NCBI RefSeq assembly: GCF_003966695.1
Contig: NZ_AP018827.1
Location: 1,654,501 to 1,718,500, forward strand
Direction: 5' to 3'
Source of the DNA: Asticcacaulis excentricus
GTDB taxonomy: Bacteria; Pseudomonadota; Alphaproteobacteria; Caulobacterales; Caulobacteraceae
DNA length: 64,000 nucleotides
Shown here: piece after piece, positions 1 to 64,000 of the stretch
How the letters are laid out: every line of letters starts with the position of its first letter
Numbering within the stretch: position 1 is the stretch's first letter
Notes under the pieces: model-generated
What the model was told of the DNA's origin: nothing
Databases searched by the model: none
What the model saw: only the letters and a program-made list of their open reading frames with translations
Program-made: the position numbers and the translations under genes

Positions 1-1089
1 GTAGGGCATTTCCCACACGCCGTCATTGCGCGTCTCATGCACCGCAAAGCCCTTCTTGATGGCGTCCTGATGCGAGCCGGAAAAGGCCGTGAAGACCAGT
101 TCACCGGCGTAAGGGTGGCGCGGGTGCACGGGGATATTGTTGCAGTGGATGACCGTATTGACCACCGAGCGGATGTCCGAAAAATCAAGCTCAGGGCTTA
201 CCCCTTGCGTATAGAGATTGAGCGCCAGCGTCACCAGATCGACATTGCCCGTGCGCTCGCCATTGCCAAACAGGCAGCCTTCGATGCGGTCGGCCCCGGC
301 CAGAATCCCCAGCTCCGCCGCCGCAATGCCCGTGCCCCGGTCGTTGTGCGGATGCAGCGAGATGATGGCCGACGAGCGGCGCGTCAACTGACGGCAGAAC
401 CATTCGATCTGATCGGCATAGATGTTGGGCGACGAGACTTCGACCGTGGCCGGCAGGTTGAGGATGACCGGCTTTTCAGGCGAGGCCTCCCACACATCCA
501 TCACCCGCTCGCACACCTCGACCGCAAAGTCGGGCTCGGTGGCCGAAAAGGTTTCCGGCGAATATTCAAACGACCATTCGGTGTCCGGTTGCTTCGCCGC
601 GCAGTCCTTGATCAGTTGCGCCGCCTTGACCGCAAGCGCCAGCACGTCCGATTTTTCCAGCCCGAACACCACGCGGCGGAACAGGGGCGAGGTGGCGTTA
701 TAGAAGTGGATACAGGCCTTTTTGGCCCCTTTCAGCGACTCAAAGGTGCGCAGGATCAGGTCTTCGCGCGCCTGCACCAGCACCTGAATGGTCACATCGT
801 CGGGGACGTGATCTTCCTCGATCAGCTTGCGCACAAAGTCGAATTCGATCTGGGATGCCGAAGGGAAGCCGACCTCGACCTCCTTGACGCCGATCTGCAT
901 CAGCGTCTTCCAGAAGCGCATCTTCTTTTCGACGTCCATCGGGTCGGCCAGCGCCTGATTACCGTCGCGCAGATCGGTCGATAGCCAGCGCGGCGCCTTT
1001 TCGATGGTCTTCGACGGCCAGGTCCGGTCGGACATGTCGAAGGGGAAGACGAAGGGGCGATACTTGCTGGCGGGATTTTTGAGCATCAT
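1..1089 (-). CDS. leuA: 2-isopropylmalate synthase, 5' part (runs off the window)
   Basis: Condenses acetyl-CoA with 2-oxoisovalerate, the first committed step of leucine synthesis, in the cytoplasm. Translating the minus strand from the ATG at 1089 gives [13 protein letters not shown], then [11 protein letters not shown], the HMGL-like TIM-barrel signature carrying the metal-binding Asp, and later [11 protein letters not shown] with the His-X-His metal ligands. The N-terminal form is that of the long (about 560 residue) LeuA class. About 363 codons are present; the regulatory C-terminus lies outside the window. Two tandem ATGs (1089 and 1086) are possible starts, and the ribosome site is weak. 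No neighbour here is a leucine gene. Confidence 0.93.
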
Positions 1090-1170
1090 GTCAGGTTACT
1101 CTGCACGGCGATTTTGCGCGCACTCTTAGGCCGTGCCGGACGGGGGGTCAATGCAGTGTGTGACTGAAGC

Positions 1171-1230
1171 CCTCCCCACCACCATTCGCTTCGCTCATGG
1201 TCCCCCTCCCCAGCAAGCTGGGGAGGTATA
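1171..1230. repeat. Family A palindromic repeat (REP-like), copy 1
   Basis: The core at 1205-1226 is a palindrome, CCTCCCCAGC-AA-GCTGGGGAGG, preceded by a smaller hairpin (ACCAT/ATGGT) and followed by TATA. The same core and flank recur in other intergenic gaps of this window (27329, 39585, 51894 and variants). It sits between leuA and the helicase gene, both on the minus strand. Confidence 0.75.
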
Positions 1231-1289
1231 GAACCGCACGCGCCCGCGATCGGCGGCGAGAGGCGGTGGTGGGGTGTCTTTCTTTATCC

Positions 1290-4217
1290 TTATTCCCGCG
1301 GCAGGAAGCCCTCAATCGCCGTAACGGCTTCGGTCAAGGTACAGCGCTGCACCACCACCCCGTCGGGCAAGGACGCAAACAACCGCGTAGGGGCCGCCGA
1401 ATCGAGCATCACAAACACGCCCCGGTCATCGGCGCGGCGGATCAGCCGCCCAAAGGCCTGCGCCAGCTTGGCGCGCACCAGTGCGTCGTCATAGAGTTTG
1501 GCCCCGAAATGCGCCCGCCGCGCCTTGTGCAGGGCGTCCGGGCGCGGCCACGGAATGCGGTCAAAGGCGATCAGGCGCAGGGCCTGACCCGGCACATCGA
1601 CTCCGTCGCGCACCGCATCGGTCCCCAGAAGGCACGAATGGCGCTCAGAGCGAAATACGCTGATCAGGTCCGAAACATCCAGCGGATCGACGTGCTGGGC
1701 ATAGAGCGAAATCCCCGCCTCTCCCAGCGGCCGGAACAATTGCTCATAGACGGCCTTGAGGCGGCGAATGGCGGTAAACAGGCCAAGCCCCCCGCCCCCG
1801 GCCGCCAGAAACAGCGCCTTCATGGCGGTGGCAACGGCGCGCGGATCATCGCGCGGCACGTCGGTGACGACGAACAACCGCGCCTGCGCCTCGTAATCAA
1901 ACGGCGAGGCGATGCGCAGTGACTTGGCCCCCATCGACAGGTGCGCAGCGCCGGTGCGTTGCCGCGCCAGAGCAAACGGGTCTTCGTCAGGCTGTTCGGC
2001 CAGCGCTTTATCCGACAGGGTGGCCGAGGCCATCAGCACCCCGTGCGCCGGTTTCAGCACATAGTCGGCCAGCGGCACGGAGGGATCGACAAAGTGGCGG
2101 TGCAGCCCCACATCGGCCAGCCGCCCACCGTGCGTGATGGTGGCGAACCAATCGACATAGGGCGAAGGTTGCGTCGGGTCTTCGTCCTCGGCATAGGCCA
2201 GTTGCTGCAACAGGCTGCGCCACGCCGGCAGCGTCATGCGCGCCCGCCGCTCCAGCCCGCGCAGAGCCCCATCAAGCCGCGTGCGTTCGGCCAGATCGAT
2301 CTCTTCCTCGCCCGTCAGAATGTCCTCAATGGCACGCACCAGGGCCAGCAATGGCGCTTCGATGGCTTGCAACGCCTTGGCCGCCGCCGAGGCCGCTTCG
2401 GACACTTCGGGCAGGCAGGGATGGGCTTCGCATTCGGCATTATCAGCTTCGGGGCGATAGCGGCTCTTGCTGGCGTTTTCCTGCCCCCGCACCTCGATCT
2501 GTTTCAGGGCGGCGGCCAGCAGGGCCTCAATGGGCCCAAGCGGGGCCATCATCTCGCCCGACTGGGTGCGCGTGGTCAGGCGCTGCGACCAGCCTTCGGA
2601 CGGCAGCAGGTGCGCCGCGCGGATCAGGTCTTTCAGGGCGTTTTGCGCCACTTCGCGCGTCGCCAGAAGGTCGCCCAGCCTTTGTTCCAGCCCGCGTGAG
2701 CGCCGCCCGCGCCCCTCATTGCCGCGTATCCAGCGGCGCAGCTCATAGGCCTCAAAACCCGACAGCTCCGACGAAAAGGCCCCGTCAGCGGCTTCGAACA
2801 CGTGGTGGCCTTCGTCGAAGACCAGCCGCGACAGGCCCGGCGCTTCGGGCTCCACCGTCACCTCGCCCTGTTCGGCCTTGGCGGCTTCGCGCAGATCATA
2901 GGCCGCCTGCGCCATGACCAGCGCGTGATTGGCGATGATGATCTGCGCCGACTTGGCCTTACGGATCGACTTTTCGACGAAACAGGTGCGGTAGTGGGCG
3001 CAGGCGCTGTAGATACATTCGCCGCGCCGATCGACCAGATTGGCCGGATTGAGCGCCCCGAACAGGGCCGCGGCCGAGCCTGCGGGCAATAGCGACGGCA
3101 GCCAGGTGGGAAAGTCACCGCCGACAATATCGCCATCGCGGCTATAGACGATCCAGCGCGCCACCAGAGCGGCGACGATCGCCTCGCCCGGCCCTTGCGT
3201 CAGCGGGGCCAACCGCTCCTGCCAGTTCAGCAGGCACAGATAGTTCTCGCGCCCCTTGCGGATGGCCACCTTGTTTTCGCGCTCCCCCTCCGTGTCAAAC
3301 AGGGCGCGGGTGTCGTTATAGATCTGCTTCTGCAGGGCCTTGGTATAGGTCGAAACCCACACCCGCCCCTGCGCCTTTTCGGCCCACAGGCGCGCCGGTG
3401 ACAGGTAGCCGAGCGTCTTGCCCGTGCCCGTCCCGGCCTCCAGCAGCAGCATGTTCGGCTGTTCCGAGGCCCACTTAGGCGCAAACATCTCGCGTGTTTT
3501 CAGCGCAAAGGCCTGCTGTTCGGGGCGACCTTCCTGAAGACCGGCGCGGTGCAGATTGTCCTTCAGGCCTTTCAGCACCTCGTCTTCGCCGAGGCTAACC
3601 TGACGCGCATCGCCAGCGGGGGCCTGCTCCTCCCATTCTTCGAGCAGCGACCACACCTCCAGCGGCGGCGGCGCGACATAGCCGTCTGGCACCGGCTTCT
3701 GGCTCAGGGCCGCGTCCACAAACGGCGCCCAGACCCAGCCCTGACGCTGCATGAATTCCAGCGACGAGCGCGCCATCAGCCGAAAGGCCAGAGGCGCGTC
3801 GGACAGTTCCCGCGCCAGAGCCAGCGCCACCTGATAGACGACGGCGGCCTGCGCCTCGGCCCCTTCCGGCTCGCCATAGCCCATGGCCAGCGCCAGACCG
3901 GCCACGGACGGGGCGGCAAAACGCGCCGGGCGCACAAAGGCAAACAGTTCCAGAAGGTCGAAATGCTTCGCTTCGCGGAAAGAGCGCTGACCGAACAGGC
4001 GCTGCCGCATCAGGGGGGCATTGACGATCAGCAGGGGTTCGCGCCCCCAGGCTTCGCGCGCTTCCGGGGCCCCGATGCGCCGCGACACGTGCCCGTCGCT
4101 GAACGCCCCGCTTGACGGCAAAAGCGCAAAGCCCTGCGCCGGTAAGTGCGCGCGCAGGGATGCCACCGCGTCGGCGGACGGCGTCTGATCGGCAATGTCG
4201 GGAAACTCGGGACTCAC
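1290..4217 (-). CDS. DinG/XPD-type ATP-dependent DNA helicase (superfamily 2, Fe-S)
   Basis: Predicted 5'-3' DNA helicase of the DinG/XPD group, acting in repair or processing of structured DNA. Counting from the GTG at 4217 I see Walker A GTGTGKT near residues 262-268, four cysteines spaced as an Fe-S cluster (C328 in GRENYLC, then C401, C406, C412), a DEGH box near 468-471 in place of the usual DEAH, and C-terminal motifs DGVDVPG and QAFGRLIRR. About 975 aa, normal for the group. The frame stays open to an ATG at 4346, but those extra residues are Gly/His-rich and overlap the end of the upstream gene, so I prefer GTG 4217. The start is uncertain; the family is not. Confidence 0.88.
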   Translation of the reverse strand: MSPEFPDIADQTPSADAVASLRAHLPAQGFALLPSSGAFSDGHVSRRIGAPEAREAWGREPLLIVNAPLMRQRLFGQRSFREAKHFDLLELFAFVRPARFAAPSVAGLALAMGYGEPEGAEAQAAVVYQVALALARELSDAPLAFRLMARSSLEFMQRQGWVWAPFVDAALSQKPVPDGYVAPPPLEVWSLLEEWEEQAPAGDARQVSLGEDEVLKGLKDNLHRAGLQEGRPEQQAFALKTREMFAPKWASEQPNMLLLEAGTGTGKTLGYLSPARLWAEKAQGRVWVSTYTKALQKQIYNDTRALFDTEGERENKVAIRKGRENYLCLLNWQERLAPLTQGPGEAIVAALVARWIVYSRDGDIVGGDFPTWLPSLLPAGSAAALFGALNPANLVDRRGECIYSACAHYRTCFVEKSIRKAKSAQIIIANHALVMAQAAYDLREAAKAEQGEVTVEPEAPGLSRLVFDEGHHVFEAADGAFSSELSGFEAYELRRWIRGNEGRGRRSRGLEQRLGDLLATREVAQNALKDLIRAAHLLPSEGWSQRLTTRTQSGEMMAPLGPIEALLAAALKQIEVRGQENASKSRYRPEADNAECEAHPCLPEVSEAASAAAKALQAIEAPLLALVRAIEDILTGEEEIDLAERTRLDGALRGLERRARMTLPAWRSLLQQLAYAEDEDPTQPSPYVDWFATITHGGRLADVGLHRHFVDPSVPLADYVLKPAHGVLMASATLSDKALAEQPDEDPFALARQRTGAAHLSMGAKSLRIASPFDYEAQARLFVVTDVPRDDPRAVATAMKALFLAAGGGGLGLFTAIRRLKAVYEQLFRPLGEAGISLYAQHVDPLDVSDLISVFRSERHSCLLGTDAVRDGVDVPGQALRLIAFDRIPWPRPDALHKARRAHFGAKLYDDALVRAKLAQAFGRLIRRADDRGVFVMLDSAAPTRLFASLPDGVVVQRCTLTEAVTAIEGFLPRE

Positions 4218-4267
4218 CGAGCCAATGTAGTCGTTAAAGGCGGCAATCCCAAGACCTAAATGCCACT

Positions 4268-5089
4268 CTACCCCCGCCGGAACAACCGTGACGCCAGCGC
4301 GCCCATGCCCATGCTCATAAAGACGCAGGCCAGCCCGTAAAGCCACGCATGGCGGTGCGCCACCGTATAGACGAAGCGTTCAAACCCGACCTTTTCCACC
4401 GTCAGCTTTTTCTCGCTATAGCCGACCGGCTGACCGTCGCGGAACAGCCAGACCTCCGCCGTATAGTCGCCAATCGGCGCTTCCGAGGGCAGGGTCACTT
4501 CGGCGCGAAACAGGTTCTTATCGACAAAGCGCACGCCCAACGGGTTGTCATTATACAACCCGGCCTTCGATTTCAGCCGGATGACCGCGCGCCGCCAGTC
4601 GAGATAGTCGTCTTCGATGCCATTGACGACCACATCCTTGACGCCGTAGCGCGTCACCACCTTGTTTTCGCGCGAGGTGTCCATGGCGATATAGTCGAGC
4701 CCCAGCCCCAGAAGCCGCCGGTGCGAAAAATCGGTAATGCGGTCCAGCGGTTGCGACGAGGCCGCCATATAGTAGCCGGGCGCGCCTTCGAAGACGACGG
4801 GACGCGAATTGAGCCACACGGCCCCGGCCTTGACCTTGCGGATCAGGCGCATCGAGGCCTGTGGCCCGCGGATGATCACCACCACGTCGGACGGCTGATC
4901 TTCGGGTTGAAACACGGCCCCATAAAGGATGACCTTGGCCCCCTGAAACGAGGAGGAGACCTCGATACGGTTCTGGGTCAGGTCGGTGGACAGAAGATCA
5001 GCCGACACGCCCGCCGCCGGTTGCGTCTCGATATAGGGCACCGGGGGCGCGGGGGCGGTGACGTCGGGCGGCAGGGAGGCGGCGACCAT
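4268..5089 (-). CDS. TIGR02186-family transmembrane protein (TauE/SafE partner)
   Basis: A conserved alphaproteobacterial protein (TIGR02186 type) of unknown biochemical role, habitually encoded beside a TauE/SafE permease, as here with a 9-bp gap. It has about 245 mainly beta-rich residues followed by one C-terminal membrane helix (WLYGLACVFMSMGMGALA) and a positive tail, suggesting a large domain anchored at the C-terminus. Homologues usually start with a signal peptide. Here the N-terminus (MVAASLPPDVTAPAPP) is not hydrophobic, and an in-frame TAG lies just upstream, so no longer signal-bearing start exists. Either the signal has been lost or topology is set differently. Confidence 0.75.
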   Translation of the reverse strand: MVAASLPPDVTAPAPPVPYIETQPAAGVSADLLSTDLTQNRIEVSSSFQGAKVILYGAVFQPEDQPSDVVVIIRGPQASMRLIRKVKAGAVWLNSRPVVFEGAPGYYMAASSQPLDRITDFSHRRLLGLGLDYIAMDTSRENKVVTRYGVKDVVVNGIEDDYLDWRRAVIRLKSKAGLYNDNPLGVRFVDKNLFRAEVTLPSEAPIGDYTAEVWLFRDGQPVGYSEKKLTVEKVGFERFVYTVAHRHAWLYGLACVFMSMGMGALASRLFRRG

Positions 5090-5098
5090 ATCCCGCCC

Positions 5099-6019
5099 CT
5101 ATCCGTTTGTGGGGGCCAGAATGAACGGGTCTTCCGGCGGCACGAACAGGGTAAAGCCCATCTGCAAACCGGCCATTAAAATAATAATGGCCAGTACCAC
5201 CCGCATCTGTTCGGCGCGGAATCGCGTGGCGGCGCGGATACCCAGTTGCCCGCCGATCACCCCGCCGATCAGCAGGATAAAGGCCAGCACCGCATCGACC
5301 GTATGGTTGCGCACGGCCTGCAGGATCATGGTGACCAGAGTCGTAATGACGATCTGAAACAGGCTGGTGCCCACAACCGCCGAAGCCTTCATACGCAGCA
5401 GATAGATCATGGCCGGCACGATCAGAAAGCCGCCACCCACCCCCATCAGCGCCGCCAGAAGACCGACGACAAAGCCAATCGCAATCGGGGGAATCACCGA
5501 GATATACAGGCCCGACACCGGAAAGCGCATCTTGTACGGCAGGGCGTAGAGCCAGCCGGGGCGTTTGACCTTGGGGCGTTCGGCAGGCAGGCCGTCGCGC
5601 GCCCGCAACAGGGCCCGCAGGCTTTCATTGAGCATCATGCCGCCGATGGTCCCCAGCAGCAGCAGGTAGAGGATGGCGACCATCAGGTCGGCCTGCCCCA
5701 GGAGGCGCAGCAGGCGGAAGACTTCGACGCCCGCAACCGCCCCGGCGATACCGCCCACCGCCATAACGCCGCCCATGCGGTAATCGACGCTGGCTTCACG
5801 GCCATAGCTCATGACGGAAGAGGTCGAGGTGGCCAGCACGTGACCGGCCTGAGACGCCACGGCAATCGACGGCGGTATGCCCAGCGCCACCAGCACCGGG
5901 GCCATCAGAAAGCCGCCCCCGACACCAAACAGACCCGACAGAAACCCCACAACCACACCCAGCCCGGCCATCAGCCAGACATTCACCGACATCTCGGCGA
6001 TGGGCAGGTAGATTTCCAC
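5099..6019 (-). CDS. TauE/SafE-family sulfite/organosulfonate exporter-like permease
   Basis: Inner-membrane protein of 306 aa with the two-fold repeated TauE/SafE pattern. Each half carries the Gly-rich signature (GVVVGFLSGLFGVGGGFLM near residues 19-37, and FVVGLLAALMGVGGGFLIVP in the second half), with about eight hydrophobic segments. The family exports sulfite, sulfoacetate or related anions; the substrate cannot be read from sequence. It is the first gene of a two-gene unit with the TIGR02186 protein. Confidence 0.88.
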   Translation of the reverse strand: MEIYLPIAEMSVNVWLMAGLGVVVGFLSGLFGVGGGFLMAPVLVALGIPPSIAVASQAGHVLATSTSSVMSYGREASVDYRMGGVMAVGGIAGAVAGVEVFRLLRLLGQADLMVAILYLLLLGTIGGMMLNESLRALLRARDGLPAERPKVKRPGWLYALPYKMRFPVSGLYISVIPPIAIGFVVGLLAALMGVGGGFLIVPAMIYLLRMKASAVVGTSLFQIVITTLVTMILQAVRNHTVDAVLAFILLIGGVIGGQLGIRAATRFRAEQMRVVLAIIILMAGLQMGFTLFVPPEDPFILAPTNG

Positions 6020-6108
6020 GTCAGGGCCTTTCGGATAACCAGATTTCCGGCCATGCCAAGTCTGTCACAGACGGCCGGAGGGGGCCATATCTTATTGGCC
6101 CCGCAAGG

Positions 6109-9100
6109 TTAACGCGCCGCTAAGCTGGTGTCGTCTGTTTTGCTTTTCAGGGGCGTGAAGGCGCGCGCGGCGGTCTGCGCCGTGGCCACCTGTTCCGGCT
6201 TCAGACGCGCCCGCAGCTCCTTGAGCATGGACTCGGCTTCGCGGTCGCCATTATTGGCCGCAATCGACAGCCACTTATAGGCTTCCGGGGCGTTTTCCGG
6301 GATGGCGGTGCCCTGCATATACATGACGCCGATACCGAACTGGCCATCGCGCACGCCGTATTCCGCCGACTTGCGAATCCAGCTCGCTGCCGCATTGTAA
6401 TCGAGCGGGCCGCCTTCGCCATTATAGTTCATCAGACCAAACTTATACATGGCCAGCGGATAGTCGGCCTTGGCCGCGCGTTCGGCCCACTGGCGCGCCT
6501 GCGCCTTGTCGGCCACGAGCAGCCCGTCCCGCCCACCGTCATAGAGGGTGCTCATCTCGTACTGCGCCACCGGATAGCCGAGATCGGCGACGGTACGCAT
6601 GGCCTCAACGGCCTTGGGGTCGTTGGCATCCAGGGCCAGAGACGCAGCCTCGTACATGGCCTTGAGACGCTTCATATCCTGCGCCTTCGGCTGGGGCGTG
6701 GTGATCGCCGCGGCCGCCAGGGTGGGCTTTTGCGCCGCCGGTTCGTCCTTGTCACGGAAGGCGTAGTAACCGCCGACCGCCCCTGCCGTCACGACGATGG
6801 CGATGGACGAGGCCTTGAAGGCATTCAGCAGGGTCTTGCCCTTGGCCTTTTCGGCCTTGGGCTGGGCCTCGCGCGTGCGCGAGGTGCCGAGTTTCAGCCC
6901 CAGAGGTTTCTTGGTGTCAGCCCCTTCGATCGAGGCGCGTACCGCCGCCCGTGCCGCCGCCAGCGCATCGCGCGTGGACAGGGGGGCCGCGTCTTCGTAA
7001 GGCGCACCCGACAGGGTCGCGGGAGCCACCTTGCGCGACGCATCGACGTCGGCAAAGGGGTCAAGGTCGAAATCGTCGGTAAAGGGGTCAGCGGCGGCAC
7101 GCGCCGCGCGCGGCTTCAGCGGGGCCTGCATGTCGCGGCCATCGTCTTCGCTCAGAGCGCCCTGCGCCCGCGTTTCGGCGATCAGGGCCTCGGCAAACGG
7201 ATCAGAGGCCGGGCTTTTGGCCGGCTCAACGATATCGGTAAAAGGATCGTCCTCAAACGGATCAGCGCCAAACTGCGTCACCGATTCCAGCAGACGCCCG
7301 GTCAGGTCATCGTCTGACGACGCGCGCCTGACCTCTGTCTGGATCACCGGTTTCGGGGCGGCCTCAGCGATCGGCGCGGGCGCTTCGTCTTCGAAGCCGT
7401 GCTCAAAGGCCGAAAACGGCTTTTGCTGCAATTCGGTCGGCGCAAAGAGCGGCGCCTGCGGGGCGTCGCGTTCGGCTTCGCGCAGCAGAGTCTGGGTCTG
7501 GGCCTGCCCCAGACGGGCGTCGATCTTGTTGCGCGCCTCGTCGAGCAGCTTTTGCGTGCGCTCCTCGCTCTGGCGAATGCGCTCGGCAATGTCGGAATGG
7601 ACGCGCTGATGACGGGTATCGAGTTCTTCGCCGACGCCTTCCAGCACCTGAGTGGTGCGCTTTTCGGTCTCGACGATCTTGCGCGTCAGACTTTCGGAAA
7701 TGCGGGCGATTTCCCCGCTCAGGCGCTCAAGCGCGTTGGCGTGGGTCGCGTCCGCCGCTGCAAAGCGCGACTCAACCTGATCGTTCAGGCGCTTCATATC
7801 CGCGGCCATGTGGGCGACCGCCTCATTACCCGATCTCTGCACGGCCGCCACCTTACGATTGAGGTTATCGGCAATTTTCAGGACGTCCTGCCCCAGGGTC
7901 TCAATGGCGCGGGCCTGACGCGACTCAGCCGCCGCCAGACGCGATTCGACCACTGCCAGCGTCTCCTCGGCGGAGCGCTGCTGGCTGTCTTCCAGAAGGC
8001 GCATGACTTCAAAGCGCGACTCTTCGACACGACGGGTCAGGTCGGCCGACAGACGGCTCAGCGACTGCACCGATTCCGGGTCGGTCACATCGCCTTGCGC
8101 CTCGGCGCGGTTCAGGCGCGCATCCAGCGCCGTAAAGGCCTGCTCCAGCCCCCGCATGGCGGTGGCGGTGCGCGCTTCGGCGGCTTCCAGACGTTGCGAC
8201 AGTTGCGCGGCCACACGGTCCACCAACGCCTGCGCCGCCGCGTCGGGGTCGCGCAGTTCAAGCTGGCTCAAACGGTGCGACAGGCCGACCAGATCACCGC
8301 GCACATCCTTGAGCACATCGCGTGAGCGGACGTCGTTTTCATAAAGCTGATTGGCCAGACGCCCGACGGCGGCTTCGACCGTTTCAAACGCCGCCTGCGC
8401 CGGATTGGCCTTCAGTTCGGCCTCCAGACGCGCCACACGCTCACGCTCCTCGCGCAGGTGGCCAGACAGGCCCTCCAGACGCTCGGCCTGCGCATCGACC
8501 AGACGCTCCGCCGTTTCCAGACGCTCAGACAGGGCCTGACGGTCGGCATCGCCACGCGCCAGCCACTCACGCGAATTGGCCACGCTGTCGAGCACTTCAC
8601 GCGCCGTATCGCTCATGCGCGCTTCGGTTTCGGCCACCGTCTCGGCCAGCGTGCTTTCGGAGCGCTCCAGACGGTTGAGCAGCGCCTCAACGGCCTGAGA
8701 CACGCCGCGCACGGCCGAGGCCGAGCGCAGTTCAGAGTTTTCTAGGCGCGACCCCAGGGTTTCCAGCACGCGCGTCACCTTACCGATATCGCTCCCCGAC
8801 GCCTGACCCAACGGCGCTTCGTCGTAATAGGCAGGGGCCACGGGGGCGCGGCGCTGACGCTCAGCGGCCATGGAATAGGGGGCCGGACGACGCGCCGGCG
8901 AGGGCTGAGGCGCCACATCGCGCGGCGCGTACATATCGTCGTCGTAGTCGTCTTCGACGTAAACGGGCTCAGGGGCACGACGGGTGCGCGGGGCCGGGTT
9001 ACGGGCCGCGCGCTGACGCTCACGGCGGATCGCCGCATCGACGTCTTCGCCCTTGAGAATCATCTGATTGAGCCATTCGCCCAACGTCATGCCAGAGCGG

Positions 9101-9171
9101 TGCGCCAATTCCTTGGCCACTTCTCTCGCCTTGGCGTCGATGCCTTTTACGCTCCAAGGCGTGCCGCTCAT
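6109..9171 (-). CDS. podJ: PodJ-like polar localization factor with Sel1 repeats
   Basis: PodJ recruits pilus, holdfast and signalling proteins to the new flagellated pole in Caulobacter. This 1020-aa protein has the PodJ N-terminal signature (PWSVKGIDAKAREVAKELAHRSG, then TLGEWLNQMIL), a long Ala/Glu/Arg coiled-coil region (about 120-560), an acidic disordered part with repeated D-P-F motifs (about 590-720), one membrane helix (about 788-807), then periplasmic Sel1/TPR-like repeats (about 832-985). Caulobacter PodJ ends in a peptidoglycan-binding domain. Here the chain stops some 35 residues after the last Sel1 unit with no such domain. A GAATC (GANTC, CcrM-type) site lies 3 bases before the ATG, within the presumed ribosome-binding region. 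Confidence 0.87.
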   Translation of the reverse strand: MSGTPWSVKGIDAKAREVAKELAHRSGMTLGEWLNQMILKGEDVDAAIRRERQRAARNPAPRTRRAPEPVYVEDDYDDDMYAPRDVAPQPSPARRPAPYSMAAERQRRAPVAPAYYDEAPLGQASGSDIGKVTRVLETLGSRLENSELRSASAVRGVSQAVEALLNRLERSESTLAETVAETEARMSDTAREVLDSVANSREWLARGDADRQALSERLETAERLVDAQAERLEGLSGHLREERERVARLEAELKANPAQAAFETVEAAVGRLANQLYENDVRSRDVLKDVRGDLVGLSHRLSQLELRDPDAAAQALVDRVAAQLSQRLEAAEARTATAMRGLEQAFTALDARLNRAEAQGDVTDPESVQSLSRLSADLTRRVEESRFEVMRLLEDSQQRSAEETLAVVESRLAAAESRQARAIETLGQDVLKIADNLNRKVAAVQRSGNEAVAHMAADMKRLNDQVESRFAAADATHANALERLSGEIARISESLTRKIVETEKRTTQVLEGVGEELDTRHQRVHSDIAERIRQSEERTQKLLDEARNKIDARLGQAQTQTLLREAERDAPQAPLFAPTELQQKPFSAFEHGFEDEAPAPIAEAAPKPVIQTEVRRASSDDDLTGRLLESVTQFGADPFEDDPFTDIVEPAKSPASDPFAEALIAETRAQGALSEDDGRDMQAPLKPRAARAAADPFTDDFDLDPFADVDASRKVAPATLSGAPYEDAAPLSTRDALAAARAAVRASIEGADTKKPLGLKLGTSRTREAQPKAEKAKGKTLLNAFKASSIAIVVTAGAVGGYYAFRDKDEPAAQKPTLAAAAITTPQPKAQDMKRLKAMYEAASLALDANDPKAVEAMRTVADLGYPVAQYEMSTLYDGGRDGLLVADKAQARQWAERAAKADYPLAMYKFGLMNYNGEGGPLDYNAAASWIRKSAEYGVRDGQFGIGVMYMQGTAIPENAPEAYKWLSIAANNGDREAESMLKELRARLKPEQVATAQTAARAFTPLKSKTDDTSLAAR

Positions 9172-9380
9172 CCGAATCCCCTATCAACCTTTGCGGTAAA
9201 GGCTAATACGCATCATCTGGGGTGTAAACCTTTTGTTAACCCCAATATCTGGGAGAACACTATTCTTCTGTGGAAGATGCGCCGAAACGAATCGCTTTTC
9301 TGGCGAAGCCAGTCCCTGCATACCGCTTATCCACAAAAAAACGCAACACCTCTTGCGCGTCTGCGCCTCAGGAGGCCCAT

Positions 9381-9614
9381 ATGCCGGGCATGGACCTGAA
9401 CTTGCCCCTGACCCTCACCCTGCTGGCTGTATTTGCCGGACTGACCGTCCTTTCCGGCTGGCTGGGGGCGCGTCCGCCCGACCTGCGCAAGGAAAATCCC
9501 CGGCTGATCCCGTGGCGCTTCGTGATGCTGCTGGCGGCGACGGTCAGCATCTTCCTAATCATCCACGCCCTGACCGTGCTGGGCCTAAAGACCGATCCAC
9601 CGGCACAGTATTGA
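9381..9614 (+). CDS. Small two-helix membrane protein, unknown function
   Basis: A 77-aa protein starting at ATG 9381 behind a strong CAGGAGG ribosome site. Two hydrophobic segments (about 6-26, LTLTLLAVFAGLTVLSGWLG; and about 48-66, FVMLLAATVSIFLIIHALTV) are joined by a short basic loop ending RLIPWR. That layout suggests both termini on the same side of the inner membrane. Divergent from podJ. I do not recognise the family; the reading frame, ribosome site and two clean helices support a real gene. Confidence 0.7.
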   Translation: MPGMDLNLPLTLTLLAVFAGLTVLSGWLGARPPDLRKENPRLIPWRFVMLLAATVSIFLIIHALTVLGLKTDPPAQY

Positions 9615-9625
9615 CGTCGATTTTC

Positions 9626-9730
9626 GGCCACGAAAATCACGAAAACGGTGGCGGAGTCTTACCCTAAAGGGCTCGTCTGTCGAGGCGTCCGCACCGTCCT
9701 CTTTTCCAGCTTTTCGTGTTTTTCGTGGCC
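9626..9730. repeat. 20-bp inverted repeat, widely spaced
   Basis: GGCCACGAAAATCACGAAAA at 9626-9645 is matched in inverted orientation at 9711-9730 (19 of 20 bases), with a 65-base loop. It starts 11 bases after the stop of the small membrane protein and could fold into a 3'-end hairpin, or be the outer arms of a degraded repeat element. Confidence 0.6.
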
Positions 9731-9760
9731 AATTCTCTTCCCGACGATCGGGCATGAATA

Positions 9761-9788
9761 AAGCCCCGGCTCTGACGAGGCGGGGCTT
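9761..9788 (-). terminator. Probable terminator of the Gly-rich secreted protein gene
   Basis: AAGCCCCG (9761-9768) pairs with CGGGGCTT (9781-9788) across a 12-base loop. Read on the minus strand the stem is followed by TATTCAT, a weak U-rich tail, about 45 bases after the stop codon at 9833. Confidence 0.55.
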
Positions 9789-9832
9789 GGAAGATTTCAG
9801 TCGCGTTTCTGGTTATAGAAAGCTGTGTTTGT

Positions 9833-10663
9833 TTACTGGACAAACCCGCCGACGCCGCCGTCGAAGACCATCGTCGAGCTGTAAGAAGCCGACGATTGCT
9901 TCACGACTTCGCGCTGGGCCATATAGTTTTCGGTGGTGGTCAGGGTCAGTACCTTGATACCGGCGCCGAACTTGCGCAGCAGCGAGCGCTCGTTACAGTC
10001 GCGGGCCGCCAGTTGCACCTTGCAGCGGACCTGACCGCCTTCGTGCCACAGGGCCTCGCTCTTGCGGCAATCGTAAGACTTGCCTTCGCCGCCGTCCTTG
10101 TCGCGCAAGGTGTAGCGCATCTTGGTCCCGGCGATGCAGCGATAGACTTCGCCGGCATAGCTGCCCGCCACGTCCTTACCGCCAAAGACCTGAGAGGCCG
10201 GATGCGGCACGCCCTTATCGTCGATGCAGGCGGCTTCGATAATCATCAGGCGGGTCGAACTGCGCGAGGCCTGATAGGATTCCATGGCGCGCGTTTCGCC
10301 GCCTTCGACGTTGAGGCCCATGGTCGAGGGGATGCCCTGCGCCTGCGACCAGTTGCCGTAGCCACCGCCGTAATAGACCGCACCCGAACCAGAACCGTTG
10401 AAGGCGCCAGGACCATAGGCGCGCGCACTGGCATTGGCATTGACGTTCACATTGACGTTGACATCGACATTGCCGCCACCGCCGCCACCGCAGCGACCAC
10501 CGCCGCACGGCATGTTGGGCTTACCCGGATGGGTCGGCGGGCTGGGCGGGGCCGGCGGCGTGCAGCCGCTGTTGCAGCCCGCACCGGCCAGAGCCGCGCT
10601 GGCCGTCATCATCATGCCGAACCCGACCACGGCGGCAAGGGTTTTTGCAAAGCTAACGCGCAT
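9833..10663 (-). CDS. Secreted Gly/Asn-rich protein of unknown function
   Basis: 276 aa from ATG 10663, chosen because it follows CAGGAGCG and opens a clear Sec signal peptide (MRVSFAKTLAAVVGFGMMM...ASAALA, cleavage near residue 26). The mature N-terminus has a cysteine- and proline-containing segment and poly-Gly runs. Next comes an alternating V-D-V-N-V-N-V-N-A-N stretch (about 65-80), then a Gly/Ser/Tyr-rich linker. The C-terminal 140 residues contain four conserved-looking cysteines (AACIDD, YRCIAG, YDCRK, RCKVQL) and look like a folded domain. Probably periplasmic or surface-exposed. I do not recognise the family; no operon partner. Confidence 0.72.
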   Translation of the reverse strand: MRVSFAKTLAAVVGFGMMMTASAALAGAGCNSGCTPPAPPSPPTHPGKPNMPCGGGRCGGGGGGNVDVNVNVNVNANASARAYGPGAFNGSGSGAVYYGGGYGNWSQAQGIPSTMGLNVEGGETRAMESYQASRSSTRLMIIEAACIDDKGVPHPASQVFGGKDVAGSYAGEVYRCIAGTKMRYTLRDKDGGEGKSYDCRKSEALWHEGGQVRCKVQLAARDCNERSLLRKFGAGIKVLTLTTTENYMAQREVVKQSSASYSSTMVFDGGVGGFVQ

Positions 10664-11001
10664 ATCACGCTCCTGAGTGTCTGGGGCAGGCCGCCGTAAT
10701 ACAGGCCCGGCTGCCGCTGAATGATCTGTGGTCCGCAACGGTCCTAAAATGCGCCAGTCTGGCACAAACGGGACCCGTTCTGCCGTCGTCTGAGCAAGAT
10801 CCGTACCGGACCGCTGAGACGGCGGACAAAAAGGCTTTCTGTCGTCGTAGCACAGGTGTCTTGCGGTAGTATTAAGCGCCTGACGCGAAAAGAGAACCGC
10901 TTTCCCCCTGCGGGTGCGCCGGACCGGTTTTTTTCGGCTCTGCATCGGTGTGGGGCCAGACAGGCCGGATTCTTGCTGTGTACACCTCAGAGGAGGCCGC
11001 C
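10664..11001. other. Intergenic region between divergent genes
   Basis: 338 bases between the start of the secreted Gly-rich protein and the start of the PAS gene. It must hold both promoters. I see no conserved -35/-10 pair that I would commit to, no hairpin of note and no convincing ORF. The ribosome site of the PAS gene (AGAGGAGG) is at its right end. Confidence 0.4.
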
Positions 11002-11574
11002 ATGGCTCACAATGACACAAGGACATTTCTCAGCTACTGGCAGGCGCTGCGTCGCAAGGCCGGTCAGACGCCGCTGCGTTCAGACCTTGACCCGATTCAT
11101 CTGAATACCCTTCTGCCATCCGCCTTTATACTGACAGCGCGCGACGGCTTTCGCTTCCGCCTGATCGGTGAGCGCGTCGAACGCCTGCATGGCACGCACC
11201 TCAAGGGGCGCGGCTTTACCGAACTGTTTGGCGAAGCGCACGCCGCGCTTGTGGTGGCCAGCCTGACCCTGGCGCGGCAGCGCGAAGAGGCGGTGTGTCT
11301 CAAGGTCCATGTGCCGCTTGAAACCATGGACGCTACGGGTGAACTGATGCTAGTGCCGCTGCGCAATGACAAGGGCCTTGTCGATCGCTTTGCCGGGGTC
11401 TATGCCCTGCATAGCGGCTGGCCGCGCCACTTTGCCAGCGTCCACCCGCTCGATATCGAGGCCCCGCTGGCCGACAAGCTGAGCCTGCTCGCGGCCCAGA
11501 TCGAAAACACCCAGACCACAGCCCCCAATCGCCAGACGCGCCTGATCGTTCTGAACGACCGCCGCGTGGCTTAG
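11002..11574 (+). CDS. PAS_5-type PAS-domain protein
   Basis: 190 aa from ATG 11002, preceded by AGAGGAGG at 10988-10995. The sequence TFLSYWQALR...P-RSDLDP followed by DGFRFRLIGERVERLHG is typical of the PAS_5 family, single-domain PAS proteins of alphaproteobacteria whose ligand and partner are mostly unknown; no output domain is attached. The TAG stop (11572-11574) is itself the first part of a family B repeat into which the IS110 element has inserted, so the gene is intact but its 3' flank is new. Confidence 0.8.
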   Translation: MAHNDTRTFLSYWQALRRKAGQTPLRSDLDPIHLNTLLPSAFILTARDGFRFRLIGERVERLHGTHLKGRGFTELFGEAHAALVVASLTLARQREEAVCLKVHVPLETMDATGELMLVPLRNDKGLVDRFAGVYALHSGWPRHFASVHPLDIEAPLADKLSLLAAQIENTQTTAPNRQTRLIVLNDRRVA

Positions 11575-11588
11575 AGTATCCGTTTTGA

Positions 11589-12527
11589 TCAAGCGGATTT
11601 TGGTGTCCATTTTCGCTTATTCCGCAGGAGTGCGTTAGCGAGGATGATGAGCTTTCGCATGACGGCAGTGATGGCGACTTTTGGTGGTTTTCCTGCGGCT
11701 TTGAGTTGGTGGTATTTGGCCTTGAGATTTGGGTTGAAACGGCAGGCGACGAGAGCAGGCATGTAGAGGGCTTGGCGGACGATGGCCCTGCCGCCGGCGA
11801 TGAAAGCGCGTCCGTTCCATCGTCCGGACTGGCGGGTCATGGGGGCCAGTCCGGAGAGTGCGGCGGCAGCCTTCTCATCGAGTTGACCGAGTTCCGGCAT
11901 CTCGATAAGGAGCGTAAAGGCCGTGATCTGCGACACGCCAGGTATCGAGACGAGGATGTCGAACCTGGCGCTCAGGGAGGCATCTGCGCCGATCATTGTC
12001 ATGATGGCGTGGTCCACGGCCTTGAGCTGGCGCTCGACCTGAGCGAGCCTGTCGGCATTGTGTCTCTTCAAGAGCGGGCTTGTAAGGTTGTTGGCCCTGT
12101 TTTTTGTGGCGGTCCTGTCCTTGATCAGGGCCAGCCGTGCGGCGTGTAACTCTTTCAGATCATTGTGGATTTGAGGGTTGGCTTTCAGAGTGCGTGGTTC
12201 AAGCAACTGGCCGTAACGGGCCAGCAATTCAGCGTCGATCCGGTCTGTCTTGGCCAGCCTGCCTGTGGCTTCACAGAAGCGACGGGCAAGGCGCGGATTG
12301 ACTTTGGAGAGCGGCAATCCTTGCGCCATCATGAACTGCTCGAAGGCTTTGTGGTAGGGGCCTGTCGGCTCATAGACAATCCGCGCCACGCCCTTTTCGG
12401 TGATCCACCTGACAATGGTGGCAAATCCCTTGCGGTCATTACTGACCCTCAGGGTTTGACCGTCTGGCAGACTGTGCAGGTCGATATGGTCTTTCGAGAT
12501 GTCTGCACCGATGGTATTATCGTTCAT
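11589..12527 (-). CDS. IS110-family DEDD transposase (RNA-guided recombinase type)
   Basis: 312 aa with the N-terminal RuvC-like DEDD domain: D9 (GADISKDHID), E53 (VYEPTG), D95 and D98 (KTDRIDAELLARY). A middle coiled region is followed by the C-terminal Transposase_20 domain (SIPGVSQITAFTLL ... SGLAPMTRQSGRW), where Ser234 is the likely nucleophile. All expected catalytic residues are present and the frame is unbroken, so the enzyme is probably active. Recent work on IS621 shows that such recombinases use a bridge RNA from the element's non-coding end; the candidate RNA lies directly upstream. Confidence 0.93.
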   Translation of the reverse strand: MNDNTIGADISKDHIDLHSLPDGQTLRVSNDRKGFATIVRWITEKGVARIVYEPTGPYHKAFEQFMMAQGLPLSKVNPRLARRFCEATGRLAKTDRIDAELLARYGQLLEPRTLKANPQIHNDLKELHAARLALIKDRTATKNRANNLTSPLLKRHNADRLAQVERQLKAVDHAIMTMIGADASLSARFDILVSIPGVSQITAFTLLIEMPELGQLDEKAAAALSGLAPMTRQSGRWNGRAFIAGGRAIVRQALYMPALVACRFNPNLKAKYHQLKAAGKPPKVAITAVMRKLIILANALLRNKRKWTPKSA

Positions 12528-12539
12528 CTTTTCTGATCT

Positions 12540-12720
12540 CCTATGCTTGTCATCCGAGCCAAAAGCTCCGGTATCCGTTCAGGACGATTGGAAAAGATGG
12601 GGGCGATCAAACTCTAAACCGGTCCGGCCTTCCTAAGAAGGCTGACCTGCGGAATCACGATCCGTCCCCCATCGCCGGAGACGGATGGCCGTCCTCTCCG
12701 GCGCTTCTTTATCGCACCAA
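12540..12720 (-). ncRNA. Candidate IS110 bridge RNA (target loop then donor loop)
   Basis: Read on the minus strand. A 5' hairpin (12702-12674, GCCGGAGA/TCTCCGGC) comes first. Next is an internal-loop structure closed by CCCCC/GGGGG and GATC/GATC arms (12659-12670 with 12599-12608) and capped by a GCCTTC/GAAGGC hairpin (12627-12642). Its two strands hold GATTCCGC (12656-12649) and TTTAGAG (12618-12612). Then a second loop holds AACGGATAC (12579-12571) and GACAAG (12551-12546) around a GAGC/GCTC hairpin. AACGGATAC equals the element's right end plus core C (9/9). GACAAG is complementary to core CT plus the left end (6/6). TTTAGAG is complementary to CTCTAAA of the family B target (6/7 at this site). 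GATTCCGC matches the left target GAATGCGC at 6/8. Order and geometry follow IS621. RNA ends are not determined. Confidence 0.72.
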
Positions 12721-12742
12721 GAAGCACAGAAATCATAAGACA

Positions 12743-12844
12743 AGCGCATTCCGAAAAGTGTGAAACGGTTTTCGGAATCAAATGCGCTACAAAACAAAAT
12801 GTTAGAGCGACATTTCGATTCAACCTGAACGAAATGCGCTCTAA
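12743..12844 (+). repeat. Family B two-hairpin repeat, copy 1 (interrupted by the IS at its left end)
   Basis: About 100 bases with two hairpins. The first is GCGCATTCCGAAAA...TTTTCGGAAT...ATGCGC; the second is AGAGCG...ATTTCG...CGAAAT...CGCTCT at 12804-12842. The first six bases (TTAGAG) are left at 11571-11576 on the far side of the IS110 element. About 90% identical to copy 2 (24117-24223), which is in reverse orientation. It now forms the upstream region of ppk2. Confidence 0.85.
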
Positions 12845-12908
12845 GCGGGATTTGCTGTTGAAATTTTTGTCACGGCGGGTGAGCCTCTCTGTCTGAGAAG
12901 GAGCGCCC

Positions 12909-13667
12909 ATGACCGAGGACGAATACGAAGCCGAACTGGCCCGCTTGCAGGTGGCTCTGGTCGATGCCCAGATCTGGGCCGTGGCCGAGGGCAAGAAGAT
13001 CTGCCTTGTTTTTGAGGGCCGCGACAGCGCGGGCAAGGACGGGGCGATCAAGCGCATTACCGAGCACCTGTCGGTGCGGCAGACGCGCGTCATCGCCCTG
13101 CCCAAACCATCTGATCGTGAAAAAAGCCAGTGGTGGTTTCAGCGCTATGCCGAGCACCTGCCCGCCGCCGGGGAATGGGTGATCTTTAACCGCTCGTGGT
13201 ACAATCGCGCCGGGGTCGAAAAGGTGATGGGCTTTTCCACGCCGCAGGATCAGGAGATTTTCCTGCGAGATGTGACGCCGTTTGAGACCATGCTGGACGA
13301 TGCCGGGATCATCCTGATCAAGCTGTGGCTGGATATTTCCAAAAAGGAACAGAAAGAGCGGCTGGATGACCGGCGCTCCGATCCACTCAAGCGCCTGAAG
13401 GTGTCACCGCTCGATGCGGTGGCGCAGGAGAAATGGGACGCCTATTCCGCCGCGCGTGATGAGATGCTGCGCCGCTCACACCACGCGGGCGGCCCGTGGA
13501 CCTGCGTCAGGACCGACAAGAAAAAAGAGGCGCGGCTCAACATTATCCGCCACGTCCTGCACAATCTGGGCTGCCCGGCCTATACCCACAATGTGCCCAC
13601 CCCCGATGCGGACATCGTTTTCGGCTACGATAAGGTCATCGCGGGCGAAAAGGCCTTGTTTAGCTAA
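12909..13667 (+). CDS. ppk2: Polyphosphate kinase 2 family protein (PPK2)
   Basis: Transfers phosphate between polyphosphate and nucleotides (ADP/GDP or AMP, depending on class). 252 aa, the single-domain PPK2 length. Walker A FEGRDSAGKDGAIK near residues 35-48, FNRSWYNRAG in the Walker B position (many homologues have FDRSWYNR), and the lid segment DDRRSDPLKRLKVSP. Start ATG 12909 follows GAGAAGGAGC. A single-gene unit whose promoter region contains the family B repeat with the IS110 element beyond it, so its regulation may have changed on insertion. Confidence 0.92.
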   Translation: MTEDEYEAELARLQVALVDAQIWAVAEGKKICLVFEGRDSAGKDGAIKRITEHLSVRQTRVIALPKPSDREKSQWWFQRYAEHLPAAGEWVIFNRSWYNRAGVEKVMGFSTPQDQEIFLRDVTPFETMLDDAGIILIKLWLDISKKEQKERLDDRRSDPLKRLKVSPLDAVAQEKWDAYSAARDEMLRRSHHAGGPWTCVRTDKKKEARLNIIRHVLHNLGCPAYTHNVPTPDADIVFGYDKVIAGEKALFS

Positions 13668-13772
13668 AGCGGTGTCGCAAAGCGTGAGCGCTCTTGAAAA
13701 AACATTACTATAAAACAAATATTTAGATCACACCCCCGCAAAACGCCGTAACAAAACAAACGCCAGGGCCAG

Positions 13773-13796
13773 GTTTCGACGGATCGGACGAAACCC
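13773..13796 (-). terminator. Probable terminator of the aceA operon
   Basis: GGTTTCG (13773-13779) pairs with CGAAACC (13790-13796) over a 10-base loop. On the minus strand the stem is followed, after a short gap, by GTTTGTTTTGTT. It is 30 bases beyond the stop of the last small gene. Confidence 0.5.
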
Positions 13797-13825
13797 GGCT
13801 CAGATGCGTAGGGTTGGGGATGCTC

Positions 13826-14035
13826 CTACTCGTACCCGTGGGCCGCCTCATTGATGGTCAGGGTCGGCATACGGGTGAAATCGACCTCGACCGGCTGCGC
13901 CAGCTTGAGCCGATAGGTGCGCAAAACGTGTTCAAGGCGACGCCGGGTTTCCTGCGTGGCGGCCGCATCCGCATTGAGGTTCAGCGGCGCGAGGCAGAAG
14001 TCGATAATGGCATCCGGACGGGTATAGGTGGTCAT
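13826..14035 (-). CDS. Small protein downstream of aceA, unknown function
   Basis: 69 aa (MTTYTRPDAIIDFCLAP...), 12 bases after the isocitrate lyase stop, with an AAGGAGTA ribosome site in the gap. No membrane helix or signal; the middle is a helical, charged stretch (TQETRRRLEHVLRTYRLKLA) and the end is acidic. Its tight position behind aceA, and the matching small gene in front of it, suggest a role tied to the glyoxylate shunt or acetate growth. Not recognised as a known family. Confidence 0.65.
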   Translation of the reverse strand: MTTYTRPDAIIDFCLAPLNLNADAAATQETRRRLEHVLRTYRLKLAQPVEVDFTRMPTLTINEAAHGYE

Positions 14036-14047
14036 AGCAATACTCCT

Positions 14048-15346
14048 TTATTCCGCTGGCGTCATTTCAGCGGCGTGAAACTGAGCGGTTTCGGTCGAGT
14101 CCTTCAGCGCGGTGGTCGAGGACCGCCCATTGGTGATGGTCATGGCGATCTTATCGAAATAGCCGGTGCCGACCTCACGCTGGTGACGGGTAGCGGTATA
14201 GCCCGCCGCCTCGTTGGCGAATTCGCGCTGCTGAAGCTCGGAATAGGCCGCCATGCCGCGGTCGCGGTAACCGGAGGCCAGCTCGAACATGCCGTTATTC
14301 AGCGAGTGGAAGCCGGCCAGGGTTACGAACTGGAACTTATAGCCCATAGCCCCTAACTCGCGCTGGAACTTGGCGATCGTCGCCTCGTCCAGCTTGGCCT
14401 TCCAGTTGAAGGACGGCGAGCAGTTATAGGCCAGCAGCTTGCCCGGATGGACCTTGTGCACGGCCTCGGCAAAGCGGCGCGCGTCATCGAGGTCCGGGTG
14501 CGAGGTTTCCCACCACAAAAGGTCGGCGTATTTGGCGTAGGCCAGACCGCGCGCAATGCAGTGATCAAGCCCCGTCCCGGCCTTCAGGCGGAAGAAGCCT
14601 TCCGGCGTGCGGCTGTCGCGGTCGATGAACGGATGGTCGCGCTCGTCAATGTCCGAGGTGATCAGTTGCGCCGACTCGGCATCGGTGCGCGCCACAGTGA
14701 GGGTGGGCACGCCCATCACATCGGCCGCCAGACGCGCCGCGATCAGGTTGCGCTCATGCGCCTGGGTCGGGATCAGCACCTTGCCGCCGAGGTGGCCGCA
14801 CTTCTTTTCCGAAGCCAGTTGGTCCTCGAAATGCACGCCCGCCGCCCCGGCCTCGATAAAGGCCTTCATGATCTCAAAGCTGTTGAGCGGCCCGCCGAAA
14901 CCGGCCTCGGCATCGGCGACTATGGGCGCGAACCAGTCGCGTTTCACGCCACCCTCAGAATGCTCGATCTGATCGGCGCGCTGAAGCGTGCGGTTGATGC
15001 GGCGGCACAGTTCCGGGGCGGCATTGGCCGGGTACAGCGACTGATCCGGATACATGGCCGAAGCCGTGTTGGCATCCGCCGCCACCTGCCAGCCAGACAG
15101 GTAAATGGCCTTAAGCCCGGCGCGCACCATCTGCATGGCCTGATTGCCGGTGACGGCCCCCAGCGCATTGATAAACGGCTCCTCGTGCAGGAGTTGCCAC
15201 AGGCGGTTGGCCCCGCGCTCGGCCAGCGTATTGTGCACAAGGACCGAACCCCGCAGCTTTTCGACCTCCTGCGGCGTGTACGGACGGGTAATGCCGTCGA
15301 AGCGCCCCTTGGGGGCATTGGGCACAAGTTGCTCGAAAGTGGTCAT
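14048..15346 (-). CDS. aceA: Isocitrate lyase
   Basis: Cleaves isocitrate to glyoxylate and succinate, the entry to the glyoxylate shunt for growth on acetate or fatty acids. 432 aa, the short bacterial class. The catalytic loop KKCGH is present ([16 protein letters not shown], near residue 180), together with [10 protein letters not shown] and the C-terminal [18 protein letters not shown] motif. Its ATG overlaps the stop of the preceding 59-codon gene (ATGA), indicating coupled translation. The divergent ScfR-like regulator is the probable controller. Malate synthase is not in this window. Confidence 0.97.
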
Positions 15347-15522
15347 GACAGGGTCTCCGTATCCCGACGCTCAGGCCGGGGTGTGGTGGGATTGAGGCTT
15401 TCGCGATGGGCCATCAGGGCGGCCTGACGCGACAGGACGGCCGCCGCGCCAAAGGAGGACGCATAGACGGCCACAAGGTCGAACGGGCTCAGGAACGGTG
15501 TAAAGATGGGTGAATTTGTCAT
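15343..15522 (-). CDS. 59-aa protein translationally coupled to aceA
   Basis: Reads [20 protein letters not shown] and ends ERRDTETLS, with its TGA overlapping the aceA ATG. A strong ribosome site (GAAAGGAG) lies 7 bases before the ATG at 15522. A single hydrophobic-amphipathic stretch (about 14-32, [20 protein letters not shown]) is followed by a polar tail. It may be a small regulator or simply a leader ORF that delivers ribosomes to aceA. I do not recognise it. Confidence 0.68.
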
Positions 15523-15720
15523 AATACGTCTCCTTTCCGGCGGCCGGGCCGCGCTGTTGATGGGACGATTAAGCGCCGAAAATCAGCGAAACGGGAGGGT
15601 TTGGTGGGTAAATGTCGCGTCATTTGGCAAAACGCGACCTTGTTGGTTTTGTGAATTTGTGACTAAATGACTCCCGCTCCTTGTGCCTATGGCTCCACCG
15701 CCGGAAGGAGAAAGGCCCTC
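15523..15720. promoter_or_regulatory. Divergent control region between the aceA operon and scfR-like gene
   Basis: 198 bases separating the divergent starts. The stretch 15600-15665 is A/T-richer than its surroundings and carries CATTTGGCAAAACG and TTGGTTTTGTGAATTTGTGAC. The TTTGGCAAA-type sequence resembles the TTTGCAAA-like sites bound by RamB/ScfR-type regulators, so this is where I would place the operator. The assignment is inference. Confidence 0.35.
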
Positions 15721-17154
15721 ATGTCTGAACTTGATCGCAAACTCTTCCTGGGCGGCCGCCTCAAACGCCTGCGGCACGACCTGAACCTGACCCAGACGCG
15801 CATGGCCGAAGACCTTGGCGTGTCGCCCTCCTATCTCAACCATCTGGAGCGCAATCAGCGCCCGGTGACGGCGCAGGTGCTGCTGAAGCTGGCCTCGACC
15901 TATGATCTCGACATGCGCAGCTTCACCTCCGAAGCTGATCCGTCGGGTGAGGCCGATCTGGCCGAGGTGCTGAGCGATCCGCTGTTCAAGGACCTGCATG
16001 CGCCGCGCCGCGAAATCGCCGATCTGGTCGCCGCCTCTCCCACGGTGGCCGAAGCCATGCTGCGGCTGTACCGCGCCTATAAGGAGCGCAAGGTGCGTGA
16101 GGTGATCGACCTCAGTTCGGCGGAAATCCTCAACGAACATTCGCCCGCCGACTGGACCCGCGATCAGGTGCAGGCGGCCAATAACCACTTCCCGGACTTC
16201 GATGAACGCGGCGAGGCCTTGTTCGAGGCGCTGGGCGGTGATCCACACACGCTCGAAGCCGCCGCCGAACGCCGGCTACAAAGCGAGTTCGGCATCGGGG
16301 TGCGCTTCATGCCGGCCTCGGTCATGCTGATCTATCAGCGGCGCTACGATCCACACCGGCGCCGTCTGATGCTGTCGGAGACGCTGGCCCCCTCCTCGCG
16401 CGTCTTCGCCATCGTCTATCAACTGGCTCTGTCGCTATACGGCGCGGAGCTGAATGCGCGCGTCGAACGCGCCAAGGCCCCGGACCTCGCCTCGGCGCGC
16501 CTGTTCAAGATTGCGTTGCTCAACTATCTGACGGCGGCGACCCTGATGCCCTATGGCCGCTTTCATGAGGCGGCCGAAGCCTGTGGCTACGATCTGGAGC
16601 TTTTACGTGCCCCGTTCGGCGTCAGTTTCGAACAGGCGGCGCACCGCCTGACTACCCTGTCGCAGCCCGGCCGCCGCGGCGTGCCCTTTTTCATGATGCG
16701 GATAGATTCCGCAGGCAATGTCTCCAAACGCTTTGCCGCGGGAAAGTTTCCCTTTTCACGCTTTGGCGGGGCCTGCCCGCGCTGGAACCTGCATCAGGCC
16801 TTTCAGTCGCCGGGCCGCATTCTCACCCAGGTGATCGAAACCCCCGCAAGCCCAAGCGGCGAGAGGTCGCGCTATTTCACGCTGGCGCGCACGCTCGACC
16901 GGGGCCTGCGCGGCTGGGACGGCGGGGCCTATAGCGAGCAGGCGCTGGGGCTGGGCTGTGAGCTGAAATACGCCGACAAGCTGGTCTATGCGAAGGGGCT
17001 CGACCTCAGCAACCCGGCAGCGGTCGAAACCGGCCCCATGTGCCGGCTGTGCGAACGCCCGAACTGCCGCGAACGCGCCGCCCCCCCGGTGACCAAGACC
17101 CTGTCCGTCGATGAGTGGATCAAGTCAGCCACGGCGTTTCCGTTTGCGGGGTAA
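15721..17154 (+). CDS. ScfR/RamB-type transcriptional regulator (XRE HTH + degenerate IrrE-like domain)
   Basis: 477 aa from ATG 15721, preceded by GGAAGGAGAAAGG. Residues about 9-66 form an XRE helix-turn-helix (GGRLKRLRHDLNLTQTRMAE, then GVSPSYLNHLERNQRP). The middle matches the IrrE/DUF955-like region, but the usual HExxH metal motif is replaced (VYQLALSLYG), as in short-chain fatty acyl-CoA regulators. The C-terminus has a cysteine cluster (MCRLCERPNCRERA). Such proteins control glyoxylate, methylcitrate or acetate genes in response to acyl-CoA. Divergence from aceA makes aceA the obvious target. Confidence 0.85.
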   Translation: MSELDRKLFLGGRLKRLRHDLNLTQTRMAEDLGVSPSYLNHLERNQRPVTAQVLLKLASTYDLDMRSFTSEADPSGEADLAEVLSDPLFKDLHAPRREIADLVAASPTVAEAMLRLYRAYKERKVREVIDLSSAEILNEHSPADWTRDQVQAANNHFPDFDERGEALFEALGGDPHTLEAAAERRLQSEFGIGVRFMPASVMLIYQRRYDPHRRRLMLSETLAPSSRVFAIVYQLALSLYGAELNARVERAKAPDLASARLFKIALLNYLTAATLMPYGRFHEAAEACGYDLELLRAPFGVSFEQAAHRLTTLSQPGRRGVPFFMMRIDSAGNVSKRFAAGKFPFSRFGGACPRWNLHQAFQSPGRILTQVIETPASPSGERSRYFTLARTLDRGLRGWDGGAYSEQALGLGCELKYADKLVYAKGLDLSNPAAVETGPMCRLCERPNCRERAAPPVTKTLSVDEWIKSATAFPFAG

Positions 17155-17156
17155 TC

Positions 17157-17190
17157 ATACCTCCCCATGCCTTCGGCATAGGGAGGTATA
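17157..17190. terminator. Bidirectional terminator-like hairpin (family A repeat)
   Basis: ATACCTCCC-CATGCC-TTC-GGCAT-AGGGAGGTAT makes a near-perfect stem between the convergent ends of the ScfR-like gene and the AraD1-like gene. The ACCTCCC/GGGAGGT arms and TATA flank match the family A repeats. Confidence 0.65.
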
Positions 17191-17196
17191 GGGCGC

Positions 17197-18219
17197 TTAA
17201 AGCCGCACCACCTTTGCGGTGTTGGCCAGAGGCTCCGTGGTTTTGAGGGGGTTTCTGAGCGGGTGGACGAAGGGGCGGGCGTCGATTTCGAACACGTCGC
17301 CGGCTTGCGTCTTCACACCGTCGGCAAAGCTCGCCGTCGCCGTGCCGAAGCAGTGCACGTGCACATCGCCCGGCACGCGGAACAGCTCGTACTTGAAGTG
17401 GTGGTGTTCCAGATTCTCGAACGTGTGGGACATGTTGTCCTCGCCGGAGATAAACGGCTTTTCCCAGATCACTTCATTGCCGCGCACGATCTTCGACGTG
17501 CCTTCGACGTGGCTCGGCAGGTCGCCGGTCAGGATCTCGACCCCCAGAGAGGCCGGGCGCAGCTTGGAGTGGGCCAGCCACAGATAGTTCTGCTTTTCGG
17601 TCACGTGATCCGAGAACTCGTTGGCCAGCGCAAAGCCGATGCGATAGGGCTGAGAGTCCTCGCCGATGACGTAGATACCGGCCATTTCCGGTTCTTCGCC
17701 GCCGTCCTCGGCAAAGGCCGGCGACACCAGCTCGGCGCCCGGTCCGACCAGCGCGTAACCATTGCCCTTATAGAACCATTCCGGCTGCGCCCCGGCGGTG
17801 CCCGATGCCGGCTTGCCGCCCTTCACGCCCATCAGGAACATGCGCATCGAGTCGGTCAGGTTCTCTTCGCCGCCCCCGTCTTTGGTAGCCTCTTTGGCCT
17901 TGGCGTGCATCTTGTCGCGGCCCTCAGCCGAGCCTAGGTGCGTCAGGCCGGTCCCGGTCAGGTGCAGGTGCGCCGGGTCCGGATGGTCGATGGGGGCCAG
18001 CACGCGGCCTTCGGACAGGGCCAGCGCGATATCCACCGCCTCACCCAGACCCTGCTGCGCCACCTGATCGGCGATCGAGCGTTTGGCGGCGATGGCGGCC
18101 CTGGCCAGCTCATAGGTCGTGGTCACGCCCAGAATGACCTTAGCCGAACCGTCATCTTCGGCAGCGGCCACACCGCGCGTCCCGTGGGCATCGACAAACT
18201 GGATCAGGCGAAGGGTCAT
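17197..18219 (-). CDS. AraD1/GguC-family sugar-acid dehydratase-like protein (FAH fold)
   Basis: 340 aa of the fumarylacetoacetate-hydrolase-fold family named AraD1 or GguC, whose members include 2-keto-3-deoxy-pentonate dehydratases of the oxidative arabinose/xylose routes. Visible features: LRLIQFVDAHGTRGVAA at the N-terminus, the metal-site segment GLTHLGSAEGRDKMH, PEWFYKGNGYALVGPG, and the FAH signature EMAGIYVIGEDSQPYRIGFA with the acidic ligands. It is divergent from a FadR-type regulator, which fits inducible sugar-acid catabolism. The exact substrate cannot be fixed from sequence. Confidence 0.83.
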   Translation of the reverse strand: MTLRLIQFVDAHGTRGVAAAEDDGSAKVILGVTTTYELARAAIAAKRSIADQVAQQGLGEAVDIALALSEGRVLAPIDHPDPAHLHLTGTGLTHLGSAEGRDKMHAKAKEATKDGGGEENLTDSMRMFLMGVKGGKPASGTAGAQPEWFYKGNGYALVGPGAELVSPAFAEDGGEEPEMAGIYVIGEDSQPYRIGFALANEFSDHVTEKQNYLWLAHSKLRPASLGVEILTGDLPSHVEGTSKIVRGNEVIWEKPFISGEDNMSHTFENLEHHHFKYELFRVPGDVHVHCFGTATASFADGVKTQAGDVFEIDARPFVHPLRNPLKTTEPLANTAKVVRL

Positions 18220-18358
18220 GACGAACTCCCAACAATATTGCTCTTAAAACTCAGACAATTGATTGTGACTTAGGCCTGCCTTTGCCGTTTGTCAAATCGT
18301 GTTTATGATCAGACTCGTTTCTATCGGCTCGACAGGATTTTACGAGCCCGCTTTAAAG

Positions 18359-18485
18359 CGCCTCCCCTGATTTCAGGGGAGGTGGATTCGATGCCTTTGG
18401 TATCGAAGACGGTGGGGTTAATACCGACGTATAACCCCCCTCCGGCTTTCAGCCGGTATCCCCCCTGACATCAGGGGGGAGGCTT
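18359..18485. repeat. Family A palindromic repeats, compound (three hairpins)
   Basis: Three palindromes in series: CCTCCCCTGA/TCAGGGGAGG (18361-18382), CCGGCT/AGCCGG (18442-18455), and CCCCCCTGA/TCAGGGGGG (18460-18479). They fill most of the divergent gap between the AraD1-like gene and the FadR-like regulator. The promoters must lie at its two ends. Confidence 0.7.
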
Positions 18486-18534
18486 TAAACCGGCTCCGTC
18501 CGATGACCGAGGAATAAAACACACAGGGCCCTGC

Positions 18535-19320
18535 ATGACCGATACCCGACCCGCCGCTACGTTTGACCGCTCCCCGGCCACCGAAAGTTCCGCTTACGGC
18601 GTGCATTTCCAAGGCCGCCTGCACGGGGCGCTGGCCCACCGGCTAGGGGTGGACATCCTTAAGGGCGTCTATCAGCCCGGCGAGGTCCTGCCCAATGAGA
18701 TTGACTCGTCTTCGACCCTCGACATCTCGCGCTCGGCCTATCGGGAGGCCATCCGCATTCTGGCCGCCAAGGGCATGGTCGAAAGCCGCCCCAAGGCCGG
18801 GACGCGCGTCACGGCGCGGCGCCGCTGGAACGTGCTCGATCCGGAGGTGCTGGGCTGGATGTTCGAGACGGAGCCGTCGGAGGACTTCATCAAGGGCCTG
18901 TTTGAGCTGCGCCTGATCACCGAACCGGCGGCGGCCGAACTGGCGGCGCTGCGCCGCACGGACGAGCACCTGCGCCTGATGGACAAGGCGCTCGACCTGA
19001 TGGAGGCCGAGACCCTGGCCACCGAAGCCGGACGCAAGGCCGATCTCGACTTCCACGACGCCCTGATGCACGCCACGCACAACGAAGCCCTCGCCTCGCT
19101 GAGCCATTCGATCGGGGCGGCGGTCGCCTGGTCCACGCGCTTCAAGCAGCGCCATCAGGCCCTGACCCGCGACCCGATTCCCGACCACCGCCGCGTGTTT
19201 GATGCCATCAAACGACAGGACTCAGGCGCGGCCCGCTGGTGCATGGAATCGCTCATCCGCATGGCCCTCGACGACACCCAGCGCTCCATGCAGACCCAGT
19301 ACCTCGAACCGAGAGGGTGA
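18535..19320 (+). CDS. FadR/GntR-family transcriptional regulator (FCD domain)
   Basis: 261 aa. Residues about 30-90 form the GntR winged helix (HRLGVDILKGVYQPGEVLPN, then ISRSAYREAIRILAAKGMVE, then RPKAGTRV); residues about 115-235 are an all-helical FCD ligand domain with the metal-site pattern around DLDFHDALMHATHNEAL and a C-terminal DHRRVFDAI. Such regulators sense sugar acids or carboxylates. The divergent AraD1-like gene is the likely target. Start ATG 18535 gives an unusually long N-terminal tail of about 25 residues. Confidence 0.88.
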   Translation: MTDTRPAATFDRSPATESSAYGVHFQGRLHGALAHRLGVDILKGVYQPGEVLPNEIDSSSTLDISRSAYREAIRILAAKGMVESRPKAGTRVTARRRWNVLDPEVLGWMFETEPSEDFIKGLFELRLITEPAAAELAALRRTDEHLRLMDKALDLMEAETLATEAGRKADLDFHDALMHATHNEALASLSHSIGAAVAWSTRFKQRHQALTRDPIPDHRRVFDAIKRQDSGAARWCMESLIRMALDDTQRSMQTQYLEPRG

Positions 19321-19432
19321 GAGGGCACGAAAGGTACGAAAGTCGGTGGGGGGCGTGGGAAGACGAAACACGTTCCGTGCGAAATTTGAGAAAGCCCCCA
19401 CCACCAACCTGTTGGGAGGCATTAAGAACGCC

Positions 19433-20128
19433 CTATTCCAGCACACAGGTCCCGATGCCGTTGCGGCGCACCACCCCGGCATTGGCGCGGATTTTGCCTG
19501 AGCGGCCCTTGACGTACTTGCCCGACTTGGCCGCCTTCCATTTCAGCGGGCTGGGCAGGATCGCCGCCAGACGCGAGGCCTCGGCCTGGGTGAGATCGTC
19601 CGCCGACTTGCCGAACCAGTATTGCGAAGCGGCCTCGGCCCCATAGATGCCGGGGCCCCATTCGGCGCTGTTGAGATAGACTTCCATGATGCGCGACTTA
19701 GGCCACATCGTCTCGATCAGCAGCGCATAGTAAGCCTCAACCCCTTTGCGCACATAGGAGCGCTGCGGCCACAGGAAGGCGTTCTTGGCGGTCTGCTGGG
19801 AGATGGTTGAACCGCCGCGCACCTTGCGCCCGCGCGCATTGTTGCGCTGCGCCTTCTCGATAGCGTTCATGTCGAAGCCATAGTGCGAGCAAAACTTGGC
19901 GTCTTCGGCGGCAATCACCGCCACCTTGAGATTGTCCGATATGCGTGAGGCGGGCACCCATTCGTGGTGGTAGCCCTTGCCCTCGAAAATCCGCTGCACC
20001 ATCAGAAAGGTGATCGGCACGGGCAAGAACCGATGCACGGCGACCGACGCCACGCTGAAGGCAAAGCCGCCCACGATCACAAAGACGAGCAGTCGCCCGA
20101 TGCCGAATTTCGCCTTGGCCCCCGCCAC
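19433..20128 (-). CDS. mtgA: Monofunctional peptidoglycan glycosyltransferase
   Basis: Polymerises lipid II into glycan strands. 231 aa with one N-terminal membrane anchor (about 10-30) and a GT51 domain showing its motifs in order: [14 protein letters not shown] with the catalytic Glu, [13 protein letters not shown], and [20 protein letters not shown]. Length and layout are standard for MtgA, with no transpeptidase domain. The 112-base gap to the FadR-like gene holds no gene; a downstream CCCCCACC/GGTGGGGG pair could act as a terminator. Confidence 0.95.
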
Positions 20129-20252
20129 TGTTCGCTACTCCACGGCCCTCGCAAGACGAGAGCTCAAAAATGCCAATCCGGACGCAGAGCCGCCTCAAGT
20201 CCGGATTGTCGATACCCACCCATAATCGGGTCCCGCCGTCAGGCGGAGCGGA

Positions 20253-21239
20253 TTATGAAGCCTCAAATACCCACAGGTTGCCGTCTTCGTCACCAAAGAT
20301 CAAGCGGTTGGCCTCATTCGAGATAGCCAGCGCCGTGATGGGCGCACCCTTTTCGCGGCGAATCCAGTCGATCCCGGTCGATTGCAGTTCAGCCAGCCAC
20401 ACACGCCCGTCTTCGAGCCCGGCCGCCAGCAGCGTGTCTTCGGGGGCGCCGGCGACGACCGACACCATGGTCGATTCTTCGGCGTTGATTTCCGACGCTT
20501 CTTCGCCCATCGGCCCGTTGGCCTTCAGGAAGGGCCACACCACCGCACCATTGGCCCCGGAGGTGGCCAAAAGCTTGCCCTTGGCGAAAAAGCCCATCGA
20601 CTTGATCTTGGCCGGATAGCCGCCCATGCGCATATCCTTGGCATCGCTGATGCGCCAGCCGTGCAGGGCGTTTTCCTGCATGGCGGTCATGACGAACTTG
20701 TCGTCGGGCGAAATGGCGATCCTGGTGTGCGAACCGGCCCATTTGAGCAGGGTTGGCTTTTGCTGCGCGATACGGGAAAACCACACGGCCACGCCATTAT
20801 AGGTCGCCGCATAAAGCTTGCGCCCCTTGGCATCGAAAGTGATGTCCGACAGGCTGGACGTGTGCTCAAAGATCACGGCCGTCTTCTTCTGTGCGTCATA
20901 GACGTGCACCTTTTTGCCCGCAGCAGCGGCAATCAGCAGCGCCGCGTCGCTGACGGCCAGGGCATCGAACCACGCGCCCTTGGCGGCAAAAAGCTCGACC
21001 GGACCGGACTCCTTCGTCGTCCACACCACGCGACCATCATCACCACCGGTGACGATACCGACGCCCGACGGGTGGATGGCGGCGCTTAAGATGCCACCAT
21101 TGGGGTGGGCTTCGAAGGTGGCATCGGCGTCGGGAAACACGACGCGCCCATCACCGAGCGCCGCGACGGGCTCATCGGCGGAATCGAACAGGGCGGCGAC
21201 GACGTATTCGTCGAAATGTTTTTCATAAGCGAAGGGCAT
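20253..21239 (-). CDS. WD40-repeat protein linked to a COG0523 GTPase
   Basis: 328 aa from ATG 21239 (the frame is open further upstream, but ATG 21239 lies just after a GAGAGATCAG ribosome-type site). Repeated 35-45 residue units with ILSAAIHPSGVGIVTGGDDGRVVWT-like and LLAAGLEDGRVWLAEL-like blades indicate a seven-bladed propeller. No signal peptide, so cytoplasmic. It is downstream of, and on the same strand as, the His-rich COG0523 GTPase, an association I recall from other alphaproteobacteria. It may present a client protein to the metallochaperone; that role is inference. Confidence 0.8.
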   Translation of the reverse strand: MPFAYEKHFDEYVVAALFDSADEPVAALGDGRVVFPDADATFEAHPNGGILSAAIHPSGVGIVTGGDDGRVVWTTKESGPVELFAAKGAWFDALAVSDAALLIAAAAGKKVHVYDAQKKTAVIFEHTSSLSDITFDAKGRKLYAATYNGVAVWFSRIAQQKPTLLKWAGSHTRIAISPDDKFVMTAMQENALHGWRISDAKDMRMGGYPAKIKSMGFFAKGKLLATSGANGAVVWPFLKANGPMGEEASEINAEESTMVSVVAGAPEDTLLAAGLEDGRVWLAELQSTGIDWIRREKGAPITALAISNEANRLIFGDEDGNLWVFEAS

Positions 21240-21252
21240 ATCTGATCTCTCA

Positions 21253-21434
21253 TACTCCCCCAGCTTGCTGGGGGAGGTGGATTTTGCCGAAGGCAAAAGA
21301 CGGAGGGGGCTTACACGGGAGGAGGGGCAAAAGCCAGAGCTTGCCGTTAGATCGCAAGATACCCCACCACCACGCCCTACCGGGCGCGGTCCCCGGCTCC
21401 GGCCGCCCGGCTCCCCAGCAAGCTGGGGAGGTAT
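21253..21434. repeat. Family A palindromic repeats, compound
   Basis: Two full palindromes, CTCCCCCAGC-TT-GCTGGGGGAG (21254-21275) and CTCCCCAGCA-AGCTGGGGAG (21411-21430), face each other around smaller hairpins (TTTTGCC/GGCAAAA; CCGGGC/GCCCGG). It fills the 204-base gap between the COG0523 gene and the WD40 gene, so it is transcribed if these two form one unit. Confidence 0.72.
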
Positions 21435-21443
21435 AAATTTGGC

Positions 21444-22610
21444 TTACTGCGCGATGCACGCCTCGAAACCGGCGCGCAGGGCGGCCTCATCGAGGTGGCG
21501 ACCGATAAACACGGCGCGGCTCAGGCGGTGTTCGCCCTCTTTCCACGGCTGTTGCAGTTCACCTTCGAGGATCATGTGCACGGCCTGAAACACCAGACGC
21601 TTCTCCTCGCCCTGGATGCTGAGGATGCCCTTGGCGCGCAGGATGTCCTGCCCCTTTTCGGCCAGCAGCTTATCCAGCCAGCGGGTGAATTTCACCCCAT
21701 CGACCGGCGCTTCCGACGACAGGGAGACCGAGCGGATTTCATTGTCGTGGATGGGGTTCAGATGACCGTGCGCGTGATGAGAGTGGTCATGGTCATGATG
21801 GTCGTGGCCGCAGTGTTCATCATGCACGTGACCGGGCTCACCATGCGCCGGGTTATGGCCGTGGTGGTGGTGGTGGTGCCCGTGATCATGCCCATGATGA
21901 TGGTGATCATGCCCGTGGTCATGATCGCAATGGTCGCCGCAATCGGGGCCATGCTCATGGTGATTGGCGACCGATTCCATCTTGTCGAGATCGAAGCGAT
22001 GCTGGTTCAGCAGGCTTTTGATCTCCACGCCTGAACGTTCGGCGCGCTCAATAGTGGCCAGCGGGTTGAGGCCACGGATGCGCGCTTCGACTTCGTTCAG
22101 TTCTTCCGGCGTCGCCAGATCGGTCTTGTTGAGGATGACGTGATCGGCAAAGGCGATCTGTTCCTTGACCACGCGGTCGGTCTCCAGCGCCGAACGGAAG
22201 TGTTTGGCATCGACCAGCGCCGTCACCGAGTCGAGATAGGTGCGTGCCTTGACCTCTTCATCGACAAAGAAGGTCTGCGCCACCGGGCCGGGATCAGCCA
22301 GGCCCGTGGTTTCGACGATAATGGCGTCAAAGCGGCCCTTGCGCTTCATCAGGCCCGACAGAATGCGGATCAGATCGCCACGCACCGTGCAGCAGACGCA
22401 GCCATTGTTCATTTCGAACACTTCTTCGTCGGCCCCGACGATCAGATCGTTGTCGATGCCGATTTCGCCGAACTCATTGACGATGACCGCGTATTTTTGC
22501 CCGTGGTTTTCGGACAGGATGCGGTTCAGAAGCGTCGTCTTGCCGGCCCCCAGATAGCCGGTGAGGACGGTAACGGGCGTTTTGGCAACGGAAGCGGCGG
22601 TATCGGCCAT
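21444..22610 (-). CDS. COG0523 (CobW/ZNG1-type) GTPase metallochaperone with His-rich insert
   Basis: 388 aa G3E-family GTPase. Walker A GYLGAGKT at residues 18-25, the family's metal-binding CXCC at C71-C74 (NNGCVCC), the E-T-T-G-L-A-D switch (VETTGLADP), and NKTD. Between about 215 and 282 lies a long His/Asp/Gly-rich insert with dozens of histidines, then the CobW C-terminal domain. His-rich COG0523 proteins are usually zinc metallochaperones (ZigA/YeiR/ZNG1 type) induced by zinc shortage; cobalt or nitrile hydratase roles are less likely without those genes nearby. Confidence 0.9.
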   Translation of the reverse strand: MADTAASVAKTPVTVLTGYLGAGKTTLLNRILSENHGQKYAVIVNEFGEIGIDNDLIVGADEEVFEMNNGCVCCTVRGDLIRILSGLMKRKGRFDAIIVETTGLADPGPVAQTFFVDEEVKARTYLDSVTALVDAKHFRSALETDRVVKEQIAFADHVILNKTDLATPEELNEVEARIRGLNPLATIERAERSGVEIKSLLNQHRFDLDKMESVANHHEHGPDCGDHCDHDHGHDHHHHGHDHGHHHHHHGHNPAHGEPGHVHDEHCGHDHHDHDHSHHAHGHLNPIHDNEIRSVSLSSEAPVDGVKFTRWLDKLLAEKGQDILRAKGILSIQGEEKRLVFQAVHMILEGELQQPWKEGEHRLSRAVFIGRHLDEAALRAGFEACIAQ

Positions 22611-22627
22611 GGGGATTACCTGACAAT

Positions 22628-22647
22628 CTATATAAGGGGCTATATAA
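22628..22647. promoter_or_regulatory. Direct repeat CTATATAA-GGGG-CTATATAA upstream of the COG0523 gene
   Basis: Two perfect 8-bp copies 12 bp apart, starting 18 bases before the GTPase start codon. A third CTATATAA is at 22755-22762, overlapping the rplU -10 region. The placement fits an operator or overlapping promoter elements. I cannot match it to a known Zur box. Confidence 0.4.
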
Positions 22648-22735
22648 TTTGAGGCTTAAGTAGGCTTTTGCCGGGGGAAATCAAGCCTCGCGCGGACCGG
22701 GTGTCAGATTCCTGCGGCACGGGCATAAACAGGCG

Positions 22736-22763
22736 TTGACTCACTGAGCAAAAACTATATAAA
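22736..22763 (+). promoter_or_regulatory. Sigma-70-type promoter of rplU-rpmA
   Basis: TTGACT (22736-22741), a 16-base spacer and TATAAA (22758-22763) make a strong housekeeping promoter. It implies a 5' leader of about 105 bases before the rplU ATG at 22876. Confidence 0.65.
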
Positions 22764-22875
22764 GCGCCCCTCTCTTCCGAGGGTCCTGCCCTGCGGAAAA
22801 CCTGAAATTTTGCGCGAACCATTGGTTTTTATACCGGTCGGGTTTGCCAGTCACTAAAGCTTAGAGGCTAAACCG

Positions 22876-23394
22876 ATGTATGCGGTAATCAAGACCGGCG
22901 GTAAGCAGTACCGCGTTGCGGCGGGCGATCTGCTCGTCGTTGAAAAGCTGGAAGGCGACGCTGGCGCTGCCATCCGTTTCGAAGAAGTGCTCCTCGTCGG
23001 TGACGAAGCCGGTGCCGTGGTTGGCGCGCCGCTCGTTGAAGGCGCTGTGGTCGAAGGCACGCTGATCGAAACCCGCAAGGGCAAGAAGGTGAAGATCTTC
23101 AAGAAGATCCGCCGTCAGGGCTATCGCCGCACCACCGGCCACCGTCAGCCGGAATCGGTTATCCGCATCACCGCGCTGAACGGCGCGGGCAAGTCGGCAG
23201 CCTGGGAAGGCACCGTCTCGCTGGTGACCAAGGCTGAGCTGGACGCCCGCGCTCGCGGTCTGGCCCCGAAGGCTCTGGCTGAAGCTGTTGAGGCTCCGGT
23301 CGTGGAAGCACCGGTGGCTGAAGAGGCTCCGGCCCCCAAGAAGAAAGCCGCTCCGAAGAAGAAGGCTGCCGAAGCCTCTTCCGAAGAAGCGTAA
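22876..23394 (+). CDS. rplU: 50S ribosomal protein L21 with Lys/Ala/Pro-rich C-terminal extension
   Basis: The first 103 residues are canonical L21 (MYAVIKTGGKQYRVAAGDLL, then KKVKIFKKIRRQGYRRTTGHRQ). The protein then continues to 172 aa with an Ala/Glu/Pro/Lys tail that includes KKKAAPKKKAA. Such extensions are common in Caulobacterales L21 and are probably disordered. Start follows TTAGAGGC. First gene of the rplU-rpmA operon, with a 26-base gap to rpmA. Confidence 0.98.
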   Translation: MYAVIKTGGKQYRVAAGDLLVVEKLEGDAGAAIRFEEVLLVGDEAGAVVGAPLVEGAVVEGTLIETRKGKKVKIFKKIRRQGYRRTTGHRQPESVIRITALNGAGKSAAWEGTVSLVTKAELDARARGLAPKALAEAVEAPVVEAPVAEEAPAPKKKAAPKKKAAEASSEEA

Positions 23395-23420
23395 TCGCAA
23401 CCGTTTAGAGGAGTTCAACA

Positions 23421-23690
23421 ATGGCTCACAAAAAGTCCGGCGGCTCGTCGCGTAACGGCCGCGATTCAGAATCGAAGCGCCTTGGCGTAAAGCGTTTTGG
23501 CGGTGAAAGCGTCCTCGCGGGCAACATCATCGTCCGTCAGCGCGGCACCAAGTTCTTCCCCGGTGACAATGTCGGCCTTGGCCGCGACCACACCCTGTTC
23601 GCCACCGCGAACGGCAATGTGAAGTTCACCACCAAGCGTGACAACCGTTGTTACGTGTCGATCGTGCCGCTCGCCGAAGCGGCCGAATAA
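23421..23690 (+). CDS. rpmA: 50S ribosomal protein L27
   Basis: 89 aa, standard length. N-terminus [20 protein letters not shown] lies near the peptidyl-transferase centre; [19 protein letters not shown] is the family signature. Ribosome site AGAGGAG precedes the ATG. Only 26 bases from rplU, so co-transcribed. Two hairpins (GCGACCTGA/TCAGGTCGC at 23691-23719 and GCTTAG/CTAAGC at 23718-23733) follow the stop codon, then the terminator. Confidence 0.98.
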
Positions 23691-23757
23691 GCGACCTGAT
23701 ACAGATGCTTCAGGTCGCGCTTAGTCACTAAGCCGATCTGGACATAGCCTTTGAACG

Positions 23758-23790
23758 GGGAGTCCGGATCAGTTTCCGGGCTCCCTTTTC
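23758..23790 (+). terminator. Intrinsic terminator of rplU-rpmA
   Basis: GGGAG-T-CCGGA (23758-23768), loop TCAGTT, TCCGG-G-CTCCC (23775-23785), followed by TTTTCTTTT. A classical rho-independent structure 68 bases after rpmA. Confidence 0.85.
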
Positions 23791-24116
23791 TTTTGGAACA
23801 AGCGTCGAAAAAAGGGGATACCGGTTTTTCGGGCCCCGCTTGCGACCACCCAAAAGAGGCCCCTTCTCTTGTTCCCCGTTCGTCAGGCCCCATCTGGGGC
23901 GCAGTGGCCTCGTTTAGGTGTCACCGCGTCAAAGGTATTTGCGAAAAGCTTATTTTCGCAGGGGCACGGGCGGCGGAAATTTTATGCGGTCTGTGTCACC
24001 TTCGGACCACATAAAAACCGAAACCTCCCGACATCCTAAATTGGGTCTGAAGACCATCGGACCCATCGCACGCCGGCGTCTTTCCCGAAAGCGAAAGCCG
24101 TCCTTCGTCTAAGTCA
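23791..24116. other. Unassigned non-coding stretch between the rpmA terminator and repeat B
   Basis: 326 bases with no convincing ORF on either strand. It contains a perfect 8-bp hairpin with a 5-base loop (TGCGAAAA/TTTTCGCA, 23940-23960) and a GGTC/GGACC pair near 23979-23997. No T-run follows, so a terminator role is doubtful. It could hold a small RNA or be spacer. Confidence 0.35.
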
Positions 24117-24223
24117 TAAGAGCGTATTTCGTTCAGATTGAAGCGAAATCTCGCTCTAATGGTTTGTTTTGTCGCGCATTTGATTCCGAAAACCGTTGCA
24201 CACTTTTCGGAATGCGCTCTAAA
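24117..24223 (-). repeat. Family B two-hairpin repeat, copy 2 (uninterrupted)
   Basis: On the minus strand it reads TTTAGAGCGCATTCCGAAAA, continues through TTTTCGGAATCAAATGCGC and a second hairpin AGAGCGAGATTTCG...CGAAATACGCTCT. About 90% identical to copy 1 with conserved pairing. It contains the empty IS110 target GGAATGCG-CT-CTAAA at 24208-24223 and directly precedes the ribosome site of the acetyltransferase gene, so it is probably transcribed in that mRNA leader. Confidence 0.85.
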
Positions 24224-24239
24224 GGAACGGGGTATCATC

Positions 24240-24872
24240 ATGATCATCAGAACACCCGAAGCCCATGGATTCACTGGCTCTCATCCGGCTGTGGCTGGCC
24301 TCAAGCGCGAAGACCTGCGCGCCGGCCGCAGCGGTTACGCCGTGCAGACCAAGCGCCTTTATCTCAGCCCGCTGTGCCTGGATGATGTGGACGATGTAAA
24401 GGCGATCTTTGGCCATCAGTCGGTGGCGCGCATGACCCACGCCATCGCTCATCCGTTCCGTGAGGCCGATGCGCGGGCCTATGTCGAAAAGGCGCGGCAC
24501 AATTCCTCGCCGCGGCTGCCGGTGTTTGGCATCCGTGACGCTGACGAAACCCTGATCGGGGTGGTCGGTCTTGAGCGCACGACCTGCGGGCAGCCGTCAG
24601 GCCTGCATCAGTTCGGCCCGTCCGTCGGCATCTGCATTGCCCCCGAACATCAGGGGCAGGGCTTCGGTGTCGAAGCCCTGGAAGGCCTGATCGGCTATGC
24701 CGAACGCTTTGGCGGTCACCGGGTGCTGCACGCCGCACACTTTGCCGACAATGCGGCCTCGGCGCGGATGCTGGCGCGGGCGGGTTTCCTGTACACGGGC
24801 CGCCGCACACCGGAAACCTCGCTGGCCCGTCAGGGCCCGCATGAGGCTCTGCACATGATCCGGCTGCTTTAA
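24240..24872 (+). CDS. GNAT-family (RimJ/RimL-type) N-acetyltransferase
   Basis: 210 aa from ATG 24240 (AAAGGAACGGGG upstream). KRLYLSPLCLDDVDDVKAIF opens a RimJ/RimL-like fold; the acetyl-CoA loop is ICIAPEHQGQGFGVEALEGL near residues 127-146, and VLHAAHFADNAASARMLARA follows. Substrate unknown; homologues in this position between rpmA and obg are common in alphaproteobacteria. An earlier in-frame ATG at 24138 would translate through the family B repeat and is not preferred. Confidence 0.85.
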   Translation: MIIRTPEAHGFTGSHPAVAGLKREDLRAGRSGYAVQTKRLYLSPLCLDDVDDVKAIFGHQSVARMTHAIAHPFREADARAYVEKARHNSSPRLPVFGIRDADETLIGVVGLERTTCGQPSGLHQFGPSVGICIAPEHQGQGFGVEALEGLIGYAERFGGHRVLHAAHFADNAASARMLARAGFLYTGRRTPETSLARQGPHEALHMIRLL

Positions 24873-24976
24873 TGATCAAATTGAGCATAAGGCCTTTCGC
24901 AAAAATTTGATCTTCCCTTCAACTTGGTTCACAAAGGCGGCTTCCGCTCCCCGGCGGTAGCCGCCTCGCTTTTTGA

Positions 24977-26056
<1,080 letters not shown>

Positions 26057-26130
26057 GGCGTGCTGTGGGGCGTCTCAGCGATCAGCTTCCCTTCCTCTTC
26101 CCCCGCTGTGCAGGGGAGGAGCGCTTAAGC

Positions 26131-26805
26131 ATGTGGTTCGCCGGTCCAGCCCCCCTCTTCCATACGCTGAGCCACGGTGCCTTGCGGCCGGGATTCCATC
26201 TCGAACGCGGCATGAAGATCGGCCTGTTCGGCGGGTCATTCAACCCTGCGCACGAAGGCCACGCCCATGTGGCCGAAACGGCGCGGATGCGTCTGGGGCT
26301 TGATCGCATCATCTGGCTCGTCTCACCGCAGAACCCGTTGAAATCGAAGCGCGATACGGCCCCTCTGAGCGAGCGCATCGCCGCCATCCGTCCCTTTGTC
26401 GGGCCCAAGGACATTATTTCGGATTTTGAAACCCGCATCAGCGCCACCTATACGCTCGATACCCTGCGCGCCCTGAAAGCCCGCTATCCGGGGGTACAGT
26501 TCGTGTGGATTATGGGCGGGGATTCGCTGGCCAGCTTCCACCGCTGGCGCGGCTGGGTGCAAATCGCGCGCATGATCCCCATTGCCATCGTCTCGCGCCC
26601 CGGCGTCCTGATGAAAAGCCGCCTGTCGCCCACGGCCCGCCGCTTTGCCCACTATCGGCGCAAAGAGCGCGAAGGCCGCATCCTCAGCGGGCTTCCGGCC
26701 CCGGCCTGGGCCTATCTCAAAGGGCCACTACACAATATCTCTTCGACGGCCCTGCGCGCGCAACGCAAGAAGGCCGCCGAGGGGGAAACCCCGCCCTCAT
26801 TATAA
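26131..26805 (+). CDS. nadD: Nicotinate-nucleotide adenylyltransferase
   Basis: Makes NaAD from nicotinate mononucleotide and ATP. Contains LFGGSFNPAHEGH with the nucleotidyltransferase H-X-G-H motif and the C-terminal ISSTALR signature. I choose ATG 26131 (AGGGGAGGAG upstream; 224 aa) because the residues ERGM before KIGLFGGSFNP are conserved in alphaproteobacterial NadD, which argues against starting at ATG 26212. An ATG-initiated 246-aa form from 26065 is also possible. Followed by rsfS, usually co-transcribed. Confidence 0.92.
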   Translation: MWFAGPAPLFHTLSHGALRPGFHLERGMKIGLFGGSFNPAHEGHAHVAETARMRLGLDRIIWLVSPQNPLKSKRDTAPLSERIAAIRPFVGPKDIISDFETRISATYTLDTLRALKARYPGVQFVWIMGGDSLASFHRWRGWVQIARMIPIAIVSRPGVLMKSRLSPTARRFAHYRRKEREGRILSGLPAPAWAYLKGPLHNISSTALRAQRKKAAEGETPPSL

Positions 26806-26892
26806 AAGTGGCGGCGGCTGCATTACTAACCGTGACCTTGGCCCCTGTCTGTGCTAGGGTGAGGTCAACTTATCCACATATGGAGTAAAACC

Positions 26893-27318
26893 CTGTCTCG
26901 TCAGCTTGCGCAAGACGCGCATTCGGAACCCGCCGCCCCCCCGGCGGACATCGACCAAAGTACCGCCGATTTCGAGGAAACCTCGCTCGAAACCCTCATC
27001 CTGAACAAGCTGGATGATGATAAGGCGCAGGACATCGTGTGCATCGACCTGCGCGGCAAAAGCTCGGTGGCCGACACCCTGATCATCGCTTCGGGCCGTT
27101 CTCACCGCCACGTCGGCGCTCTGGCCGATCACGTCATGCGCGCGCTGAAAGACGCGGGCTTCGGCAAGGCGCGCGTCGAAGGTCTGCCGGCCTGCGACTG
27201 GGTGCTGCTCGATGCCGGCGACGTGGTGGTCCACCTGTTCCGCCCAGAAGTACGCAGCTTCTACAATATCGAAAAGATCTGGTCGGTATCGTCGAACCAC
27301 ACGGTCGATAGCCACTAA
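26893..27318 (+). CDS. rsfS: Ribosomal silencing factor RsfS, apparent CTG start
   Basis: Binds L14 and blocks subunit joining in starvation. The family core is clear: LETLILNKLDDDKAQDIVCI, DLRGKSSVADTLIIASGRS, then DWVLLDAGDVVVHLFRPEVR and FYNIEKIW. The frame is open upstream to 26863 but has no ATG, GTG or TTG before GTG 27037, and starting at 27037 would delete the first helix and strand of the domain. CTG 26893 (L-S-R-Q-L-A-Q-D...) stands 7 bases after a perfect GGAG at 26882-26885, giving 141 aa. CTG initiation or a sequencing error are the alternatives. Confidence 0.85.
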   Translation: MSRQLAQDAHSEPAAPPADIDQSTADFEETSLETLILNKLDDDKAQDIVCIDLRGKSSVADTLIIASGRSHRHVGALADHVMRALKDAGFGKARVEGLPACDWVLLDAGDVVVHLFRPEVRSFYNIEKIWSVSSNHTVDSH

Positions 27319-27328
27319 CCTCTTTATA

Positions 27329-27350
27329 CCTCCCCAGCTTGCTGGGGAGG
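27329..27350. repeat. Family A palindromic repeat, minimal copy
   Basis: CCTCCCCAGC-TT-GCTGGGGAGG, a 22-base perfect palindrome preceded by TATA, 11 bases after the rsfS stop. It may act as a 3' hairpin for rsfS mRNA ahead of rlmH. Confidence 0.75.
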
Positions 27351-27406
27351 GTTTCGACTATCTGCGATTTTGGGGGCCTCGCGGCTCCCTTTTCATTTAG
27401 CGCTCC

Positions 27407-27898
27407 ATGAAACTTATCCTCGCCGCCGTCGGCAAGCTCGGCAACACCCCGGAAAATACCCTGACGCGCGACTATCTCAGCCGCGCCACCCTGAGCGGCC
27501 GTCCGCTGGGCCTGGGTCCGGCGGAACTGCTGGAGATCGAGCCGAAAAAGACCGCAAAGTCTCAGGACTCCGCGCTCAACAAGGCGCGGGAAGCCGAGGC
27601 CATTCGTGCGGCCTTGGGCGACGGCGTGTGCCTGATCACCTGCGACGAACGCGGCGAGCTTCTGACCTCGCGTCAGATTGCCCAGCGCGTCGATAAGCTG
27701 AAAGATTCCGGGGAGCGCAAGTTGGCCTTTCTGATCGGCGGGGCCGACGGGCTCGATGCCGAACTGGTTAAATCGGCGCGCTTTTCGCTGGCCTTCGGGC
27801 CGCAGACCTGGCCGCACGCCTTGGTGCGGCTGATGCTGGCCGAGCAGATGTACCGGGCGACGACGATCCTCGCCGGATCACCGTACCATAGAGATTAA
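27407..27898 (+). CDS. rlmH: 23S rRNA pseudouridine-1915 N3-methyltransferase
   Basis: SPOUT-class methyltransferase acting on the 70S ribosome. 163 aa; the C-terminal trefoil knot shows FLIGGADGL near residues 107-115 and FGPQTWPHALVRLMLAEQMYRA, ending SPYHRD, the conserved RlmH end. The N-terminus MKLILAAVGKL is typical. The last four bases overlap the convergent gene at 27895. Confidence 0.96.
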   Translation: MKLILAAVGKLGNTPENTLTRDYLSRATLSGRPLGLGPAELLEIEPKKTAKSQDSALNKAREAEAIRAALGDGVCLITCDERGELLTSRQIAQRVDKLKDSGERKLAFLIGGADGLDAELVKSARFSLAFGPQTWPHALVRLMLAEQMYRATTILAGSPYHRD

Positions 27899-28683
27899 AA
27901 TAGCTTTTCTGGCCGCTTCTGAAGCGTGCAATAGCCTTCTTCGTACGCCCCCGGCCCTTCCTTGATCAGGGTCGAGCCCCCCAGCGGCAGCTTGCCGTCG
28001 GTGCGTCGCGCCAGATAGGCCCCCGTATGACGATCCAGCGTCACGCGCAACTGCGCGCCGCGTTTGGTGCGCGCATTATAGAGGTCGTAATAGTTGGCGC
28101 TGATCGTCACGCGGCAATCGAGCGTTTCGCAGGCCGTGTCCTTCAGCAGGCTCTGATGACGCGGATCGGCCATCACCATTTTGAAGCGCGCCGTATTTTC
28201 CGGAAAAACGTCGGACAGCGCCACTTCCAGATGGAATTGCCCTTTCGAGATCAGCCCCTTGGGGCCAACGACCTGGGTTTCGCACCTCAGATCGTGGGTG
28301 ACGCTGGGGCTCAGTGGCAGGGCCTCAGGCGGTTCGGCGGGCTCAGGCACCGGGGCCACCGCGATCACCGGCGGTGGCGGGGGCGGCGGAGGCGGCACGG
28401 CGTGCGTCACCGGAGCGACTGGCATCGCCACAGGCGCAGGATGGGCGTCGGTTTTGGCCACCGGGGCCCCCTGTAACTGCGCATAGGGGATCGGCCCCTC
28501 CGGCAGTTTGGGCGCAGGCGCGACGGCCTTGGGCTTGGGTTTCGGCTTGGGGCGTGGCTTGGGCTTGGGCCTTGGCGCGCTCTCGTCCCCCACCGGTCCC
28601 GACGCGCCCTCGCCATCGGGCGGCTCGGCATAAGCGGCGCTGCTCAGCAGCGCACAGGTGAGGAGGAGGGCGAGGCGTTTCAT
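27895..28683 (-). CDS. Secreted Pro/Lys-rich protein of unknown function
   Basis: 262 aa with a Sec signal peptide (MKRLALLLTCALLSSAAYA, cleavage after residue 19). It then has a P-K repeat tract (PKPKPRPKPKPKPK, about 38-52), a nine-proline run near 95-103, and a C-terminal domain (about 130-262) with four cysteines (LRCETQ, DTACETLDCRV, GYCTLQ). The Pro/Lys tract resembles TonB-type spacers that cross the periplasm or bind peptidoglycan. No known family recognised. It is one base from the HPr gene on the same strand, probably one mRNA. Confidence 0.72.
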   Translation of the reverse strand: MKRLALLLTCALLSSAAYAEPPDGEGASGPVGDESAPRPKPKPRPKPKPKPKAVAPAPKLPEGPIPYAQLQGAPVAKTDAHPAPVAMPVAPVTHAVPPPPPPPPPVIAVAPVPEPAEPPEALPLSPSVTHDLRCETQVVGPKGLISKGQFHLEVALSDVFPENTARFKMVMADPRHQSLLKDTACETLDCRVTISANYYDLYNARTKRGAQLRVTLDRHTGAYLARRTDGKLPLGGSTLIKEGPGAYEEGYCTLQKRPEKLF

Positions 28684-28684
28684 G

Positions 28685-28969
28685 TCAGGACTCTTCCCCG
28701 AAGCGGTCGGACACCAGCGCCACCAGCGCCTGGACGGCGGCCTGTGCCTGTTCGCCCTCGGCCTCGATGTCGATAAAGGTACCTTTGGACGCCGCCAGCA
28801 TCAGCAGGCCCATGATCGACTGCGCATCGACGCGCGACTCGTCTTTGAGCACGTAAATCTGTGCGTCGAACTGTGCCGCGGTCTTGACGAACTTGGCAGA
28901 GGCGCGGGCGTGCAGCCCCTTGTCGTTGACGATTTCGACGCGCGCCGTGATGGGAGTGGTGTCGCTCAT
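28685..28969 (-). CDS. HPr-family phosphocarrier protein
   Basis: 94 aa. The phospho-accepting His is H20 in DKGLHARASAKFVK, and Ser51 sits in the regulatory-site context DAQSIMGLLML. Alphaproteobacterial HPr usually belongs to the nitrogen-type PTS relay (EI-Ntr, HPr, EIIA) that regulates rather than transports sugars. The usual neighbours (EIIA-Man, hprK) are not here. Start ATG 28969. Confidence 0.92.
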   Translation of the reverse strand: MSDTTPITARVEIVNDKGLHARASAKFVKTAAQFDAQIYVLKDESRVDAQSIMGLLMLAASKGTFIDIEAEGEQAQAAVQALVALVSDRFGEES

Positions 28970-29225
28970 GGGGCCCTGTACCGGTAGTGCGGCGATTTTT
29001 ACCGCCTCTGTCTTAGCGGGGCGTTAACACCTGTTTACCCTAAGCGCAAATCCCTCTGGTGCCCTGACTTTGAAACACGTATGCGCCCGATACCGCCCTT
29101 TGTCGAATTTCAGATTCAGCCGGACGCTATAAGAAATCTTCGCTCAAGCGCTCAAAAATCCACCCTCCAACCCACAGGGGGAGTATAAGGAGCGGCAAAC
29201 CACGCCTGCTTTTCGGAAACCCTTT

Positions 29226-29684
29226 TTGCCCATCACCCTCTATATCGATGCCGATGCCTGTCCGGTGAAGGACGAAACCTACAAGGTCGCCGGGCGCTAT
29301 GGGCTGCGCACCGTCGTGGTGTCGAACAGCTTTATCCAGATCCCCAAATCGCCCCTGATCGAACGTATGATCGTCGATGCCGGTCCGGACATTGCCGACG
29401 ACTGGATCGCGGATCAGGCGACCGCGCACGACGTGGTCATCACCAACGATATTCCGTTGGCCGGACGGGTGCTGGCCAAACAGGCCTATGCCATTGCCCC
29501 CAATGGTCGCGCCTTTACGCCCGATTCCATCGGCGCTGCCCTGTCGCAGCGGGCCCTGATGGAGCATATCCGCTCGACTGGTGAAATCACCGGCGGGCCG
29601 TCGCCCTTTTCCGCCGCCAACCGCTCGCAGTTTCTGCAAACCCTCGATCAGGTGGTGGTCAAGGCGCGCCGCCTGAAACCCTGA
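29226..29684 (+). CDS. YaiI/YqxD (DUF188)-family protein
   Basis: 152 aa; ITLYIDADACPVKDETYKVA at the N-terminus and DDWIADQATAHDVVITNDIPLAGR are diagnostic of the YaiI/YqxD family, a PIN-like fold with conserved acidic residues and probable nuclease or RNA-related function that is still not defined. The start is TTG 29226: no ATG or GTG is available in frame and the residues after it align with family N-termini. Weak ribosome site. Single gene. Confidence 0.88.
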   Translation: MPITLYIDADACPVKDETYKVAGRYGLRTVVVSNSFIQIPKSPLIERMIVDAGPDIADDWIADQATAHDVVITNDIPLAGRVLAKQAYAIAPNGRAFTPDSIGAALSQRALMEHIRSTGEITGGPSPFSAANRSQFLQTLDQVVVKARRLKP

Positions 29685-29773
29685 GCGACCGGTCTGAGAT
29701 CAAGCTCTTGACCCAACAGTAAAAAATGCGCAGCCTGCTCTCGGTTTCTACACGTTTCCAAGGGAGGGGGAAC

Positions 29774-30340
29774 ATGGCCTCATCAATCGAGTCATTCGGT
29801 GTCGTCGGTTATCTGTTTTATGCCTTCATAGCTTTTGGTATGCTGTTCTGGTTATCCTCTCTTCGAGGCGTGATATTTGGACCGATAGGCTCCAAGCCGG
29901 TTGATCGCCGTTTTTATCTGCTTTTTTTCGTCGCTACGACTGGATGGCTCGGGACCTTTGTTGCTTTTCTCGGCGAAGCTACATCGGAATCCGGTAATGT
30001 CCCCTCACATCTTTTCTTGACCTGCTGGGCCATCCTGGCCGTCGGCATCGGATTGGTGTTCAGCTTGCGATGGGAGATGCTCAATGCGCATATGCGCTAC
30101 GAAGCCGAACACGGTTTTCCTCTTTGGCGTCCTCTGGCGAAGCTACAGTGGGCCATTTGGGAGCGTCAGCAGGCAGCGACGATCAAAGGCTTTCCACGCC
30201 TCGTTGGCGGTCTGTTCGCACTGATCGGCACGTGTATTCTTGGCTATGTGCTGCTCAATCACGAAACGACCTTCCCCGCACTGGCGCGGGAGTGGGCAGG
30301 GAGCTTCACCGCCGTCCGCACCCTGATAGGATTGTCCTGA
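29774..30340 (+). CDS. Integral membrane protein of unknown function
   Basis: 188 aa from ATG 29774, with AGGGAGGGGG just upstream. Four hydrophobic segments: about 9-31 (VVGYLFYAFIAFGMLFWLS), 48-70 (FYLLFFVATTGWLGTFVAF), 83-103 (LFLTCWAILAVGIGLVFSL) and 145-165 (RLVGGLFALIGTCILGYVLL), with a charged cytoplasm-type loop between the last two. I do not recognise the family. Its codon use is visibly less GC-biased than its neighbours, which may mean a later acquisition. Confidence 0.65.
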   Translation: MASSIESFGVVGYLFYAFIAFGMLFWLSSLRGVIFGPIGSKPVDRRFYLLFFVATTGWLGTFVAFLGEATSESGNVPSHLFLTCWAILAVGIGLVFSLRWEMLNAHMRYEAEHGFPLWRPLAKLQWAIWERQQAATIKGFPRLVGGLFALIGTCILGYVLLNHETTFPALAREWAGSFTAVRTLIGLS

Positions 30341-30443
30341 AGCCTTAGCCAAAAGGGATACACGGTTTCATCCTCAACCGCTCTTGACGAATGGTTAAAA
30401 CAGGCGTCACCCTCCGTCCGGTTTTTCCTTCAGGAGGGTATGG

Positions 30444-32342
30444 ATGATGCGGCGTCTTCTGGTTTCCGTAGCAGGTCCGGCGCTGGTGGCCGGCGTGGTG
30501 TTATCAGGCTGTGCGACGGTGCCCGCCGCGGCCCCGATTGCCGACACCCCCAAAACCGAAGCGCCAAAGGCTCCGGCCCTGACCGAGACTCCCGCCCCGG
30601 CCTCCGCCGCCGCGCCGACCGCTGCCGAGGCCAAGGCCTATGTCGAAGAGGCGGAACAGAAGCTGGGTGACCTTGGTGAGTACGCCGCCCGCGTGCAGTG
30701 GGTGCGCGCCACCTACATCACCCACGACACCATGTGGCTGGAATCGAAAGCCAATGCGCAACTGACCGAAGAGGGCGTCAAATACGCCATGGGGGCGGCG
30801 AAGTTCAACGACGTGGCCGTCGATGAGGTCACGCGGCGCAAGTTGAACCTGTTGCGCCTGTCTCTGGTTCTGCCCGCTGCTGACCGTCCGGGGGCCGCCG
30901 ATGAGATGGCCAAGCTCTCAACCTCGCTCGATTCCACCTACGCCACAGGCAAGTTCAGCTATAAGGGCAAGGTCTATACGCTGGACGACGCCTCGAACGT
31001 GATGGCCGAATCCCGCGACCCGGCCACCCTGCGCGCCATGTTCGAAGGCTGGCGCACCGTGTCTGTGCCGATGAAGGGCGACTATACGCGCCTCGCCGAA
31101 CTGGCCAATGAAGGGGCGAAGGGGCTGGGCTTTGCCGACACGGGAGCCCTGTGGCGCTCCGGCTACGACATGCCGCCCGATGCCTTTGCGGCCGATACCG
31201 ACCGCCTGTGGGGGCAGGTTGAGCCCTTCTACAAGAACCTGCACTGCTATGTGCGCAGCCGCCTCAATGAGAAGTACGGCGACGCGGTGCAGCCGAAATC
31301 CGGCCCCATCCGTGCCGACCTGCTCGGCAATATGTGGGCGCAGGACTGGGCCAACATCTATGACATCGTGGCCCCCAAGGGCATGAAGGGCTCGTCCTAT
31401 TCGCTGGACAAGCTGCTGGTGCAAAAGAAGTACACGCCGGAAAAGATGGTGAAGACCGGCGAAGGCTTCTACACCTCGATCGGCCTGCCGCCCCTGCCCC
31501 AGACCTTCTGGGAGCGCTCGCAGATCACCCGTCCGAAAGACCGCGAAGTCGTCTGCCACGCCTCGGCCTGGGACCTCGATAACCGCGACGATATCCGCAT
31601 CAAGATGTGTACGCAGGTCAATGCGGAGGACTTCTATACGGTCCACCACGAACTGGGGCACAACTATTATCAGCGCGCCTATAAGGATCAGCCCTTCCTG
31701 TTCAAGAACGGTGCCAATGACGGCTTCCATGAGGCCATCGGTGACTTTATCGGCCTGTCGTCGGTGACGCCGGTCTATCTCAATCAGATCGGCCTTCTGG
31801 ACAAGGTGCCGGGGGAGGAAGAGGACATCCCCTACCTGCTGAAAATGGCCCTGCAAAAGGTGGCCTTCCTGCCGTTCGGCCTGATGGTCGATCGCTGGCG
31901 CTGGGAAGTCTATTCCGGCAAGATCACCCCGGCGCAGTATAATACGCGCTGGTGGGAGCTGGTGCAGCAGTATCAGGGCCTTGTGCCGCCGGGTGTGCGT
32001 CCGACCGACGCCTTCGATCCGGGGGCCAAGTATCACGTGCCGGGCAATGTGCCCTATACGCGCTACTTCCTGGCCCACATCTATCAGTTCCAGTTCCAGC
32101 AGGCCGCCTGCGACCAGATCGGCTGGAAAGGCCCGCTGCACCGCTGCTCGATCTATGGCCATAAGGAGGTCGGCCAGAAGCTGAACGCCATGCTGGAAAT
32201 GGGTCAGTCGAAGCCGTGGCCCGAAGCCATGGCGGCCTTTACGGGTCAGCGCGAAGGCGATGCTTCGGCCGTGGCGGCCTATTTCAAGCCGCTCAATGAG
32301 TGGCTGATCAAGCAAAACGCCGGGCAAAACTGCGGGTGGTAA
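30444..32342 (+). CDS. M2-family peptidyl-dipeptidase (ACE-like), lipoprotein
   Basis: Zinc dipeptidyl carboxypeptidase of the angiotensin-converting-enzyme family. 632 aa; the signal ends in a lipobox (VVLSGCA, Cys about 23), so it is lipid-anchored in the envelope, followed by an Ala/Pro-rich linker to about residue 58. The zinc site is HELGH at 402-406 with the third ligand Glu430 in HEAIGD, the gluzincin spacing. The C-terminal FTGQREGDASAVAAYFKPLNEWL matches bacterial M2 enzymes. The ribosome site GGAGGG precedes tandem ATGs at 30444 and 30447. It probably recycles dipeptides in the periplasm. Confidence 0.94.
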   Translation: MMRRLLVSVAGPALVAGVVLSGCATVPAAAPIADTPKTEAPKAPALTETPAPASAAAPTAAEAKAYVEEAEQKLGDLGEYAARVQWVRATYITHDTMWLESKANAQLTEEGVKYAMGAAKFNDVAVDEVTRRKLNLLRLSLVLPAADRPGAADEMAKLSTSLDSTYATGKFSYKGKVYTLDDASNVMAESRDPATLRAMFEGWRTVSVPMKGDYTRLAELANEGAKGLGFADTGALWRSGYDMPPDAFAADTDRLWGQVEPFYKNLHCYVRSRLNEKYGDAVQPKSGPIRADLLGNMWAQDWANIYDIVAPKGMKGSSYSLDKLLVQKKYTPEKMVKTGEGFYTSIGLPPLPQTFWERSQITRPKDREVVCHASAWDLDNRDDIRIKMCTQVNAEDFYTVHHELGHNYYQRAYKDQPFLFKNGANDGFHEAIGDFIGLSSVTPVYLNQIGLLDKVPGEEEDIPYLLKMALQKVAFLPFGLMVDRWRWEVYSGKITPAQYNTRWWELVQQYQGLVPPGVRPTDAFDPGAKYHVPGNVPYTRYFLAHIYQFQFQQAACDQIGWKGPLHRCSIYGHKEVGQKLNAMLEMGQSKPWPEAMAAFTGQREGDASAVAAYFKPLNEWLIKQNAGQNCGW

Positions 32343-32345
32343 GAT

Positions 32346-32381
32346 ACCCTCCTCCCTGTGCCGAGGCATGGGGAGGAGGGC
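32346..32381. terminator. Terminator-like hairpin between convergent genes (family A-like)
   Basis: ACCCTCCTCCC (32346-32356) pairs with GGGGAGGAGGG (32370-32380) across TGTGCCGAGGCAT, which itself contains TGCC/GGCA, then CTTTC. It lies between the convergent ends of the M2 peptidase and the oxygenase. Confidence 0.65.
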
Positions 32382-32387
32382 TTTCGG

Positions 32388-33389
32388 CTACGCCAGCTTG
32401 ATTTCCCGCAGGCGTTGCTGGAGGAAGTCGTGGGCCGTGATCGACTGACCGGCATACTGGTCCGGGCGGTCTTCGGAGATGCAGCCAGGCAGGGTCTCGA
32501 TCAGGTAGGGGCTCTCAAAGTGCAGGAAGAAGGGCATCGAATAGCGTGAGAAGCCCTTGCGCGCTTCGGCCGGATTGACCACGCGGTGGATGGTCGAAGG
32601 CAGGACGTGGTTGGTCAGGCGCGACAGCATGTCGCCGATATTGATGACGATGGCCCCCGGCGGCGGCGTGATGGGCAGCCACGAGCCGTCACGATCCAGC
32701 AGTTGCAGACCGGGTTCTTCGGCTCCCATCAGCAGGGTAATGGCGTTGATGTCGCCGTGCGCCCCGGCGCGCACCGACGCGCCCGCCTCGGTCACCGGCG
32801 GATAGTGCAGCATCCGCAGGATGGAATTACCGTACTTCACCTTGTCATCGAAGAAGTCCGGCGCGAGTTTGAGGTGGATGGCGATGGCCTTCAGCACCTT
32901 TTTGCCCAGCCCGTCCATCTCCGCATACAGCGTCTGGAAGGTCGGCTTGAACTCTGGCACTTCGGCGGGCCACACATTGTCGGCCATATGGTCGCGATAG
33001 GGGTGATCGGCCGGCAGGTCACGCCCGACGTGCCAGAATTCCTTCAGGTCATGCGCCTTATAGCCCTTGGCCGTTTCGATGCCAAAGGCGGTATAGCCGC
33101 GCTGACCGCCGCCGCTGCGGCCATCATATTGCAACTTGGTTTCGACCGGCAGATCGAAGAAGTCTTTGGTCAGGGCATAGGCCTTATCGACCAGCCCCTT
33201 GTCGAGACCCGCGCCGTTCGGCTCAAACAGGCCCGACAACACCGCAAAGCCATAACGTTCAAACGACGCGCCCAGCTTGTGCGCAAAGGCGTCCACATCG
33301 CTGTCGTACAATGACAGCGGCACGGGCTCGATAGACGGCGCGGTGGACAGGGGGGCGGAATCGTAAAGCGCGGTGGGCGACGACATCAT
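32388..33389 (-). CDS. 2-oxoglutarate/Fe(II)-dependent oxygenase (isopenicillin N synthase family)
   Basis: 333 aa. The N-terminal DIOX_N-like part (DAFAHKLGASFERYGFAVLS) is followed by the double-stranded beta-helix with iron ligands H211, D213 (AHGDINAITLL) and H268 (TIHRV), plus the 2-oxoglutarate-binding pair R282-x-S284 (RYSMPFF). The IPNS-type family covers many hydroxylations; no neighbour points to a substrate. Start ATG 33389 is doubled (MM). Confidence 0.88.
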   Translation of the reverse strand: MMSSPTALYDSAPLSTAPSIEPVPLSLYDSDVDAFAHKLGASFERYGFAVLSGLFEPNGAGLDKGLVDKAYALTKDFFDLPVETKLQYDGRSGGGQRGYTAFGIETAKGYKAHDLKEFWHVGRDLPADHPYRDHMADNVWPAEVPEFKPTFQTLYAEMDGLGKKVLKAIAIHLKLAPDFFDDKVKYGNSILRMLHYPPVTEAGASVRAGAHGDINAITLLMGAEEPGLQLLDRDGSWLPITPPPGAIVINIGDMLSRLTNHVLPSTIHRVVNPAEARKGFSRYSMPFFLHFESPYLIETLPGCISEDRPDQYAGQSITAHDFLQQRLREIKLA

Positions 33390-33629
33390 GCGGGAGGGCC
33401 TTTGGTCTTTGCAGGTGAAACGTTTAATATTTGCCCTTATGACGTTTGCGTGTCACCGACGCAAGCGGCCTGATGCCGCATCGGCGGGCGGGGACGCGGC
33501 GGCCATAACGAAGGCGCGCCCTTGTTATGCGAATAACTTTATCACAGTCGGCCTTTCATATACACTGTCAGGCGATTTTTCGATTGCGCCGGTCGCTCAG
33601 GTGTCGTTTTGATGCCGTGAAGCGATTCT

Positions 33630-35411
33630 TTGCGTAATCGTGGTGTTTATATCGGGTCCGGCGGCAAGGTGGGCAGGTCCATTCAGAGTATAGGTCGTGT
33701 TCTGGCGGCGGGGATAGTGGCCCTGACGGCGCTTGTCTGTGCGCCCGTTTCCGCTCAGATTCTGCCGCCGCCTCCGGCCGATGCCGAGCCGCTGGCCGCG
33801 ATTGACCCGGCCCTGCAACCCGTCAATTCGACCAAGGCCCTGAGCGCTTCGGAACAGTCGGTGGTGCGCGTTCTGGTCGTCTATCGCGGCTATGGCGGGG
33901 TGCCGCTCGATTCGGTCGGCATGGGGTCGGGCTTTGTCGTGGCACCGGGCTATATTGTCACCAACTACCACGTCATCGAAACGCCGCCCGAAGCCACCTC
34001 GGCTGAAATCTATATCGTGCCGCACAAGGGCACCGGTGCCGCCTATCAGCAGGTGACGCTGGTCAAGCCGTGGCTGGAGGGCGATCTGGCGCTGTTGCGC
34101 GCCGACGGGCTGAAAATCCCGCCACTCAAACTGTCTCTGGTGCCGCAGAAGAACCAGCGCATCGTGGCCATGGGCTATCCGGGCATTACCGACCGCCTGC
34201 TGAAGCGCGGCGGCACCGAGCTGCTGGAGCCCGCCGACGCCTATGTGACGCAAGGCTCCATCGCCCTGTTTGCCTCGACCAATCCGGACGGTTCGCGCGT
34301 CGATACCCTGTTCCACACGGCGCCGATCAACCCCGGCAATTCCGGTGGTCCTTTGATGGATGAATGCGGTCAGGTGGTGGGTGTCAACACCTGGTCGGCG
34401 GTATCCACCCTGTCGGAAACCGGCGATATGGACGTGCCGGCGGGGCAGTATGTGGCGACCCACGTGTCGGCGCTCTACACCTTCCTGCAATCGACCGGCG
34501 TGTCGGTGCAGACCACCTCTGAGCCCTGCTACGCCAAGTCGGAAGACGAAATCATCAAGGATGATGGCCTGTCACGCGCGCTGGCCGCCTATCGCGATGC
34601 GCAGGCCAAGCGTCTGGAGGAACAGCGCAAGGCCGAACAGATGAACGCCCTGATGGATCAGTTGCAACTGGGCGTTCTGGTCCTGTTGTCGGTGCTGGTC
34701 GTGGTGCTGATCGCGTTGATCATCCGCCGTCGCCATCCGCCGAAGCCGAAGACACCGCATACCGAGGCCGAGGCACCGCACGCCGACACGCATCCGCATA
34801 AGACCAAAACCGAAAAAGTACACCACAAGCACCCCTTCCCGTGGGGCTGGGTCGCGCTGGCCGTGTTTGTGGTGCTGATCGCCGCCGCCTTTGTCCTGCG
34901 CGAAAGCCCGGTGGTACAGAAGATGTCGCAAAAGGCCGAGGTCGATGCCGCCAAGGTCGGGCCGGTGCGCCTGACCTGCGATGTGGACCTCAAGGCCTCG
35001 CCCAAGCCGCTGGCCGGCGTCGGGCCGACGGATTTTGAATTTGATGCGGCCCATGCCTGCGTCAATGGCCGCACGCCTTACGAAGTGCAGGCCAATGGCA
35101 CCCTACTGCGCTTTACCGTGTCGGACTCCGACCCCACGGCGGCGCGGCTTGAGCTGTCGCGCGATGGCCTGACCTTCAAACGCAGCGACTATCGCCTGAC
35201 GCCCGAACAGCACCGCGACTATGTGGCTCAGCGGGCGGCTCTGGGGTCACTGCGCTGCGCATCCGGCAAGGATGCGGGGCAGGCCGAGGCGCTGAAGGAC
35301 AATATGCGCAAGGTGCGGCAACTGGCGCAATCCTTCCTCACCTTCGCACCGGAAACCGAAACCGTGTGGAAGTGCCGCAAGGCCCCGGACCCGACCGCGC
35401 CCAAGCCCTGA
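33630..35411 (+). CDS. Trypsin-like serine protease with two C-proximal membrane segments
   Basis: 593 aa if started at TTG 33630; GTG 33669 (580 aa) would place the signal peptide (IGRVLAAGIVALTALVCAPVSA) nearer the start. No in-frame ATG exists upstream. The catalytic triad is H114 (VTNYHVIE), D152 (EGDLALLR) and S238 (NPGNSGGPL). After a charged helix (about 320-345) come two hydrophobic segments (about 348-368 and 408-428) flanking a His/Lys/Pro-rich loop, then a 160-residue C-terminal domain with cysteines. There is no PDZ domain, so it is not DegP/DegS type. Substrate unknown. Confidence 0.83.
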   Translation: MRNRGVYIGSGGKVGRSIQSIGRVLAAGIVALTALVCAPVSAQILPPPPADAEPLAAIDPALQPVNSTKALSASEQSVVRVLVVYRGYGGVPLDSVGMGSGFVVAPGYIVTNYHVIETPPEATSAEIYIVPHKGTGAAYQQVTLVKPWLEGDLALLRADGLKIPPLKLSLVPQKNQRIVAMGYPGITDRLLKRGGTELLEPADAYVTQGSIALFASTNPDGSRVDTLFHTAPINPGNSGGPLMDECGQVVGVNTWSAVSTLSETGDMDVPAGQYVATHVSALYTFLQSTGVSVQTTSEPCYAKSEDEIIKDDGLSRALAAYRDAQAKRLEEQRKAEQMNALMDQLQLGVLVLLSVLVVVLIALIIRRRHPPKPKTPHTEAEAPHADTHPHKTKTEKVHHKHPFPWGWVALAVFVVLIAAAFVLRESPVVQKMSQKAEVDAAKVGPVRLTCDVDLKASPKPLAGVGPTDFEFDAAHACVNGRTPYEVQANGTLLRFTVSDSDPTAARLELSRDGLTFKRSDYRLTPEQHRDYVAQRAALGSLRCASGKDAGQAEALKDNMRKVRQLAQSFLTFAPETETVWKCRKAPDPTAPKP

Positions 35412-35590
35412 TCCACACCACCCTTACGGCTTTCTTACAGGCGCGCGCCTGAAATTTACCGGATTTGCGGTCAATCCTTATTTCCCGAATATTGGCTGTT
35501 TATGGGCTTCATCCTAGGTTCATCCGAAAGTGTTTAATGGGAAACAACGGCGCCTGTCGCCGCAACGCACAGCACACTGGAGAGACAACT

Positions 35591-36259
35591 ATGCGTAATA
35601 AGGCTCTGATCGCCCTGGCGGGTGTCGCCTTGATGACCGCCGCCTGCACCACCACTGACCCGGTCACCGGCGAAGTCGTGCGCGACAACACCAAGACCAA
35701 TGCCCTCATCGGGGCCGCCGTCGGCGCAGGCCTCGGCTACGCCACCAACACCAACAAGGGTGAGCAGGGCCGCAAGAACGCCGTCATCGGTGCCGGTATC
35801 GGCGCTCTGGCCGGGGCGGCCGTCGGGCAATACATGGACAAGCAGCAGGCCGAACTGCGCCGTGAGCTGGCCGGGACCAATGTCACCGTGACGCGCAATG
35901 GCGACAACATCATCCTCAACATGCCGTCGGACGTGACCTTTGCGTCGGGCAGCGCCTCGATCGACGCCAGCTTCTACCCGGTGCTGAACGACGTGGCGTC
36001 GATCCTGAACAAGTACCCGTCCACCTATGTCGATATTGTCGGTCACGCCGACTCGACCGGCTCTGACGCCATCAATGAGCCGCTGTCGGAAGATCGCGCC
36101 AACTCGACGGCGGCCTACCTGACCAGCCGCGGCGTGGTCAATCAGCGCCTGTTCGTCGCCGGCATAGGCTCGCGTCAGCCGATCGCCTCGAACGCCACGC
36201 CGGAAGGCCGTGCCAAGAACCGCCGTGTGGAGATTACGCTACGCCCGGTGCAGGAATAG
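35591..36259 (+). CDS. OmpA-family outer-membrane lipoprotein with glycine-zipper domain
   Basis: 222 aa from ATG 35591 (GAGAGACAACT upstream). Lipobox LMTAAC gives a lipidated Cys near residue 19. Residues about 38-85 are a Gly-zipper (LIGAAVGAGLGYA ... AVIGAGIGALAGAAVG) and residues about 105-220 an OmpA C-terminal peptidoglycan-binding domain (VDIVGHADSTGSDAINEPLS, RAKNRRVEITL). Same architecture as YiaD. It tethers the outer membrane to the wall. Monocistronic. Confidence 0.93.
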   Translation: MRNKALIALAGVALMTAACTTTDPVTGEVVRDNTKTNALIGAAVGAGLGYATNTNKGEQGRKNAVIGAGIGALAGAAVGQYMDKQQAELRRELAGTNVTVTRNGDNIILNMPSDVTFASGSASIDASFYPVLNDVASILNKYPSTYVDIVGHADSTGSDAINEPLSEDRANSTAAYLTSRGVVNQRLFVAGIGSRQPIASNATPEGRAKNRRVEITLRPVQE

Positions 36260-36316
36260 GGTTCGTTAACGCTTTTTAGTAGCGGTATCGCAACGGCTCT
36301 GAAATAGACTGGCGGC

Positions 36317-37129
36317 ATGAAACCCTCATGCCGCCTTTTGCCTGTGCATCGTGTCGCCCTGATGGGGGCGCAGATGGACGTCGTGACGCCCGATATGGTC
36401 ATGGACTTTATCGCGGGCACACGCGGGCGGCAGACCATTATCGCCAACCACAATCTGCACAGCCTCTACCTCTTTCAGAAAAGCGCCGAGATGCGCCGCT
36501 TTTACGCACAGGCCGACCTGATCGAGATAGACTCCACCCCGCTGATCCTGTGGGGCAAGCTGATGGGGCACGAGATGAGTCGCGTCCATCGCTGCACCTA
36601 TCTCGACTTCCGCGAAGACTTCTGGGCGCGCGCTGCGCAAGAGGGCTGGCGCGTGTTTCATGTCGGCGGGGCCCCGGAACATAACGGCCTTTCGAAAGAG
36701 GCCATACTGCGCCGTCACCCGCGCGTGAAGCTTGAGGTGCGCAGCGGTTATTTCGACGTCAAGGGCCCCGAAAACGACGCCCTGCTTAAGGACATTGCCG
36801 CGCATAAGCCCGATGTGCTGCTGGTCGGCATGGGGATGCCGCGTCAGGAGCTGTGGATTCTCAATGCGCTCGACCGCCTGCCCGCCTGCGCCATCCTGCC
36901 GGTCGGAGCGGCCTTCGATTACGAGGCCGGGGTGATGTACACGCCGCCGCGCTGGGCCGGGCAGTGGGGTATTGAATGGCTGGTGCGCTTTGCCCACGAA
37001 CCCAAACGCCTGTTCAGCCGCTATTTCATCGAACCGTGGACGCTGATCCCCTGCGCCCTGTCCGATCTGTTCCGTCGTCGCCGGGCACCCGTTAACCAAT
37101 ATGAAAGCGGCGCGCGCCACAATCCCTGA
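36317..37129 (+). CDS. WecG/TagA/CpsF-family glycosyltransferase
   Basis: 270 aa GT26-type enzyme that adds an N-acetylmannosamine-type sugar to a lipid-linked precursor. Diagnostic stretches: TIIANHNLHSLYLFQKSAEM with RFYAQADLIEIDSTPLILWG, VFHVGGAPEHNGLSKE, and VLLVGMGMPRQELWI followed by LPVGAAFDYEAG. Caulobacter HfsJ (holdfast synthesis) is of this family, so a holdfast or surface-polysaccharide role is possible. It is 29 bases upstream of flmA/pseB on the same strand, hinting at joint use. Confidence 0.88.
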   Translation: MKPSCRLLPVHRVALMGAQMDVVTPDMVMDFIAGTRGRQTIIANHNLHSLYLFQKSAEMRRFYAQADLIEIDSTPLILWGKLMGHEMSRVHRCTYLDFREDFWARAAQEGWRVFHVGGAPEHNGLSKEAILRRHPRVKLEVRSGYFDVKGPENDALLKDIAAHKPDVLLVGMGMPRQELWILNALDRLPACAILPVGAAFDYEAGVMYTPPRWAGQWGIEWLVRFAHEPKRLFSRYFIEPWTLIPCALSDLFRRRRAPVNQYESGARHNP

Positions 37130-37158
37130 CTGACGCTGCGACAGCGTGAGGGTGTGTC

Positions 37159-38205
37159 ATGAGTGACCTTTTGCGAGAATTTGCCCCGGTCGGAGACCCG
37201 GTTCAGGGCAAGGTGGTGCTGATTACCGGCGGGACGGGCAGTTTCGGGCGCAAGCTCGTGGAGACGCTTCTGAGCCGCTACGACCCGCGCAAGGTGATCA
37301 TCTTCTCGCGCGACGAATTGAAGCAGTACGAAATGCGTCAGGCGCTGGAAGAACGCTATGACGCCGACAAGCTGTCGAAACTGCGCTTTTTCCTCGGCGA
37401 CGTCCGCGACCGGCAGCGGCTGGAGCTGGCCTTTCGCGGCGTCGATGTGGTGGTGCACGCCGCCGCGCTGAAACAGGTGCCGGCGGCCGAATACAATCCG
37501 TCCGAATGTATCGCCACCAATGTCAACGGTGCCGAAAACGTCGTCTGGGCCTGTCTGCAACAGCGGGTGCAGCGCGTGGTGGCGCTGTCCACCGATAAGG
37601 CCTGTTCGCCGATCAACCTTTATGGCGCGACCAAGCTGGCCTCGGACAAAATTTTCGTGGCGGCCAACAACCTGTCGGGCGATATCGGCACGCGCTTCTG
37701 CGTCGTGCGCTATGGCAATGTGGTCGGCTCACGCGGGTCGGTGGTGCCCTATTTCAACCGCCTGCTGGCGCAGGGCGCGACCGAGCTGCCCATCACGGAT
37801 GTGCGCATGACGCGCTTCTGGATTTCGTTGCATCAGGGCGTCGATTTCGTCCTGTCGTGCCTTGAGACCACGCGCGGCGGCGAAATCTTCGTGCCCAAGA
37901 TTCCGGCCACCACGGTATGCGATCTGGCCACGGCCATGGCCCCGCAGGCCAGCCACAAGGTCATCGGCATCCGGCCGGGCGAAAAGCTGCACGAGATCAT
38001 GATTTCCGCCGATGATTCGCGCTCGACCTGGGAATTGCCGGATCGTTATTTCATCGAGCCGGAATTCGTCGAATATGCCCGTCAGCCCGCCACGACCACC
38101 GGCGCGGTTAGGGTCGATGAGGGCTTTGCCTATTCCAGCGACATCAATCCCGAACGCCTCGATGTCGAGGGTATTCGCGACCTGATGAAGGCCTATCTCG
38201 CGTGA
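37159..38205 (+). CDS. pseB: UDP-GlcNAc 4,6-dehydratase (inverting), pseudaminic acid pathway
   Basis: First step of pseudaminic acid synthesis; FlmA in Caulobacter flagellin modification. 348 aa SDR-extended enzyme: the nucleotide loop VLITGGTGSFGRKLVETLL near 22-40, ALKQVPAAEYNPSE and the catalytic region ALSTDKACSPINLYGATK. Met replaces the SDR catalytic Tyr pattern as usual for the PseB/CapD group (STDKA...YGATK). GTG of the next gene overlaps its stop by four bases. Confidence 0.93.
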   Translation: MSDLLREFAPVGDPVQGKVVLITGGTGSFGRKLVETLLSRYDPRKVIIFSRDELKQYEMRQALEERYDADKLSKLRFFLGDVRDRQRLELAFRGVDVVVHAAALKQVPAAEYNPSECIATNVNGAENVVWACLQQRVQRVVALSTDKACSPINLYGATKLASDKIFVAANNLSGDIGTRFCVVRYGNVVGSRGSVVPYFNRLLAQGATELPITDVRMTRFWISLHQGVDFVLSCLETTRGGEIFVPKIPATTVCDLATAMAPQASHKVIGIRPGEKLHEIMISADDSRSTWELPDRYFIEPEFVEYARQPATTTGAVRVDEGFAYSSDINPERLDVEGIRDLMKAYLA

Positions 38206-39395
38206 CGACCACCCCGTTCCTGCCCTATGGACGCCAATCCATCGCCGACAGCGATATAGAGGCGGTGGTTGAGGCCCTGCGTTCCGACTACCTGACCACC
38301 GGGCCGATGGTCGAACGCTTTGAGCGCGAACTGGCGGCCACGGTCGGGGCCAAGGAGGCCGTGGTCGTATCGAACGGCACGGCGGCCCTGCACCTGTGTA
38401 TCCTGACGCAGACCCTGACGCCCAAGGATGTGGTGATCGTGCCGTCGATCACCTTCGCGGCCTCGGCCAATTGCGTCGCTTATTGCGGGGCGCAGGTGAT
38501 TTTCGCCGACGTCGATCCGCTGACCGGCCTGATTACGGATGAGACGTTTGACGCGGCTCTGTCCCTGATCGGCCCGTCGCAGCGCTTTGCCGGGGTTATC
38601 CCCGTCCACTACGCCGGTCGTCCGGTCGATCTGGGCCATATCTCCGCTGTGGCGCGTGCGCGTGGGGCCTTTGTCATCGAAGACGCCTGCCACGCGCTGG
38701 GCAGCACGGGGCCGCAAGGCACTATCGGGGCCTGCGCGGCCTCGGACATGGCTAACTTCTCCTTCCATCCGGTCAAGACCCTGACCACCGGCGAAGGCGG
38801 GGCCATCACCACCAATGACGAAGCGCTGGCGCGGCGTCTGCGCCTGTTGCGCAGCCACGGTATCGAGCGCGATCCGGTCCGCTTTGAAGGGCTGGGCTAT
38901 GGTGATGGCGACGACACTGGCCCGTGGGTCTATGAGATGCAGGCGCTGGGGTTTAACTACCGCCTGCCGGATATCAACTGCGCGCTGGGCGTGGCGCAAC
39001 TGAAGCGCCTGCCGGGCTTTATCGAACGGCGTAAGGCGCTGGTGGCGGCCTATCAGGCGGCGCTGGCTCAGACCAATCTGCCCGTCTCATGGACAGCCCC
39101 GGCGGCGGGCGATGATCCGGTGTTTCACCTGTTCGCCCCCGGCATCGACTTTGCGGCGGTGGGTAAGACCCGCGCCGAGGTGATGGCGGCCTTGCGCGAC
39201 CGCGGCATCGGCACGCAGGTTCACTATATCCCCGTGCACCGTCAGCCGTACTGGCAAACGCGGCAAGCGAGCCCGCGCGACCTGCCGGGCGCCGATGCCT
39301 TCTACCGTTCCAGCCTGTCGCTGCCGCTCTACCCCGACATGGCCGACAGCGACCCGGCGCGCGTCGTTGCGGCGCTGAAAGAGGTGCTTAGATGA
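38202..39395 (+). CDS. pseC: UDP-4-amino-4,6-dideoxy-AltNAc aminotransferase (DegT/DnrJ/EryC1 family)
   Basis: PLP-dependent aminotransferase, second step of pseudaminic acid synthesis (FlmB in Caulobacter). 397 aa from GTG 38202, overlapping the pseB stop (GTGA). FLPYGRQSIADSDIEAVVEA is the PseC N-terminus; AVVVSNGTAALHLCI binds PLP phosphate; VIEDACHALGS and the PLP lysine region FSFHPVKTLTTGEGG follow. Coupled translation with pseB suggests equimolar expression. Confidence 0.93.
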   Translation: MTTTPFLPYGRQSIADSDIEAVVEALRSDYLTTGPMVERFERELAATVGAKEAVVVSNGTAALHLCILTQTLTPKDVVIVPSITFAASANCVAYCGAQVIFADVDPLTGLITDETFDAALSLIGPSQRFAGVIPVHYAGRPVDLGHISAVARARGAFVIEDACHALGSTGPQGTIGACAASDMANFSFHPVKTLTTGEGGAITTNDEALARRLRLLRSHGIERDPVRFEGLGYGDGDDTGPWVYEMQALGFNYRLPDINCALGVAQLKRLPGFIERRKALVAAYQAALAQTNLPVSWTAPAAGDDPVFHLFAPGIDFAAVGKTRAEVMAALRDRGIGTQVHYIPVHRQPYWQTRQASPRDLPGADAFYRSSLSLPLYPDMADSDPARVVAALKEVLR

Positions 39396-39410
39396 GTTGC
39401 CTCTTTTCAT

Positions 39411-39604
39411 ACGCCCCCAGTTTACTGGCGGGTATAGCACAGCGAAAGTATAGCTTTCGCAAGCGATGGGATGCGAAACCAGCGGTTTCGCAGACGGTGG
39501 GGGGCTCACAGTGGTACACATTGAGCGCGGGGCTTCCGCTTAAGCACCCCCACCACCATTGGCTCCGCCAATGGTCCCCCTCCCCAGCAAGCTGGGGAGG
39601 TATA
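39411..39604. repeat. Family A palindromic repeats, long compound copy
   Basis: About 190 bases filling the gap between pseC and pseI. It contains CGCCCCCAG/CTGGCGGG, GAAAG/CTTTC, GCGAAACC/GGTTTCGC, CCATTGG/CCAATGG, and at the right end the full core CCTCCCCAGC-AA-GCTGGGGAGG (39579-39600) followed by TATA. Several hairpins would be transcribed between the two genes. Confidence 0.75.
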
Positions 39605-39614
39605 AGGTAGAGGC

Positions 39615-40676
39615 ATGACTCCAGACACTTCACCCGAAATCAGGATCTCCGGCCGCAAGATCGGCACGGCCCACAGCCCCTACATCATCTGCGAGCTGTC
39701 GGGGAACCATAATGGCTCGCTTGATCGGGCGCTGGCGCTGGTCGATGCCGCCGCTGATACGGGCTGTGACGCTATCAAGCTCCAGACCTATACTGCCGAC
39801 ACCATCACGCTGAAATCCGACCGTCCGGAGTTTCAGTTGAAGGGCGGCCTGTGGGACGGCTATTCGCTCTATGACCTCTATGAGGAAGCCCATACGCCCT
39901 GGGACTGGCACCCGGCTTTGTTTGAGCGGGCCGCCCAACGCGGCGTGACGATGTTTTCGTCGCCCTTTGACGATACGGCGGTCGATTTTCTCAATGATCT
40001 GGGCGCGCCGGCCTTCAAGATCGCCTCGTTTGAGCTGATCGACCTGCCGCTGGTCGCCTATGCCGCGTCAAAGGGCAAGCCGCTGATCATGTCCACGGGC
40101 ATGGCCAATCTGGCCGAAATCGAAGCGGCGGTGGCCACGGCGCGTCAGTACGGCACGGGTGAAATCGTGCTTTTACACTGCGTCAGCGAATACCCCGCCG
40201 ACATCCGCGACGCCAATGTGCGCGTCGTCCCCGATCTGGGGGCGAAGTTCGGCTGCCCGTCGGGCCTCAGCGACCATACGTTCGGCACGGCGGCTTCGGT
40301 GGCGGCGATTGCGGTCGGCGGCTGTGTCATCGAAAAGCACTTCACGCTGGCGCGCGCCGATGGCGGGCCAGATTCAGGCTTTTCATTGGAACCGGCGGAA
40401 TTCACCGCGCTGGTGAAGGACTGCAAGGACGCCTGGGCGGCGCTGGGGCACGTCCATTACGACACGCTGGGCTCTGAGCGCGGCTCGAAGACCTTCCGCC
40501 GCTCGCTCTATGTGGTTGAGGATGTCAAGGCGGGGGATGTGTTCACCAAGGCCAATGTGCGCTCCGTGCGTCCGGGGCTGGGCCTGCCACCCGCGCGCCT
40601 GTGGGACATTCTGGGCAAACCGGCCACCCGTGACATTGGACGCGGCGAACCGCTCAGCGACGATATGGTGGGGTAA
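39615..40676 (+). CDS. pseI: Pseudaminic acid synthase
   Basis: Condenses the 6-deoxy-AltdiNAc sugar with phosphoenolpyruvate to give pseudaminic acid. 353 aa: NeuB-type TIM barrel (YIICELSGNHNGSLDRALAL, AIKLQTYTADTITL, MFSSPFDDTAVDFL, MSTGMANLAEIE, LHCVSEYPADI, GLSDHTFGTAA, VIEKHFTLAR), then a C-terminal SAF antifreeze-like domain (RRSLYVVEDVKAGDVFTKANVRS). The ELSGNHNG and SEYPA forms favour PseI over sialic or legionaminic synthases. PseF, PseG and PseH are not in the window. Confidence 0.9.
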   Translation: MTPDTSPEIRISGRKIGTAHSPYIICELSGNHNGSLDRALALVDAAADTGCDAIKLQTYTADTITLKSDRPEFQLKGGLWDGYSLYDLYEEAHTPWDWHPALFERAAQRGVTMFSSPFDDTAVDFLNDLGAPAFKIASFELIDLPLVAYAASKGKPLIMSTGMANLAEIEAAVATARQYGTGEIVLLHCVSEYPADIRDANVRVVPDLGAKFGCPSGLSDHTFGTAASVAAIAVGGCVIEKHFTLARADGGPDSGFSLEPAEFTALVKDCKDAWAALGHVHYDTLGSERGSKTFRRSLYVVEDVKAGDVFTKANVRSVRPGLGLPPARLWDILGKPATRDIGRGEPLSDDMVG

Positions 40677-40685
40677 GCCGCCCCA

Positions 40686-40709
40686 CCCCCTCCCCTGACG
40701 GAGAGGGGG
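40686..40709. terminator. Hairpin between convergent pseI and a hypothetical gene
   Basis: CCCCCTC (40686-40692) pairs with GAGGGGG (40702-40708) across CCCTGACGG, then TAATTTT. It fits a terminator for pseI and resembles family A arms. Confidence 0.6.
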
Positions 40710-40714
40710 TAATT

Positions 40715-41161
40715 TTACGAACTGTCGTCATCCTCGGCGGTAAGCAGGGCGTCGATCTCCTCATCGGACATCAGCCCGCCCAGCATCTGCAACATCTCTT
40801 CGATCTGCTCACGCGACATGCTCGGCTGAGGTTTCAGGGCCAAAGCGCGGGCGGCGATCTCAGCCTGAGTGTGCGCCATCGTCTGGGCATCTACGGGGCC
40901 AAGTGATACCGCCGGTCTGGGCGCGTCACGACGCGGGGTCGCTTCGACGGCGTAGCGCCAGCCGCGCCCTTCGGCGGCATCGACGCGCGCATAGAGGCGT
41001 TCGATCATCAGGGCGCGACGAATACCTTTTTCAATGTCTTCGCCGGTTTCGGGATCATCGAGCTTATCGAGACCGATCAGCATACGGTCGGCAAAGGCGC
41101 GCAGACGCTTACGCCGGTCTTCGGCGGACAAGGGGCGTGAGGGGCTTTGCGTCTGGGTCAT
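40715..41161 (-). CDS. Hypothetical acidic helical protein
   Basis: 148 aa, no signal or membrane segment. The N-terminal half is basic and helical (AEDRRKRLRAFADRMLIGLDKLDDPETGEDIEKGIRRALMIERLYARVDAAE); the C-terminus is acidic (MSREQIEEMLQMLGGLMSDEEIDALLTAEDDDSS). Such D-P-E-T-G and R-A-L-M-I-E-R patterns occur in conserved alphaproteobacterial hypotheticals, but I cannot name a family. Its start is 84 bases from a family C repeat that fills the divergent gap. Confidence 0.65.
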   Translation of the reverse strand: MTQTQSPSRPLSAEDRRKRLRAFADRMLIGLDKLDDPETGEDIEKGIRRALMIERLYARVDAAEGRGWRYAVEATPRRDAPRPAVSLGPVDAQTMAHTQAEIAARALALKPQPSMSREQIEEMLQMLGGLMSDEEIDALLTAEDDDSS

Positions 41162-41245
41162 TTGACGAGCATAGACCGCGCCAAAACAGGGGGGATAGAT
41201 TTTATTTTCGGGTGCAGGGGCCGTGCCCCGGCCCCTCGCTTCCCG

Positions 41246-41382
41246 CTAGATCATTATGATTTCTGGTAGAAATATAATGATCTAGATTTTTGTTTAGCCC
41301 CTCGCCGGGCGGTGGCTCCGCCACCTTGGCCGCCGCCTCAATGGCGGCTTGAGCGGAATGATTCCAGTAGAAATCATTCCGC
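41246..41382 (+). repeat. Family C three-hairpin element, copy 1
   Basis: HP1 (41246-41285) has arms CTAGATCATTAT and ATAATGATCTAG and is followed by ATTTTTG. The GC-rich middle has GGTGG/CCACC and GCCGCC/GGCGGC. HP3 (41353-41382) has arms GCGGAATGATT and AATCATTCCGC. The same order occurs at 48571-48710 (reversed) and 56389-56521. It lies between divergent genes. Confidence 0.82.
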
Positions 41383-41417
41383 TATACCTCGCCTGTCCGG
41401 GGCGATAGACTGGCCCT

Positions 41418-43592
41418 ATGAACAAACCGAGCAAACCCGTCGTCGGCGGTGGCGCCAAAAAGGTGCTGTACGCCCTGAAAACCGCCACGCGCATCGGCCT
41501 CGACAATACGGCCAAGGCGCTGACGGCCAAAAATGCCTGCAAGGCCTGCGCGCTGGGTATGGGCGGGCAAAAGGGCGGCATGACCAATGAGGCGGGGGAA
41601 TTCCCCTCGGTGTGCAACAAGTCGATTCAGGCGCAATCGACCGATATTCAGCCGGGCATCCCGCCGGAGGTGATCGACCACAGCCTGTCGGACCTGCGCG
41701 AACTGGACGGGCATGAGCTGGAGCATCTGGGGCGGCTGGCCTTTCCCATCTATAAGGCGGCGGGCTCGGACCGCTATGTGCCCGTGGACTGGGACTTTGC
41801 GCTCGATCTGGCGACGCAGCGGTTTGCGGCGACGAAGCCTGAGCGCAGCTTCTTCTATTCGTCGGGGCGTTCGTCGAACGAAGCGGGGTTTGTGCTGCAA
41901 TTGCTGGCGCGGCTCTATGGCACCAACAATGTCAACAACTGCTCCTACTACTGCCATCAGGCGACGGGGGTCGGGCTCGACAGCACCATCGGCACCGGCA
42001 CGGCGACGGTGGAGATGGAAGACCTCGACCGCTGCGACTTCATTCTGGTTATCGGGGCCAATCCGTCGTCCAACCATCCACGCTTTATTCACAAACTCAA
42101 AGGTGTGAGGGATCGCGGCGGCGAGGTGGTGATCATCAACCCGGCCAAGGAGCCGGGGCTGGTGCGCTTTGCCTTGCCGAAAAGCGTGAAGTCGATGGTG
42201 TCGGGCGGCGACTGGATCGCCTCTGACTATCTGCAACCGCGCATCGGGTCAGACCTTGCCGTGCTCAAGGGGCTGATCAAGGCGGTACTGGACAGCGGGG
42301 CACAGGACGACGATTTTATCGCCGATCATACGGAGGGTTTTGCGGCCTTGCGCGCCGATATTGCGGCCACCGACTGGACGGAGATCGAGGCGCGCGCGGG
42401 TCTGACTCAGGCCGACATCGAACGGGTAGCGGGTCTTTATGCGCGGGCCAAGTCGGCGGTGATCGCCTGGGGCATGGGCATTACGCATCACCTCAATGGC
42501 GTCGATAATGTCGAATATATCGCCAATCTGTGCCTCGTGCGCGGGCAGATCGGGCGGCCGGGGGCGGGGCTCCTGCCCCTGCGCGGCCATTCCAATGTGC
42601 AGGGTATCGGCACCATCGGCGTCAAGCCGGTGCTGGCCGCCGAGGTGATGGCGCGCATGGAAGAGACACTGGGGGTTACTCTGCCGCGCGAAAAGGGGCT
42701 CGACACCATGCGTGGCATGGAGGCGGCGCATCGCGGGGAAATCGACGCCGCCCTGATCATGGGCGGCAACCTGTATGAGGCCAATCCCAACAGCGCCTTT
42801 GCCGAGGCGGCCTTTGCGCGGATCGGCTTCAAGCTGTTCCTGACCACCACGCTCAATCGCGGCCACATCCACGGCCACGACGACAGCGAAGCCCTGATCC
42901 TGCCGGTCACGGCGCGCGACGAGGAGTGGCAACCGACGACGCAGGAATCCATGTTCAACTTCGTGCGGCTCAGCGATGGTGGCATCTGCCGGCTGAAATC
43001 GGTGCGGCCGGAAACAGAAATCCTGTGTGAGCTGGCACGGCGACTGCTGCCCGACAGTCCGGTCGATTTCGAAGCCTTCAAACAGCATCGCACCATACGC
43101 GAAGCCATTGCGCGCATCGTGCCGGGTCTGGAGGATCTGGCGGATATCGACATTGCCAAACGCGAATTCCATATCCGCGGCCGCATCCTGCACGCGCCGG
43201 CGTTCAAAACCGCTTCCGGGCGCGGGCGCTTTATCGTGCGCGACCTGCCGCCGGTGCCGGGGGCGCTCCTTCTGACCACCGTGCGCTCAGAGGGGCAGTT
43301 CAACTCGATCATCTATGAGCGCACGGACAGCTATCGCGGTATGGACCGCCTAGACGTGATGATGAATGCCGAAGACATGGCCGGGCTGGGCCTTAGCGAT
43401 GGCGATGCCGTGGTGGTGGAGTCCGAACACGGCGTGATGAACGGCGCGCGGGTGCGGGTCTTCGATCTGGCGCGCGGTTCGGTCATGGCCTACTATCCGG
43501 AAGCCAATGTGCTGACCGGCACGGCGGTCGATCCGCGCAGCCGCACCCCGTCCTTCAAGGCGACGCCTGTGCAGGTGCGAAAAAGCACCTGA
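41418..43592 (+). CDS. FdhF/YdeP-family molybdopterin oxidoreductase
   Basis: 724 aa enzyme of the formate-dehydrogenase-H-like YdeP group. N-terminal cysteines C41-x-x-C44 (CKACALGMG) and a third in FPSVCNKS would hold an Fe-S centre. Mo-cofactor motifs include SGRSSNEAGFVLQLLARLYG, NNVNNCSYYCHQATGVGLDS, VIGANPSSNHPR and GHSNVQGIGT. The C-terminal MopB-type domain ends with VDPRSRTPSFKATPVQV. Physiological substrate unknown; E. coli YdeP is linked to acid resistance. The moaA-moaB-moeA cofactor operon is 2 kb downstream on the other strand. Confidence 0.9.
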   Translation: MNKPSKPVVGGGAKKVLYALKTATRIGLDNTAKALTAKNACKACALGMGGQKGGMTNEAGEFPSVCNKSIQAQSTDIQPGIPPEVIDHSLSDLRELDGHELEHLGRLAFPIYKAAGSDRYVPVDWDFALDLATQRFAATKPERSFFYSSGRSSNEAGFVLQLLARLYGTNNVNNCSYYCHQATGVGLDSTIGTGTATVEMEDLDRCDFILVIGANPSSNHPRFIHKLKGVRDRGGEVVIINPAKEPGLVRFALPKSVKSMVSGGDWIASDYLQPRIGSDLAVLKGLIKAVLDSGAQDDDFIADHTEGFAALRADIAATDWTEIEARAGLTQADIERVAGLYARAKSAVIAWGMGITHHLNGVDNVEYIANLCLVRGQIGRPGAGLLPLRGHSNVQGIGTIGVKPVLAAEVMARMEETLGVTLPREKGLDTMRGMEAAHRGEIDAALIMGGNLYEANPNSAFAEAAFARIGFKLFLTTTLNRGHIHGHDDSEALILPVTARDEEWQPTTQESMFNFVRLSDGGICRLKSVRPETEILCELARRLLPDSPVDFEAFKQHRTIREAIARIVPGLEDLADIDIAKREFHIRGRILHAPAFKTASGRGRFIVRDLPPVPGALLLTTVRSEGQFNSIIYERTDSYRGMDRLDVMMNAEDMAGLGLSDGDAVVVESEHGVMNGARVRVFDLARGSVMAYYPEANVLTGTAVDPRSRTPSFKATPVQVRKST

Positions 43593-43661
43593 CCGCCCCT
43601 TGTAATCCGGCTGTCACCGTCCCTAATGATAAGGGGTGCAGAACGGACGGATGGGGACTTT

Positions 43662-44489
43662 ATGAAAACGTTGATGAGGTGGATCGGACGGCTGCTGATG
43701 GCGCTGGTTCTGATGGCGGGTCTGGCCTATGCGGGGGCCTGCGGCTACCTGTTTGTGGTACAGCGCGACAAGCTCTATCTGGCCCCGCACGCCGATATCC
43801 GGCCCAACCTCGCCGAAGTGCCGGGCATTCAGGACCTGCGGCTTAAAACGCCGGATGGCGAGACGCTTCAGGCCTGGTATCTGCCGCCCAAACCGGGCAG
43901 GCCCATCTATCTGCTGTTTGCGGGGCAAGGGCGACGGCTGGACGAACAAAGCCACCGCCATATTGCGATGTCGAAACGTGGCGACGGCTTTCTGGCGCTG
44001 GCCTATCGCGGCTTTTCCGGTTCAACGGGTAAACCGACCGAAGACGGATTGTTCATGGACGGGCTGGTCGCCTATGACTGGCTGAAAAAGGCAGGCTATC
44101 AGCCGCAGCAGATCGTCATTCACGGCCATTCGCTGGGCTCAGGCGTGGCGACCTATGTGGCAACCCAGCGCCCGGCCAAGGGCCTGATCCTCGAAGCCCC
44201 GTTCACGGCGGCGTCTGACGTAGCTCAGGAGCGTTACCCCTACGTCCCGGTGCAGTGGCTGATGCTGGACAAGTTTGCCAACCGCGACCGTATCGGCTTT
44301 GTGCATATGCCGATCCTGATTGTACATGGCGACCGCGACGACATGATCCCCTTTGCGCACGGTGAGCGCCTGTATGCGCTGGCCCCGCAGCCCAAGACCT
44401 TCAAACGTATGGCGGGCGAAGGCCATTCGACCCTCACCCGCGCCGGCATCTATGACGTTTATGACAACTGGCTCAGCTCACTTCACTAA
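43662..44489 (+). CDS. Membrane-anchored alpha/beta hydrolase (BEM46-like)
   Basis: 275 aa from ATG 43662. An N-terminal hydrophobic helix (LLMALVLMAGLAYAGACGYLF) anchors the protein; the hydrolase core has nucleophile elbow GHSLGSG, acid ILIVHGDRDDMIP and catalytic His in GEGHSTLTR. LQAWYLPPKPGRPIYLLFAGQG is typical of the BEM46/YfhR group. Substrate unknown. Overlaps the convergent YIP1 gene by 12 bases. Confidence 0.86.
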   Translation: MKTLMRWIGRLLMALVLMAGLAYAGACGYLFVVQRDKLYLAPHADIRPNLAEVPGIQDLRLKTPDGETLQAWYLPPKPGRPIYLLFAGQGRRLDEQSHRHIAMSKRGDGFLALAYRGFSGSTGKPTEDGLFMDGLVAYDWLKKAGYQPQQIVIHGHSLGSGVATYVATQRPAKGLILEAPFTAASDVAQERYPYVPVQWLMLDKFANRDRIGFVHMPILIVHGDRDDMIPFAHGERLYALAPQPKTFKRMAGEGHSTLTRAGIYDVYDNWLSSLH

Positions 44490-45653
44490 GCTCAGCGCCT
44501 GACCTTCGTTGATGGCGGCCACGGCGGCCTTTAACGTCGCCATATCGGCCTTGCCGCTGGCTTCGATCACCAGACGCTCACCGATGACCACGGAATAGCT
44601 GCCCGACTGCGCATCGCCGTCCCACTTTTCGCTGATGATCCGACCCTTGTCCGAGTGGACCTTTTCGTAGCTGTTGCCACTCTGGCTGGACGACGACACG
44701 TTCATCGCCGTACCAAAGGCCGCCAGCGCCCCCATGGCCCCGATATCAGACACCTTCAGCTCAACGCGCTTGTCGCCCTGCGCATAGACGGCGTGCGCTT
44801 CGGAGGCCGAATAGCTGCCCGTACCGCCGCCGGAGGCCCCGGCCTCGCTCTTGGCCGCGCCGATGAAGGTGGCGGGCAGCAGGGCGTCGAGCTTGGCCGG
44901 CTCCACCGCCGGGGTGGCCTTGCCCTCTTCCATGGCTCTGGCCGCGGCCTCCATCTTCTTCGCGGCCGCTTCGAGGTCATTGCCATTGACCTGCACCGAG
45001 CCGTTGGGCGTATCGACCTTCATCTGACCGGTCAGGTTCGGCGCCCCGCCCGCCATCATCCCCGTTGCCATAATGGCTCCGGTAATGCCGCCGATGATCA
45101 GTTGAATGACGATCATGGCCACGACAACCACCGCCGTGTAGCCCATGCTTTTTTCCTTGGGCGACTGCATCAGGCGCGGCAGACCGGTGTACAGCAGGTA
45201 GAGACCATAAAGCCCCAGCAGACCCAGCGCCCCCAGCAGCGGCAGCAGGGCGAAAATCCCCGCCAGCCACCCGGCCGTCATCGCATAGGCCGCGACCTTG
45301 AAGGCCTGCACATCGTTTTTGACGCCGCCAAAATTGGGGGCCAGCGCGTTGATGACAAAGGCCGCGATATAGACCGACACGATCGACAGCACATAGCCCA
45401 CCACCGCAATGATCAGGCCGCTGACCACCGGTAACTTGCTGCTGATGCCCATAAAGGACATACCGACCAGACTGTTGCCGACAAAGCCGGCAATGGCCGG
45501 GATAGCCGCCAGAATCATCACATAGCCAGTGGTCAGGGCGGCCTTGCTGGTCGGCTCGCTGGCGATTGTTTCCCACTCCGGCGACGGACGCAGCAGGATG
45601 CCCTTGATGCGCTCCAGAAGCGGCGGGCGGGCGGTGGATTCGACGGTGGACAT
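44478..45653 (-). CDS. YIP1-family integral membrane protein with extracytoplasmic tail
   Basis: 391 aa from ATG 45653 (AGGGGAG upstream). Residues about 10-200 match bacterial Yip1-domain proteins (RIKGILLRPSPEWETIASEP opens the domain) with five or six membrane helices. The remaining 190 residues are Ala/Gly/Ser-rich and soluble, with a segment (AKKMEAAARAMEE) and a domain ending KAAVAAINEGQALSLVK that resembles a small lipid- or protein-binding module. Function unknown; the C-terminal domain looks like a separate module fused to the membrane part. Confidence 0.8.
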   Translation of the reverse strand: MSTVESTARPPLLERIKGILLRPSPEWETIASEPTSKAALTTGYVMILAAIPAIAGFVGNSLVGMSFMGISSKLPVVSGLIIAVVGYVLSIVSVYIAAFVINALAPNFGGVKNDVQAFKVAAYAMTAGWLAGIFALLPLLGALGLLGLYGLYLLYTGLPRLMQSPKEKSMGYTAVVVVAMIVIQLIIGGITGAIMATGMMAGGAPNLTGQMKVDTPNGSVQVNGNDLEAAAKKMEAAARAMEEGKATPAVEPAKLDALLPATFIGAAKSEAGASGGGTGSYSASEAHAVYAQGDKRVELKVSDIGAMGALAAFGTAMNVSSSSQSGNSYEKVHSDKGRIISEKWDGDAQSGSYSVVIGERLVIEASGKADMATLKAAVAAINEGQALSLVK

Positions 45654-45723
45654 GGCAACTCCCCTGAGCAGTGAACGGTGCCGCATAGTCGGTCAGCCCG
45701 CGTCGGGGGTCAATCGCGTGTTT

Positions 45724-46947
45724 TCAGTATCTGTCTAAAGGCACATAGGTCAGCAGATCGCCCGCCTTGATCGCTGGCGCATGGGGCAGGCGGCGGATCA
45801 GCACGTCACTTTGGGCAAAGACGGCGATCAGCGACGAGTCCTGATCGGCAAAGGGCCGCAGGGCCGGGCAGCCCTTGTCGTCCGTCACAATGCGTCCCCT
45901 CAGCCAGGTTTCGCGCGGGCCATTGGCAGCGATATCGACGGCGGCAGGTAGACACAGGGGCGTCTCTCTTGGCGGCTGGCCTAACGCCGCCTCGATCCAC
46001 GGCTTGAGGAACAGTTGCGCGCACACCATGCTGGAGGCCGGATTGCCGGGCAGGCCCAGCACGCGGCGACCGTCGCTGAGCGCACCCGTCCAGGTCGGCT
46101 TACCCGGCCGGATATTGACGCTGCCGAAGTCGATCTGAAGCCCCAGCCGCTCCAGCGCCGGTTTGACCAAATCATAGTCGCCGACACTGGCCCCGCCGAT
46201 GGTGACGATCAGGTCGGCCTCGGTGTCTTTCAGTGCGTCGTGAATACCGTCCAGATCATCGCTTTCAACGCCAATAAAGCTGGCCTTCGCCCCCCACTGA
46301 CGGCACATGGCCAATAGCGCAAAGGAGCCGGACTCAAAAATCTGATCCTCGCGCGGCTCGCTTCCCGGCGCGACCAGTTCGTCGCCGGTCGAAAGGATAG
46401 CGATGCGCGGGCGGCGCGCCACTTTTAGTGTCTTCTGACCGGCCGCCGCCGCCAGAGACAGCCGCCAGGCATCGAGGCGCACCCCCGCCGACAGCAGCTC
46501 ATGCCCGGCCTTGAAGTCCTGACCTCTGGGGCGGATATGCGTCTTGGGGTCGTTCCAGCCGTCGGGCTCGATAAACACGCCCATATCGGTGACGCGGACG
46601 TTTTCCTGAATGACCACGGCCTTCGCCCCGTCAGGGACCGGCGCGCCGGTATAGATGCGCACGCATTCGCCCCATTCGACACGGCCCCCGAAGCGCCGCC
46701 CGGCGGCACTTTCACCGATCAGGCGCAGCGGCGCGCCCTGCGCCACCGGGTCGGTCAGCGACTTGCAGATGGCATAGCCATCCATGGCCGAGGCATCAAA
46801 CGGCGGCTGATCGCGCGTGGCGATGACCGGCTCGCTGAGGACACGGCCCAGCGCCTTCGACAGGGCGACCTTGCGCGTCTGCGGTGCCGGAGCCGCCGCG
46901 CGCATAAACGTAACGGCCTCATCAACGGGGATACCCTTGCGCGTCAT
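45724..46947 (-). CDS. moeA: Molybdopterin molybdenumtransferase
   Basis: Inserts molybdate into adenylated molybdopterin. 407 aa from ATG 46947; earlier in-frame starts would read through the moaB end. DQPPFDASAMDGYAI, GECVRIYTGAPVPDGAKAVV, PRIAILSTGDELV, TIGGASVGDYD and GLPGNPASSMV are the MoeA signatures. The ATG overlaps the moaB stop by four bases, so translation is coupled; third gene of moaA-moaB-moeA. Confidence 0.95.
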   Translation of the reverse strand: MTRKGIPVDEAVTFMRAAAPAPQTRKVALSKALGRVLSEPVIATRDQPPFDASAMDGYAICKSLTDPVAQGAPLRLIGESAAGRRFGGRVEWGECVRIYTGAPVPDGAKAVVIQENVRVTDMGVFIEPDGWNDPKTHIRPRGQDFKAGHELLSAGVRLDAWRLSLAAAAGQKTLKVARRPRIAILSTGDELVAPGSEPREDQIFESGSFALLAMCRQWGAKASFIGVESDDLDGIHDALKDTEADLIVTIGGASVGDYDLVKPALERLGLQIDFGSVNIRPGKPTWTGALSDGRRVLGLPGNPASSMVCAQLFLKPWIEAALGQPPRETPLCLPAAVDIAANGPRETWLRGRIVTDDKGCPALRPFADQDSSLIAVFAQSDVLIRRLPHAPAIKAGDLLTYVPLDRY

Positions 46948-47510
46948 TTTTCCAGCAGCCTCGGCATCAGTTCGACCATGTTGCACGGGCCGTGGCGCGA
47001 ATCGAGCTGCCAGCGGATGACCTTGTCCCAGCCATCCTTGCACGCGCCGTTCGACCCCGGCAGGCAGAAGACGAAGACGCCGCGGATGATCCCGGCCAGC
47101 GCCCGCGATTGCAGGGTGGACAGACCCACGGTCTGAAAACTGACCATATGGAAGATGGTCGAAAAGCCTTCGATACGTTTGTCGAACAGAGGCTCGACCG
47201 CTTCGGGGGTCACGTCGCGCCCGGTAATACCCGTACCGCCGGTCGAGATGATGACATCGACATTACCGGAGTCGATCCAGTTGGTGATGACCGTGCGGAT
47301 ATGCTCCTTGTCGTCGCGCACCAGCTCGCGCGCCGCCACGTGATGCCCTGCCGCCGTGATGCGCGCGTCCAGCAGGTCACCGGAGGTGTCGGTGTCGCGC
47401 GTGCGGCTGTCCGACACGGTGAGGACGGCGATATTGACCGGCTTGAACGACCGCTCGAAGTCTATGCGCCCCGCGCCGATATACGATTTTTCTTTATCCG
47501 TTAGTTCCAT
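46944..47510 (-). CDS. moaB: Molybdenum cofactor biosynthesis protein B
   Basis: 188 aa from ATG 47510, whose ribosome site (GGAGGATAG) lies across the moaA stop. Same fold as MogA: VNIAVLTVSDSRT, DVIISTGGTGITGRDVTPEA with the MPT-binding loop, and FVFCLPGSNGACKDGWDKVI. Probably adenylates molybdopterin before MoeA. Neighbours and overlaps show a single operon. Confidence 0.94.
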   Translation of the reverse strand: MELTDKEKSYIGAGRIDFERSFKPVNIAVLTVSDSRTRDTDTSGDLLDARITAAGHHVAARELVRDDKEHIRTVITNWIDSGNVDVIISTGGTGITGRDVTPEAVEPLFDKRIEGFSTIFHMVSFQTVGLSTLQSRALAGIIRGVFVFCLPGSNGACKDGWDKVIRWQLDSRHGPCNMVELMPRLLEK

Positions 47511-47511
47511 T

Positions 47512-48525
47512 CTATCCTCCGGTGACGGACATGGTCCGGCGCGGCGTGTAGGCGGTGTGCGGGGCCTGCGCCCCGATGAAAAAGTCGTGTGCCTTAGGCT
47601 TATGGCGCAGGGCCTCGGACAGGGCGGCACTGAGGGCGGCATTGCTGGCGTCTGCGCGCAGGGCGGCGCGCAAATCGACATGGTCGTCCTGACCCAGGCA
47701 CATATAGAGTTGTCCGGTGCAGGTAATACGCACGCGGTTGCAGGTGTCGCAGAAATTATGGCTAAGTGGCGTGATCAGCCCCAGTCGGCCGCCGGTTTCC
47801 GCCACGTGGTAATAGCGCGACGGCCCGCCCGTCGTGTCGCTCAAAGGCGTGATGTCCCAGAAGCTTTGCAAATCGGCCATCACGTCGCGCAGGGACACGA
47901 ACTGGTCTTCGCGCCCGGCGATCTCTTCGCCCAGCGGCATGGTTTCGATCAGCGAGATATCCATGCCGTTGGCGTGCGCAAAGCGGATCATCTCCGGCAG
48001 ATGGGCACGATTATCCTGTTGCAGGGCGACCGTATTCAGCTTGACCTTCAGGCCCGCTTTTTGCGCCGTCGTGATGCCGTCCAGCACTTTTTTGAGGTCG
48101 CCACCGCGCGTAATGCGGCGGAAGGTGTCGGCATCCACGCTGTCCAAAGACACATTGATGCGCCGAATACCGGCCTCAGCCAGATGCGGCGCCGCCTCGG
48201 CCAGAAGCGTGCCATTGGTGGTCAGGGTCAGCTCTTTCAGACGCCCCGTATGCACCTGCGTGCCCAGACGTTTCAGGAAATCCAGAATTCCCCGCCGCAC
48301 CAGAGGCTCCCCGCCGGTGATGCGCAGCCGCGTCACGCCCTGATCAATCAGGAACAGGGACAGGCGTTCAAGTTCTTCAAAACTCAGTAAATTTTCACGA
48401 GGGAGAAAAGTCTGTCTCTCTGACATGCAGTAGGTGCAGCGCAGGTCGCAGCGGTCCGTCACCGAAATCCGCACATAGGAGATGCGGCGATGATAGGCGT
48501 CGATCAGGGCGGGTTCGGAACGCAT
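47512..48525 (-). CDS. moaA: GTP 3',8-cyclase (radical SAM)
   Basis: First enzyme of Mo-cofactor synthesis. 337 aa with the radical-SAM cluster C26-x3-C30-x2-C33 (CDLRCTYC), RITGGEPLVR, NVSLDSV, a second 4Fe-4S site (NFCDTCNRVRIT ... GQLYMCLG) and the functionally important C-terminal Gly-Gly. First gene of the moaA-moaB-moeA operon; a family C element occupies its upstream region. Confidence 0.96.
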   Translation of the reverse strand: MRSEPALIDAYHRRISYVRISVTDRCDLRCTYCMSERQTFLPRENLLSFEELERLSLFLIDQGVTRLRITGGEPLVRRGILDFLKRLGTQVHTGRLKELTLTTNGTLLAEAAPHLAEAGIRRINVSLDSVDADTFRRITRGGDLKKVLDGITTAQKAGLKVKLNTVALQQDNRAHLPEMIRFAHANGMDISLIETMPLGEEIAGREDQFVSLRDVMADLQSFWDITPLSDTTGGPSRYYHVAETGGRLGLITPLSHNFCDTCNRVRITCTGQLYMCLGQDDHVDLRAALRADASNAALSAALSEALRHKPKAHDFFIGAQAPHTAYTPRRTMSVTGG

Positions 48526-48570
48526 AGCCTTGCATAGCCGGAAATTCGCGGTCAGGACAAGGGTTTAGAG

Positions 48571-48710
48571 AGGGGAATGATCTCATGGATCATTCCCCTC
48601 AAGCCACCAGTGAGGCGGCGGCCAAGGCGGGGGAGCCGCCGCCCGGCAAGGGGCAAAACAAAAATCTGGATCATTAAGTTTCTACCAGAAATCATAAGGA
48701 TCCAGATTTT
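48571..48710 (-). repeat. Family C three-hairpin element, copy 2
   Basis: Reverse orientation. HP3 (48571-48601) has arms GAGGGGAATGATC and GATCATTCCCCTC; HP1 (48665-48708) has arms ATCTGGATC and GATCCAGAT with a TTTTTG tail. The middle keeps GGCGGC/GCCGCC pairing. It lies between divergent moaA and the esterase gene. Confidence 0.82.
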
Positions 48711-48780
48711 TGGGCGGCTTTACATTTGCGTGTGGCGGGGCCACCTTGCGTCAAAATAAGAACCCACAGGAAATGCCCGC

Positions 48781-50391
48781 ATGAAACGCCGTGATGCCCT
48801 TAAGGGCCTGTCCGCCCTGACCGTGTCCGCCGCCGTGACACCGGTATCAGCCGCAACGCCTAAGCCCAAATCCGTCACGGTCAAGACCACCAATGGTCCC
48901 GTGATCGGGCAGGTCCGGGCGGGCACGGCGGTGTTTCTCGGCCTGCGGTATGGCGAAACGACCGCCCCACCCTATCGCTTCCTGCCGCCGCGCCCACCAC
49001 AGCCGTGGATCAAACCGGTCAGGGCGGATCGCTATGGTCCAGCCTGCCCGCAACCATCCACACCCGACACCTATGGCAAGAGTGAGGACTGCCTGTTCCT
49101 CAATGTGTGGACACCGGAGGCCTCAACACAGCAAAAGCGCCCGGTAATGGTCTATTTTCACGGCGGGGCCTATGCCAATGGGTCGGGCTCCGATCCGCTC
49201 TACGACGGCACAAACCTGTCGCAGCGCGGTGATGTGGTGGTAGTGACCGTCAATCACCGGCTTAACGTCTTCGGCTACCTCTATCTGGCGCGGCTGGAGC
49301 GACTGATTTTGGGGCAGCCAGGCCCGCTGGCCTTTTCGGGGAATTGTGGGCAGCTTGACCTCATTCTGGCGCTGCAATGGGTGCGCGACAATATCGCGGC
49401 CTTTGGCGGCGATCCCGGCAATGTCATGGTGTTTGGGCAGTCCGGTGGTGGGGCCAAGATCGCCACCCTGATGGCCACGCCGCAGGCCGAAGGCCTGTTC
49501 CACAAGGCCGCGACCATGAGCGGTCAGCAGGTGACCGCCTCCGGTCCCGGCAATGCTACGGCGCGGGCGAAGGCCTTTCTTGGGGCGCTGGGGCTGAAAC
49601 CCGATGCCGAAGGGCTGAAGGCCGTGCAGACCCTGCCGTGGGAGATACTGGTCGCGGCGCTGAAGGTCACCGATCCGGTATTGGGCTCCGGCGGCGTCTA
49701 TATGGGCCCGGTGCTTGATGAAGCCATTCTGTTGCGTCACCCCTTCTATCCGGACGCGGCGCCACAATCGCGGCACATCCCCATGATGATCGGCAATACG
49801 CACGACGAAACGCGCGGTTTTCAGGGGACTAATCCGGCCTTTCAGAACCTGACCTGGGAAGATTTACCGGAAAAACTGCCGCCCAATTACCGCGTCGATA
49901 TCGACCCGTGGCGGGTCATCGACACCTATCGCAAACTCTATCCGCAGATGACGCCAACCGATGTCTATTTCGCGGCAACGACGGCGGGGCGGTCTTGGCG
50001 CGGGGCGATTATCGAGGCCGAAGAACGCGCCAAGGCCGGGGCCCAAACCTTTGTCTATCAGGTCGATTGGAAGACGCCAAAAGACGGCGGGCGGCTGGGC
50101 GCGCCACACACGATCGACATTCCGCTGGTCTTCCGCACCACCGCCGTACCGGAGGCCATCTCGACCGACAGCCCGCAGGCCCGGCGCATGGCCGACCTGT
50201 TCTCCGACGCCTTTATCGCCTTTGCGCGCAGCGGATCACCGCAGACCCCCGCCCTGCCCGACTGGACGCCCTACAGTCTGCCGGAGCGCCAGACCATGCT
50301 GATGGACCTGACGCCACAAATGGCCAATGACCCGCGCGGCGAAGAACGCAAGCTGTTTGAAAAGGTGCCGTTTATCCAGTCTGGCACTTAA
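48781..50391 (+). CDS. Type-B carboxylesterase/lipase family protein, exported
   Basis: 536 aa with an N-terminal signal containing twin arginines (MKRRDALKGLSALTVSAAVT, cleavage near A-S-A-A), possibly Tat-dependent. Type-B carboxylesterase features: SEDCLFLNVWTPE, oxyanion loop VYFHGGAYANGSG, and nucleophile elbow FGQSGGGAK, where the family usually has GESAGG. The catalytic His is likely in GAPHTIDIPLVF. Substrate unknown. Confidence 0.9.
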   Translation: MKRRDALKGLSALTVSAAVTPVSAATPKPKSVTVKTTNGPVIGQVRAGTAVFLGLRYGETTAPPYRFLPPRPPQPWIKPVRADRYGPACPQPSTPDTYGKSEDCLFLNVWTPEASTQQKRPVMVYFHGGAYANGSGSDPLYDGTNLSQRGDVVVVTVNHRLNVFGYLYLARLERLILGQPGPLAFSGNCGQLDLILALQWVRDNIAAFGGDPGNVMVFGQSGGGAKIATLMATPQAEGLFHKAATMSGQQVTASGPGNATARAKAFLGALGLKPDAEGLKAVQTLPWEILVAALKVTDPVLGSGGVYMGPVLDEAILLRHPFYPDAAPQSRHIPMMIGNTHDETRGFQGTNPAFQNLTWEDLPEKLPPNYRVDIDPWRVIDTYRKLYPQMTPTDVYFAATTAGRSWRGAIIEAEERAKAGAQTFVYQVDWKTPKDGGRLGAPHTIDIPLVFRTTAVPEAISTDSPQARRMADLFSDAFIAFARSGSPQTPALPDWTPYSLPERQTMLMDLTPQMANDPRGEERKLFEKVPFIQSGT

Positions 50392-50437
50392 CGGATACCA
50401 ACGGCCGAAGAGGCTGACCGCATCCGGCCGTTGAAAG

Positions 50438-50863
50438 TCACTGCGCCATAAACACAATCGGATAGGGATTGCCCGCCGCGTCGGTGTCGGAACGACCGGT
50501 CACCGCAAATCCGCACTTTTGATAGAAGGTGACATTGCCCGTCACCTGTTCGTTGACCTCGACGATCAGCGGGCCTTTCAGCACGCGGGCATGGGCGATC
50601 AGGGCGCGACCCACACCGCGCCGTTGCTGCGCCGGATCGACAAACAGCATGGCCAGCGTGTTTTGACCCGCCAGCACGCAAAAGCCGGCGGGGGCACCGT
50701 CGTCTTCGGCCACCCACACCTCGCCGTCCATCAGCCCGGCCAGCAGGTAGGGGCGGTAAAAGTCGATATCGCCCTCAGCAAGGAAATCATAGGCGGCGCG
50801 CACCGACTCTTCCCAGATGCGCGTCAGGGCGGCGACATCGACGGTGGTCGCTGTTCTGATCAC
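50438..50863 (-). CDS. GNAT-family N-acetyltransferase
   Basis: 141 aa from GTG 50863, which overlaps the upstream hydrolase stop (GTGA), so the two are translationally coupled; the longer frame to 50905 lies wholly inside the hydrolase gene. VIRTATTVDVAALTRIWEES opens the fold, AMLFVDPAQQRRGVGRALIAHA is the acetyl-CoA loop, and EVNEQVTGNVTFYQKCGFAV is typical of the PhnO/RimI-like group. Substrate unknown. Confidence 0.86.
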   Translation of the reverse strand: MIRTATTVDVAALTRIWEESVRAAYDFLAEGDIDFYRPYLLAGLMDGEVWVAEDDGAPAGFCVLAGQNTLAMLFVDPAQQRRGVGRALIAHARVLKGPLIVEVNEQVTGNVTFYQKCGFAVTGRSDTDAAGNPYPIVFMAQ

Positions 50864-51693
50864 CCCAGCACCTTGTCGATCCAGCGGGCCGCCAGCGACG
50901 GCCACTGATCGTGCGTGCCGTTCAGGTCGCGCAGCGCAAAGCCGTGCGGGGCCTGCGGGAAGATGTGGGCATCGACCTCGCCACCCGTCTGCTGCATGGC
51001 CTTGATCAGATTCAGGGCGTGATCGACGGGTACGATCTGATCGTGCAGGGCATAGGCCAGAAACACCGGCATGTGCGGAATCCCGTGCGGTTCCCCGGCT
51101 ATACCGATGGGCCAGGCGTCGTAAAAGGCCTGCTTTTCGGCGGGCGGATAGTCGGGCTTGCCCGCCGGGGCCTTATAGTCGCGGTGATTGGCATTGATTG
51201 GGGCGTAGGCGATCAGCACGCCCTTCGCCTTTTGCGCGTGGTCCTGACAGGCCATGACGCCGGCCAGATGCCCGCCCGACGACAGGCCCACGTGCAGCAG
51301 CGGCAGGGGCGTCAAGCTTTCCAGATAATCGAGCGCCTTTAGCCCGTCCGTCAGGGCGATATCGTAAGGCCACACGCCACCATCCGCATCCGCCTGCCCC
51401 GGCTGACGATGCGTCAGCACATAGGCGTCGACACCCTGCGCATTGAGCCACAGGGCGACCTCCACCCCTTCGCGGTCGTGCACAAGATTGATATAGCCGC
51501 CGCCGCCATAGACGAGGGCGCGTGCCCGCGCCGGAGTCGGTGATTTAAATGCGCTCAGTTCGGCGCGCGTGACCTGCTTATGCACGCGATCCGGCCATTG
51601 CCCCTCCGGCGCATTGGGCGCGCCGTCGGACAAGGCGATTATATGGTCGGGCACAGGAGCTTCGACGGGCAAAACAGGGCAGGGGTTCGGCAT
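50860..51693 (-). CDS. Alpha/beta hydrolase (BD-FAE/esterase-type)
   Basis: 277 aa from ATG 51693, 8 bases after AAGGAC; upstream in-frame starts give an unrelated tail. Oxyanion region ALVYGGGGYINL, nucleophile elbow HVGLSSGGHLAG, acid region AYALHDQIVPVDHA and catalytic His FPQAPHGFALRDL. The family hydrolyses small esters or peptides; kynurenine formamidase and acetyl-esterase are possible relatives. Coupled with the downstream acetyltransferase. Confidence 0.84.
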   Translation of the reverse strand: MPNPCPVLPVEAPVPDHIIALSDGAPNAPEGQWPDRVHKQVTRAELSAFKSPTPARARALVYGGGGYINLVHDREGVEVALWLNAQGVDAYVLTHRQPGQADADGGVWPYDIALTDGLKALDYLESLTPLPLLHVGLSSGGHLAGVMACQDHAQKAKGVLIAYAPINANHRDYKAPAGKPDYPPAEKQAFYDAWPIGIAGEPHGIPHMPVFLAYALHDQIVPVDHALNLIKAMQQTGGEVDAHIFPQAPHGFALRDLNGTHDQWPSLAARWIDKVLG

Positions 51694-51856
51694 GGGCTTG
51701 TCCTTTTTACAGGAGGGCAAGCGGTATAGGAGAGGAAAGGAGGGGTCAATCTTCATACCTCGCTGCAACTCACTGCGGCACCGCACGGGCGAGCGCAGTA
51801 AGTGATAGGGGCGGCTTACGATATACCCGCCCACCAAATCCTTTGAAGCTTAGTAA

Positions 51857-51916
51857 GACCCACCACCACCATTTGCTCCGCAAATGGTCCCCCTCCCCAG
51901 TAAACTGGGGAGGTAT
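51857..51916. repeat. Family A palindromic repeat
   Basis: CCCACCACCACC, a CATTTGC/GCAAATG hairpin (51870-51885), and the core CCTCCCCAGT-AA-ACTGGGGAGG (51892-51913) followed by TATA. The two centre-side bases change together (C to T, G to A) relative to copy 1, preserving the stem. It lies just beyond the uxuB stop. Confidence 0.75.
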
Positions 51917-51924
51917 AGGTCTTG

Positions 51925-53364
51925 CTACGCGGCCACCTGTTCGCGCGACAGAAGCGTCTGATAGGCCGCTTCGACGGTGGCAATGACACGGGGGTCCTTC
52001 GCCAGCGCTTCCGGGAAGACCTTGCGATAGGCAAGGAAGGTCGCCACGTCCGACAGCTCGTCTTTCAGCCCCTTGCCCAGAGCGATCAGTTCATCGGCCA
52101 GCGGATCGGTGATCGTCTCACCGGCCACAGCCTTCGCGCGGATAAAGCGCATCCACGCGGCCAGCGGCACACCAAAGCGGCTCACCTCCTGACCCTTTTC
52201 CAGCGCCTCGGACAGGGACGACAAGAGACGGATCGGCAGCTTTTGCGAGCCGTCCCAGGCGATTTGCGACAGGAGGTGACGGATGGCCGGATTGCGGAAG
52301 CGTTTCAAAATCGCTTCGGAATAGGCGCTCAGGTCAAGGCCCTTCGGCGCTTCCAGCAGCGGCACCACGTCGCTCAGCATCAGGTCACGCGCCAGTTGCG
52401 CCAGTTCGGCATCTTTCATGGCTTCGGACACGCTCTCAATGCCCTTGTGCAGGCCTGTATAGGCCAGAGTCGAGTGCGGGCCATTGAGCAGGCGCAGCTT
52501 GGCGCGCTCATAGGCCGGGACATTGTCGGTCAGGATGACGCCGACCGAGGCCCAGTCCGGGCCGCCGTCGTGGGCGTGTTCCTCGATCACCCACTGGGTG
52601 AAGGCTTCGCGCTGAATCGGCCAGGCGTCTTCGAGACCAATGGCCGCCTTGACGCGCTCGCGCAGGGCGTCGTCAGTGGCCGGGGTGATGGAGTCCACCA
52701 TGGTGCAGGGGCAGGCCAGATCGGCTTCGATCCTCAAAGCCAGGGCCGCATCCGTCTTCGCCACAAAGGCCACGACGGCAGCCTTCAGGCGGTGGCCATT
52801 CTTCGGCAGGTTATCGCAGGGGATCAGCACGAAGGGGGCCAAGCCCGCCGCATAGCGACGGCGCAGGCCTTCGGCGACATAACCGATATAGGATTTCGGC
52901 GTCTGCGGGTAGGCGAGGTCATGCACAATGTCCGGATGGGCGAAATCGAGTTCCCAATTCGGATCGAGGCAATAGCCCTTTTCGGTGACCGTCGAGGTGA
53001 CGATCTGCACTTCGGGGCGCGTCAGGCGCTCCAGCACGGCTTCGATGTCCTCCGGCCCGACCAGCACTTCGCGCATCGAACCGAGGATCTGATATTCGAT
53101 CTTTTCGTCGAGAATAGCCAGGGTGTAGAGGCCATCCTGCGGGGCCAGCGCATCGCGCACACCCTTGGAATGCAGCGACACACCGCAGATGCCCCAGCGC
53201 GGGTCTGTGGCCAGCAGCGCATCGACAAAGGCCGCCTGATGGGCGCGGTGAAAGGCACCGGGACCGAAATGGACGATCCCGACCGAGACCTTGGCCGGAT
53301 CATAGGCGGGTTTGATGACATCGGACTTCAGGACGTCGAGCGTAGCAAGCGACAGACGGGTCAT
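51925..53364 (-). CDS. uxuB: Fructuronate reductase (mannitol-dehydrogenase family)
   Basis: Reduces fructuronate to mannonate with NADH, in hexuronate breakdown. 479 aa polyol/mannitol dehydrogenase-family enzyme: VGIVHFGPGAFHRAHQAAFVD is the NAD loop, QIVTSTVTEKGYC, LIPCDNLPKNG, and the catalytic Lys/Asn/His region MVDSITPATDD ... LRLLNGPHSTLAYTG. The N-terminus is UxuB-like rather than UxaB-like. Follows uxaA after a 121-base gap holding a strong hairpin. Confidence 0.85.
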   Translation of the reverse strand: MTRLSLATLDVLKSDVIKPAYDPAKVSVGIVHFGPGAFHRAHQAAFVDALLATDPRWGICGVSLHSKGVRDALAPQDGLYTLAILDEKIEYQILGSMREVLVGPEDIEAVLERLTRPEVQIVTSTVTEKGYCLDPNWELDFAHPDIVHDLAYPQTPKSYIGYVAEGLRRRYAAGLAPFVLIPCDNLPKNGHRLKAAVVAFVAKTDAALALRIEADLACPCTMVDSITPATDDALRERVKAAIGLEDAWPIQREAFTQWVIEEHAHDGGPDWASVGVILTDNVPAYERAKLRLLNGPHSTLAYTGLHKGIESVSEAMKDAELAQLARDLMLSDVVPLLEAPKGLDLSAYSEAILKRFRNPAIRHLLSQIAWDGSQKLPIRLLSSLSEALEKGQEVSRFGVPLAAWMRFIRAKAVAGETITDPLADELIALGKGLKDELSDVATFLAYRKVFPEALAKDPRVIATVEAAYQTLLSREQVAA

Positions 53365-53400
53365 GCGGTTTCTTTCGGGCTATGTAATCAGCTAAACTGT

Positions 53401-53435
53401 GAAAAATTCCGCGGGGCCGCCCCAAGGAATTTTTC
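53401..53435 (-). terminator. Strong hairpin between uxaA and uxuB (attenuator or partial terminator)
   Basis: A perfect 10-bp pair GAAAAATTCC/GGAATTTTTC (53401-53410 with 53426-53435) encloses a GGGG/CCCC inner stem. Read on the minus strand it ends in ATTTTTC, a terminator-like tail, inside what looks like a uxaA-uxuB operon. Confidence 0.6.
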
Positions 53436-53485
53436 TCGATATTAAGGGAGGGGGCGCAGGGGAAACGCTGTTTCCCCCATGATAC

Positions 53486-55033
53486 CTACAAAGTGACGCC
53501 ATTCTTCCAGATGGCGATTTCGCGCTCGTCATTCTTTTCGTTGTTGGCGCGCTCACCCGACGCCACGCGCAGGATGAGGTCCATCAGGTCATCGGCGGTT
53601 TCGTCCAGCGTCTTGCCCTCCAGCGCCTGACCGGCATTGAAGTCGATCCAGTGCGGCTTCTTTTCGGCCAGAGCGGTATTGGAGGCGATTTTCAGCGTCG
53701 GCGCAGGGAAGCCCAGCGGCGTGCCGCGCCCCGTGGTGAACAGCACGATCACGGCCCCGGCCGCCGTCAGCGCCGTCGAAGACACGGCGTCATTGCCGGG
53801 CGCTTCGAGCAGCGACAGCCCCGGCTGCGTGGCGCGCTCGCCATAGCGCAGCACCTCGGTCAACTGGCTGAGGCCGCCTTTTTGCACGGCCCCCAGCGAC
53901 TTTTCTTCGAGCGTGGTGATGCCCCCGGCCTTGTTGCCCGGCGACGGGTTTTCAAACACCGGCTGGTTGTTGTCGAGGAAGTATTGTTTGAAGTCGTTGA
54001 CCACATCGACGACCTGATGAAACACCCCTTCGTCCCTGGCGCGGGCCATCAGGATGCGTTCGGCCCCGAAAACTTCCGGGATTTCGGTCATGATCGACTG
54101 ACCGCCCGCCAGCGCCACGATGTCGGCCACACGCCCGACCAGCGGATTGGCGGTCAGGCCCGAAAAACCGTCCGAGCCGCCGCACTTGACGCCGATGGCG
54201 AGGTCCGAAACGTGGCACAGCTCGCGCTGATCCTTTTCGACCACCTTCACGAGTTCTTCCAGCGCCTCAAGGCCCGCCTCGTGCTCGTCCTCGACCATCT
54301 GGGCGGCGAAATATTTGAGGCGATCCGGCGTGCGGCCTTCGATCTCACCGATCAGGGCGCTGAGCTGATTGTTTTCGCAACCCAGACCGACGATCAGCAC
54401 GCCGCCGGCATTGGGGTGCGCCGCCAGCGCCGCCAGCAGCTTGCGCGTATGGTTGAGGTCGTCGCCCAGTTGCGAGCAACCGAGCGGATGGGTCAGGGCA
54501 TAGACGCCATCGACGCGGCCCTTAAAGCGCTCGCTTGCCACCTTGGCCAGCCGCTCAGAGGTGCGCGCCACGCAGCCGACCGTGCACAATATCCAGATTT
54601 CATTGCGGATACCGACGCGGCCATCCGCGCGGCGATAGCCCATAAAGGTACGCGCATCAGGGTGGGAACCGGGCCCTTCGGCGGCCACGGGCGCGTAGTC
54701 ATAATCTTCGACCCCCGTCAGAGAGGTGGCCAGATTGTGCGTATGGACGTGCTCACCGGCCTTGATCGGCGCGATGGCGTGCCCGATACGGAAACCGAAT
54801 TTCAGCACCGGCGCGTCCACGGCGATGTCACGCAGGGCGATCTTGTGCCCTTTGGGGATGTCGGTTCCGAGCGACAGTTGCACATCGCCAAAATCCAGCA
54901 CCTCCCCGGCGCTCAGCGCTTCGACCGCAATCGCCACATCATCGGTAGCGTGCACGCGCACATAGCGCTTCATAGCCGGGGCCTTGATGTCCTTAGGGCC
55001 AAGGGCCGCGCAGGCGGAAGAGTCGTCGGGCAT
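53486..55033 (-). CDS. uxaA: Altronate dehydratase (fused SAF + catalytic UxaA)
   Basis: Dehydrates altronate to 2-keto-3-deoxygluconate. 515 aa from ATG 55033; family alignment suggests the domain begins at Met21 (54973), so that start is possible. The N-terminal SAF domain (VRVHATDDVAIAVEALSAGE ... AIAPIKAGEHVHTHNLA) is followed by the catalytic part (YRRADGRVGIRNEIWILCTVGCV, THPLGCSQLGDD, GLGCENNQ, GVKCGGSDGFSGLTANP). Preceded by an operator-like site at 55105-55119. Confidence 0.93.
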   Translation of the reverse strand: MPDDSSACAALGPKDIKAPAMKRYVRVHATDDVAIAVEALSAGEVLDFGDVQLSLGTDIPKGHKIALRDIAVDAPVLKFGFRIGHAIAPIKAGEHVHTHNLATSLTGVEDYDYAPVAAEGPGSHPDARTFMGYRRADGRVGIRNEIWILCTVGCVARTSERLAKVASERFKGRVDGVYALTHPLGCSQLGDDLNHTRKLLAALAAHPNAGGVLIVGLGCENNQLSALIGEIEGRTPDRLKYFAAQMVEDEHEAGLEALEELVKVVEKDQRELCHVSDLAIGVKCGGSDGFSGLTANPLVGRVADIVALAGGQSIMTEIPEVFGAERILMARARDEGVFHQVVDVVNDFKQYFLDNNQPVFENPSPGNKAGGITTLEEKSLGAVQKGGLSQLTEVLRYGERATQPGLSLLEAPGNDAVSSTALTAAGAVIVLFTTGRGTPLGFPAPTLKIASNTALAEKKPHWIDFNAGQALEGKTLDETADDLMDLILRVASGERANNEKNDEREIAIWKNGVTL

Positions 55034-55104
55034 AATCGCTGTCTTTCTGACGTCCGACGCCCTCTGAGGCGAGATCGCGAACGCTGTTTTTTATGTTGAC
55101 GGTT

Positions 55105-55119
55105 GGTAACCGGTGTCAT
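55105..55119 (-). promoter_or_regulatory. LacI-type operator candidate upstream of uxaA
   Basis: ATGACACCGGTTACC on the minus strand, with the palindromic ACCGGT centre typical of LacI-family operators (central CG). The identical 15-mer is found upstream of uxaC at 56547-56561 on the plus strand. It lies 72 bases before the uxaA start. Confidence 0.7.
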
Positions 55120-55276
55120 ACCTCTGAACGCGGTAGATAGGCAAGAGGCGTAACAGGGCTATGGACGGAAAATCTGCGCGCTTGCCCGCAGCCGCCATTT
55201 ACCGCTAAATATAACAGATGAAACGGACTTTTGTATGTGACCGTTTCGCAATTCAGGCCGGAAGCAAAACCCACAC

Positions 55277-56365
55277 ATGACCACGACCGCTCTTCCCGAA
55301 GGCGCCCCCGATCCCGTCGAAGATTTCCTGAAGCGCCGCAAGAAGGCGACGATCAACGATGTGGCCTCTCTGGCGCGCGTCTCGAAGAAGACGGTGTCGC
55401 GGGTAATCAACCATTCGCCATCGGTGCGCGCCGAAACGCGCGATCAGGTCAACGCCATCATCGCCCGCATCGGTTTCAAGCCGGACCCGCAGGCGCGCGG
55501 CCTGGCCTTTCGCCGCTCCTTCCTGCTAGGCCTCGTCTATGACAACCCCAACGCCCAGTACGTCATCAATATCCAGAACGGTGTGCTGGATTGCATTCGC
55601 GGGTCGGGCACCGAGCTGGTGGTCCACCCGTGCGACAAGAACAGCGCGGATTTTATCGACGAAATCCGCGAATTCGTGGAGTTGCAGCGGCTGTCTGGCG
55701 TGATCGTCCTGCCGCCCATCGCCGAAAACCGTCAACTGCTGGCCGCGCTCGATGATCTTGATGTGCCCTATGTGCGAATCACCGCCATGCCCGGCGAAGA
55801 AAACACGCCGCCTATCGTCTCGTCGCAGGTGGTGTCGCGCGACCGCATGGGCTGCCGTGCGGCGGCGGAGCATCTGGCCGATCTGGGGCACCGCCGCATC
55901 GGCTTCATTTCCGGCCCGGCAGGTTACGCCTCGGCGCGTCAACGCCGGCAGGGCTTCGATGAAGGGCTTGAGGCGCGCGGCCTGACGCTCGATAGCGCCC
56001 TGATCGTGCAGGGGGAATATACCTTCGAGTCGGGCTACGCGGCCGGTAAGGCGCTGCTGTCGCAATCGCCGCGCCCGACCGCCATTTTCAGTTCCAACGA
56101 CGAAATGGCGGTCGGTGTCTATAAGGCCGCCGCCGAGTTGGGCCTCAGCGTGCCCGATGACCTCAGCGTGGTCGGCTATGACGACGCCCCCATCGCCGCC
56201 CGCGTCACCCCCGGCCTGACCAGCGTGCGCGCCCCCATCCGCGACATCGGCCGCGCGGCCGCCGATGCCCTGCTGGCAGAAAACCGCAAGGACAGCACCG
56301 TCTTCGATACGGCCCTGATCGTGCGGGAATCGACCGGCCCGGCGGACCCATCGTTCAAGCCCTGA
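55277..56365 (+). CDS. LacI-family transcriptional regulator of uronate genes
   Basis: 362 aa. The DNA-binding head starts near residue 24 (ATINDVASLARVSKKTVSRV, then INHSPSVRAETRDQV) with the hinge ARGLAFRRS. The sugar-binding core has LLGLVYDNPNAQYVINIQNG, GVIVLPPI, RRIGFISGPAGYASARQRRQGF and FSSNDEMAVGVYKAA. It is flanked by uxaA/uxuB (divergent) and uxaC (downstream), each with the same operator-like 15-mer, so it is probably their repressor, relieved by a uronate or pathway intermediate. Confidence 0.9.
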   Translation: MTTTALPEGAPDPVEDFLKRRKKATINDVASLARVSKKTVSRVINHSPSVRAETRDQVNAIIARIGFKPDPQARGLAFRRSFLLGLVYDNPNAQYVINIQNGVLDCIRGSGTELVVHPCDKNSADFIDEIREFVELQRLSGVIVLPPIAENRQLLAALDDLDVPYVRITAMPGEENTPPIVSSQVVSRDRMGCRAAAEHLADLGHRRIGFISGPAGYASARQRRQGFDEGLEARGLTLDSALIVQGEYTFESGYAAGKALLSQSPRPTAIFSSNDEMAVGVYKAAAELGLSVPDDLSVVGYDDAPIAARVTPGLTSVRAPIRDIGRAAADALLAENRKDSTVFDTALIVRESTGPADPSFKP

Positions 56366-56388
56366 GACACAGCTTTCTGCGAACGAGT

Positions 56389-56521
56389 CTGGATCATTAT
56401 GTTTCCATGGAAACATAATGATCCAGCTTTTGTTTGGCTCCTCGCCGGGCGGCGGCTGCGCCGCCCTGGCCGCCGCCTCAATGGCGGCTTGAGCGGAAGG
56501 ATTTTATGAAAATCCTTCCGC
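56389..56521 (+). repeat. Family C three-hairpin element, copy 3
   Basis: HP1 (56389-56426) has arms CTGGATCATTATGTTTCC and GGAAACATAATGATCCAG, followed by CTTTTG. The middle has GGCGGC/GCCGCC and GCCGCC/GGCGGC pairs. HP3 (56493-56521) has arms GCGGAAGGATTTT and AAAATCCTTCCGC. Relative to copies 1 and 2 both arms change together. It lies between the lacI gene and the uxaC operator. Confidence 0.85.
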
Positions 56522-56546
56522 TCCAAAATAGACGTTGATAAATGTC

Positions 56547-56561
56547 ATGACACCGGTTACC
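56547..56561 (+). promoter_or_regulatory. LacI-type operator candidate upstream of uxaC
   Basis: ATGACACCGGTTACC, identical to the site before uxaA (opposite strand). It lies 88 bases before the uxaC ATG. Confidence 0.7.
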
Positions 56562-56648
56562 TGTTGCAGCGGGAGATCATGAACCCGAAGACCGCCACAA
56601 AGTTCAGACAGAACGGTCCACGGTTTCGCTTTTTTCGGTATCTGTGAC

Positions 56649-58061
56649 ATGTCCAAGCCTTTGATTTTGAACGAAGACCGTCTGTTTTCGGCAGACCCGG
56701 CGCAACGCGCGGTGGCCCGCGAGCTGTATGCGCTGATCAAGGATTACCCCATTCTGTCGCCGCACGGTCATACGGACCCGCAATGGTTCGCCGATAATGC
56801 CAATTTCGGCAGCGCGACCGAGCTGTTCCTGGCGCCGGACCACTATATCTACCGGATGCTCTATTCGCAGGGCTATGATCTGAATGATCTGGGCGTGGGG
56901 TCCAAGGCCGGGCCTTCGACCGCCGATCCGCGCACGGCGTGGAAGATCTTTGCCGCCAATCAGCATCTGTTCCGCGGCACGCCGACCGCCATGTGGATGA
57001 ACCACGTATTTGGCCACATTATGGGCTTTGACAAGCGCCTCGATGAGACGACGGCGGATGCGTATTTCGACCGCATCGGTGAGCTTCTGGCGTCTGACGC
57101 CTATAAGCCGCGCGCCCTGTTTGAACGCTTCAATATCGAGCTTCTGGCCACCACCGAGTCGCCGACCGACACGCTGGAGCACCATCAGAAAATTCGCGCG
57201 TCCGGCTGGAAGGGCCGCGTCGTCACCGCCTACCGTCCCGATCCGGTCATTGATGCCGAACACGAGGACTTCCGTGACAAGCTGAAAGTGTTTGCCGAGC
57301 TTTCCGGCGAAGACGTCTATAGCTGGAAGGGCTATCTGGCCGCGCACCGCAAACGCCGTGATTTCTTTATGGAGATGGGCGCGACCTCAACCGACCACGG
57401 CCACCCGACGGCCAAGACCGCCAATCTGTCGGCCAGCGAGTCCGAGGCCCTGTTCAACCGCATCATCGTCGGGGAATTTACCCCTGCCGATGCCGAGCTG
57501 TTCCGCGCCCAGATGCTGACCGAAATGGCGCGCATGAGCCTCGATGACGGGCTGACCATGCAGATTCACCCCGGCTCCTTCCGCAACCACAACCAGACGA
57601 TCTTTGAAACCTTCGGGCGTGACAAGGGCTGCGACATCCCGCTGGCCACCGATTACGTCAATGATCTCAAGCCGCTGCTGGACGCTTTCGGTAACGAAAA
57701 GACCCTGACGGTCATCCTGTTCACGCTGGATGAGACCTCCTATTCGCGCGAACTGGCCCCGCTGGCCGGGCACTATCCGATCCTGAAACTCGGCCCGTCG
57801 TGGTGGTTCCACGATTCGCCCGAAGGCATGACGCGCTTCCGCGAACAGGTCACCGAAACCGCCGGCTTCTACAACACAGTCGGCTTCAACGACGACACGC
57901 GCGCCTTCCTGTCGATCCCGGCGCGCCACGACGTCGCCCGCCGCATCGACGCCAACTTCCTGGCGCGTCTGGTGGTCGAACACCGCCTCGAACTGGAAGA
58001 CGCGGCCGAAACGATCAAGGACCTGACCTATAACCTGCCCAAGGCGGCCTATAAGCTGTAG
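56649..58061 (+). CDS. uxaC: Glucuronate/galacturonate isomerase
   Basis: Isomerises D-glucuronate to fructuronate or galacturonate to tagaturonate. 470 aa, normal length. Amidohydrolase-type fold: SPHGHTDPQWFADN near the N-terminus with the metal His-X-His, then HHQKIRASGWKGRVVTAYRP, MQIHPGSFRNHN and LKLGPSWWFHDSPEGM, all UxaC signatures. It forms one transcription unit bounded by the operator upstream and a strong terminator downstream. Confidence 0.96.
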   Translation: MSKPLILNEDRLFSADPAQRAVARELYALIKDYPILSPHGHTDPQWFADNANFGSATELFLAPDHYIYRMLYSQGYDLNDLGVGSKAGPSTADPRTAWKIFAANQHLFRGTPTAMWMNHVFGHIMGFDKRLDETTADAYFDRIGELLASDAYKPRALFERFNIELLATTESPTDTLEHHQKIRASGWKGRVVTAYRPDPVIDAEHEDFRDKLKVFAELSGEDVYSWKGYLAAHRKRRDFFMEMGATSTDHGHPTAKTANLSASESEALFNRIIVGEFTPADAELFRAQMLTEMARMSLDDGLTMQIHPGSFRNHNQTIFETFGRDKGCDIPLATDYVNDLKPLLDAFGNEKTLTVILFTLDETSYSRELAPLAGHYPILKLGPSWWFHDSPEGMTRFREQVTETAGFYNTVGFNDDTRAFLSIPARHDVARRIDANFLARLVVEHRLELEDAAETIKDLTYNLPKAAYKL

Positions 58062-58106
58062 GGTTTTGGGGTTTGCTTAAACTGGCCCCTTCACCCCATA
58101 GATTAC

Positions 58107-58142
58107 AAAGCCCTCCGGTGCCGTCCGGAGGGCTTTGCTACA
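58107..58142 (+). terminator. Intrinsic terminator of uxaC
   Basis: AAAGCCCTCCGG (58107-58118), loop TGCCGT, CCGGAGGGCTTT (58125-58136): a perfect 12-bp stem, 45 bases after the stop, followed by GCTACATTT. Confidence 0.85.
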
Positions 58143-58162
58143 TTTGCCTTTGGCAGGGAGGT

Positions 58163-58233
58163 AAAAAAAGAAGAGCCCCGCTGTTGCCAGCGAGGCTCCC
58201 TGTATCGGGGGTGCAGGGGTCTGCGACCCCTGC
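58163..58233 (-). terminator. Double hairpin terminator of acnB
   Basis: On the minus strand after the acnB stop: hairpin GCAGGGGT/ACCCCTGC (58233-58213), then GAGCC-CGCTG/CAGCG-GGCTC (58198-58173) followed by TTCTTTTTTT (58172-58163). The second stem with its U-run is a classical terminator. Confidence 0.85.
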
Positions 58234-58248
58234 GCTATCTAACCGGGC

Positions 58249-60837
58249 TTACTCAGCCGCAACCGTAGACGCCACATCGGCATATTCTTCGATCTGGTCG
58301 AAGTTCATATAGCGATAGACTTCCGCGCCCTTGGCATTGATGACGCCCATGTCGGAGAGGTATTCCTCGACGGTGGGCAGGCGGCCCAGCTTCGAGGCAA
58401 TGGCCGACAGTTCCGCCGAGGCCAGGAAGACGTTGGTGTTCTTGCCCAGACGGTTGGGGAAGTTGCGCGTCGAGGTCGAAACGACGGTCGCCCCTTCGCG
58501 CACCTGCGCCTGATTGCCCATGCACAGCGAACAGCCCGGCATTTCCATACGCGCCCCGGCGGTGCCCAGCACGTTGTAATGGCCTTCCTTGGTCAGTTCG
58601 GCGGCGTCCATCTTGGTCGGCGGGGCGACCCACAGGCGCGTCGGTATGTCCTTCTTACCGTTGAGCAGCAGGGAGGCGGCGCGGAAGTGGCCGATATTGG
58701 TCATGCACGAGCCGATGAAGACTTCGTCGATGGCCGTATTCTGCACGTCGGACAGCAGGCGCGCATCGTCCGGATCGTTCGGGGCGCACAGGATCGGCTC
58801 TTTGATATCATTGAGGTCGATGTCGATGATCGCCGCGTATTCGGCGTCGGCATCGGCTTCCATCAGCACCGGGTTGGCCAGCCAGTCTTCCATCGCCTTG
58901 ATGCGGCGCGACAGCGTGCGGGCGTCCTGATAGCCGTCGGCGATCATGTTCTTCATCAGCACGATATTCGAGGTCATGTACTCGATGATCGGCTCTTTGT
59001 TGAGCTTCACGGTGCAGCCCGCCGCCGACCGTTCCGCCGAAGCGTCGGTCAGTTCGAACGCCTGTTCGACCTTCAGGTCCGGCAGGCCCTCGATTTCGAG
59101 AATACGGCCGGAGAAGGCGTTGACCTTACCCGCCTTGGCGACGGTCAGCAGGCCCTGCTTGATGGCGTAGTAGGGGATGGCGTGGACGAGGTCACGCAGG
59201 GTGATGCCCGGCTGAAGCTGGCCCTTGAAGCGGACAAGGATGGATTCCGGCATGTCGAGCGGCATGACGCCCGTCGCCGCACCAAAGGCCACAAGGCCCG
59301 AACCGGCGGGGAAGGAAATACCGATGGGGAAGCGGGTGTGCGAATCGCCGCCGGTGCCAACCGTGTCGGGCAGCAGCAGGCGGTTCAGCCACGAGTGGAT
59401 GACCCCGTCGCCCGGGCGCAGGGCCACGCCGCCGCGGTTGGAGATAAAGGCCGGCAGTTCGCGGTGCGTCTTGACATCGACCGGCTTCGGATAGGCCGCC
59501 GTGTGGCAGAAGGACTGCATGACCAGATCGGCGGAGAAGCCGAGGCAGGCGAGGTCTTTCAGTTCGTCGCGGGTCATCGGGCCCGTGGTGTCCTGAGAGC
59601 CGACCGTGGTCATCTTGGGCTCGCAATAGGTGCCCGGACGGATGCCCTGCCCTTCGGCCAGACCGCAGGCCTTGCCGACCATCTTCTGCGCCAGCGTGAA
59701 GCCCTTGCCCGAATCGACCGGGGCGACCGGCAGGCGGAAGGCGGTCGAAGCCGGCAGGCCCAGAAACTCACGCGCCTTGGCGGTCAGAGAGCGACCAATG
59801 ATCAGGTTGATGCGGCCCCCGGCCTGCACTTCGTCCAGAATAACGTGCGACTTGAGCTGGAAGTCGGCGATCTTTTGACCGGCCTTTTCGACCTTGCCTT
59901 CATAGGGGTAGATGTCGATGACATCGCCCATATCCATCTGCGACACATCGACTTCGATAGGCAGGGCGCCGGAATCTTCCTGCGTATTGAAGAAGATGGG
60001 GGCGATCTTGCCACCCAGCGTCACGCCGCCAAAGCGCTTGTTCGGCACGTAGGGGATGTCTTCGCCCGTGGCCCAGATGACCGAATTGGTCGCCGATTTA
60101 CGCGACGAACCGGTGCCGACGACGTCCCCGACATAGGCGACGAGGTTGCCTTTGGCTTTCAGGTCTTCGATGAACTGGATCGGGCCGCGCTTGCCGTCCT
60201 CTTCCGGCGTGATGCCGGGGCGCGCGTTCTTCAGCATGGCCAGATAGTGCAGCGGGATGTCCGGGCGCGACCAGGCGTCTGGCGCGGGCGACAGATCGTC
60301 CGTATTGGTTTCGCCCGTGACCTTGAACACGGTGACGGTGATCTTTTCGGCGACCTTGGGGCGCGAGGTGAACCATTCGGCTTCGGCCCACGACTGAATC
60401 ACATCCTTGGCGTTGGCGTTACCGGCCTTGGCCAGTTCCGCCACGTCGTGGAAGAAGTCGAACATCAGAAGCGTCTTTTTCAGCGCTTCGGCGGCGATCT
60501 TACCAACCACGGCGTCGCTCAGAAGGTCTATCAGCGGCTTGACGTTATAACCGCCAACCATAGTCCCCAGAAGCTCGGTCGCCTTTTCGCGGCTGATCAG
60601 TTCAACCGGGAAGTCGCCATGCGCCACCGCCGACAGGAAGGAGGCCTTGACCTTGGCCGCATCATCGACGCCCGGCGGCACGCGATAGGTGATCAGGTCG
60701 AGGAGGAATTCCGCTTCGCCGGCCGGAGGGTTCTTGATCAGTTCGATCACTTCGGCGGTTTGTTGCGCGGTCAGCGGCAGGGGCGGAATGCCAAGCGCGG
60801 CGCGCTCGGCCACATGGGCACGATAGGCTTCAAGCAT
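58249..60837 (-). CDS. acnB: Aconitate hydratase B
   Basis: Citrate-isocitrate isomerase of the TCA cycle. 862 aa with the AcnB order: HEAT-like domain ([20 protein letters not shown]), swivel domain ([35 protein letters not shown]), then the catalytic domains with Fe-S ligand cysteines in [12 protein letters not shown] and [13 protein letters not shown]. AcnB is often stress-labile and can bind mRNA in its apo form. A second aconitase (acnA) is 1.3 kb further on the same strand. Confidence 0.97.
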
Positions 60838-61017
60838 CGGTACACCTTTGGAAAGGGTCTGGGGACGGACTTATGGAGTCCTTAGTTTGGCGCATATCGC
60901 AGGCGCGAAGCCTTGCATAGGCCACAGGGGTAAAATGGACGTGAAACGGCGCAGAAATTTGCATGGGTGAAGTTTGTTTTTCACCCCTGAACGGCGCTTT
61001 TGGCCATGATGAACGGC

Positions 61018-61584
61018 TCAGGCGCTGGGCGGGTCGGCGTCCAGACAGGCCAGAACCTCCTGCCCAATATCGGCGGGCCAGACGGCAAGGCGCTGACGAA
61101 GTGCGGCGTGATCTCCGGCAAACAGGGCGCGCGACGCCTCTTCGAAGCCTTCACGATCTCCGGCCAGAGTGACCATGACGCGATAGGCGGTATTGACGCG
61201 CGCCCTGGAGTCCGGGCCGCCTTTGCGCGCCGCGTCGATCAGCTTGCGCAAGGTCACTGACGCGCCGCCCGGCTGCTGCGATAGCCACTCCCAATGGCGC
61301 GGCAGAAGCGTGACTTCGCGCGGCACGACCCCCAGCTTTGGGCGTCCGCGTTTGACGGTTTCAGGCGCAGTTTCAGGTGTGGGGGCATAGCGCGCCTGAA
61401 CGGCCGCTGCGTCGCCGCGCAGGTCGAGATCGATCACCTGACCCGTGGCACGATCAAGGATGATAACGGGGGCGTCGGGCTGCGCCGCAAGGGCCTTGTG
61501 GGCAGCCAGTGCGGCTTCGGCGGGCGGGCCAACGGTCAGACGGCGGGCGGCCTGAAACACGGCATAGAGGGGTTCGGACGTCAT
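61018..61584 (-). CDS. DUF2239-family protein
   Basis: 188 aa from ATG 61584 (GAGAACCC upstream). APVIILDRATGQVIDLDLRG, then KRGRPKLGVVPREVTLLPRHWEWLSQQPGGASVTLRKLIDAAR and AYRVMVTLAGDREGFEEASRALFAGD are typical of DUF2239. GRPKLGVV and the WL-x-x-Q-P-G-G-A-S-x-x-L-R-K-L motif suggest a nucleic-acid-binding, ribbon-helix-helix-like element. Divergent from a GIY-YIG protein, a pairing I recall from related genomes. Function unknown. Confidence 0.82.
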   Translation of the reverse strand: MTSEPLYAVFQAARRLTVGPPAEAALAAHKALAAQPDAPVIILDRATGQVIDLDLRGDAAAVQARYAPTPETAPETVKRGRPKLGVVPREVTLLPRHWEWLSQQPGGASVTLRKLIDAARKGGPDSRARVNTAYRVMVTLAGDREGFEEASRALFAGDHAALRQRLAVWPADIGQEVLACLDADPPSA

Positions 61585-61654
61585 CGGGTTCTCAGAATTT
61601 ATTTTACCCGGATAAAAATATGCGCTATCAGCGCCGCTGTCAAAGGAGAAGATC

Positions 61655-61993
61655 ATGGACAGCCATGAAAAGAAGGCGGCCATCGCGGCCTATAAGGAAC
61701 GCAAGGCGGTGAGCGGAGTCTATGCGGTGATCTGCAACGCCACGGGCGAGACGTGGGTGGGGGCCAGCCGCAATCTGGAGGCGCAGCAGAACGGCCTGTG
61801 GTTTGCGTTGCGACTGGGCAGTCATTGCCACGCCAGCCTGCAAGCCGCGTGGAACGCGCATGGCGAGACAGAGTTTCGCTATGAGGCGCTGGATCGCGTG
61901 CCGGAGGACTATTCCGACATGGCGCGTAAGGACGATCTGAAACGCCGCAAAGACCTGTGGCAGCAGCGGTTACAGGCGGAGGGGTTACTGTAA
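61655..61993 (+). CDS. GIY-YIG nuclease-family protein
   Basis: 112 aa; AAAGGAGAAGATC precedes the ATG. SGVYAVICNATGETWVGASRNLEAQQNG is a degenerate GIY-YIG motif (G-V-Y ... W-V-G-A-S-R-N), with Arg, and later Glu71-like (HGETEFRYEAL). A minimal single-domain nuclease without a DNA-binding partner domain; the divergent DUF2239 gene might supply that. No phage or intron context, so probably a housekeeping or repair role. Confidence 0.83.
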   Translation: MDSHEKKAAIAAYKERKAVSGVYAVICNATGETWVGASRNLEAQQNGLWFALRLGSHCHASLQAAWNAHGETEFRYEALDRVPEDYSDMARKDDLKRRKDLWQQRLQAEGLL

Positions 61994-62021
61994 ATTATCA
62001 GCCCACATGCCGAAGAAAGTA

Positions 62022-62096
62022 AGATACCCCACCACCACATCTCACCGCCTTCGGCGGCTCGTGCGGTCCCCCTCCCCACCAGAGGTGGGGAGGTAT
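62022..62096. repeat. Family A palindromic repeat between convergent genes
   Basis: TACCCCACCACCAC, hairpin CCGCCTTCGGCGG (62045-62057), and core CCTCCCCACC-AGA-GGTGGGGAGG (62071-62093) followed by TATA. The core arms differ from copy 1 (AGC/GCT replaced by ACC/GGT) but still pair. Between the GIY-YIG gene and acnA. Confidence 0.75.
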
Positions 62097-62097
62097 A

Positions 62098-62166
62098 AAA
62101 AGACAAAGAACCCCGCCGGTGACGACGGAGCTCCTCAATCGGGGTGCAGGGGGCAAGCCCCCTGCC
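62098..62166 (-). terminator. Probable double-hairpin terminator of acnA
   Basis: On the minus strand after the acnA stop: GCAGGGGG/CCCCCTGC (62165-62146), then ACCCCG/CGGGGT enclosing CCG/CGG (62145-62110), then TTCTTTGTCTTTTT. Arrangement and first hairpin parallel those behind acnB. Confidence 0.6.
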
Positions 62167-62179
62167 TGCTTTACCAAAC

Positions 62180-64000
62180 CTAGCCGCGGGCCAGATTGCG
62201 CAGCACGTAGGGCATGACGCCGCCGTTTTTGAAATATTCAAGCTCGGTCGGGGTGTCGATGCGGCAGCGGACCGGGAAACGGGCCACCTTGCCGTCCGAG
62301 GCGCGGAACAGCTCAACGATCAGTTCCTGACGCGGCTGGACGTTTTCGAGGCCGCGAATGGTGACGATTTCCTCACCCGTCAGGCCCAGCTTTTGCCAGC
62401 CGTCGATCTTGAACTGCAAGGGCAGGACGCCCATGCCGACCAGGTTGGAGCGGTGGATGCGCTCGAACGATTCGGCGATGACGGCGCGCACGCCCTGAAG
62501 CTTGGTGCCCTTGGCCGCCCAGTCGCGCGAGGAACCGGTGCCGTATTCCTTACCCGCGAAGATGACCATGCTGCGGCCTTCGGCCTTGTAGCGCATGGCG
62601 GCATCATAGATGGCCATGACGTCGCCCGACGGGAAGTGCTTGGTCACCCCGCCTTCGATGTCCGGCGTGATCTTGTTGCGGATGCGGATATTGGCGAAGG
62701 TGCCGCGCATCATGACTTCGTGGTGGCCGCGACGCGCGCCGTAGGAGTTGAACTCCGATACCGGCACGTCGTGGTTGGTCAGCCACTGACCGGCGGGCGA
62801 GGTCTTCTTGATCGAACCGGCCGGCGAAATGTGGTCGGTGGTGATCGAGTCGCCGAAGATGCCGAGCACGCGGGCTTCGACGATGTCGGTGACCTTTTCC
62901 GGCGTCATGGTCATGCCCTCGAAATAGGGCGGGTTGGCGACGTAGGTCGAGGTGGCGTCCCACTGATAGGTCTGACCGCCCGAAACGGAGATGGCCTGCC
63001 AGTGTTCATCGCCCTTGAAGACGTCGGCATAGCGGGCGCTGAACTTGTCATGGGTGACGTTGGCGCGCTGAATCTCGGCGATCTCGGCATTGGTGGGCCA
63101 GATGTCCTTGAGATAGACCGGCTCACCGTTGCTGCCGGTGCCCAGCGGATCGGTCGTCAGATTGACGTTCAGCGACCCGGCCAGCGCGTAAGCCACGACC
63201 AGCGGCGGCGAGGCCAGATAGTTGGCGCGCACGTCGGGGTTCACGCGGCCTTCGAAATTGCGGTTGCCCGACAGGACCGAGCAGGCGACGAGATCGGCTT
63301 CGTTGATGGCTGCCGAAATGGCTTCGGGCAGCGGGCCGGAATTGCCGATGCAGGTGGTGCAGCCATAGCCGGTCAGGTTGAAGCCCAGGGCATCGAGATC
63401 GGCGGTCAGGCCTGCGGCATTGAGGTAATCCGTGACGACCTGAGAACCGGGGGCCAGCGAGGTCTTAACCCACGGCTTGACGCTGAGGCCCAGTGCCTTG
63501 GCCTTACGCGCCACCAGACCGGCGGCGATCAGCACCGACGGGTTGGAGGTGTTGGTGCACGAGGTGATGGCGGCAATGACCACATCGCCGTGCTTGACGC
63601 TGTAGTCGGTGCCGGCGACGGCGGCCGAGCGGGTTTCGTCGCCCGCCTTGTTGAACTCACCGCTCAGGGCCTTGGCAAATTCCGATGCCGCGTCGGTCAG
63701 CAGCACGCGGTCCTGCGGACGCTTGGGACCGGCCAAAGACGGCAGCACGCCACCGAGGTCAAGCTCCAGCGTATCGGTGAAGACCGGATCGTTTTCCGGA
63801 TCGAGCCACAGGCCTTGCTGTTTGGCATAGGCTTCGACCAGGGCGACGCGGGCAGGCCCACGGTTGGTGGCCGTCAGGTAGTCGATGGTGGCCTGCGACA
63901 CCGGGAAGAAGCCGCAGGTGGCGCCATATTCCGGGGCCATATTGGCAATGGTCGCCTGATCTTCGAGCGACAGGGTGGTCAGGCCTTCGCCGAAATATTC
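62180..64000 (-). CDS. acnA: Aconitate hydratase A (5' end outside the window)
   Basis: Citrate-isocitrate isomerase of the AcnA/IRP type. 606 codons are present, entering the window at EYFGEGLTTLSLEDQATIAN and continuing MAPEYGATCGFFP. Fe-S cysteines: ITSCTNTSNPSVL, GYGCTTCIGNSGPLP. The swivel-domain motifs SVGGD-type TTDHISPAGSIKK and GKEYGTGSSRDWAAKG are intact. The native start lies beyond 64000, so about 290 residues are missing. With acnB it gives this organism both aconitase classes. Confidence 0.96.
   Translation of the reverse strand, partial: EYFGEGLTTLSLEDQATIANMAPEYGATCGFFPVSQATIDYLTATNRGPARVALVEAYAKQQGLWLDPENDPVFTDTLELDLGGVLPSLAGPKRPQDRVLLTDAASEFAKALSGEFNKAGDETRSAAVAGTDYSVKHGDVVIAAITSCTNTSNPSVLIAAGLVARKAKALGLSVKPWVKTSLAPGSQVVTDYLNAAGLTADLDALGFNLTGYGCTTCIGNSGPLPEAISAAINEADLVACSVLSGNRNFEGRVNPDVRANYLASPPLVVAYALAGSLNVNLTTDPLGTGSNGEPVYLKDIWPTNAEIAEIQRANVTHDKFSARYADVFKGDEHWQAISVSGGQTYQWDATSTYVANPPYFEGMTMTPEKVTDIVEARVLGIFGDSITTDHISPAGSIKKTSPAGQWLTNHDVPVSEFNSYGARRGHHEVMMRGTFANIRIRNKITPDIEGGVTKHFPSGDVMAIYDAAMRYKAEGRSMVIFAGKEYGTGSSRDWAAKGTKLQGVRAVIAESFERIHRSNLVGMGVLPLQFKIDGWQKLGLTGEEIVTIRGLENVQPRQELIVELFRASDGKVARFPVRCRIDTPTELEYFKNGGVMPYVLRNLARG

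Follow-up and report, generated by a model that had tools for sequence, protein, structure and literature searches.

A predicted bridge RNA in the left end of an Asticcacaulis IS110-group element, with target guides matching a MITE-like repeat end

Results

An IS110-group element with a long noncoding left end

The window analyzed here, a 64,000-nucleotide stretch of the Asticcacaulis excentricus contig NZ_AP018827.1, carries on its minus strand an IS110-group insertion sequence of 1168 bp (11575..12742), whose ends were set by comparison of four complete copies. A CT core lies on each side, at 12744-12743 and 11576-11575. The recombinase gene (11589..12527, minus strand) encodes 312 amino acids and matches PF01548 and PF02371 above cut-off. 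By domain search the protein is of the DEDD type with a Transposase_20 domain, and the catalytic D, E, D, D and S are present by eye, as read from a PDB alignment against the residues named for IS621 in a section of PMC11208158, assuming a two-residue offset in the PDB chain. Two solved structures match the protein in sequence at E up to 0.01, those of IS621 (8wt6, E 1.7e-28) and ISCro4 (9t56, E 4e-28). Comparison of the four complete copies gives noncoding ends of 215 bp on the left and 14 bp on the right. Membership of the IS1111 group was rejected because the right end is 14 bp long; in addition, the RNA described below lies in the left end.

The genome of the window holds five left ends that are 99-100% identical and that, as matches of the covariance model described below, correspond to four complete copies and one truncated copy. 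The truncated copy (L047, 1618-1912) retains the whole left end and ∼26 codons before passing into host sequence, and its left flank is the target repeat. One complete copy (L001) has ATA at the position of the recombinase start codon, which is ATG in the other three. A second IS110-family element, with a 366-amino-acid open frame, occupies four further places in this genome (L005-L008); by eye, a GGGTGGACGGCTCCC-type sequence recurs in inverted form close to each of its ends, as is seen in IS1111-group elements.

The insertion lies within a MITE-like repeat

The sequence to the left of the insertion (12743..12844, minus strand) belongs to a MITE-like target repeat, of which the last base, together with a TA duplication, is found to the right (11574-11572). 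The repeat is ∼103 bp long, has 41 matches in the genome among those listed (40 of 65 candidates scored) and is present in 25/25 genomes of the genus; in 30 copies compared, its usual ends are TTAGAGC...GCTCTAA. One subfamily (L057, L061, L062) has the first ∼60 bases in common and then a different shared sequence.

At the window locus, three relatives (L123-L125) have neither the repeat nor the insertion sequence and carry a single TA. At a second locus (L037), L130 has a single TA where the repeat has two flanking TA, and L129 has the repeat; L131 and L132 lack the repeat and have no TA there. Two further sequences (L126 and L127) were not readable for the duplication. Since empty sites with a single TA occur at two loci, the repeat resembles a TA-duplicating MITE. 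Read in this way, the insertion sequence is the later arrival and entered one base inside the TA duplication of the repeat.

The sequence-only reading had held that near-identical copies should not sit at unrelated targets. No such placement was met in this genome, where four of the five left flanks match the target repeat by BLAST; the fifth (L002) falls outside the BLAST matches listed and appears by eye to be a diverged repeat. Both repeat ends are used by the copies, with the left target guide TGATTCCGC fitting each imperfectly, at 5 to 6 of 7 bases. The sequence CGCTCTAA occurs 172 times in the genome, compared with 88 occurrences of its reversed control. A search for the parent transposase of the repeat through the two DDE_3 genes of the genome gave no clear result, neighboring TAGAGC/GCTCTA matches being known by location only.

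Anatomy of the predicted bridge RNA

The predicted bridge RNA body spans 12532..12717 (minus strand, as are all RNA features below) and matches the covariance model at 160.5 bits, the window being one of 25 training rows. Folding of the 206-nt strand gives −93.2 kcal/mol (z −5.34), and 0/200 shuffles are as stable. The first element of the fold is a 5′ hairpin (12673..12703). The target loop follows, its 5′ closing arm (12658..12673) pairing with the 3′ closing arm at 12608-12596. Between these arms lie the left target guide TGATTCCGC (12649..12657), an apical hairpin (12621..12647), the right target guide TTTAGAG (12612..12618) and, directly after it, the handshake position (12611), a U facing donor A. 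The donor loop comprises the left donor guide AACGGATAC (12571..12579), an apical hairpin (12556..12568), the right donor guide GACAAG (12546..12551) and the handshake position after that guide (12545), a C facing target G. It is closed by AGGAG (12538..12542), which serves as the 3′ closing arm and, from its spacing to the start codon, is also the likely Shine-Dalgarno sequence of the recombinase; its AGG pairs with CCT at 12583-12581, and the CC/GG pairs form in 25/25 aligned left ends. All four guides are placed in the open sides of the two loops.

An IS621-type layout had been proposed from the sequence alone, and every part of it is present in the left end. As that reading had it, AACGGATAC at 12579-12571 is identical to the right end at 11584-11576, GACAAG at 12551-12546 is complementary to CTTGTC at 12744-12739, and GATTCCGC, inside the left target guide (12657-12649), matches GAATGCGC at 6 of 8 bases. 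It had also paired TTTAGAG with CTCTAAA as the right flank. The guide is indeed present at 12618-12612, but CTCTAAA is what flanks copies L001 and L003 on the right; the copy in the window has CTCTAAG there, with which the guide pairs at 6/7 positions and forms a U-G wobble in addition. The junction promoter, the handshake bases and the MITE-like character of the target did not figure in that reading.

To estimate chance agreement, we shuffled the 215-base left end with its dinucleotide composition preserved. The exact 9-mer AACGGATAC arose in 3/20,000, and the 9-mer followed by GACAAG at suitable spacing in 0/20,000. TTTAGAG alone arose in 530/20,000, and the full ordered motif set in 0/20,000.

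The fold is supported by covariation

We aligned 25 left ends of the element and its relatives. Without a supplied structure, RNAalifold recovered, for each loop, the closing arms as well as the hairpins, in a total of 23 pairs, 15 of them with compensatory change. In this 25-row alignment 96.8% of cells pair, and changes on both sides of a pair number 81, whereas shuffles average 21.9 and slid controls never exceed 13. Further pair types lie weakly above shuffles (32 versus 27.5; reached by 6/500). The donor-loop pairs are among those that covary. A single 5′ hairpin is predicted in 25/25 left ends from very different sequences; MAFFT does not align it, and it was therefore folded sequence by sequence and stands outside the pair counts. 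Together, these folds give an RNA with a 5′ stem-loop and two internal loops. An Rfam search of the window at gathering thresholds gave no match.

Donor guides follow the element ends

The identity of the left donor guide with the right end extends to relatives, in which both change together in L112 and in L108/L109, and the right donor guide and the left end change together in L015/L016 and in L107. Donor mismatches occur in L013, L104, L103 (with a masked base nearby in that record) and L017 (which has a TT core), and the first of the nine left-donor bases is often unlike the right end. These data bear on the possibility that the working RNA is a short seekRNA, made up of the target-matching part alone, with the ends recognized otherwise and the donor loop no guide. 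We consider this improbable, since the donor guides of this element agree with its ends, since guides and ends change together in four separate instances, and since the pairs of the donor loop covary.

Passages of PMC11208158 describe how, in IS621, bases that follow each right guide pair with the other DNA once strands have been exchanged. Among 34 elements, the donor-loop handshake base and the target base next to the core form the combination C-G 26 times, A-T 4 times and C-C 4 times. Watson-Crick pairing is therefore possible in 30/34, every A facing T (Fisher 2.2e-5, in a test that ignores relatedness). At the target loop, the handshake base is U opposite donor A in 32/33, including L009, which has a mis-assigned right end. 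The second handshake base follows no such pairing rule.

Target guides vary with insertion sites

We compared the target guides of the element and its relatives with their flanks at 32 distinct insertion sites, dropping 7/39 rows: L086, L087 and L092 represent the same insertion as L011, L016 has the flanks of L015 and L099 those of L095, and L107 and L009 have no usable right end. For the left guide, two registers were tried on cognate as well as swapped pairs, and the higher score was kept. Against their own left flanks, left target guides average 5.38/7 matching non-core bases, compared with 3.03 against swapped flanks; the corresponding values for right target guides are 4.25/5 and 2.17. 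Neither cognate value was reached in 20,000 permutations, a test that ignores relatedness. The result also holds with one site per guide pair (26 sites). With one site per right-guide type (16 sites), the nearest control for relatedness, the scores are 5.62 versus 2.81 on the left and 3.88 versus 1.52 on the right. Some guides fit poorly: on the right, L101 (0/5) and L108 (1/5); on the left, L091, L104 and L106 (3/7 each) and, among the loci found by the RNA model alone (below), L152 (2/7). The relatives L015 and L016, from different genera, occupy the same site; the sequence around it is similar in the two and may belong to another mobile element.

A scan in which the guides were not presumed, taking cognate minus swapped scores at every position of 24 usable aligned RNAs, peaks at the left target guide for left flanks (2.23; next, one base off, 1.09; 165 positions) and at the right target guide for right flanks (2.39; next 0.41; 167 positions). 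Reversed controls peak at 0.61 and 0.62. In the window, the right target guide reads the last base of the repeat, the TA and flanking sequence.

A comparison of guide loops with insertion targets among related copies had been suggested from the sequence alone, and on making it we find that the loops vary together with the sites. Near-identical RNA backbones differ chiefly in their target guides. Among five close relatives, pairwise divergence is 52% for the left target guide, a figure inflated because the guides of L011 and L091 are shifted by one base, 36% for the right target guide, 0% for the donor guides and 9% for the remaining RNA.

Elements found by the RNA model alone

A covariance model built from the left-end alignment (25 training rows, including the window) matches the window once. 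Over 41 sources it returned 22 rows at E up to 1 and 18 at E up to 0.001, the latter being the window itself (a training row), the truncated copy and 16 others. Fourteen of these 16 lie directly upstream of an IS110 recombinase, several of them copies of one element; of the remaining two, one is an interrupted left end (L067) and the other (L034) is located elsewhere. In L067 (about 482-1437), a stretch of ∼950 bases that lies between the donor guides interrupts the left end of a relative. None of the four IS1111-type copies (L005-L008) was matched by the model. Across the order, the model matched 5/150 genomes, with five places in the window's own genome.

Readable elements found through the model alone come from two genomes, G158 and G178, with loci for 12 of 15 matches; L138 and L139, which are off pattern, were unscored, and L142 and three G178 matches without loci stand outside the scoring. 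Their guides predict GCCTGCG-CT-TCCCA. Six left flanks inside the loci match this prediction at 7, 5, 7, 2, 7 and 7 of 7 bases, and seven right flanks at 5, 5, 5, 5, 5, 3 and 4 of 5; against the 32 other flanks, the same guides average 2.6 (left) and 0.7 (right). Most of the elements found in this way sit where their own guides predict.

These flank data weigh on two other accounts. The left end could act above all as a folded 5′ leader governing translation of the recombinase, its matches to ends and flanks being coincidental; the likely Shine-Dalgarno sequence in the donor-loop closing arm fits this idea, as does the folded 5′-UTR, likely including the ribosome site, that a portion of PMC8450116 reports for ISPpu9. 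As a sole explanation it is contradicted by the 32-site comparison, in which guides follow insertion flanks, as they do in the model-only loci, and which a leader leaves unexplained; we regard it as highly improbable, although a second role of this kind may hold. Equally hard to credit is choice of the target by the recombinase protein through a DNA motif that the RNA merely resembles, an idea in line with the recognition of REP sequences by a transposase suggested, before bridge RNAs, in part of PMC1525189, since relatives whose recombinases are ∼82% identical (L010, L011) differ in their guides, each being inserted where its own guides match, and near-identical RNA backbones differ chiefly in these guides.

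A candidate promoter at the joined ends

The right end contains a −35-like hexamer, TTGATC (11587..11592, minus strand), which overlaps the recombinase stop codon, and the left end a −10-like hexamer, TATGAT (12732..12737, minus strand). The two stand 17 bp apart only when the ends are joined, giving 9/12 consensus bases; the copy integrated in the window, scored with that −10, has 5/12. By motif alone, 31/33 elements have their best site in the corresponding position, a −35-like hexamer spaced 17 bp from the −10, at 7 to 10 of 12 consensus bases, the misses being L015 and L009.

Discussion

Bridge RNA systems are a kind of system described in 2024. At the level of sequence, the element and its left-end RNA are a well-supported new member of the IS110 bridge-RNA systems. 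Its anatomy, its complementarities, the covariation of guides with targets and the covariation of structure were all observed for this element and its relatives. Considered as a whole, they favor an IS110-group element whose bridge RNA is aimed at the end of a MITE-like repeat, a reading to which, with the mechanism below, we give a probability of about 0.94.

By analogy with IS621, the element would be excised as a circle, in which the joined right and left ends may form a σ70-like promoter driving the left-end bridge RNA. The donor loop would then pair with the circle junction AACGGATA-CT-TGTC, and the target loop with the end of the MITE-like repeat, for example GGAATGCG-CT-CTAA. The DEDD/serine recombinase would exchange strands at the common CT core, and each loop would pair through a handshake base with the other DNA. 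Excision, transcription, binding by the ribonucleoprotein, cleavage and strand exchange are all taken here to follow the IS621 model.

The position of the donor-loop closing arm adds a possible layer of control. In 38/39 rows, duplicates included, the GG of this arm lies upstream of the ATG, with 7 to 13 bases between GGN and ATG; the exception, L001, has ATA instead of ATG. The arm holds the likely Shine-Dalgarno sequence, an arrangement suggesting that folding of the bridge RNA and translation of the recombinase may compete. A bolder and distinctly tentative proposal, which we think rather less likely to be right than wrong, is that one transcript has two exclusive uses, the closed donor loop hiding the Shine-Dalgarno sequence so that the element switches between guide and messenger. 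If so, with a target guide that reads the MITE end together with the TA duplication, the element would be a self-regulated parasite of another mobile repeat. The words ribosome, Shine-Dalgarno, RBS and start codon do not occur in the main text of PMC11208160, and among the papers listed by a literature search, judged by title and the start of the abstract, none evidently treats a link between bridge RNA and ribosome or translation.

More broadly, the locus illustrates that raw sequence can suffice to read both a bridge RNA and its natural target, and comparison alone to confirm them. The alphaproteobacterial relatives, in a branch far removed from IS621, offer ready natural guide-target pairs from which the rules of mismatch and handshake pairing might be worked out. 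The element also appears to provide a case of a guide that recognizes the end of another mobile element together with its duplication; among the papers listed by a literature search, judged by title and the start of the abstract, none is about IS110 targeting of miniature inverted-repeat elements.

Among known systems, IS621 has a left-end RNA with a 5′ stem-loop and two internal loops, guides in the order LTG-RTG-LDG-RDG, a CT core and a junction promoter, as set out in parts of PMC11208160. The window element shares its recombinase family, RNA layout, guide order, CT core, handshake bases and junction promoter, as far as these are described in sections of PMC11208160 and PMC11208158. It is nevertheless a distant relative (PDB match E 1.7e-28) and differs in several respects. 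The target of IS621 is the E. coli REP sequence, whereas that of the window element is the end of a MITE-like repeat. Its right target guide is at least 7 nt long, compared with 4 paired in the IS621 structure, its left target guide carries just the first core base, and its donor-loop closing arm extends over the ribosome site of the recombinase.

ISEc21 and ISMch6, also of the IS110 group, share with the window element an upstream noncoding RNA, target matches on both strands, a circle promoter and natural redirection between relatives, according to passages of PMC11187229. The RNA is described there as a short target seeker; in contrast, the window element adds a covarying donor loop. A portion of PMC1525189 places copies of ISPpu9, ISPpu10, ISPa11 and ISRm19, of the IS110 family, in one intergenic repeat family, as is the case here. 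Those four elements target REP sequences, whereas the window element targets a TA-duplicating MITE-like repeat.

Elements of the IS1111 group (IS4321/IS5075) target the inverted repeats of the Tn21 family, which are the ends of another mobile element. They share with the window element a target that is the inverted-repeat end of a mobile element, but carry their RNA in the right end, whereas in the window element it lies in the left.
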